Notes under the pieces: generated by a model
Database searches by the model: none
Told to the model about the DNA's origin: nothing
Seen by the model: only the letters and a program-made list of their open reading frames with translations
Shown: positions 1-37,107 of the stretch, in pieces
How positions within the stretch are numbered: position 1 is the first letter of the stretch
How the letters are laid out: every line of letters begins with the position of its first letter
DNA from: Kiloniellales bacterium
GTDB taxonomy: Bacteria > Pseudomonadota > Alphaproteobacteria > Kiloniellales > JAKSBE01
Reading direction: 5' to 3'
Assembly (NCBI GenBank): GCA_022361275.1
Contig: JAKSBE010000559.1
Span: forward strand, 1-37,107
DNA: 37,107 nucleotides
Translations under genes and position numbers: made by a program

Positions 1-42
1 CCCCGCGTTAGCCCTCAAGCCCCCGCACTATAAGGAACCGCC

Positions 43-1077
43 ATGCCCCGACACAGCAAGATCCCCGCGACCGTGATCACCGGTTTCCTCGGCGCCGGCA
101 AGACCAGCATGATCCGGCACCTGCTGCAGACCGCGCAGGGCAAGCGCCTGGCCCTGATCATCAACGAGTTCGGCGACCTGGGCGTCGACGGCGAGATCGT
201 CAAGGGCTGCGGCATCGAGGGCTGCGCCGAGGACGACGTGATGGAGCTGGCCAACGGCTGCATCTGCTGCACCGTGGCCGACGACTTCCTGCCGACCATG
301 GAGAAGATCCTGGAACGGCCGGAGCCGCCGGACCACATCGTCATCGAGACCTCGGGCCTCGCCCTGCCCAAGCCCCTGATCAAGGCCTTCAACTGGCCCG
401 ACATCCGCAACCGGGTGACGGTCGACGGCGTGATCGCCGTGGTCGACGCGCCGGCCGTGGCCGCCGGCCGCTTCGCCGCCGATCCCGAGGCGCTCCAGGC
501 CCAGCGCGAAGCCGACGAGGCGCTGGACCACGAGAGCCCTCTGGAGGAGCTCTTCGAGGAGCAACTCGGCTCGGCCGACCTCGTGGTGCTGAACAAGACC
601 GACCTTCTGCCCGCTGGCCGGATGGGCGCCGTCGAGGGCGAGGTGACGACTCGTCTGCGCCCGGAGGTCAAGGTGCTGCCCGCGCGCCACGGCGGCATCG
701 AGGCCGGCGTCCTGCTGGGCCTGGGCGCGGCCGCGGAGGACGACCTCGAGTCCCGGCCCTCGCACCACGACGGCGGCGACGAGCACGACCACGACGACTT
801 CGCCAGCTTCGCGCTCGAGCTGGGCGAGCTCGCCGATCCCGCCGCCCTGCTGGCGCGGCTCAAGGATCTGGTCGCCGAACACGACATCTTCCGGGTCAAG
901 GGCTTCGCCGCCGTCGCCGGCAAGGGCATGCGCCTGGTGGTCCAGGGCGTGGGCGGCCGCTTCCAGAGCTACTACGACCGCGACTGGGCGCCGAGCGAGC
1001 CCCGCGCCACGCGCCTGGTCTTCATCGGCCGCGCCGACCTCGACCAGGCGGGGATCGCTGCGGCGCTGAGGGCGTGA
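43..1077 (+). CDS. cobW: CobW-family GTPase/metallochaperone
   Basis: GFLGAGKTS P-loop, NGCICCT (CxCC) motif, His/Asp-rich segment SHHDGGDEHDHDD; directly upstream of cobN. Confidence 0.95.
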   Translation: MPRHSKIPATVITGFLGAGKTSMIRHLLQTAQGKRLALIINEFGDLGVDGEIVKGCGIEGCAEDDVMELANGCICCTVADDFLPTMEKILERPEPPDHIVIETSGLALPKPLIKAFNWPDIRNRVTVDGVIAVVDAPAVAAGRFAADPEALQAQREADEALDHESPLEELFEEQLGSADLVVLNKTDLLPAGRMGAVEGEVTTRLRPEVKVLPARHGGIEAGVLLGLGAAAEDDLESRPSHHDGGDEHDHDDFASFALELGELADPAALLARLKDLVAEHDIFRVKGFAAVAGKGMRLVVQGVGGRFQSYYDRDWAPSEPRATRLVFIGRADLDQAGIAAALRA

Positions 1078-1106
1078 TGTTGGCGCGCGCGCCGATCTGG
1101 CTGCCT

Positions 1107-1215
1107 CGTCCTGAGCCGCGCGCAGGCGCCGCGCTTCGCGCTGAAGGGCGAGCCCCGGGTCTCGGCCGTTTCGACCTCCGGTCGAAGCTCATGCTTCGAC
1201 AGGCTCAGCATGAGG
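1107..1215 (-). repeat. Composite intergenic repeat (R3 + R2 modules), inverted relative to copies at 13701 and 15105
   Basis: cgtcctgagccgcgcgcaggcgccgcgcttcgcgctgaagggcgagcccc is the near reverse complement of 15105-15154; ctcatgcttcgacaggctcagcatgagg is the reverse complement of 15170-15198. Confidence 0.8.
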
Positions 1216-1260
1216 ACGAAACCCTGGTGCTCGCCCTGAGCGCGGGAGGCAAGGACTGAG

Positions 1261-4200
1261 ATGCACCTGCTGCAGGCACAGCCCGGCGTCATCGCGGACG
1301 GCTCCGAGCCGGTCGACCTGGGCCAGAGCCCGGGCGAGATCGTGGTGCTCTCCGCCGCCGACACCGAGCTGGCCAGCCTCTCCGTGGCCCGGGCCGGCTT
1401 CGGCGACGACTTTCCCAGCCTGCGCCTGGCCAACCTCATGCAGCTCGTGCACAACTTCTCGGTCGACCTCTACGTCGAGACGGTGATCGCCAAGGCGCGG
1501 CTGGTGGTCGTCCGCCTGCTGGGCGGCGTCGGGTACTGGCCCTATGGCGTCGAGCAACTGGAGGCGGCCTGCGGCGAGGCCGGCATTCTCCTGGCCCTGC
1601 TGCCCGGCGACGACCAGCCCGATGCCGAGCTGGCCCGGCGCTCGAGCCTCGCGGCCGAGGCCTGCCATCGGCTCTGGCAGTACGGCGTGCAGGGCGGGCC
1701 CGACAACGCCCGCGACTTCCTGGCCTATGCCGCGAGCCTGCTCGGGCGCGAGATCGACTGGCAGGAACCCCGGCCTCTGCCGCGCGCCGGCATCTATCGT
1801 CCGCCGGCCCTCTCGACGGATCCCCTCGACGCCGCCTGCGACGCTGCGCGGCCCGTGGCCGCCGTCGTCTTCTACCGGGCCTTGCTGCAGGCCGGGACCA
1901 CGGCGCCGGTGGACGCCCTGGCCGAGGCGCTGCTGGCCGAGGGCGTCGCGCCCCTGCCGATCTACTGCGCCAGCCTCAAGGAGCCGGTCTCGGCGGAGAT
2001 CGTCGCCCAGCTCCTCGCCGAGGCCGGCGCCGGGCTGGTGCTCAACGCCACCGGCTTCGCGGTCGGACGGCCGGGTCGGGAACGGGGCGAGACGCCCTTC
2101 GACGGCACCGACGGCCCGGTGCTGCAAGTGGTCTTCTCGGGCGGGAACCTCGACGCTTGGCGGGATGGCACGCAGGGTCTCTCGGCCCGCGACATCGCCA
2201 TGAACGTGGCCCTGCCCGAGGTCGACGGCCGTATCCTCTCGCGTGCCGTCTCCTTCAAGGCCGAGGCGCGCTACGACCCGCTGACCGAGACCTCGGTCGT
2301 CACCTACGCGCAGGTCCCCGACCGGGTGGCCTTCGTCGCAAAGCTGGCGGCGAATTGGCTGAACTTGCGGCAGACACCGCCGGCCGGGCGGCGCCTCGCC
2401 CTGGTGCTGGCCAACTACCCCAACCGCGACGGCCGCATCGGCAACGGCGTCGGCCTCGACACGCCGGCCGGCGCGGTCGAGGTGCTGCGCGCGCTGGCCG
2501 CCGCCGGCTACGCGGTCGACGACGTCCCGGCGGACGGCAATGCGCTGGTCGAGGCCTTGCAAGCCGGCCCGACCAACGCCGGCATCGCAGGCCGAGCGGT
2601 GACGGAGGAGCTGTCGCGCCCGGACTACGAGCGCTTCTTCGGCCGCCTGCCGCCGGACCTGCGGGCGGCGGTCGTGGCGCGCTGGGGCCCGCTCGAGCGC
2701 GACCCCTTCTATCTCCGCCGCGCACCGGACTGCGGCGGTTTCGCTTTGCCGGTCCTGCGTCTGGGCCAAGTCTTCGTCGGGCTGCAGCCGGCCCGCGGCT
2801 ACAACATCGACCCGGCCGCGACCTACCATGACCCGGACCTGGTGCCGCCGCACGGCTACTTCGCCTTCTACGCCTGGCTGCGCGAAGTCGCCGGGGTCCA
2901 GGCCGTGGTGCATCTGGGCAAGCACGGCAACCTGGAATGGCTGCCCGGCAAGGCCCTGGCGCTCTCCCGGAGCTGCTATCCGGAAGCCGCCTTGGGCCCG
3001 CTGCCGCACCTCTACCCCTTCATCGTCAACGATCCGGGCGAGGGCAGTCAGGCCAAGCGCCGGGCCCAGGCGGTGATCCTGGATCACCTGACGCCGCCGC
3101 TGACCCGGGCCGAGAGCTATGGCCCCTTGGCCGAACTGGAGCGCCTGGTCGACGAGTACTACGAGGCGGCGGGCGTCGACCCGCGGCGCCTCAAGCTCCT
3201 GAGCCGCGAGATCCTGGAGCTGAGCCAGCGCATCGGGCTCGATGTCGACTGCGGCATCGTGCCCGAGGACGATGAGGCGGCAGCTCTGGGCAAGCTCGAC
3301 AATCACCTCTGCGAGCTCAAGGAGCTGCAGATCCGCGACGGTCTGCACGTCTACGGCGTCTCGCCGCAAGACGATCGGCTCACCGACCTGTTGGTCGCCC
3401 TGGCCCGCTTGCCGCGCGGCGACGGCAACGGCGGCGGCGCCTCGCTGATCCGCGCGCTGGCCGCGGACCTCGGACTGGGGGGCCTGGGGGGACTGGGGGA
3501 CTTCGATCCCCTCGACTGTGAACTGGGCGCGGCCTGGTCCGGACCGAAGCCCGAGGCGTTGCAGGGCGAAGGCGCCTGGCGCACGAACGGCGACACGGTG
3601 GAGCGTTTGGAGCTCCTGGCCCAGGCGCTGGTCGCCGGCCGGCGACGGCCGGGGGGCGCCTGGACGCGGACCGCCGCCGTGCTCCAGACCGTCGCGCAGG
3701 ATCTCCGCCCCCGTGTGGAAGCCTGCGGGCCGGCCGAGATCGAAAGCCTGCTGACCGGCCTCGACGGCCGCTTCGTCGCGCCGGGGCCCTCGGGCGCGCC
3801 GACCCGCGGCCGACCCGACGTGCTGCCAACCGGCCGCAATTTCTATTCGGTCGACACCCGCACGGTGCCGACCCCGGCGGCCTGGCAATTGGGCTGGGCC
3901 TCGGCCGGCCGCCTGGTCGAGCGCCATCGCCAGGAGCAGGGCGAATGGCCAAGGGCCCTGGCACTCTCCGCCTGGGGCACGGCCAACATGCGGACCGGCG
4001 GCGACGACATCGCCCAGGCCCTGGCGCTCCTGGGCGTGAGACCGCAGTGGGAGCAGGCCTCGGGCCGGGTGATCGGTTTCGAGGTGCTGCCGGTCTCGGT
4101 CCTCGGGCGGCCGCGGGTCGACGTGACTTTCCGGATCTCGGGTTTCTTCCGCGACGCCTTTCCGGCCCAGGTCGATCTCCTCGACTCGGCGACCCGCGCC

Positions 4201-5064
4201 GTCGCTGCGCTCGACGAGCCGGAGGCCGAGAATCCTCTGGCGGCGCGGGTGGCCCGGGATGTCGTCGCGCTGTGCGCCCAGGGCGAGGCCGAGGCGGTGG
4301 CCCGGCGCCGCGCCGCCTGCCGGGTCTTCGGCGCCAAGCCGGGCGCCTACGGCGCCGGCCTGCAGGCCCTGATCGACGAGCGGGGCTGGCGCGACGAGGG
4401 CGACCTGGCGCGGGCCTACGTCGCCTGGGGCGGCTATGCCTACGGCGACGGGGCGGCGGGGCGGGCCGAGCACGCGCTCTTCGAGCGGCGTCTGGCAGGT
4501 GTCGAGGCCGTGGTCCACAACCAGGACAACCGCGAGCACGACCTGCTCGACTCCGATGACTACTACCAGTTCGAGGGCGGCCTGGCGGTCTCGGTGCGGC
4601 ACCTGAGCGGGGAGGCGCCGGTGGTCTACCACAACGACCACTCGCGCCCGGAGAGCCCCAGGGTGCGCCGCCTGGAGGAGGAGATCGCCCGGGTGGTCCG
4701 CGCCCGGGTGGTCAATCCCAAGTGGATCCGCGGGGTCATGCGCCACGGCTACAAGGGCGCCTTCGAGATGGCGGCGACCGTCGACTACCTCTTCGCCTTC
4801 GCGGCCACGGCGCGGGCGGTCGGCGACCACCACTTCGACGCGGTCTACGAGGCCTACCTGGAGGACGACGAGGTGCGCGGCTTCCTGGCGGCGAACAACC
4901 CGGCGGCCCTCGGCGAGATCGCGGCGCGTCTGATCGAGGCCCAGGAGCGCGGCCTCTGGCGTCCGAGGTCGAACTCGGCGCGCGGGCGTTTGGAGGCTTT
5001 GGCGGCTGGCGATGGTGTTTCCCCCCCCACCCTAACCCTCCCCCGCAAGGGGGGAGGGGACTAG
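1261..5064 (+). CDS. cobN: Cobaltochelatase large subunit CobN
   Basis: 1267 aa; [57 protein letters not shown] motifs typical of CobN/BchH family. Confidence 0.96.
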
Positions 5065-5119
5065 AGTTGGCGTCGCCGCGACTCCCTCCCCCTTGACGGG
5101 GGAGGGCCGGGGTGGGGGT
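5021..5119. repeat. Paired inverted G/C-rich palindromic repeat (R1 family)
   Basis: ccccccaccctaaccctcccccgcaaggggggagggg ... ccctcccccttgacgggggagggccggggtgggggt; similar pair at 10504-10600. Confidence 0.8.
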
Positions 5120-5153
5120 GATAGCTCCGGCCTAGAAGGGTGGAACCCGACCG

Positions 5154-5792
5154 ATGACCGACGACCTGACCCAAGACGAGATCAACGCCCGGGCGAACGA
5201 GAAGGCGCGCAAGCGCAAGGCGGCGCGGGACAGGATGCTGGCCGACAAGACCGTCGAGAAGGGCCTGCTGATCGTCCACACCGGCAAGGGCAAGGGCAAG
5301 TCGACGGCGGCTTTCGGCCTGGTCTTCCGGGCACTGGGCAACGGCCTGCGTGTGGGCATCGTGCAGTTCGTCAAAGGCAAGTGGGAGACCGGCGAGCGCC
5401 ACGCCCTGGAGCGCTTCGCCGACCAGGTCGAGGTCCACACCATGGGCGAGGGCTTCTCCTGGGACACCCAGGACCGGGCCCGCGACATCCGCGCCGCCGA
5501 GGCCGCCTGGGCCAAGTCGCAGGAACTGATCGAGGCCTGCCGCGGCCCGCAGCCCAGGTTCGACCTGCTGCTCTTCGACGAGCTCAACATCCCGCTGCGC
5601 TACGACCACCTGCCGCTGGACGAGGTGGTCGCGGTGCTGAAGGCGAAGCCACCGATGCTCCACGTCGTGGTCACCGGCCGCAACGCCAAGCCGGAGTTGA
5701 TCGAGGCCGCCGACCTGGTGACCGAGATGACTCAGGTCAAGCACCCCTTCCGGGAGCAGAACGTCAAGGCGCAGAAAGGCATCGAGTTTTGA
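5154..5792 (+). CDS. cobO: Cob(I)yrinic acid a,c-diamide adenosyltransferase
   Basis: [62 protein letters not shown]. Confidence 0.97.
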
Positions 5793-7255
5793 CGACAACG
5801 CCGGCCGTGATGCTGCAGGGCACCGGCTCGGACGTCGGCAAGTCGCTGCTGGTCGCCGGGCTCTGCCGGGCCTACACCCGGCGCGGCCTCGCGGTGCGGC
5901 CCTTCAAGCCGCAGAACATGTCCAACAACGCGGCGGTGACGGCCGAAGGCGGCGAGATCGGCCGGGCCCAGGCGCTGCAGGCGCGGGCCTGCGGGGTATT
6001 GCCGGCGGTCGACATGAACCCGGTGCTGCTCAAGCCCCAAAGCGAGGTCGGCGCCCAGGTCGTGGTCCAGGGCAAGGTCTGGGGCAAGGCCAAGGCGCGC
6101 GACTACCAGGCGCTCAAGCCGGAGCTCCTGCCCAAGGTTCTCGAATCCTTCCACCGGATGTCCGGCGAGGCCGAACTGGTGCTGGTCGAGGGCGCCGGCA
6201 GCCCGGCCGAGGTCAACCTGCGCGAGGGGGACATCGCCAACATGGGCTTCGCCGAAGCCGCCGGCCTGCCGGTGGTGCTGGTCGGCGACATCGACCGCGG
6301 CGGCGTCATCGCCAGCCTGGTCGGCACCTGGATCCTGCTCCCCCCGGCGGAGCGGGCGCGCCTGGTGGGCTACATCGTCAACAAGTTCCGAGGCGACGTC
6401 TCGCTCTTCGACTCGGGCCTGGAGGTCATCACTCGGGAAACGGGCTTGGAGAGCCTGGGCGTGGTGCCCTGGTTCGCCGAGGCCGGACGCCTGCCGGCCG
6501 AGGACGCGGTCGCGGTGCAGCGCGGCGGCGCGAGCGGTCCAGGTGCCATCAAAGTGACGGTGCCGGTCCTGTCGCGCATCGCCAACTTCGACGACCTCGA
6601 TCCCCTCATCGCCGAGCCCGACGTCGCCGTCGACTTCGTCGCGCCGGGTCGCGCCCTGCCGGGCGACGCCGACCTGGTCGTGCTGCCGGGCTCCAAGGCG
6701 ACCCTGGCGGACCTCGCGGTCCTGCGCCGCGAGGGCTGGGACCTGGACCTGACCGCGCACCTGCGGCGCGGCGGCCAGGTGCTGGGCCTCTGCGGCGGCT
6801 ACCAGATGCTCGGCCGCCGGATCCGCGACCCCGAGGGCATCGAAGGCCCGCCGGGTGAGGCCGAGGGCCTGGGCCTGCTCGACCTGGAGACCGAACTCGC
6901 CGGGGACAAGACCCTGATCGAGGTCGAGGGCGTGGAGATCGCCAGCGGCGCGGCGGTGCGCGGCTACGAGATGCACATCGGGATCACCCGCGGCCCGGCT
7001 CTGGCGCGGCCGCTGCTGCGCCTCGGCAACCAGGATGACGGCGCGGTCTCGGCCGACGGCAAGGTCGCCGGCTGCTACCTCCACGGCCTCTTCGCCGCCG
7101 ACGGCTTTCGCCGGGTCTTCCTCGCCCGCCTCAAGGCCCGCGCCGAGAGCGGCCTGGCCTACGAGGCCGGGATCGAGCGCGTGCTGGACAAGCTGGCGGA
7201 CCACCTGGAAGAAAACTTGGATCTGGAGGCTCTGCTCAAAATCTCCGGGCGATAG
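5789..7255 (+). CDS. cobQ: Cobyric acid synthase (TTG start overlapping cobO stop; ATG at 5810 is an alternative)
   Basis: [62 protein letters not shown]; GATase domain [11 protein letters not shown]. Confidence 0.96.
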
Positions 7256-7388
7256 TCAGCGACGCCCTCGGATCGCGATGACCGCGTGCGGAGCCCTTGT
7301 CGCGGAAGCTCGAGGCCGCAGCGGAAAGATCTGACACCTCCTATGCCTTTCCGGTTACGCTGTCTGCTCGGCACGAGGGAGGCATCGC

Positions 7389-8234
7389 ATGAAACCGCTG
7401 TTCGTCCTGGCTATTCTCACCGTTGTTTGTCTGTCGTCGCCGGCGACGGCGCAGACCTTGGAGCGGGTCCGCGACTCGGGCGAATTCAAGATCGGCTATC
7501 GCGAGGACGCGGCGCCCTTCTCCTACAGGGACGCCCTGGGTGAGGCCTCGGGCTACGCCGTCGACCTCTGCCGCCAGGTCGCGGCCGACCTGAAGGCGGC
7601 GCTGGGTCTGGACAGCATCCGGGTGACCTACGTCCCGGTGACGGCCGAGAACCGCTTCGCCGCCGTGCAGGAGGGCAGGATCGACATCCTCTGCGGCCCG
7701 ACCTCGGTGACGCTTTCGCGCCGCGAACTGGTCGACTTCTCGATCTTCACCTTCGCCGACGGCGCCAGCGTGCTCTACCAGGCCGGTGGTCCCAAGACCT
7801 TCGAGGAACTGGCCGGCAAGAAAGTCGGCGTGCGCGACGGCACGACGACCGAGACCGCGCTGATGAACACCCTGAAGGGCCTCTCGCTGGCCGCGGAGGT
7901 CGTGCCGGTCGCGGATCACGCCGACGGCCTGGCCAAGCTGGAGGCCGGCGATATCTCGGCCTACTTCGCCGACCAGGCGATCCTGATCTACCTCGCCGCG
8001 GGCAGCGCGGCGCCGGAGAAGCTGCGGCTGTCCGACCGCCACTTCACCAACGAGCCCTACGCCCTGGCGCTGCGCCGCGGGGACGACGACTTCAGGCTGC
8101 TGGTCGACCGTACTCTGAGCCGCCTCTACCGCTCGGGCCGGATCGTGCAGATCTTCAACAACGCCTTCGGTGCCAAGGCCACGCCGAGCGATCCGCTCAA
8201 GCTGCTCTACGCGATCCACCGCCTGCCGGAGTAG
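7389..8234 (+). CDS. Periplasmic amino-acid-type substrate-binding protein (SBP_bac_3 family)
   Basis: Signal peptide MKPLFVLAILTVVCLSSPATAQ; GEFKIGYREDAAPFSYRD, GRIDILCGPTSVTLSRRELVDFS, GTTTETAL; no permease or ATPase adjacent. Confidence 0.88.
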   Translation: MKPLFVLAILTVVCLSSPATAQTLERVRDSGEFKIGYREDAAPFSYRDALGEASGYAVDLCRQVAADLKAALGLDSIRVTYVPVTAENRFAAVQEGRIDILCGPTSVTLSRRELVDFSIFTFADGASVLYQAGGPKTFEELAGKKVGVRDGTTTETALMNTLKGLSLAAEVVPVADHADGLAKLEAGDISAYFADQAILIYLAAGSAAPEKLRLSDRHFTNEPYALALRRGDDDFRLLVDRTLSRLYRSGRIVQIFNNAFGAKATPSDPLKLLYAIHRLPE

Positions 8235-8315
8235 GGAGCGCTTCATGCAGGGCTCTTGGCGCTCGTTTGCAGGGGTGGGGGTGAATCTCCGAACTCCGCA
8301 GGCCGGCACCAAACC

Positions 8316-9338
8316 TCAAACCGCGGTCATCAGCACCATGACAGCCAGCACCGCGCCGGCGCGCAGGTAGAGGGCGAGGGCGGCGTTGACGTCCTGGGCG
8401 GTCAGCGCGCTGCGGCCGTCGCCCATCCAGGCGTCCTCGACCGTCTGGCGGCCGTAGCGCCGCGGGCCTGCCAGGGCGAAGCCGAGGGCGCCGGCGACCG
8501 CCGCCTCCTGCCAGCCGGCGTTGACGGAGCGGTGCTTCGGCGCGTCGCGCAGCAGGGTCTGCCAGGCCCGGCCGGCGTCGGCATCCTTCTGGAAGACCGC
8601 GGCCAGGACCAGGATCAGGCCGCTCAGCCGCGCCGGGAGGTAGTTCACGGCGTCGTCGAGGCGGGCCGCCGTCTTGCCGAAGGATTCGTGGCGCGGGGTC
8701 CGGTGGCCGATCATGGAGTCCAGCGTGTTCACCGCCTTGTAGGCGCAGAGTCCCGGCAGGCCGAGCAGCAGGTACCAGAAGGCCGGGGCCACCACGCCGT
8801 CGGAGAAGTTCTCGGCCAGGCTCTCGACCGCCGCCCGGGCGACACCGGGCTCGTCCAGGCTCTCGGGGTCGCGGCCGACGATGTGCGCCACGGCGGCGCG
8901 GCCGTCGGCCAGGCCGCGGGCCAGCGCGGCGGCGACCGCGCGGGCGTGGTCGAACAGCGAGCGGAAGGCGATCAGGGTGCTGGCCAGGATGGCTTCGAGC
9001 AGCCAGCCGCCGCCGATCCCGCCGAGCAGCAGCGACAGGACCCAGCCCAGCCCGAAGGCGCCACAGGCGACCGCCAGAGTGGCCAGCAGGCCGCTCTGGA
9101 AGCGCTCCGCGCGCCGGCCGGCCTCGCGGTTGAAGCGGGTATCGGCCCAGTCGATCACCCGGCCGAGCAGCGCCACGGGATGCGGGACGGCGCGGTAAAG
9201 CCAGGGCGGGTCGCCCAGGATCGCGTCGAGCGCCAGGGCGACGAGGAGAATCATCGCGAGGTCGCCGCCGAAGGGCAGGCCCAGGGTGTCAGCCAGCAGC
9301 ATAGGGCGCAGAGTGAGCGGCGCCGGAAGCCGGGTCAA
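8316..9338 (-). CDS. cbiB: Adenosylcobinamide-phosphate synthase CbiB/CobD
   Basis: LALDAILGDPPWLYRAVPHPVALLGRVIDWAD, ESLAENFSDGVVAPAFWYLL, AYKAVNTLDSMIGH. Confidence 0.95.
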   Translation of the reverse strand: MTRLPAPLTLRPMLLADTLGLPFGGDLAMILLVALALDAILGDPPWLYRAVPHPVALLGRVIDWADTRFNREAGRRAERFQSGLLATLAVACGAFGLGWVLSLLLGGIGGGWLLEAILASTLIAFRSLFDHARAVAAALARGLADGRAAVAHIVGRDPESLDEPGVARAAVESLAENFSDGVVAPAFWYLLLGLPGLCAYKAVNTLDSMIGHRTPRHESFGKTAARLDDAVNYLPARLSGLILVLAAVFQKDADAGRAWQTLLRDAPKHRSVNAGWQEAAVAGALGFALAGPRRYGRQTVEDAWMGDGRSALTAQDVNAALALYLRAGAVLAVMVLMTAV

Positions 9339-9448
9339 CGTTGCTCTCGGCGATCTTTCCCGGGTCCTTCTGCGGCCTTGTGGGGGCCGGGGCGCCGCCG
9401 TAACTTGGCGGCCGAAAAGGGCGGTCTGACGGGAGGGACTCGAAGCAG

Positions 9449-10474
9449 ATGGACAAGATCGGCGTGATGGTTTGCGGCCACGGCAGCCGCGATCCCGACG
9501 CGATTCGGGAGTTCGACAGCGTCGCGCGCGGCATCGAGGCGCGGCTGCCGCAGTACGACGTGGAAAGCGGCTTTCTGGAGTTCGCGCGGCCGGTCATCCG
9601 CGACGGCCTGGACAAGCTGCGCGCGCGCGGCTGCAGCCGGATCCTGGCGGTGCCCGGCATGCTCTTCGCCGCGGGCCACGCCAAGAACGACATCCCCTCG
9701 GTGCTCAACACCTATCAGGCCCAGCACCCCGGCCTGCAGATCGACTACGGCCGCGAGCTGGCCGTCGACCCGCTGCTGCTGCGCGCCGCCGGCGACCGGG
9801 TCCGCGCCGCCCTGGAATCGGCCGGCGAAGACGTCCCCCTGCACGAGACCCTGCTCTGCGTGGTCGGGCGCGGTGCCTCGGACCCCGACGCCAACTCCAA
9901 CGTGACCAAGGTCATGCGGCTGCTCTGGGAAGGCTTCGGCTTCGGTTGGGGCGAGACCGCCTATTCCGGCGTGACCTTCCCGCTGGTCGAGCCGGGCCTG
10001 GAGCACGCCGCCAAGCTGGGCTATCGGCGGATCGTCGTCTTCCCCTACTTCCTTTTCACCGGGGTCCTGGTGAAGCGGATCTACGACGCCACGGACAGGG
10101 TGGCCGCCCGGCATCCGGAGATCGAGTTCCGCAAGGCCTCCTACCTCAACGACCATCCGGCCGTCCTGGACGCCTTCGCCGAGCGGGTCGGGGAGATCCT
10201 GACCGGCGAGAACGTCATGAACTGCAAGCTCTGCAAGTACCGGGCCCAGGTCCTGGGCTTCGAGGCCGAGGTCGGCCTGCCGCAGGAAAGCCACCACCAC
10301 CACGTCGAAGGCATCGGCACCGACGCGGACGAGGCGGCCGGCCATCATCATCACCATGCTCACGACCACAGTCACAGTCACAGGCACGGGCACGACCACG
10401 ACCATCACCACCATCCCTATCCCCACGCCAACCATCCGCACGGGCCGCGCTCCATGAAGAAGGCGGCGGGCTGA
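9449..10474 (+). CDS. cbiX: Sirohydrochlorin cobaltochelatase CbiX-type with MxCxxC motif and His-rich C-terminal tail
   Basis: VMVCGHGSRDPDAIREF, CVVGRGASDPDANSNVTK, FPYFLFTGVL, MNCKLCKY, then HHHH...HHHHHAHDHSHSHRHGHDHDHHHH. Confidence 0.93.
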   Translation: MDKIGVMVCGHGSRDPDAIREFDSVARGIEARLPQYDVESGFLEFARPVIRDGLDKLRARGCSRILAVPGMLFAAGHAKNDIPSVLNTYQAQHPGLQIDYGRELAVDPLLLRAAGDRVRAALESAGEDVPLHETLLCVVGRGASDPDANSNVTKVMRLLWEGFGFGWGETAYSGVTFPLVEPGLEHAAKLGYRRIVVFPYFLFTGVLVKRIYDATDRVAARHPEIEFRKASYLNDHPAVLDAFAERVGEILTGENVMNCKLCKYRAQVLGFEAEVGLPQESHHHHVEGIGTDADEAAGHHHHHAHDHSHSHRHGHDHDHHHHPYPHANHPHGPRSMKKAAG

Positions 10475-10480
10475 AGCGCT

Positions 10481-11263
10481 ATGTCCGAGAGATCGCGCGT
10501 CACCCCCCTCCCGACCTCCCCCCATCAAGGGGGGAGGGGCGCAGCGGCCGCGCACGGCCAAGCCCCCTCCCCCTCGATGGGGGAGGGCCGGGGTGGGGGT
10601 CGAACACCGGCCTCGGACAAGAGCACCAGCGGCAAGCCCGCGCCCTTCGATTACCTGCGCGACCCGGAGGAGATCACGCGCCGCTCCTTCGCCATCGTCG
10701 AGGCCGAGGCGGACCTGACGCGCCTGCCCGAGCCCCTGCGGCCGCTGGCGCGGCGCCTGGTCCATGCCTGCGGCATGCCGGACATTCTGGAGGACCTGGC
10801 CTGGGGCGGGCCGGTCGCGGAGGTGGGCCGCAAGGCGCTCGAAGATGGGGCGCCGGTCCTGGCGGACTGCCGCATGGTCGCCGAGGGCGTGACCCGGGCG
10901 CGCCTGCGCCGGGACAACGCGGTGCTCTGCACCCTGGGCGACCCGCGGGTGCCGGCCCTGGCTCTGGAGCGGGGCACGACCCGCTCGGCCGCCGCGGTCG
11001 AGCTCTGGGACGACCATCTGACCGGCGCGGTCGTGGCCATCGGCAACGCGCCGACCGCGCTCTTCAGCCTGCTCGAGCGGCTGCAAGAGGGCGCGCCCAG
11101 GCCGGCGGTCATTCTCGGCTTTCCGGTCGGCTTCGTCGGCGCCGCCGAGTCCAAGGAGGCTCTGGCGCAGGCGGCCCTGGACCTGCCTTTCCTGACCCTG
11201 CGCGGTCGGCGCGGCGGCTCGGCCCTGGCGGCGGCGGGGGTCAACGCCCTCGCCGCGGGGTGA
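10481..11263 (+). CDS. cobH: Precorrin-8X methylmutase (N-terminal ~50 aa mostly repeat-derived; true start uncertain, ATG at 10577 also in frame)
   Basis: FDYLRDPEEITRRSFAIVEAEADL, RRLVHACGMPDILEDLAW, AIGNAPTALFSLLE, PVGFVGAAESKEAL. Confidence 0.94.
   Translation: MSERSRVTPLPTSPHQGGRGAAAAHGQAPSPSMGEGRGGGRTPASDKSTSGKPAPFDYLRDPEEITRRSFAIVEAEADLTRLPEPLRPLARRLVHACGMPDILEDLAWGGPVAEVGRKALEDGAPVLADCRMVAEGVTRARLRRDNAVLCTLGDPRVPALALERGTTRSAAAVELWDDHLTGAVVAIGNAPTALFSLLERLQEGAPRPAVILGFPVGFVGAAESKEALAQAALDLPFLTLRGRRGGSALAAAGVNALAAG
10504..10600. repeat. Paired inverted G/C-rich palindromic repeat (R1 family) overlapping the cobH 5' end
   Basis: cccccctcccgacctccccccatcaaggggggagggg ... ccccctccccctcgatgggggagggccggggtgggggt. 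Confidence 0.8.
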
Positions 11264-11273
11264 GGGCGCGCCC

Positions 11274-12479
11274 GTGACCCCCTGGCTGTCCATCGTCGGG
11301 ATCGGTGAAGACGGGCTCGACGGCCTCTCCGCCGCCGCCCGGGCCCTGGTCGAGGGGGCTGAGGTCCTGGTCGGCGGCGAGCGCCACCTGGCCATGGTGC
11401 CGGAGGACGGCCGCCGGCGGATCGTCTGGCCGAAGCCGCTGCGCGCCGCCTTCGACGAGATCGCGGCTCACAAGCCGCGGCGGGTCTGCGTCCTGGCGAC
11501 CGGCGACCCGCTCTGCTTCGGCGTCGGCCGCATGCTGCTGCAGCGCTTCCCCATCGAGGAGGTCGCGATCCTGCCGTCGCCTTCGGCCTTCAGCCTGGCC
11601 TGCGCGCGCCTGGGCTGGAGCCTGCCGGACGTCGAGACCCTGACCGTCCACGGCCGCCCGGTCGCGGCGCTGCAGTCCTTCATCCAGCCCGGCGCGCGTC
11701 TGCTGATCCTCAGCGCCGGGTCCGAGAGCCCGGCCGCCGTCGCCGCCCTGCTGCGCGAACGCCGCTACGGCCGCAGCGAGGTGACGGTGCTGGAGCACCT
11801 CGGCGGCGCCAAGGAGAGCCTGCGGTCTTCGACCGCCGAGGACTGGCCCGATGACCCGGTCGCCGAGTTGAACAGCATCGCCGTGGACTGCCGCGCCGAG
11901 CCGGGCACGCCGCTGCTGCCGCGCACGCCCGGGCTGCCGGACGCGGCCTTCCGCCACGACGGCCAGCTGACCAAGCGCGAGGTCCGCGCCGCGACCCTGG
12001 CCGCGCTGGCACCGGTCCAGGGCCAGCGGCTCTGGGACGTCGGCGCCGGCTGCGGCTCGATCGCCGTCGAATGGCTGCGCGCGGCGCCGCGGGCCGAGGC
12101 CGTCGCCCTGGAACGGCGCTCGGACCGCATGGCCCTGATCGCAGAGAACGCCCAGGCCCTGGGCGTGCCGCGGCTCGCGGTCGTCGCGGGCGAGGCGCCG
12201 GCGGCCCTGGCCGAGCTCGAACCGCCGGACGCGGTCTTCATCGGCGGCGGCGCCACGGTCCCGGGCGTCTTCGAGGCCTGCTGGGCGGCGCTGCGCCCCG
12301 GCGGCCGCCTGGTCGCCAACGTCGTCACCCTGGAGGGCGAGGCGGCGCTGCTGCGCTGGCGCCAGGAGATCGGCGGCGCGCTGACCCGGATCGCGGTGTC
12401 GCGGGCCGAGCCGGTCGGCGGCTTCCTCGGCTGGCGGCCCCTGATGCCGGTCACCCAGTTCGCGGCGGCGAAGTCATGA
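11274..12479 (+). CDS. cobL: Precorrin-6Y C5,15-methyltransferase (decarboxylating), CbiE-CbiT fusion
   Basis: WLSIVGIGEDGLDGLSAAARAL, LATGDPLCFGVG; C-terminal CbiT domain LTKREVRAATLAALAPVQGQRLWDVGAGCGSIAVEW. Confidence 0.95.
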   Translation: MTPWLSIVGIGEDGLDGLSAAARALVEGAEVLVGGERHLAMVPEDGRRRIVWPKPLRAAFDEIAAHKPRRVCVLATGDPLCFGVGRMLLQRFPIEEVAILPSPSAFSLACARLGWSLPDVETLTVHGRPVAALQSFIQPGARLLILSAGSESPAAVAALLRERRYGRSEVTVLEHLGGAKESLRSSTAEDWPDDPVAELNSIAVDCRAEPGTPLLPRTPGLPDAAFRHDGQLTKREVRAATLAALAPVQGQRLWDVGAGCGSIAVEWLRAAPRAEAVALERRSDRMALIAENAQALGVPRLAVVAGEAPAALAELEPPDAVFIGGGATVPGVFEACWAALRPGGRLVANVVTLEGEAALLRWRQEIGGALTRIAVSRAEPVGGFLGWRPLMPVTQFAAAKS

Positions 12480-13180
12480 CCGGGCGACTCTACGGCCTGG
12501 GCATCGGCCCGGGCGATCCCGAGCTGATCACCCTGAAGGCATTGCGCGTCCTGCGGGGGGCCGCCGTGGTCGCCTATCCGGCGCCGGAGACGGGCGACAG
12601 CCTGGCCCGGCGCATCGCAGCGCCGCACCTGGACGGCCGCCAGGAGGAGATCGCCATCCGCATGCCGATCCACGATGCCGCCTTCCCAAAGGACGACATC
12701 TACGACGGCGCGGCGGAAAACCTGGGCCGGCAGCTGGAGGCCGGCCGCGACGTCGCCGTGCTCTGCGAGGGCGATCCCTTCTTCTACGGCTCCTTCATGT
12801 ACCTCTTCGGCCGCATGGCCGAGCGCTACCCGGTCGAGGTGGTGCCCGGCGTCTCCTCCCTGACCGCCTGCGCGGCGGCCCTCGGCGCGCCCCTGGCGGC
12901 GCGCAACGACGTCCTGACCGTGGTCCCGGCGCCGCTCGACGAGGCGGCGCTGCGGGCGCGCCTGGAGGGGGCGGAGGCGGCGGCGATCATCAAGGTCGGC
13001 CGGCACCTGCCCAAGGTGCGCCGGGTCCTGCGCGCCCTGGGCGTGCTGGAGGGTGCCCGCTACATCGAGCACGCGACCATGGCGAGCCAGCGGGTCCTGC
13101 CGCTGGCCTCGTTGCCGGACGACGCCGCGCCCTACTTCTCGATGATCCTGCTGCACCGCCGCGGGGAGGCCTGGTCGTGA
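12476..13180 (+). CDS. cobI: Precorrin-2 C20-methyltransferase
   Basis: MTGRLYGLGIGPGDPELITLKALRVLRGAAVVAYPAP, LCEGDPFFYGSFMYL, VVPGVSSLTACAAALG; ATGA overlap with cobL. Confidence 0.95.
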   Translation: MTGRLYGLGIGPGDPELITLKALRVLRGAAVVAYPAPETGDSLARRIAAPHLDGRQEEIAIRMPIHDAAFPKDDIYDGAAENLGRQLEAGRDVAVLCEGDPFFYGSFMYLFGRMAERYPVEVVPGVSSLTACAAALGAPLAARNDVLTVVPAPLDEAALRARLEGAEAAAIIKVGRHLPKVRRVLRALGVLEGARYIEHATMASQRVLPLASLPDDAAPYFSMILLHRRGEAWS

Positions 13181-15180
13181 GCGCAACCGTCTTCGTCGCG
13201 CTCACCGCGCAGGGCCTGGCCTTGGCCCGCCGGCTGCAGCCTTGTTTTCCCGGCACCGAGGTCCACGGCCGCCGCGGGCGGGCCGAGGGCGCGGACCTCC
13301 TCTTCGACGACACGGCGGCGGCGCTGCGCGCCCTCTTCGCCGAGGGCCGTCCGATCGTCGGCCTCTGCGCCGCCGGGATCCTGATCCGCGCCCTGGCGCC
13401 CTCGCTCGCCGACAAGCGGGCCGAGCCGCCGGTCATCGCCCTGGCCGAGGACGGCGGCGCGGTGGCGCCATTGCTCGGCGGGCACCACGGCGCCAACGAT
13501 CTGGCCCGGCGGATTGCCGACGCCCTCGGCATCGAAGCCGCGGTCACCACGGCCGGCGACCGTCGCTTCGGCATCGCCCTGGACGCGCCGCCGGCCGGCT
13601 GGGCGCTGGCGAACCCGGAAGACTCCAAGGCCTTCGTGGCGGCCTTGCTCGATGGTGCCCGGGTCCGGCTGCGGGTCGATGATCCGGGCCAGCCGGGAGG
13701 CCGCGCCCTTCAGCGCGAACCACGGCGCCTACGCGCGGCTCAGGACGAGGCTGAGCAGGCACGGGCCAACGAGGAGATGACGTCGTCCTCATCCCGAGCT
13801 TGTCGAGGGGCGAAGCATGACCTGAACTGGCTCTCCGCGTCGGAACTGCCGTTCGACCAGAACGGCGCCCTGGAGATCCGCGTCACCGAAAGGGCCGAGC
13901 CGGGCAGCGCCGAGCGCCTCGTCTATCATCCCGGCACGCTCGCCCTCGGCGTCGGCTGCGAGCGCGGCTGCGCGGCCGAGGAGCTGATCGCGCTCGTGCG
14001 GGATCGCCTGAAAGAATCCGGGCTCGCGCCCGCGGCCGTCGCCGCTGTCTTCTCCCTCGACCTCAAGTCGGACGAGGCGGCGGTCCACGCCCTGGCCGAA
14101 GACCTCGGTGTGCCGGCCCGCTTCTTCGACGCGGCGGCGCTGGAGGCGCAGACCCCGCGCCTGGCCAGGCCGTCGGAAGCGGTCTTCCGCGAGGTCGGGG
14201 TCCACGGCGTCGCCGAAGGCGCGGCCCTGGCCGCGGTCGGCGAGGCCGGGGCCTTGATCCTGCCCAAGGTCAAGTCGGCGCGGGCGACCTGCGCGCTGGC
14301 GAGGGCGCCGGCGCCTTTGGACCCGGACTCGATCGGCGCCGCCCAGGGCCGCTTGCTGGTGGTCGGCACCGGCCCGGGGGCGGAGGCCTGGCGCACGCCC
14401 GAGGCCGGGGCCGCGGTATCGGCGGCGAGCGATCTCGTCGGCTACCGGCTCTACCTGGACCTGCTCGGGCCTGCGGTGGCGGGCAAGACCCGCCACGACT
14501 TCGACCTGGGGCAGGAGGAGGCGCGGGTCCGCCATGCCCTGGCCCTGGCCGCCGAAGGCCGGACGGTGGCCCTGGTCTCCTCGGGCGACCCCGGGATCTA
14601 TGCCATGGCGAGCCTGGTCTTCGAGGTCCTGGAGACCTGCGAGCGGCCGGACTGGCGGCGGGTCCGGATCGAGGTCTCGCCGGGCCTCTCGGCACTCCAG
14701 GCCGCGGCGGCGCGGATCGGCGCACCCCTGGGACACGACTTCTGCACGGTCTCGCTCTCCGACCTCATGACCCCCTGGCCGGCCATCGAGAAGCGGCTGA
14801 CGGCCGCGGCCGAGGGCGACTTCGTGGTCGCGCTCTACAACCCGGTCTCGAAGCGCCGGCAACGGCAGCTGGAACGGGCAAGGGACATCCTGCTGAAGCA
14901 TCGCCCGGCCGAGACGCCGGTGGTGCTGGCGCGGCGCCTCGGCCGCCCCGGCGAAACGGTGACCGTCGTGGATCTGGCAGCCCTGACACCGGCGCAGGTC
15001 GACATGCTGACCCTGGTGCTGGTCGGCTCCTCGGCGACCCGGCGTGTGCCGCGCCGCGACGGCGGACTCTGGGTCTACACGCCGCGCGGCTACGGCGCGG
15101 GCGGGGGGCTCGCCCTTCAGCGCGAAGCGCCGCGCGTAGGCGCGGCTCAGGACGCGGCCAAGGACGCGGCCTCATGCTGA
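13177..15180 (+). CDS. cobJ: Fused CbiG (cobalt-precorrin-5A hydrolase-like) and CobJ/CbiH precorrin-3B C17-methyltransferase
   Basis: GTG start; N-term VGLCAAGILIRALAP, LLGGHHGANDLARRIADALG (CbiG), GVGCERGC (CbiG/CobE C-domain), then CobJ: VGTGPGAEAW, SSGDPGIYAMASLVFE, VVALYNPVSKRRQRQL. Confidence 0.93.
   Translation: MSATVFVALTAQGLALARRLQPCFPGTEVHGRRGRAEGADLLFDDTAAALRALFAEGRPIVGLCAAGILIRALAPSLADKRAEPPVIALAEDGGAVAPLLGGHHGANDLARRIADALGIEAAVTTAGDRRFGIALDAPPAGWALANPEDSKAFVAALLDGARVRLRVDDPGQPGGRALQREPRRLRAAQDEAEQARANEEMTSSSSRACRGAKHDLNWLSASELPFDQNGALEIRVTERAEPGSAERLVYHPGTLALGVGCERGCAAEELIALVRDRLKESGLAPAAVAAVFSLDLKSDEAAVHALAEDLGVPARFFDAAALEAQTPRLARPSEAVFREVGVHGVAEGAALAAVGEAGALILPKVKSARATCALARAPAPLDPDSIGAAQGRLLVVGTGPGAEAWRTPEAGAAVSAASDLVGYRLYLDLLGPAVAGKTRHDFDLGQEEARVRHALALAAEGRTVALVSSGDPGIYAMASLVFEVLETCERPDWRRVRIEVSPGLSALQAAAARIGAPLGHDFCTVSLSDLMTPWPAIEKRLTAAAEGDFVVALYNPVSKRRQRQLERARDILLKHRPAETPVVLARRLGRPGETVTVVDLAALTPAQVDMLTLVLVGSSATRRVPRRDGGLWVYTPRGYGAGGGLALQREAPRVGAAQDAAKDAASC
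13701..13821 (+). repeat. R3 + R2 composite repeat inside the cbiG-cobJ coding sequence
   Basis: cgcccttcagcgcgaaccacggcgcctacgcgcggctcaggacgag ... cctcatcccgagcttgtcgaggggcgaagcatgac; matches 15105-15198. Confidence 0.82.
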
Positions 15181-15198
15181 GCCTGTCGAAGCATGAGG
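15105..15198 (+). repeat. R3 + R2 composite repeat at the 3' end of cbiG-cobJ
   Basis: ggggctcgcccttcagcgcgaagcgccgcgcgtaggcgcggctcaggacg ... cctcatgctgagcctgtcgaagcatgagg. Confidence 0.85.
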
Positions 15199-15223
15199 CT
15201 GTCGAAGCAGCGGTCCCGCCGCC

Positions 15224-15988
15224 ATGACCGTGCACTTCATCGGCGCCGGACCGGGCGCGCCCGACCTGCTGACCCTGCGCGGCAAGCGCCTGATCGAAGC
15301 GGCCGACCTCGTCCTTTACGCCGGCTCCCTGGTGCCGGTCGAGATCCTCGGCTTCGCCAAGCCCGGCGCGCGGGTGGTCGACTCGGCACCGCTCACCCTG
15401 GAGGAGATCCTCGCCGAAATGCAGGACGCCTATCGCGCCGGGCAGATCATCGCCCGGGTGCATTCCGGCGACCCCTCGCTCTACGGCGCCATTGCCGAGC
15501 AGATCCGGCGCCTGGAGGCGCTGGGCATCCCCTACGACATCACCCCGGGCGTGCCGGCCTATGCCGCGGCGGCGGCGGCCCTGGGCAAGGAGCTTACCCT
15601 GCCCGGCGTCAGCCAGACCGTGATCCTGACCCGCACCGCGATGAAGGCCTCGGCCATGCCGGAAGGCGAGGAACTGGCGCGCCTCGGCCGCAGCGGCGCG
15701 ACCCTGGCAATCCACCTCTCGGTCCGCAACCTGCGCCAGGTCGTCGAGGACCTGACGCCGCACTACGGCGCCGACTGTCCGGTCGCCGTGGTCTACCGCG
15801 CTTCCTGGCCCGACCAGCAGGTGATCCTCGGCAGCCTCGCCGAGATCCGCGCCAAGGTCCGAGCCGCCAAGATCACCCGCACCGCCCTGATCCTGGTCGG
15901 CCGGGTGCTGGACGAGCAGCGCTTCGCCGACTCCAAGCTCTACGACCCCGAGCACGTCCACGTCTGCCGCCACGGCCGCCGGTCCTGA
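15224..15988 (+). CDS. cobM: Precorrin-4 C11-methyltransferase
   Basis: [76 protein letters not shown]. Confidence 0.97.
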   Translation: MTVHFIGAGPGAPDLLTLRGKRLIEAADLVLYAGSLVPVEILGFAKPGARVVDSAPLTLEEILAEMQDAYRAGQIIARVHSGDPSLYGAIAEQIRRLEALGIPYDITPGVPAYAAAAAALGKELTLPGVSQTVILTRTAMKASAMPEGEELARLGRSGATLAIHLSVRNLRQVVEDLTPHYGADCPVAVVYRASWPDQQVILGSLAEIRAKVRAAKITRTALILVGRVLDEQRFADSKLYDPEHVHVCRHGRRS

Positions 15989-16249
15989 CGCGCCTTTGTC
16001 ATGAAAAAGCGAAGCGAGCCGCGCGCCGCATTGCTCGGCGCTCCCGTTCTGTCCCGATGACGGGCCGAGAGGCACAACCGCCGCCTGTCGCGCTCCCTTC
16101 ACTCTCGTGTAACCCGCCTGGAAAGAAAGCTTCATCTTCGGGCAGGGTTAACGTCATGGGTCCTTCCTAGTCTGCAGCGGAACCCCCGGCGCTACGGGGA
16201 ACACCAATCCAAAAAGAGCTGCAACAGATATTCCCAGGAGGGATCACCG

Positions 16250-17782
16250 ATGTCGTCACCCGAAGACTCCGCCGGCGCGCCGGCGGCGATGGATTCACTC
16301 AGCGAAGCGGGCCTCTCCAGACGCTCGATTCTCAAGGGCGGTGCCGTCGTGGCCGCCGGCCTCTCCGCGCCGGCGGTCGCCTTTCAGGCCTTCCTGGCCA
16401 AGCCGGCGGATGCCCGCGGCCGGCGGGTCAGCCCCGACTACGGCGAGCTGGTCGAGGTCCTCGACCCCAACACCGGTCTGCCACTGCTGAAGCTGCCGCG
16501 CGGCTTCGAATACGTGTCGTTCGGGATCACCGGAGACACCATGGCCGACGGCAGCCCGACCCCTGGGCTTCACGACGGGATGGCCGTGGTGCGGGAGATC
16601 GGCCGCCGCCGGGTGGTCCTGGTGCGCAACCATGAGCAGTCGGGCGGCACCCCCTTCGGCATCGCAGACACGCCGACCTTTGCCAACGACGCCAGCGGCG
16701 GCACCACGAATCTGATCTTCGACCGCCGTCGCGGCAAGCTGACCGAGGACTGGGCCAGCCTGACCGGCACGATCCGCAACTGCGCGGGGGGCCCCAATCC
16801 GCTCAGGCGCTCCTGGATCACGTGCGAGGAAACCACCACGCCCGGCCACGGCTACATCTTCGAGGTGCCTGCCAGCGGCGCGGCCTCGGCCGAGCCGATC
16901 CGCGACGCCGGCCGTTTCTCCCACGAAGCGGTGGCCGTCGATCCCGACACCGGCGAGGTCTACGAGACGGAGGATTCGGGTATCGCCGGCTTCTACCGCT
17001 TCATCCCGAATCGTCGTTCCGACCTGGAGCGTGGCGGGCGTCTGCAGATGCTCAGGATCAAGGGCTCCGACGGTCCGGTCAACCTGAACGGCGGCAATGC
17101 CGGCCGGAACCAGCTTGCGCAGGACTTTGGCTTGCCGGAGGGCGGGCCGATCGAGATCGGCCAGAGCTTCGACGGCGAGTGGGTCGACATCGCCAATCCC
17201 GATCCGGCGCAGGGCCAAGACCCCGTGGTGGCTCAGGGCCTGGCTCTGGGCGGTGCCTTCTTCACCCGCGGCGAAGGCGCCTGGTACAGCCGCGGCTCGG
17301 TCTTCTTCACCTCCACCGACGGCGGCGAGGCGCGCCAGGGCCAAGTCTGGGAGTACGACATCAGGAAGAAACGGCTGACCCTGATCTTCGAATCCGTCGA
17401 CGCCTTCGCGCTCAACAACCCGGACAACATCACCGTGGCCCGGAGCGGCGGCCTTCTGCTCTGCGAAGACGGCGGCGGAATCCGAGACAGCCAGGGCAAC
17501 ATCATCCGCGGCGAGCAGCTGGTCGGCCTGTCGACGGACGGCGATCTCTTCCCCTTCGCGGAGAACAACATCATCATCCCGGACGACCGGACGATCGGCG
17601 GGCTGACGGGCGATCAGCGCCGCCGGGAATGGGCGGGGGCCACCTTCACCCGCGACGGTGACTGGCTCTTCGTCAACATCCAGACCCCGGGCATCACCTT
17701 CGCGATCACCGGCCCCTGGGACCGGGGCCCGCTCGGACGCCGCGGCTCCGGGCGGTTCTTCGACGATGACGACGACGATTGA
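16250..17782 (+). CDS. PhoX/DUF839-family secreted protein (putative Ca-dependent phosphatase), Tat signal
   Basis: SRRSILKGGAVVAAGLSAPAVAF Tat-type signal; RNHEQSGG, NCAGGPNPLRRSWITCEETT, HEAVAVDPDTGEVYETEDSGIAGFYRF; C-terminal FFDDDDDD. Confidence 0.88.
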   Translation: MSSPEDSAGAPAAMDSLSEAGLSRRSILKGGAVVAAGLSAPAVAFQAFLAKPADARGRRVSPDYGELVEVLDPNTGLPLLKLPRGFEYVSFGITGDTMADGSPTPGLHDGMAVVREIGRRRVVLVRNHEQSGGTPFGIADTPTFANDASGGTTNLIFDRRRGKLTEDWASLTGTIRNCAGGPNPLRRSWITCEETTTPGHGYIFEVPASGAASAEPIRDAGRFSHEAVAVDPDTGEVYETEDSGIAGFYRFIPNRRSDLERGGRLQMLRIKGSDGPVNLNGGNAGRNQLAQDFGLPEGGPIEIGQSFDGEWVDIANPDPAQGQDPVVAQGLALGGAFFTRGEGAWYSRGSVFFTSTDGGEARQGQVWEYDIRKKRLTLIFESVDAFALNNPDNITVARSGGLLLCEDGGGIRDSQGNIIRGEQLVGLSTDGDLFPFAENNIIIPDDRTIGGLTGDQRRREWAGATFTRDGDWLFVNIQTPGITFAITGPWDRGPLGRRGSGRFFDDDDDD

Positions 17783-17815
17783 GAAAGCTGGCGACCTCGC
17801 TTGACCGGGCGTGTC

Positions 17816-17845
17816 TTCGGGGGGCTGCACCCGCGGTCCCCCGAA
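17816..17845 (+). terminator. Candidate stem-loop terminator downstream of the PhoX-like gene
   Basis: ttcggggg / cccccgaa inverted repeat, weak T tract. Confidence 0.4.
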
Positions 17846-17895
17846 CGTCTTTGGACCTTCCCTGACCCGAAGACTCCTCATCGGATGGTCCGGGG

Positions 17896-17916
17896 CCGCT
17901 TTCTTTCAATAGTTTA
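17896..17916. repeat. 21-bp repeat ccgctttctttcaatagttta (copy 1)
   Basis: Identical to 31767-31787. Confidence 0.75.
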
Positions 17917-17943
17917 AAGTACGACGAGGGCGGGCGGAGCGCG

Positions 17944-18708
17944 TCATAACCGGACCGTCGCCAACTGCCGCAGCAGCCAGTCCGCGGCCGCCGCCGAATC
18001 GGGGACCCGCGGGCCCTCAGGCAGCGCGGGACGGTCCAGCATGACCACCGGCAGCCCGAGTTGCCGCGCCGCGGCGATCTTGGCGTAGGTCATGGCGCCG
18101 CCGCTGTTCTTGCTGATCAGCGCCTCGATACGGTGCCGGCGCAGCAGTTCCGCTTCCTCCTCGACGGTGAAGGGCGCGCGCCCCGGCGTGACCTCGTAGG
18201 CGGGCAGGGGCAGGGGCGCCTCCGGCGGGTCGATCAGGCGGATCAGGAACCAATGTCCGGTCAGCGCCCGGAAGGCGGAGATTCCCTGGCGGCCGGAGCT
18301 GACGAAGATCCGGCGTCCCAGATCCGGCAGCCGTCGTGCCGCTTCTTCCGGGTCGCGGACCCGGAGCCAGCGGTCGCCCGGCTCTTCGTCCCAGGGCGGT
18401 CGCAAAAGCAGCAGGCGCGGCACTTTGGCCGCGGCCGCCGCCGCCGCGGCGTTGGCTGAGATCCGCTCGGCGTAGGGATGGGTGGCGTCGACCAGGCAGG
18501 CGACGGCCTCGTCCCGCAGGTAGGCCTCCAGCCCGGCCGCGCCGCCGAAGCCGCCGCGCCGCAGCCGGCCCGGCGGCCGCTCCGGATTGCGGGTCACCCC
18601 GGCGAGCGAGGTGACGACCTCCAGCGCCGGCCGCCCGGCCAGGCGCCGCGCCAGGTCGCGCGCCTCGGCGGTGCCGCCGAGGATCAGGACCCGCCGGGGC
18701 TCAGACAT
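17944..18708 (-). CDS. cobK: Precorrin-6A reductase
   Basis: [70 protein letters not shown]. Confidence 0.95.
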
Positions 18709-19786
18709 CGGCCCGTCCGACCAGCCTGCCCTGGCGGTCGATCACCAGGACCTCGACGCCGGTTTCGCCCGCGAGCACGCCGAGCGCCGTGGCGCGGGCC
18801 CGCGCCGCAACGGCGTCGGCGAGCGGCAGTCCCGCGGCCTCGGCCAGGCCCAGGATCTCGCCCGCGGTGTTGGCCCCGCGCGCCCGCGCCACCAGGATCG
18901 CATCGCCGCCCAGTTCGGCCAGCATGTCGCCGAGGAAGTCGAAGTCCACCTGGCTGCGCCCGGAGTGCAGGTCGAGGTGCCCGGCCGCCAGCTTGGCGAG
19001 CTTGGCGAATCCGCCGCCCAGGCTGAGCCGGGGCAGGGGATTCCGGCGCAGGTACTTCAGCAGCCCGCCGGCGAAGTCGCCCATGTCCAGCAGCGCGACC
19101 TCCGGCAGGCCGTAGAGCGCCTGTACCGCGGCCTCGGAGGTCGAGCCGGTGCAGGCGGCGACGTGATCGAGGCCGTTGGCCCGGGCGACGTCGATACCCC
19201 GGTGGATGGAATGGATCCAGGCCGAGCAGGAGAAGGGTACCACGACTCCGGTGGTCCCCAGAATCGAAAGGCCGCCTTCGATGCCGAGCCGCGGGTTCCA
19301 GGTCTTCCTGGCCAGCTCGGCGCCGCCGGGGATCGCGATCTCGATCTCGACGTCGCCGGCCTCGCCGTGTTCGCCGGCGAGCTCGGCCACCACGGCGCGC
19401 ATCATCTCCCGCGGCTTGGGGTTGATGGCCGGCTCCCCGACCGGCACCGGCAGCCCGGGCTTGGTGACGGTCCCGACGCCCGGTCCGGCGCGGAAGGCTA
19501 CGCCGCTGCCCGGCTTCCCCCGGCGCAGGGTCGACAGCACCAGGGCGCCGTGGGTCACGTCCGGATCGTCGCCGGCGTCCTTGACGATCCCGGCCCGGGC
19601 GAAACCCGCGCCCAGCTCTTCGCGGGCGAGCGGAAAGGCGGGCGCCTCGCCGCGCGGCAGGCGGATGGTCACCGGATCGGGAAAGGCGCCGGTCAGGAGC
19701 GCGCAATAGGCCGCCCGCGTCGCCGCTGTGGCGCAGGCCCCGGTCGTCCAGCCGCGTTTCAGAGGTCCTTCGGGTCGTCGAGCCAT
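18701..19786 (-). CDS. cbiD: Cobalt-precorrin-5B C1-methyltransferase
   Basis: [81 protein letters not shown]; overlaps cobK by 8 bp. Confidence 0.96.
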
Positions 19787-19990
19787 GGCGGCATCCTATC
19801 GACCACCGCCGGCAGATGACAGCCGGTCCTTGTTGCCGGTCGTCGGTCCGACGGGAAAGCCCTGCGGCGCGATGCGCGGCCATCGGGCAAAGGGCTTGAC
19901 GCCGCCTGTCGGATCGGCAGCGCCGCCCGCAGTGCCGGGACGCGACGCAGACCGTGACCAAGGTGAGAAATACGGGCTAGATTGTGGCGT

Positions 19991-20827
19991 ATGGAACCGA
20001 GTCCCTTGGCGCTGCCGGAAATCGAGGCGGGTTGGGTCTGGCTGGCCGGGGCCGGGCCGGGCGATCCCGGGCTGCTGACCCTGCAGGCGCTGCAGGGCCT
20101 GCGCAGCGCCGAGGTCGTGGTCTATGACGCCCTGGTCGGCGAGGACATCCTGCGCCTCGCCGGGCCGGGGACGGTCTTGGAGTATGCCGGCAAGCGCGGC
20201 GGCAAGCCCTCGCCCAAGCAGGCCGACATCTCGCGCCGCCTGATCCGGCTCGCCCGCGAGGGCCGCCGGGTGCTGCGCCTCAAGGGCGGCGATCCCTTCG
20301 TCTTCGGCCGCGGCGCCGAGGAGGCCCTGGCCCTGGTCGAGGCCGGCGTGCCCTTCCGGATCGTCCCTGGGGTCTCCAGCGGCCTCGGCGGCCTGGCCCA
20401 CGCCGGAATCCCGCTGACCCATCGCGAGACCAACTCGGCGGTGACCTTCCTGACCGGCCATAACGTCGGCGGCGAGGTGCCCGACGACCTGGACTGGACG
20501 GCCATCGCCCGGGGCTCGCCGGTGATCGTGATCTACATGGCGCTGAAGCACCTGGAGGCCATCGCCGGCCGCCTCCTCGCCGGCGGCCGGGACCCGGAGG
20601 AGCCGGTCGCCGTGGTCAGCCAGGCGACCCTGCCGGGCCAGGCCGTGCTGGAGACGACCCTGGCCGAATGCCACGCCGCCGCCATGGAGGCCGGCCTGAC
20701 CCCGCCTTGCCTGGTGGTGGTCGGCGAGGTGGTGCGCCTGCGCGCCGGCCTCGACTGGCTCGGCGCCCTGACCGGCCGGGTGCTCGACGCCGATCCCCTG
20801 GGCCGCTCCCGGCGAGAGACCGGCTAG
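19991..20827 (+). CDS. cobA: Uroporphyrinogen-III C-methyltransferase
   Basis: VWLAGAGPGDPGLLTLQALQGLRSAEVVVYDALVGEDIL, AGKRGGKPSPKQADI, RLKGGDPFVFGRGAEEA, TFLTGHN. Confidence 0.95.
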   Translation: MEPSPLALPEIEAGWVWLAGAGPGDPGLLTLQALQGLRSAEVVVYDALVGEDILRLAGPGTVLEYAGKRGGKPSPKQADISRRLIRLAREGRRVLRLKGGDPFVFGRGAEEALALVEAGVPFRIVPGVSSGLGGLAHAGIPLTHRETNSAVTFLTGHNVGGEVPDDLDWTAIARGSPVIVIYMALKHLEAIAGRLLAGGRDPEEPVAVVSQATLPGQAVLETTLAECHAAAMEAGLTPPCLVVVGEVVRLRAGLDWLGALTGRVLDADPLGRSRRETG

Positions 20828-20862
20828 CAGGCATGAACGTGTCATGAGAACTTGCCGAAGGT

Positions 20863-20939
20863 CATGCTTCGACAAGCTCAGCATGAGGAGAGGTAGTTGA
20901 AACCGCTCACCCTCACCCTGAGCCTGTCGAGGGGCGAGG
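20863..20939. repeat. Two R2-type palindromic repeats in opposite orientation upstream of cobB
   Basis: catgcttcgacaagctcagcatgagg and accctcaccctgagcctgtcgaggggcgagg. Confidence 0.7.
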
Positions 20940-20991
20940 GCGGCCGCCCGCACTCTCCCATCGGCTTGCCAGATCCCGTTCTTGTAGCGCC

Positions 20992-22314
20992 ATGTCCCGT
21001 GGCCTGCTGATCGCGGCGCCGGCCTCCGGCAGCGGCAAGACCGCGGTCACCCTGGCGTTGCTGCGGCACTTCCGCGACGCCGGGCTGGCGGTGGGCTCGA
21101 TCAAGGTCGGGCCCGACTACATCGACCCGGCTTTCCACCGGGCGGCCTCCGGCCGGCCGTGCTTCAACCTGGACAGTTGGGCCATGCGGCCGGCGACCCT
21201 GGCCGCGACCCTCGCGCGGGCCGCCGAAAACAGCGAGCTGATCCTGGGCGAGGGGGTCATGGGCCTCTTCGACGGCGCCGGGCCGGACGGCCTGGGCTCG
21301 ACCGCGACCCTGGCCGCGGCGACCGGCTGGCCGGTGGTCCTGGTGGTCGACGCCCGCGGCATGGGCGCCTCGGCCGCGGCCCTGGTCGAGGGCTTCCTCG
21401 CGCACCGCCCGGCCTCCGGGGCCGCCGCCCCGATCGCCGGCGTGATCTTCAACCGGGTCGGCGGGCCCGGCCACGGCGAGCTGTTGCGCGCGGCCTGCGC
21501 CGGCCTGCCGGTCCCGGTCCTGGGCTGCCTGCGCCGCCGCGACGGCCTGGTCCTGCCCGAGCGTCACCTCGGCCTGGTACAGGCGGCCGAGCATGCCGAT
21601 CTGGAGGCCTTCCTGGAGGCGGCCGCGGCCGCGGCCGCCGAGGACCTCGACCTCGAGGCCCTGGCCGGGCTCGCCCGTCCGGCCGCCCTGGACCCCCAAG
21701 GCGACGCCGGGCCGGCCCTGCCGCCCCTCGGCCAGCGCATCGCCGTCGCCCGGGACCCGGCCTTCGCCTTCGCCTATCCGAGCCTGCTGGAGGGCTGGCG
21801 CGCGGCCGGCGCCGAGCTGAGCTTCTTCTCGCCGCTCGGCGACGAGGCGCCGGAGCCGGCCGCCGAGGCCGTCTACCTGCCGGGCGGCTATCCCGAGCTG
21901 TGGGCCGGGCGCCTGGCCGGCAACCAAGGTTTCCTCGCGGGGCTGCGTGCCGCCGCCGCGCGGGGCGATGCGGTCTATGGCGAATGCGGCGGCTACATGG
22001 TGCTGGGCCGGACGCTGATCGACGCCGAAGGCGCGCGCCATGCCATGGCCGGACTGCTGCCGGTGACGACCAGTTTCGCGGCGCGGCGCCTCTCTCTGGG
22101 CTACCGCGAGGTGACCCAGGCCGCCGCCACGCCGCTCGGCCCGGCCGGCGCCGCTTTCCGCGGCCACGAGTTCCACTACGCCGTCCTCGATGACGGCGAA
22201 GGCGCGACGCCCCTGTACCGGGGCCGGGACGCCGCGGGCCGGGACCTCGGGCCGCTGGGCGCCCGCGCCGGCCAAGTCTTCGGCTCTTTCGTCCACCTGA
22301 TCGACCGGCTCTGA
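20992..22314 (+). CDS. cobB: Cobyrinic acid a,c-diamide synthase
   Basis: LLIAAPASGSGKTAVTLALLRHF, KVGPDYIDPAFHRAASGRPCFNLDSW, GEGVMGLFDG, YGECGGYMVLG. Confidence 0.96.
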   Translation: MSRGLLIAAPASGSGKTAVTLALLRHFRDAGLAVGSIKVGPDYIDPAFHRAASGRPCFNLDSWAMRPATLAATLARAAENSELILGEGVMGLFDGAGPDGLGSTATLAAATGWPVVLVVDARGMGASAAALVEGFLAHRPASGAAAPIAGVIFNRVGGPGHGELLRAACAGLPVPVLGCLRRRDGLVLPERHLGLVQAAEHADLEAFLEAAAAAAAEDLDLEALAGLARPAALDPQGDAGPALPPLGQRIAVARDPAFAFAYPSLLEGWRAAGAELSFFSPLGDEAPEPAAEAVYLPGGYPELWAGRLAGNQGFLAGLRAAAARGDAVYGECGGYMVLGRTLIDAEGARHAMAGLLPVTTSFAARRLSLGYREVTQAAATPLGPAGAAFRGHEFHYAVLDDGEGATPLYRGRDAAGRDLGPLGARAGQVFGSFVHLIDRL

Positions 22315-22393
22315 TCCGGCAGCGGCGAAGTCCCGGGCGCCGTTAAGGATAGCTTGTCACGGTCTTGATTCGAGCCTTCCCAGTATTTCTGGG

Positions 22394-22409
22394 TTAAACC
22401 TTCCTTAAC
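22394..22409 (+). promoter_or_regulatory. Candidate full CtrA binding box upstream of the parA-like gene
   Basis: TTAA-ACCTTCC-TTAAC, exact match to TTAA-N7-TTAAC, in an AT-rich intergenic segment 84 bp upstream of the start codon. Confidence 0.6.
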
Positions 22410-22435
22410 TAAAACCAAAAATACTTCATTAACTA

Positions 22436-22471
22436 CGACCGCGCGGCGCGGTCGCCGTCGCGTGGCGCGAC
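22436..22471 (+). other. Two tandem short hairpins in the parA-like gene leader
   Basis: cgaccgcg-cgg-cgcggtcg and gtcgcg-tgg-cgcgac just upstream of the Shine-Dalgarno. Confidence 0.5.
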
Positions 22472-22492
22472 CCGACATGAGGAGGAGCAGAC

Positions 22493-23296
22493 ATGGGTAG
22501 GGGCTACAGCGGGCAGGCGCGTGTGCTCGCCATTGCCAACCAGAAGGGGGGCGTCGGCAAGACCACGACCGCGATCAACCTGGGTACGGCCCTCACCGCC
22601 TGCGGCCATCGCGTCCTCATCATCGACCTGGATCCCCAGGCCAACGCGACCACCGGACTCGGGATCGAGCGCAGCAAGCGCCAGACCATCTACGAGGTCC
22701 TGATCGGCCGGACGCCGGTCGAGCAGGTCGTGGTCGAGACCATCGTCCCCGGCCTCGCCCTGGTGCCCTCCTCGATCGCGCTCTCGGCCGCCGAGGTCGA
22801 GCTCTCGGCGATGTCGCGCAGCCAGTACTGCCTGCGCGACAACCTGCGCAGCCTGCTCGGCAGCTACGACGACATCATCATCGACTGTCCGCCGGCGCTC
22901 GGCTTCCTGACCGTGAACGCCCTGGTCGCGGCGAACTCGGTCCTGGTGCCCCTGCAGAGCGAGTTCTACGCCCTGGAGGGCCTCAGCCACCTGATCCGCA
23001 CCATCGACCTGATCCGCGCCAAGCTGAACGCGAGCCTGGAGCTGCAGGGCATCGTGCTGACCATGTACGACGCCCGCAACAAGCTCTCCAGCCTGGTCGA
23101 GGCCGATGCCCGCCAGCACCTGGGCGACGTGGTCTACGAGACCATCATCCCGCGCAACGTCCGCCTGTCCGAGGCGCCCTCCCACGGCAAGCCGGTGCTG
23201 CTCTACGACGACGCCTGCGTCGGCTCCCGCGCCTATCTGCACCTGGCGCAGGAGATGCTGACCCGCGACCGCCGGGTGGTGCCTGTCGCGAGCTGA
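22493..23296 (+). CDS. ParA/Soj-family ATPase (orphan, no parB adjacent)
   Basis: IANQKGGVGKTTTAINLGTALTACGHRVLIIDLDPQANATTGLG, DDIIIDCPPALGFLTVNAL, VPLQSEFYALEGLSHL. Confidence 0.93.
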   Translation: MGRGYSGQARVLAIANQKGGVGKTTTAINLGTALTACGHRVLIIDLDPQANATTGLGIERSKRQTIYEVLIGRTPVEQVVVETIVPGLALVPSSIALSAAEVELSAMSRSQYCLRDNLRSLLGSYDDIIIDCPPALGFLTVNALVAANSVLVPLQSEFYALEGLSHLIRTIDLIRAKLNASLELQGIVLTMYDARNKLSSLVEADARQHLGDVVYETIIPRNVRLSEAPSHGKPVLLYDDACVGSRAYLHLAQEMLTRDRRVVPVAS

Positions 23297-23505
23297 TACC
23301 AAGGAGCAGTGATAATGACCCATTTGATGGCGCGCTGCGGGCCGCGCCTATCCGGCGGGCCGCCGCGCGCCACCGCAGGCCGTGTTTGCTTGCCCGCCCG
23401 CGGCGTTGCGCTCCGCTTACGGTACAAAGCACCGCCGCGCGAAGCGCGCCTGGCGGACGGGCAAGCAAACCCGGTCAAATGAGTCATTATCACTGCTCCT
23501 TGGTA
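23297..23505. mobile_element. MITE-like nested palindromic element
   Basis: Left TIR 23297-23327 TACCAAGGAGCAGTGATAATGACCCATTTGA; right TIR 23475-23505 is its reverse complement with 1 mismatch; inner inverted repeat gtttgcttgcccg (23384-23396)/cgggcaagcaaac (23458-23470). Confidence 0.7.
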
Positions 23506-23547
23506 TGAGCCGCCGGGCGCGCTCCGGAGGTCACGGCAGGGCTAAAG

Positions 23548-23579
23548 AACGGCGCGGTCCTGGTTCGGTCCGCGCCGTT
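23548..23579. terminator. Stem-loop between the convergent parA-like and ftsZ genes
   Basis: aacggcgcgg ... ccgcgccgtt perfect 10-bp stem. Confidence 0.6.
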
Positions 23580-23610
23580 TGGTTTGCCGGATAGGGTAGG
23601 TGGACGGACC

Positions 23611-26043
23611 TCAGTCCTCCGTGCGGCGCAGGAAGGACGGGATGTTCATGACCTCGCGCAGGGCCCCTTCCGGGTCTTCGTCCTCGGGTTTCGGCTTCGC
23701 CGGACGCTCGGAGCCGTGCGACTCCGACAGCGCCTCGAGGGCGGCGCGTGCGCGTTCGCGGGCCCGGCGATCGAGCTCCGCCCGGAAGGCATCCTCGGAG
23801 TCCTTGGGGTTCGTTGCCGCGGGGGCGGCCGCTGCCGCGGGCGGCTGCTCGTACGGGCCGCCAGGGGCCTTACCCTGCGATCCCAAGAGCGCGTTCAGAT
23901 CCTTGCCTCCGGCGGCCGGCTTCGGCGCCGGCTCGTCCAGCACGAAGGGGTCGTCGCTGGCCAGGCTGAAGGCCAAGTCCTCCAGCAGGGCGTCGGTCGA
24001 GCTGCTGCCGGGCTCCGGCGCTGCCGGCTCCGCGACCGGCGGCATCTTGAGGGTCGGCTCCGACGGCTCGAGGTCGGTGGTCTTGCGGTTCCGGATCAGG
24101 ACCTCGTCGATCAGGGCGTCGAGGTCGGTGTCATCGCCCAAGGCGGGCTCGGCCGGCGCCGTTTGGATCTTTGGGGCCGGCGGCTTCGCCGCGACTTGAG
24201 GCTCCGGCATCGGTTCGAGCTTGGGTTCGGGCTGGGACGCCGGCTCCGGTTGGAGCTCAGGTTGGGCCTCCGGCTGGCGCGCGCGCAGGACGGGTGCCGC
24301 CGCGGCCTCGGCTGCCTTCTTGGTCTCCATGGCCCGTTCGGCCCGCCGGAGGATGTCCTGAAGCGTCAGTCGCCCGCCGCCCGAGGGGGCTTCTGCCGCC
24401 GTCTTCTCCGTGGCTTCGATCCTCTCCGGCGCCTCGATGGCAGGGCGCGCGATCAAGGGGCGCGCCGTCACGGGAGGCTCGGTTACGGGAGGCTCGGTTA
24501 CGGGGGGCTCCGAGACCACGGCCGGCGCTGTGGCGTCCGGCTTGGCGGGAGGCTCGGCCGCTGCCGGTGCCTTGGCCTCGGCCGGCCTGGTCGGTGCCGG
24601 CGCCGCAGCCGTCGCGTCGCCCGGCTTCGGGCTCACGGTCTCCGCGGCCGTCGGGGTCGTCTCTCGGACCTTCGGCTGGGCCGGCGCTTCGGCGGCCGGC
24701 ATTGTCGGGGCGGTGGCCGCTTCGACCTTGATCGGCGGGCTCGTCGGCGCGGCGGCCTGCTCCGGTCCGGCCGCCTCGGTCGGAGCCTTCGGCTTGGTCG
24801 CGGCCGTCTGGGCCTTGGCCGTGGCGCCCTGCAGGGCCGTCTCGGCGGCCTCGGCGGTCGCTTCCGGTGCTTTCTGCCCCTCGGGGGCCGCGGCCGCCGC
24901 CGTGGGAGGGGGCGGGGTGGCGGCCTGGCCGCTCTGGCCGCTGCCCTCGGCCTTGGGCTCGGAGGATTTCGGCGCCTTGACCTGCTTGGGCAGGATCCCG
25001 GTCGCCAGGACCGAGACCCGGATCTTGCCCTCCAGGTCTTCGTCGAAGGCCGAGCCGACGATGATGTTGGCCTTGGTATGGGCCGCGGCGCGGACGCTCT
25101 CCACGGCCTCGTCGAGCTCGAAGAGGGTCAGGTCGCGGCCGCCGGTGACGTTGATCAGCACGCCGCGGGCGCCGTCGACCGAGCTGTCCTCCAGCAGGGG
25201 ATTGGCCATCGCGGCTTCGGCGGCCTCGATGGCGCGCCGCGGCCCGTCAGCCTCGCCGGCGCCCATGATCGCCTTGCCGGTCTGGGTCATGACGCTGCGG
25301 AAATCCGCGAAGTCGAGGTTGATCAGCCCCGGCTTGACCATCAGGTCTGTGACACCGCGGACCCCGGCGCAGAGCACGTTGTCGGCCCTGTGGAAGGCGT
25401 CGGCGACCGAGGTCTTCTCGGTGGCGATCTTGAAGAGGTTCTGGTTCGGGATGACGATCAGGGTGTCGACGTGGCGCTCAAGATCCTCGATTCCCTCCTC
25501 GGCGACCTCCATGCGCAGCTCGCCCTCGAAACGGAAGGGCTTGGTCACCACCGCGACCGTCAGGACGCCCTTCTTGCGGATCGCCTCGGCGACGATCGGT
25601 GCGGCGCCGGTCCCGGTGCCGCCGCCCATGCCGGCGGCGACGAAGACCAGGCTGGCGCCGGCGATGGCCGAGAGGATCTCCTCAAGGGATTCCTCGGCAG
25701 CGGCGCGGCCGACCTCCGGACGCCCGCCGGCGCCGAGGCCGCCGGTCAGCTGACGGCCGAGCTGCAGGCGATGCTTGCAGATGGAGGTCTCGAGAGCCTG
25801 GGCATCGGTGTTGGCGACGAAAAGGTCCACGCCCTCCAACTGGCTCTCGATCATGTTGTGCACGGCGTTGCCGCCGGCCCCGCCGAGGCCGAGGACAATG
25901 ATCTTCGGGCGGAGGGCGCGCGGCTCGCCTTTGGGCGCCGATGCCTCTGCGGCCGGCTGCAAGCTGGCCGCCTCCGGCGGAATCTCGCCGCTGCCCACCA
26001 CCTTGAAACCGCCGCGTGGGTCCGCGCCGGTGTCTTTTGCCAT
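23611..26043 (-). CDS. ftsZ: FtsZ-family tubulin-like GTPase with very long C-terminal linker
   Basis: [32 protein letters not shown] signature, [12 protein letters not shown]7 loop, C-terminal peptide [11 protein letters not shown]. Confidence 0.95.
24467..24511. repeat. Three tandem 15-bp repeats in the ftsZ linker
   Basis: gtcacgggaggctcg gttacgggaggctcg gttacggggggctcc, encoding EPPVT repeats on the minus strand. Confidence 0.85.
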
Positions 26044-26211
26044 CTGGTCAACCCTCCGCGTTACGGCCGTCTTCGCGCGCGTCCGACATCTTAGCGATTC
26101 TTCAAGGAATTGGTTGCGAGATAGTTAACAGCGGCCTGCGTCGCAAGCCTGAAGTTTCGATTGGTATTTACTTACTCCTAATGGATCTTAATTTCCATGA
26201 ACATTTGTTCA

Positions 26212-26227
26212 GTTAACTCAGCCTTAA
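26212..26227 (-). promoter_or_regulatory. Candidate full CtrA binding box in the ftsZ / SPOR-protein divergent intergenic region
   Basis: Minus strand TTAA-GGCTGAG-TTAAC, exact match to TTAA-N7-TTAAC, ~170 bp upstream of the ftsZ start. Confidence 0.6.
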
Positions 26228-26283
26228 GTCAGCGTAAGTAGAACAGGGTGGGTGTGGTCAATGAGGGATGAGATTTACTCACG

Positions 26284-27213
26284 ATGCGCCGCTTGCCGAA
26301 GCCGTCCTGGGTCCGGGAGCCCGGAGAGCCACAGACTCCGGATCAGGAGCCCGATTGCCTCCGGTCGCTCAAGCGGCAGATGGCCCGCATCAAGCGGTTG
26401 CAGCGGCTCCGCGGCATCGCTCTGATCTGCCTCGTCGGCCTCGCGAGCGGCTATCTGGGTGCCCGCTTCGATTCGATCCGCGCGCTCGCCGACAGCGGCG
26501 CCGACAGCGGCAGGGCGATCGAGGACCGCAGCGTCACCGCGCCGGGCTACGTCATGGTACTGGAGGAGGATCGGGAGGCGGCGGCGCTGCCTCCGGCCCA
26601 GCGCGCCGCCGGCGCGGTCTCGCTCGGCTGCGGACGGGACGGTCCCCGTGGGCTGCTCGGCTGCGACGGCGCGCCGCCGGCCTGGCGCTCCAGCCTGGGG
26701 CCGGTCGAGGACGCGGAGGCCGAGCCCTCGGAGCCCCTGGCCCTCGCCATGATCGTGGTTCCCGAGATCGAGCGTCCGCCGCAGGCCGCGTCCGGGGAGG
26801 AACTGCCCGTGATCCGGGCGCCGCAAGGTCCGATCAAGGAGCCGCTCGGCCAGGCCCGGGCCGCGGCGCGGGTCCACAGCGCGGACGCGGTGTCCAACCA
26901 GCTTACCGCCGGCCCCTGCAACGCGGGGCCTGAGACGGTCGCGGTCAAGGCCTTCCAGTCCGGGTCCATGACCGCCAACTTCATCGTGATCGGCAGCTAC
27001 ACCGACCCCATGAACGCGCTCAAGGCCTACGCGCGGGTGGAGGACCGCTGGCAGGCGCAGATCGTGCACACCGAGGTCGGCGGCCGGCTCTATCGGCGCG
27101 TCCTGCTCGGCCCCTTCGGCCGCGAGGCCCTGGCCGAGGTGCGGCGGGAGCTCGCCGAGCGCGGCGTCGAGGACACCTGGGCCCTGCCGACCAACTGCGC
27201 CTCCGCCGGCTGA
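26284..27213 (+). CDS. Single-pass membrane protein with C-terminal SPOR domain
   Basis: TM segment LRGIALICLVGLASGYLGARF; C-term NFIVIGSYTDPMNALKAYARV...LYRRVLLGPFGREALAEVRREL. Confidence 0.8.
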   Translation: MRRLPKPSWVREPGEPQTPDQEPDCLRSLKRQMARIKRLQRLRGIALICLVGLASGYLGARFDSIRALADSGADSGRAIEDRSVTAPGYVMVLEEDREAAALPPAQRAAGAVSLGCGRDGPRGLLGCDGAPPAWRSSLGPVEDAEAEPSEPLALAMIVVPEIERPPQAASGEELPVIRAPQGPIKEPLGQARAAARVHSADAVSNQLTAGPCNAGPETVAVKAFQSGSMTANFIVIGSYTDPMNALKAYARVEDRWQAQIVHTEVGGRLYRRVLLGPFGREALAEVRRELAERGVEDTWALPTNCASAG

Positions 27214-27249
27214 TCGCAAGGCTTCACCCCTCACCCAGCTCCGGCTAAG

Positions 27250-27281
27250 GCTCGCCCCGAAGCTCGCCCCGAAGCTCGCCA
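27250..27281. repeat. Short tandem repeat gctcgccccgaa (2.7 copies)
   Basis: gctcgccccgaagctcgccccgaagctcgcc. Confidence 0.7.
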
Positions 27282-27298
27282 AGCCTCCGTCTCCCGCG

Positions 27299-27463
27299 CT
27301 AAGCACGGGTGTGTACGCGCCCCGGGGAGGGGGCCGCGTAGCGATGGCAGGGGACAGCCTCACGCTCCGACGATGTTGTGCGCCGGGCCGCCATCTCCGC
27401 CGTCGAGAAGGTCCCCGCGGCCCTTGCGCCGTTCCTGATCTCGATGAGCGCCGGGCGCTCCAT
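27299..27463 (-). pseudogene. Possible N-terminal fragment of a creatinase/M24-peptidase-like gene
   Basis: MERPALIEIRNGARAAGTFSTAEMAARR preceded by GGAGGAG; resembles the creatinase-type N-terminus (IRNG...TFS..E...R) and then loses similarity. Confidence 0.4.
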
Positions 27464-27572
27464 GGCGTGCTCCTCCCGTCGGTCCGTTTCTTCCGGACTG
27501 TTTGGTCCCGGGCTTTGCGTGTCCGGCGCTTTCCTGCAAGGATAGGCCCCGGTTTCGGGGGAGGCTCTTGGG

Positions 27573-28373
27573 ATGGCAGGGCGCCTGCAGGACAAGGTGG
27601 CGATCGTGACCGGTGCCGGGTCGTCCGGGCCCGGCTGGGGCAACGGCAAGGCGACCGCGGTGCTCTTCGCCCGCGAGGGTGCCAAGGTCTTCTGCACCGA
27701 CGTCGACACGGACGCCCTGGCGGAAACCCTGAACCTCATCCTGGGCGACGGCGGCGAGGCGGCGGCACAGGTCGCCGACGTCTCTCTCGCGGATCACGTC
27801 GCGGCCATGGTCCAGTCCTGCCTCGAGCGCTTCGGCCGGATCGATATCCTCCACAACAACGTGGGCATCGTCGAGCTCGGCGGTCCGGTCGAGGCCTCCG
27901 AGGCCGCCTGGGACCGGGTCGTCGACGTGAACCTCAAGTCGATGTTCCTGACCTGCAAGCACGTCCTGCCGCGCATGGCCGCGCAGGGCAGCGGGGCGAT
28001 CGTCAACATCTCCTCGATCGCCGGGATCCGATGGACCGGCGTGCCCTACGTCTCCTATTCGGCGACCAAGGCCGCTGTCCTGGGCTTCACGCGCTCGGTC
28101 GCGCTGGAGTACGCGCAGCGGGGGATCCGGGCCAACACGATCCTGCCCGGGCTGATGAACACGCCGATGATCGTCGAGCCCCTGAAGGACGCCTACGGGC
28201 AGGGCGACGTGCAGAAGATGGTCGAGGTCCGCGACGCGCAGTGCCCCATGGGGCACATGGGCGACGCCTGGGACGTCGCCTACGCCGCGCTCTTCCTGGC
28301 CAGCGACGAGGCCAAGTACATCACCGGCGCCGAACTGGTGGTCGACGGCGGCATCACCGCGAAGATGGCCTGA
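27573..28373 (+). CDS. Short-chain dehydrogenase/reductase (FabG-like SDR)
   Basis: KVAIVTGAGSSGPGWGNGKATAVLFAREGAKVF, NNVGI, YSATKAAVLGFTRSVALEYA, ITGAELVVDGG. Confidence 0.95.
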   Translation: MAGRLQDKVAIVTGAGSSGPGWGNGKATAVLFAREGAKVFCTDVDTDALAETLNLILGDGGEAAAQVADVSLADHVAAMVQSCLERFGRIDILHNNVGIVELGGPVEASEAAWDRVVDVNLKSMFLTCKHVLPRMAAQGSGAIVNISSIAGIRWTGVPYVSYSATKAAVLGFTRSVALEYAQRGIRANTILPGLMNTPMIVEPLKDAYGQGDVQKMVEVRDAQCPMGHMGDAWDVAYAALFLASDEAKYITGAELVVDGGITAKMA

Positions 28374-28405
28374 GAGCGCCGGGACCGACCTCCCCGATGC
28401 AAGAA

Positions 28406-28427
28406 GGGGAGCGGCGAAGCGCTCCCC
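28406..28427. terminator. Stem-loop between convergent genes
   Basis: ggggagcg-gcgaag-cgctcccc. Confidence 0.5.
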
Positions 28428-28476
28428 TCCCGGCACCGGCCGTAGCCGGCCCGCCAGACGGTCGGAGGTCGAGGCC

Positions 28477-30630
28477 TCAGGGCCGAACCTCGAAGAACTC
28501 CGACCGGAAGTACTTCGGCGGCCGGGCCTCGCGAACCTCGAAGACCAGGCTGTCCTCGAAGCGGTTCCCGTGCAGATCCTCGGTCACCACCTTCACGTTG
28601 TGCGGGCCCACCTCCAGGTCGCCCGGCAGCTTGACCTGCCAGATGCGGCTCGACTGGTCGGTCCAGAAGAAGGACCCGTCGGGCCGCGGCGTGCAGGCGC
28701 CCGGCTCCGCGGTGCCGCAGCGGACGCTGCCCTGGAAGAGCTCGAAGCCGTTGGCCCGCGGCTCGCCGGACGCGCTGACGAAGGCGTGGCGGGCGATCTG
28801 CATCTGCCGCTTGAGGGCGAAGGGATCGAGCGTCTCGAGGATGTTCTCGCCTTCGCCCGCCTGGGTCCGCTCCATCTTGACCGGATCGCGGTCGTCGAAG
28901 ATCGCGTAGACCTTGGAATCCCGCGAGCCGTTCCAGATGTTGGCCGAGAGGTAGGTCTCGTCCAGGCCGTCGAGGGTCACGATCTTGGTGTCCGGCAGGT
29001 CGTTGATGTTGACCGGCGGCGCGGCGTCGGGGTCGGGGCCGCTGTTGCGCCAGTCACGCAGTTGGGCGAACCACTCGACGAACTCCGGCGTCAGCATGTC
29101 GAGGGACATCTGCTTCTCGACCGGCTTGCCGGTCGCCTTGAAGGTGTCCTCGTAGCGGTTGCCGTCGAACTCGAGGACGTAGTAGCCGCGCGGCGCGCCC
29201 AGCCGCTGCCAGGATTCGGGGATGACCTCGCTGTCGAAGTCGCCCGACCACCAGGCACCGGCACTGGCCCCCACGACGATCTGCGGAAAGGGTGCGGCGC
29301 CGACCGCACGTCCCGGGGGCAGCAAGCCGCTGTCGAGCGTGGTCTCCCAGCCCTCGAAGGTCTCGCCCGGACGGATCTGCTCGTTGGTGTGGGTGTGGCC
29401 GCTGAGGGCGAGAACGGGCCGCTCGCAGTCTTCCGGCAGGAAGGTCTTGCCGTCGGCGGAGCGCGTGCAGCCCACGGCCTCGTAGAGCTCGACCACGTTG
29501 TCGACCATCTGGCGGGCCAGGTTCTGGTCGATGAAGGAGTAGATCGGGATGTGCATGTTGAGCACGACCAGCTTGTGCTTCGGCACCAGGGCGAGGCTGT
29601 TCCTCAGCCAGGCGATCTGCCGCTCGGTGATGACGCCGTTGTAGGTCGGGTTGGTGTCCGGCGTGTCGCACTGGTTGCCGTTGCCGTGCAGGCCGTCGAG
29701 GTTGTCCTCCTCGGGCGTGCAGGGGTACTTGACGTCGTCGAGCACCACGAAGTGCACGTCACCGATCTCGAAGGCGTAGTATTCCGGGCCCCATTCGCGG
29801 CGGAAGGTGTCGAAGGAGTGGTCGTCGTCCCCCGCGTCGAAGTCGAGATCGTGGTTGCCGGGGACGTAGTACTGCGGCACGCGGGCCAGGCTCATGACCT
29901 CCTTGAAGCGGCCGAAGAGGCTGAGATCGTCGCCCATGACGTCGCCCTCGATGATCACCGCCTCGAGGTCGTCCCGCGCGGCCAGTTCCTTGACCAGCGT
30001 GTCGCGCAGATAGCCGAGTTCGACGTTGCTGTAGGTCTGGGTGTCGCCGGAGACGGCGATCTTGAAGCGCTTCAGCTTCTTGGTCTTGACCATCGGGAAG
30101 TTGATCGCCGCGGGCAGCGGGCCGGTCGGCTCGAGACCGCCGTAGCGGAAGGGCTCGCCGCGGACGTTGGCCGGCGAACCCGCAGGCTTGTGGATGTAGT
30201 AGAACTGCGGAACGTTGGTCTCGTCGACCGGCACGTCGTAGCCGTCCGGCTCGGTGACGAAGACCGCGAGCCCGGCCAGTTCCTCGCTGGCCGAAGGCCG
30301 CGGCAGCGAATAGCGGCCGCGCGAATCGGTCTTTACGACGTTGAGGCCGTCCGAAACGAGAACGCCCCGGATTCCCTGCTCGCGCCGCTGCATGATGCCG
30401 TCCCGGTTGCGGTCTTCGAAGACCACGCCCCGGATCCGGTCGACGGTCTCGCCCGGCGCGGCCGTCCGCACGTCGATCGTGCCGCGGTAGGGCGCCTCGC
30501 TGCGCTGTGGGCGGTCGCGCTCGCCCCCGTCATCGTCGCCGTCATCGGCGAGCGCGGTGCCGGGCAGAGCCGACAGAGCCAGGGCCGTGAAGCCGGCCAG
30601 GGCAAGTGTCCAAAGCTTGTCTCGTCGCAT
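28477..30630 (-). CDS. Secreted calcineurin-like metallophosphoesterase with N- and C-terminal accessory domains
   Basis: Signal peptide MRRDKLWTLALAGFTALALSALPGTALA; AVSGDTQTYSN, EGDVMGDD, VPGNHDLDF, ALSGHTHTNE metallophosphatase motifs; RGVVFEDRNRDGIMQRREQGIRGVLVSDG N-terminal domain. Confidence 0.9.
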   Translation of the reverse strand: MRRDKLWTLALAGFTALALSALPGTALADDGDDDGGERDRPQRSEAPYRGTIDVRTAAPGETVDRIRGVVFEDRNRDGIMQRREQGIRGVLVSDGLNVVKTDSRGRYSLPRPSASEELAGLAVFVTEPDGYDVPVDETNVPQFYYIHKPAGSPANVRGEPFRYGGLEPTGPLPAAINFPMVKTKKLKRFKIAVSGDTQTYSNVELGYLRDTLVKELAARDDLEAVIIEGDVMGDDLSLFGRFKEVMSLARVPQYYVPGNHDLDFDAGDDDHSFDTFRREWGPEYYAFEIGDVHFVVLDDVKYPCTPEEDNLDGLHGNGNQCDTPDTNPTYNGVITERQIAWLRNSLALVPKHKLVVLNMHIPIYSFIDQNLARQMVDNVVELYEAVGCTRSADGKTFLPEDCERPVLALSGHTHTNEQIRPGETFEGWETTLDSGLLPPGRAVGAAPFPQIVVGASAGAWWSGDFDSEVIPESWQRLGAPRGYYVLEFDGNRYEDTFKATGKPVEKQMSLDMLTPEFVEWFAQLRDWRNSGPDPDAAPPVNINDLPDTKIVTLDGLDETYLSANIWNGSRDSKVYAIFDDRDPVKMERTQAGEGENILETLDPFALKRQMQIARHAFVSASGEPRANGFELFQGSVRCGTAEPGACTPRPDGSFFWTDQSSRIWQVKLPGDLEVGPHNVKVVTEDLHGNRFEDSLVFEVREARPPKYFRSEFFEVRP

Positions 30631-31003
30631 AAGGAATGCTCCCTCTGTGTTGCACGTAGACACGGGGGACGGCCCTCAGTTCGGCCACTGCGCCTCACGC
30701 TTTGATTGTATTTATCCCCCAGGAGGGAAGAATGGCGCAGAGTGTTACGCCGGGATGATCGAATGGTTAACGGTCCCGGAAGTGTCTGTGACAGACGCTC
30801 TTCGCCGTTGCCGCTGGCCCGGGCCGGGGCTAGAGTCGAAACTGAAGAGAGCGGTAATCTAAAGTTTTCCTGTGATTTTTGCACTTGCTGGTTTTGGCCG
30901 ACGTAATCTGTCGGCGTCGTCTTTGCAGGGAACAGGAACGCAGGGGAGCCATTGCGCACCGGCCTCGCGGTCCGGTGCCTACACCTATTACGGGTAATTC
31001 TTT

Positions 31004-31357
31004 ATGATCAATGGTCGTCTTGGCAAAGTGCGCCCGCATGCCGTTTCGGCGCGCCGTCTATCGATTCTGGCGCTGCTCGCGGTCCTGGTCGCGCTGCCGT
31101 CCGACCCGAGCGCGCATTTCGCCCTCGCGCCGAAGATCCTGGTCGCGCCGCTCGACTTTGAGGACCCGGACGCCAGGGTGATCGAATCCGGGCGGCTCAG
31201 CGCCTCCCGCGCCGACTTCTCCGCCTATCTGAAGAGGATCACGGCCTTCGACACCAAGTATGACCGAATCCAGCCCAGCTTCTATCACCACTTCAGCCTG
31301 ATCCGCGGAATCGCGCTGCAGCATCCGGAGAACGTTCACAGCTACTGCTGGTCCTGA
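31004..31357 (+). CDS. Hypothetical small protein with a signal-peptide-like N-terminus
   Basis: ORF with RRLSILALLAVLVALPSDPSA hydrophobic segment; no recognised family. Confidence 0.5.
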   Translation: MINGRLGKVRPHAVSARRLSILALLAVLVALPSDPSAHFALAPKILVAPLDFEDPDARVIESGRLSASRADFSAYLKRITAFDTKYDRIQPSFYHHFSLIRGIALQHPENVHSYCWS

Positions 31358-31430
31358 TCGTGCCGCCCGCCGCGGCGGCCCGGAACCTGTCCCGCAGCCT
31401 GACGGGCTTCTCTGCGGGCTGCTTTGCGCT

Positions 31431-31922
31431 ATGGCCGGCTCCGTCCTCGCTCACGGAGTCGTCGTCTGGGCCGAGGTGAGCGGCGCCGAGGTCTTGGTGG
31501 AAGCCTATTACACCGGTGGGACAAAGCTGGGCGACGCCAGGGTCGAGGTTCTCGATGCGCGGGGCCGCGTGCTGCTCAGAGGATACACCGATCCGCAGGG
31601 CCGATTCGACTTCCGGCCGCCGCGGGCCGAGGACCTCGTCATCAGGGTCGTCATCAGGGTCCGGGGCCCGGGCGATCACCATGGGCGCTTCGAGCTCAAG
31701 GCGGAGGAGATCGAGGCCGGCCTAAAGCGGGATGATTTGAAGCGGCCTCGACTTCAAATCTTAACCCCGCTTTCTTTCAATAGTTTAGAGCAAGTCCGGC
31801 AGGGCGCGAACAGCGGACGCCGGCCGATCGATCAGACGCTTGCCTTACCACCGGAACGGGAGCCTAAAAAGATACGGTCCCCGCTGTTTTGCCCTGACCG
31901 CACGGGGGGCGGACGATCTTAA
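31431..31922 (+). CDS. NikL/CbiL-like (DUF4198-type) Ni/Co-transport accessory domain, C-terminally aberrant
   Basis: HGVVVWAEVSGAEVLVEAYYTGGTKLGDARVEVLDARGRVLLRGYTDPQGRFDFRPP; downstream part is translated repeat sequence. Confidence 0.5.
   Translation: MAGSVLAHGVVVWAEVSGAEVLVEAYYTGGTKLGDARVEVLDARGRVLLRGYTDPQGRFDFRPPRAEDLVIRVVIRVRGPGDHHGRFELKAEEIEAGLKRDDLKRPRLQILTPLSFNSLEQVRQGANSGRRPIDQTLALPPEREPKKIRSPLFCPDRTGGGRS
31724..31773. repeat. Imperfect palindromic repeat in the 3' part of the NikL-like ORF
   Basis: aaagcgggatgatttgaag ... cttcaaatcttaaccccgcttt. Confidence 0.7.
31767..31787. repeat. 21-bp repeat ccgctttctttcaatagttta (copy 2)
   Basis: Identical to 17896-17916. Confidence 0.75.
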
Positions 31923-32224
31923 GCGGGCAGCACAGCAGGGACCGTGGCTGGCGGCAGTAACCTCTAAATCCGCGCTCACCCTCTCCAGGCTAGGAAAACA
32001 TCCGCTTTGAGTTCCGGCAGACTTACCCCACAACGCCGCGGCGAACCGCGTCCTCGGGAGAAGAGCCTTCATCTTCGGGCTTTGGCGGCTAACCCCAGAC
32101 GAAGGCGACGTTGTGGTCGCTCCCGGATCTCGACCGCATCTGCACTTCCGACGCGAACCCGAGGTCCGAGGGAAATATGCCCAGAAACCCGACGGCATAG
32201 GTGTGTCAAAAAAGGGTCTGTTCC

Positions 32225-32245
32225 GTGCTGGATTCAGCACTTTTT
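32225..32245. terminator. Stem-loop terminator
   Basis: gtgctg-gatt-cagcac followed by TTTTT on the plus strand; downstream of the abrB-like gene on the minus strand. Confidence 0.6.
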
Positions 32246-32254
32246 GTCACGGAT

Positions 32255-33337
32255 TTACTCGGTATGGTTGCGCCTGCGCAAGAGCCGGAAAGTGGCCGGC
32301 GCAAGGACCACGATGGTGAAGATCCGGAAGATGTGGTGGGTCGCGACGAAGGCCGCATCGGCGCCCACGGCGAGGGCGATGAGGCTCATTTCGGCCAGGC
32401 CGCCGGGCGAGTAGGCGAGGACCAGGGCCTCGAACTGGAGGCCGGTGATCGCCGCCAGGCCTCCGGCGAAGGCCAGGGTCGCACCGAGGTGGATCGCCGT
32501 GCCGCCCAGGGCGGCGGCGACCGCGCGCTGGACGAAGGCGCGGCTGATACCGGCGAAGCGGCAGCCGATCGCGCTGCCGACGATGACCTGGGCGGCGGCG
32601 ATCAGCTCGCTCGGTGGCCGGGCGGCGGTGAAGCCGGCTAGGTGGACGATGGCCGAAAGGATCATCGGGCCGACGATCGGCGCGGCCGGGATCCCGAGGG
32701 CGCGGGCGCCGAAGTAGCCCAGCGCCCCGCAGGCGGTCAGGATCACCAGGTCGGTCCCGCCGATCGCAGCCAGGGAATCGCCCGCGGTCGGTCGCAGGCC
32801 GGGGTCGTAGCCGGCCAGCAGCTGGAAGGCGAAGGGCAGGCAGAGGATCACGATCAGCAGGCGGGCGGCGTGGATCAGGGAGATCGCCCGTTCGTCGCCG
32901 CCCATCGCCCCGCCGACCAGGGTCATCTCGGCCAGGCCGCCGGGCATGGCAGAGAAGTAGGCGGTGACCGGATCGAAGCGGGCCAGGCGCCTGAAGGCCT
33001 GCAGGCAGAGGGCGCCGGAGACGCCGGCATAGACCACGAGGCAGGCCAGGGACAGCGCCCACTCCAGGAGCCGGTCCAGGATCTCGGGTGAGAAGGCACT
33101 GCCGAGCATGACGCCCAGGACCGCGACCATGACCGAGCGCAGGCCGAGCCACATCGCGATCGGCAAGCCGAGGGCAGCGGCGAGGGTGGTCGCCAGCATG
33201 GCGCCGATCATCCAGGCCAGGGGCAGTTCCGCCGCCTGGGCCGCCGCGCCGCCGAGGCTGCCGATGACAAGGGCGAGGGCGACCCGGGCGGGCGTCGCGC
33301 CGATCTTGCCCGGCGTCGGCGCGGCGCCCGCCGTCAT
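32255..33337 (-). CDS. AbrB-family (AbrB duplication) multi-pass membrane protein
   Basis: AAELPLAWMIGAMLATTLAAALG, AMPGGLAEMTLVGGAMGGDERAISLIHAARLLIVI, repeated YSPGGLAEMSLIALAVGADAAFVATHHIFRI. Confidence 0.9.
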   Translation of the reverse strand: MTAGAAPTPGKIGATPARVALALVIGSLGGAAAQAAELPLAWMIGAMLATTLAAALGLPIAMWLGLRSVMVAVLGVMLGSAFSPEILDRLLEWALSLACLVVYAGVSGALCLQAFRRLARFDPVTAYFSAMPGGLAEMTLVGGAMGGDERAISLIHAARLLIVILCLPFAFQLLAGYDPGLRPTAGDSLAAIGGTDLVILTACGALGYFGARALGIPAAPIVGPMILSAIVHLAGFTAARPPSELIAAAQVIVGSAIGCRFAGISRAFVQRAVAAALGGTAIHLGATLAFAGGLAAITGLQFEALVLAYSPGGLAEMSLIALAVGADAAFVATHHIFRIFTIVVLAPATFRLLRRRNHTE

Positions 33338-34311
33338 GCCAGGTAGCGACCGAGCCTGACCGCCGTGTTACCGGGCCGGACGCGCCGCGTCGGCATGATC
33401 AGCACGCAGTTGTCGTAGGGCGTGCGGACCGGCCGGCCGTTGTCCTCGGCGATCACGGTGCCGGCCCTGGGAATCACCTCCAGGCCTTTGTAGGCCTCGG
33501 TGAAGCGGAAGTCCTCGCTTTCGATGGTGACCGCATCGGTGACCCGGATGACCTTCTGCGGCGCCGGCTTCTGGCGGTAGCCGTAGTCGGCCAGCAGGCG
33601 CGCGTCGATGGTCCCGGTGACGGTCAGGAAGCGCAGTGTCGTCTCCATGGCGACCTCGGCGGCGGCGGCCTCGTAGTGCTGGCCGCACTCGACCAGCAGG
33701 GCGTTCTTGCGGCTCTCGGGATCGCTGAACCTGGCGTAGTCGCGCAGCCGCCGGCCGGCCTTGTGCCCGTCGTCGCAGACCACGGTCGCCGGATAGCCGA
33801 CCTCTTGGGCGAGGCTCAGCCCCTTGTCGGTCGGCCCGGCGAGCATCAGCGGCACGCAGGGATGCTGCATGGAGTGCAGGTCGAGCAGCAGGTCGACCGA
33901 ATCGATCAGCGGGCGCAGCCGGCGCGCCCGGCGCAGTTCGACGCTGTCCCGGCCGGAGTCCAGGGTCTCCTCGGACCAGACCCGGTTCAGGTCCTCGTTG
34001 ACGAAGCGGAAGGCGTCGGGCCGCTCGAGGTCGAGCTTGAGGTAGGCCGCGACGTTGGCGAAGCCCAGGGTCAGCCAGCCGGCCTTGGGCCTCAGGCCGT
34101 CGCGCAGCAGCCGCTCGACCGCGATCGCGCCGCAGATCTCGTTGCCGTGCACGACGGCGGAGACCATGACGTGGGGGCCCGGCTGTCCGGAATCGAAGCT
34201 CTGGAAGTACTCGAAGCCGGTTTCGCTCTCGCGCCAGGCGGAGATGTCCGGTGGCCGCAGCCGGACCGCGTAGGGGGTACGCCCGGCGCCGGGCTCGTCC
34301 ATGACCGTCAT
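33334..34311 (-). CDS. Succinylglutamate desuccinylase/aspartoacylase family zinc hydrolase
   Basis: VHGNEICGAIAVERLL, RFVNEDLNRVW, DLLLDLHSMQHP; 4-bp overlap with the neighbouring argE-like gene. Confidence 0.88.
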   Translation of the reverse strand: MTVMDEPGAGRTPYAVRLRPPDISAWRESETGFEYFQSFDSGQPGPHVMVSAVVHGNEICGAIAVERLLRDGLRPKAGWLTLGFANVAAYLKLDLERPDAFRFVNEDLNRVWSEETLDSGRDSVELRRARRLRPLIDSVDLLLDLHSMQHPCVPLMLAGPTDKGLSLAQEVGYPATVVCDDGHKAGRRLRDYARFSDPESRKNALLVECGQHYEAAAAEVAMETTLRFLTVTGTIDARLLADYGYRQKPAPQKVIRVTDAVTIESEDFRFTEAYKGLEVIPRAGTVIAEDNGRPVRTPYDNCVLIMPTRRVRPGNTAVRLGRYLA

Positions 34312-35549
34312 TCCCGTGTCGTCCGTTCGATCAGGCGCTCCATGAAGCGCTCGCAGAGGGCAACCTGCTCCAGGTCTATGAACTCGTCGGGCTTGTGGGC
34401 CTGGGCGATGTTACCAGGGCCGCAGACCACGACCGGGATGCCGCTCTCCTGGAACAGCCCGGCTTCGGTGCCGTAGGGCACCTTGCCGGTGGTGTTGGCG
34501 CCGGTCAGGGCCTTGGTCAGGGCCACGACCTCGGCGTCCTCGGGCGTCTGCAGCCCGGGGAAGCTGGAGCGCGGCTCCCAGGCGAAGCCGGTCTCCGGCG
34601 CGACCGCCTTCATCCCCGGCTCGATCTCCTCGTGGGCGTAGCGCTTGACCTCGGCCAGCAGCGCCTCGCCGTCGTCCTCGGGCAGGCTCCGGAATTCGAA
34701 GAGGAAGTGGCAGTCCTTGGGCACGATGTTGAGCGCCGTGCCGCCCTGGACGACGCCGGTGTGGATCGTCGTGTAGGGCACCTCGTAGCCGGGATCGAAA
34801 GGCCCCTCGGCGGCCTTCCGGCGCGCCATGTCCTCGAGCTTGGTGATCACCCGGGCCGCCGCCTGGACCGCGTTCACGCCTTGCGGGGCGAGGGAAGAGT
34901 GGCATTCCAGGCCGCGCACGTGGCAGACCAGGGACAGCATGCCCTTGTGCGCGGTGACCACCTTCATGTCGGTCGGCTCGCCGACGATGCAGGCCCGTGG
35001 CCGCACCGGCTTCTGCGCCAAGGCCTTCAGAAGGCGCGGCACGCCGAGACAGCCGACCTCCTCGTCGAAGGAGAAGCAATAGTGGATCGGCGTCTTGAGG
35101 TCCGCCGCCAGGAAATGCGGTGCGTAGGACAGAGCGACCGCGATGAAGGACTTCATGTCCGAGGTGCCGCGGCCGTAGAGGCGGCCGGCCTTCTCGGTCA
35201 CCGCGAAGGGATCGCTCGACCAGTCCTGGCCCTCGACCGGGACGACGTCGGTGTGCCCGGACAAGGCGATTCCGCCCCTGTCGCTCGGCCCCAGGGTGGC
35301 GTAGAGGTTGGCCTTGCGCCTGTCGTCGTCATAGGTGAGCTCGCAGTCCACGCCCAGCTCGCCCAGATAGTCGCGCACGAAGGCGATCAGCTCCAGGTTG
35401 GACTTATGGCTGGTCGTGTCGAAGGCGATGAGCTGCTCGATCATCGCGCGGCTCTCCGGCCTGATGCCGGACGCGGTCGCGGGTTCGTCAGCGGTTTTCG
35501 CGCTGGACACGAGGTCGCCTCCCCAGGGGTTCTGATCGCGAGCCGGCAA
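34308..35549 (-). CDS. argE: Acetylornithine deacetylase (ArgE/M20 family)
   Basis: LIAFDTTSHKSNLELIAFVRDYL, GGIALSGHTDVVPVEGQDWSSDPF, LYGRGTSDMKSFIAVAL, FSFDEEVGCLGVP. Confidence 0.93.
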   Translation of the reverse strand: MPARDQNPWGGDLVSSAKTADEPATASGIRPESRAMIEQLIAFDTTSHKSNLELIAFVRDYLGELGVDCELTYDDDRRKANLYATLGPSDRGGIALSGHTDVVPVEGQDWSSDPFAVTEKAGRLYGRGTSDMKSFIAVALSYAPHFLAADLKTPIHYCFSFDEEVGCLGVPRLLKALAQKPVRPRACIVGEPTDMKVVTAHKGMLSLVCHVRGLECHSSLAPQGVNAVQAAARVITKLEDMARRKAAEGPFDPGYEVPYTTIHTGVVQGGTALNIVPKDCHFLFEFRSLPEDDGEALLAEVKRYAHEEIEPGMKAVAPETGFAWEPRSSFPGLQTPEDAEVVALTKALTGANTTGKVPYGTEAGLFQESGIPVVVCGPGNIAQAHKPDEFIDLEQVALCERFMERLIERTTRE

Positions 35550-35599
35550 GGATGGCAGAGCTTACGTGAGAAGACCAGTCCCTGCGCCGAGACGTAAGG

Positions 35600-36556
35600 T
35601 CATGCCTGCCCTGCCGTCTCGGCAGGGCTGCCGCTGATCTGGGGCGTCGATTCCAGGAAGGTGCGCACCTCGGCGGCGATCCAGTCCCGGAAGGCGACCG
35701 CCTTCGGCAGCTCCGCCTTGTGCGGCGGGGCGACCAGGGAATAGACGAAGCGCGTCGGGAAGACCGGGCCGAAGGGGCAGACCAGGCGGCGGGCCTTGAT
35801 GTCGTCGGCGACCAGGGAGCGGCGTAGCAAGGCCACGCCTTCGCCGGCGACCGCCGCGCTCAGCAGGAAGTTGCCGTGGCTGAAGCCGGGTCCGCGCGTC
35901 GGGTCGATGCCCTCGACGCCGGCCTCTCGCAGCCAGAGGCGCCAGTCCGGATCGTCGGGCGTGCCCTGGACGACGTCGTGAAGCAGGGTGTGGTGCTTGA
36001 GGTCGGCGGGCCGGTGCAGGGGATGCGGGCCCTCCAGAAGCTTGGGCGAGCAGACCGGGAAGATCTCGTCGCCCATCAGGAAGTCGACCTTCAGCCCGGG
36101 ATAGCTGCCCAGACCATAGCGCAGGGCCATGTCGAACTCGTCCTGCTCGAAGTCGACCAGGGCATCGCTGGCGGTCACCAGGATGTCGATCTCGGGGTGC
36201 AGACGCCGGAAGCTGAAAAGCCGCGGCAGCAGCCAGGTCGACGCGAAGGACATCAGGACCGAGATCTTCAGCGCGCTGCTCTCCTCGCGCTCGTGCAGGC
36301 GCTGGGTGGCGCCGGCGATGGCGTCGAAAGCGTCGCGCAGGGGCGGCAGGTAGGCCTGTCCCGCCTCGGTCAGGGCCAGGCGCCGGTTCAGCCGCCGGAA
36401 CAGCTGAATTCCCAGGATCTCCTCCAGGCCCTTGACCTGATGGCTGATCGCGGCCTGGGTCACGTGCAGCTCCTGGGCCGCCTTGGTGAAGGAAAGATGC
36501 CGGGCGGCGGCCTCGAAGGCGCGCAGGGCGTTGAGCGGGGGCAAGCGTCGAGCCAT
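35600..36556 (-). CDS. LysR-family transcriptional regulator (GcvA-like)
   Basis: PPLNALRAFEAAARHLSFTKAAQELHVTQAAISHQVKGLEEILGIQLFRRLNR. Confidence 0.95.
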   Translation of the reverse strand: MARRLPPLNALRAFEAAARHLSFTKAAQELHVTQAAISHQVKGLEEILGIQLFRRLNRRLALTEAGQAYLPPLRDAFDAIAGATQRLHEREESSALKISVLMSFASTWLLPRLFSFRRLHPEIDILVTASDALVDFEQDEFDMALRYGLGSYPGLKVDFLMGDEIFPVCSPKLLEGPHPLHRPADLKHHTLLHDVVQGTPDDPDWRLWLREAGVEGIDPTRGPGFSHGNFLLSAAVAGEGVALLRRSLVADDIKARRLVCPFGPVFPTRFVYSLVAPPHKAELPKAVAFRDWIAAEVRTFLESTPQISGSPAETAGQA

Positions 36557-36697
36557 GGCCGGTATGATAAGAAAATCTAATATAGGCGGCAAGTTATCGT
36601 CGTTTGTCGGCAGCGACTGAAAAACTCATATTCCTACGTGAACAAAGCGAGAAGTCACGGGCCGCCAAGGGCGGCTATCGGATAAGGAGTATTGATC

Positions 36698-36940
36698 ATG
36701 CCGGGCTGCGCTTCTGACCCCCGTGGAACCTATCTCCTGCGCCAGGCCGGCGTGCCGGCGGGTTTCCTGCGCCGGCTGACGGGCCTTCCGGCCCGGATCA
36801 TGGACCACCTTCTGATCTGGCAGGAGCGGGCGGCGGAACGGATTCATCTCGCCAGCCTCGACGACCAGCGCCTGAAGGACATGGGCCTCACCCGCGCCCA
36901 GGCCGACGTCGAGGCGAGAAAGCCGTTCTGGCGCGCCTGA
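36698..36940 (+). CDS. DUF1127 (YjiS-like) small protein
   Basis: C-terminal W.ERAAERIHLASLDDQRLKDMGLTRAQADVEARKPFWRA; GGAG upstream. Confidence 0.85.
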   Translation: MPGCASDPRGTYLLRQAGVPAGFLRRLTGLPARIMDHLLIWQERAAERIHLASLDDQRLKDMGLTRAQADVEARKPFWRA

Positions 36941-37040
36941 TCCGCGGCGGGGCTCCGCGCCGCCGCCGAAGGTGCAGGCGGCGAGGCCCGGCCTCCCGGA
37001 CGCGGATCCTCGAAGAGCCTTTGAAGGGGGGCATCGACCC

Positions 37041-37107
37041 GTGAGCGACCGGAAACGCCTGATGTTCTTCGGCTGGGCGCCCCGGCCTGGGTGCTGGACG
37101 GCACGGA
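37041..37107 (+). CDS. Possible start of a CDS truncated by the window edge
   Basis: GTG start preceded by gaagggggg; only 22 codons visible. Confidence 0.25.
   Translation, partial: MSDRKRLMFFGWAPRPGCWTAR

Follow-up and report, generated by a model that had tools for sequence, protein, structure and literature searches.

A palindromic repeat has entered the coding sequence of a CbiG-CobJ fusion gene in a Kiloniellales bacterium, where it lies in frame within a loop repeatedly entered by unrelated classes of palindromic repeats in two orders, and where it evolves neutrally. The window, i.e., the whole stretch of 37,107 nucleotides that has been analysed, belongs to a genome termed G000 here, and two other genomes of the same genus, G001 and G002, have been compared with it. 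The fusion gene encodes a protein of 667 aa, in which CbiG_N, CbiG_mid, CbiG_C and TP_methylase all score above the Pfam cut-off, and the CbiG_mid match (residues 138-252) extends across the insert (Table 1). Structure matches of the protein have been found to CobJ (3nut), CobE (2w6k) and CbiG (3eeq), and it is presumably made full length.

Table 1. Coordinates of the fusion gene and of the repeats in the window.
Feature	Position	Strand	Basis
CbiG-CobJ fusion ORF	13177..15180	+	ORF reading, Pfam, structure matches
CbiG_N	about 13321-13560	+	Pfam
CbiG_mid	about 13588-13932	+	Pfam
CbiG_C	about 13939-14301	+	Pfam
TP_methylase/CobJ	about 14353-14985	+	Pfam
In-frame insert, REPIN-like, made of two R2-type palindromes in inverted orientation	13683..13821	+	Repeat matches, G001/G002 comparison, codon comparison
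Left arm ("R3"), an R2 palindrome in which a long loop has taken the place of the short one	13699..13751	+	Repeat match; plain-loop orthologue in G002
Module M of the left-arm loop, 24 nt, GCGCGAACCACGGCGCCTACGCGC, a copy of GCGCGAAGCGCNGCGCGTACGCGC that has diverged	13713..13736	+	Module search
Right arm ("R2"), decayed; CGA at 13795-13797 in place of the stop of the 15105 copy	13787..13821	+	Repeat and codon comparison
Second REPIN at the 3' end of the fusion gene; C-terminal tail and stop TGA 15178-15180; M in left arm at 15120-15143	15103..15197	+	Repeat match; tail absent in G001
Spacer REPIN between cobW and cobN; arm with M in its loop at 1103-1155, plain arm at about 1188-1214	1103..1214	-	Repeat match, G002 comparison
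REPIN with plain loops, separating cobA from the gene that follows; REP cores at 20867-20881 and 20918-20932	20860..20937	.	Repeat match, core search

The first-pass annotation had described a palindromic repeat in frame within this protein, and this has been borne out, as the reading frame stays open across the whole insert and the arms match the copies at both other sites: the left arm agrees with the cobW-cobN arm at 1103-1155 to 91% in inverted orientation, and 13696-13760 agrees with 15103-15167 to 80%. The same holds for its proposal that the in-frame stop of the 3' copy has been replaced by CGA in the internal one. The insert separates the N-terminal from the C-terminal domain of CbiG, as had been stated, whereas the length of about 45 added residues comes to 42 when measured against the same-genus orthologue in G001. 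The view of the insert as a composite of two repeats, R3 and R2, has kept its paired character and lost its first member as a separate repeat, since the corresponding arm in G002 is a plain R2 palindrome, CTCGCCCTTCGACAGGCTCAGGACGAG, and R3 is the R2 hairpin with a long loop. The palindrome of the window copy has decayed: its hairpin folds no better than dinucleotide shuffles (z = -0.43, and +0.4 in a second run), whereas that of G002 does (z = -4.0). An Rfam search for an RNA family has given no match.

Orthologues with and without the insert are available within the genus. That of G001, with ∼90% nucleotide identity to the window, lacks it and reads ...VRLRADRPEQDPDWL..., whereas that of G002, with ∼86% identity, carries an insert at the same site and reads ...TVDPPVQPMGLALRQAQDEAENGRDKAENPGLMLSLSKYGIDWL...; among 64 genomes of the order, the matches outside G001 and G002 jump almost directly from query residue 168 to ∼215. 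Absent from G001 and nearly all other Kiloniellales, with the same site occupied in G002, the window insert cannot be put down to chance, and a homologous linker has been looked for in the orthologues that lack the repeat, with none found. For the right arm, the frame used in the window is not that used in G002, so that an open frame has been kept and the peptide has not. As G001 seems no more distant from the window than G002 is, it may have lost the linker insert precisely; the absence of both linker and tail in G001 possibly reflects precise loss, recombination or unresolved branching, and precise loss, if it occurred, is left unexplained by simple neutral gain. The contig with the cob cluster of G001 (L297, G001:C380) has 0 R2 cores in 19.9 kb, and the linker and 3' elements are common to the window and G002.

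Lack of constraint on the inserted residues is seen in the codons. Between the window and G002, dN/dS amounts to 0.99-1.13 in the insert and 0.17-0.18 in the flanks, and in three rhizobial insert groups, two of which rest on fewer pairs with one member left out, insert and flank give 1.26 vs 0.09, 0.99 vs 0.08 and 0.62 vs 0.10; the insert thus evolves neutrally, with dN/dS about 1. In the AlphaFold model the insert stands between a strand (163-167) and a helix (217-220), and is predicted to be disordered, with a mean pLDDT of 36-62 for the blocks over residues 171-210 and mostly above 85 elsewhere; the C-terminal tail (641-667) remains under 50.

The site has been found to be a hotspot. Among 130 distinct CbiG-CobJ orthologues, insertions of at least 12 aa occur internally in 27, 24 of them at reference residue 165/166, and the different elements fall within about two codons of each other. 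Three or more classes of palindromic repeats, unrelated to each other, have supplied them in Kiloniellales and Rhizobiaceae, and they are read in several frames, the classes being R2 and two rhizobial ones defined by sequence likeness (TCTCCCC..GATGAGGGG and CCCCCTCTGNC..CATCTCCCCC). The rhizobial inserts are read, e.g., as PSPRLRGEGARRADEG..LTPTLSPQAGRG (Rhizobium terricola S-51, L145), as SPQRGEGG..LLPAGEKG (Ciceribacter), as TPLWPAGHLPHKGGE..SPPLWGRCHEVTEGG (Rhizobium rosettiformans W3, L107), and as SPLEGEMPGRAEGG..ADISPSRGES, with others besides. They are genomic repeats, with 115-147 matches per genome in six host genomes for a mixed query built from three inserts. Those carrying CCCCCTCTGGCCTGCCGGCCATCTCCCCC, a repeat found at 803 places in 179 plasmid records, are likely Rhizobium intergenic mosaic elements (RIME) or related rhizobial palindromes. 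RIME are known as intergenic, whereas in rhizobial CbiG the repeat lies in frame within the coding loop.

In a 299-genome sample of one rhizobial family, the gene has been detected in 95 (E <= 1e-100), 8 of which break at query 162-168, and breaks elsewhere in these 95 have not been seen apart from two truncated matches. The neighbouring genes of the same rhizobial loci are clean: no in-frame insertion has been found in CobL (62), CobI (63) or CobM (61), and two CobK matches that contain stops are read-through beyond the gene end. A gene tree computed with the linker columns left out requires at least 14 changes of insert type and at least 11 of presence or absence; it is a quick tree with several weak branches and does not distinguish gain from loss. 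Loop length varies also among the orthologues without inserts. Outside the hotspot, other internal insertions of 14-17 aa occur near residue 41 (L146/L351) and near residue 182 (L334).

The insert shares its family with many sites in the genus. The exact R2 core CTGAGCNTGTCGAAG is present in 76 copies in the window genome and in 67 and 34 copies in the two relatives, with 0 matches for a reversed control pattern. In the examined stretches of G000, G001 and G002, 42 of 50 neighbouring R2 pairs stand in inverted -/+ order, and 39 doublets of 47-130 bp have been counted, the units being mostly 70-130 bp; the R2 layout is that of a REPIN, with two inverted REPs and a short spacer as the repeated unit. 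REPINs were reportedly described in this form, as inverted REP doublets with a spacer, by Bertels and Rainey in 2011. The R2 repeats differ from them in that no RAYT is adjacent in the examined flanks and no GTAG tag has been seen at the hairpin base among the copies inspected. Genes with PF01797 (Y1 transposase/RAYT-like) occur in all three genomes, and a search of their flanks, as far as examined, has shown no R2-like core. One such gene of the window genome (G000:C294:4648-4974, L090) has an isolated R2 core ∼2.2 kb off on the same contig. The R2 arms read CCTC-AT..AT-GAG; of the features of CGTC-type REPs (a CGTC/TGTC/CCTC tag, a stem starting with AT, a loop of 4-5 nt and a CCA tail), tag and AT fit, and the tail does not.

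Two further copies bear on the gene cluster. Residues encoded from 15103 on, ∼20 at the C-terminus of CbiG-CobJ, derive from the second REPIN and are without counterpart in G001, and the earlier claim that this copy supplies the stop has proved correct. Between cobW and cobN, the window and G002 (L229, about 980-1095) carry the REPIN body in opposite orientations, with the module in the left arm of both. Coding-potential tests have shown 0 in-frame mid-gene copies among 53 other REP sites examined in the window genome, so that a systematic invasion of genes as in Rickettsia has not been found there. Pre-adaptation by stop-poor REPINs has been discarded, as the number of open frames is lower in REPINs than in shuffles (1.97 vs 2.58). 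At 23292-23510, the window holds inverted repeats of 36 nt, 94% complementary and with 147 nt between them, and G002 has a stretch of 92% similarity at another place. Judged from its sequence, the window element looks like a MITE of ∼220 bp.

The least explained part of the case is the module by which the loop of the left arm has been swapped. In the window arm, the GACA of the plain G002 palindrome has been replaced by A plus 24 nt, and as the net gain is 21 nt the frame has been kept. The consensus module GCGCGAAGCGCNGCGCGTACGCGC has been located at 60 non-redundant places, every one assigned to a palindromic repeat (10 R2, 20 TGTC-AT..AT-CCA REPs and 30 C-rich repeats); three of its copies lie in the window, the third at 1118-1141, and further ones in L088, L222, L235, L254 and others. 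The TGTC-AT..AT-CCA hosts fit the CGTC superfamily (PMC3733652). An orthologous pair of this type reads GGGTC-AAG-CCCGG in G001 and GGGTC-module-CCCGG in the window genome, with colinear flanks. That the module always occupies the hairpin tip holds only partly, as in the C-rich family it lies between two arms, and the sequences flanking it show strong complementarity chiefly in TGTC-type hosts. With one mismatch or none, 8, 21 and 24 copies have been counted in three genomes of the genus and 4 in a second genus of the order, with 0 in the remaining 58 genomes of the order and 0 in a 395-genome sample of the class save in the window genome; a wide distribution in Alphaproteobacteria is thus ruled out, and hardly any copies lie outside the genus. 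A literature search for the module or R2 core sequences has yielded nothing relevant. One may speculate that GCGCGAAGCGCNGCGCGTACGCGC is a mobile unit in its own right, nested in palindromic repeats and directed at them, replacing short loops by templated exchange in at least two unrelated REP families and lying inside a third, and that in this way it has added seven codons to the CbiG protein with the frame intact; we regard this as possible though rather doubtful, and its movement by templated exchange between hairpin tips is a guess. The first-pass annotation had missed both that an exchange of the loop turns R2 into R3 and that the CbiG loop is a common target of unrelated palindromes in other orders.

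Neutral tolerance of selfish palindromic repeats in a permissive loop is, in our judgement, very probably the mechanism behind the insert. A non-autonomous palindromic repeat (REPIN-like, R2 family) would have entered the loop joining the N-terminal part of CbiG to CbiG_C, probably through transposition-like copying, and would have been retained by tolerance and not by benefit, as a surface linker loop would accept almost any peptide of in-frame length. Unrelated palindromic repeats would have been captured independently by the same loop in Rhizobiaceae. Afterwards the insert would drift, with free amino-acid change, compensated frame shifts and hairpin decay, and in the genus of the window the hairpin loop could also be exchanged for the 24-nt module.

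Other readings have to be weighed against it. A hairpin that acts at the RNA level, by slowing ribosomes, stabilising the transcript or tuning CbiG versus CobJ, with the peptide being incidental, would agree with the use of one inter-domain site by different repeats, with the very stable and well-preserved hairpins of the rhizobial inserts (z mostly about -5 to -9), and with a synonymous divergence that is low in the inserts of two rhizobial groups (0.06 vs 0.21 and 0.12 vs 0.37 in the flanks), i.e., about one third of that of the flanks in L099, L101, L102 and L148 and in L107, L112, L122 and L127. These rhizobial features may reflect nucleotide-level constraint, gene conversion or recent arrival, and a nucleotide-level effect is possible there; it cannot account for the window copy, in which the hairpin has been lost. 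As the majority of orthologues are without an insert, and AlphaFold disorder and neutral drift already account for tolerance, we consider an RNA-level role unlikely. Preference of palindromic elements for a sequence or secondary structure in the DNA of this cbiG stretch would explain why different elements have inserted within about two codons, but the element classes are unrelated and their hosts divergent, no common target motif has been established, and structural permissiveness is enough given the variable loop of insert-free orthologues; such a DNA-level target seems quite unlikely.

That the insert encodes a useful linker peptide, for inter-domain flexibility or partner binding, might be read from the reading frame, which has been preserved in all cases despite indels, but the families have no peptide in common, the right arm differs in frame between the window and G002, and dN/dS is about 1, which leaves this reading very improbable. 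Least credible is an artefact of the metagenome assembly, which is indeed fragmented (615 contigs, with 9% contamination). A sequencing error that hides a split cbiG had been named beforehand as a possible cause; it is unlikely given the insert at the same site in the independently assembled G002 and purifying selection in the codons on both sides (dN/dS 0.13 and 0.18), and analogous inserts are present in the named isolates R. rosettiformans W3 and R. terricola S-51.

Protein-embedded palindromes are known mainly as a Rickettsia curiosity. RPE are palindromic repeats of ∼100-150 bp, found in frame in conserved genes as well as between genes, which are tolerated by the protein and whose repeat identity fades (PMC2229807, PMC10969869, PMC6649704). 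The cbiG insert likewise lies in frame within a conserved protein gene and is probably tolerated by the protein, so that the resemblance proposed by the first-pass annotation is sound as to kind and fails as to membership: the organism is another, the sequence family, as far as compared, is different, one gene is involved rather than many, one loop has been entered by several unrelated repeat classes, and no encoded peptide is conserved among the inserts. Palindromic elements lying in frame are well documented both for Rickettsia and for REP-carrying bacteria (PMC2229807, PMC10969869, PMC3733652). A study of REPs of the GTAG and CGTC superfamilies describes dimers inside ORFs that encode 20-30 aa (up to 82) while REPs otherwise remain mostly intergenic, places REPs at about the same site of recB in two Xanthomonas species, and proposes that insertions in linkers or loops are possibly neutral (Di Nocera et al., 2013, PMC3733652). 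The present case differs in that R2 is not cleanly of GTAG or CGTC type, that a single site has been used in two orders by three or more unrelated classes, and that a loop module common to repeat families is, in the sections consulted, not described there.

As far as the searched literature shows, what is new is that unrelated classes of repeats have come to occupy one loop again and again in two orders, their neutrality having been measured, and that a loop module is common to separate repeat families. Recurrence and the exchanged loop raise the interest of a case that is otherwise of a known kind, that of in-frame REPs. The loop module provides a directly testable exchange of sequence between hairpins without stem homology. 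The CbiG loop itself is a record of selfish DNA entering proteins, with closely related empty-site orthologues for comparison, and offers a natural series in which to measure the passage of selfish DNA into protein, the rate at which peptide and hairpin decay, and whether an insert is able to make a precise exit.
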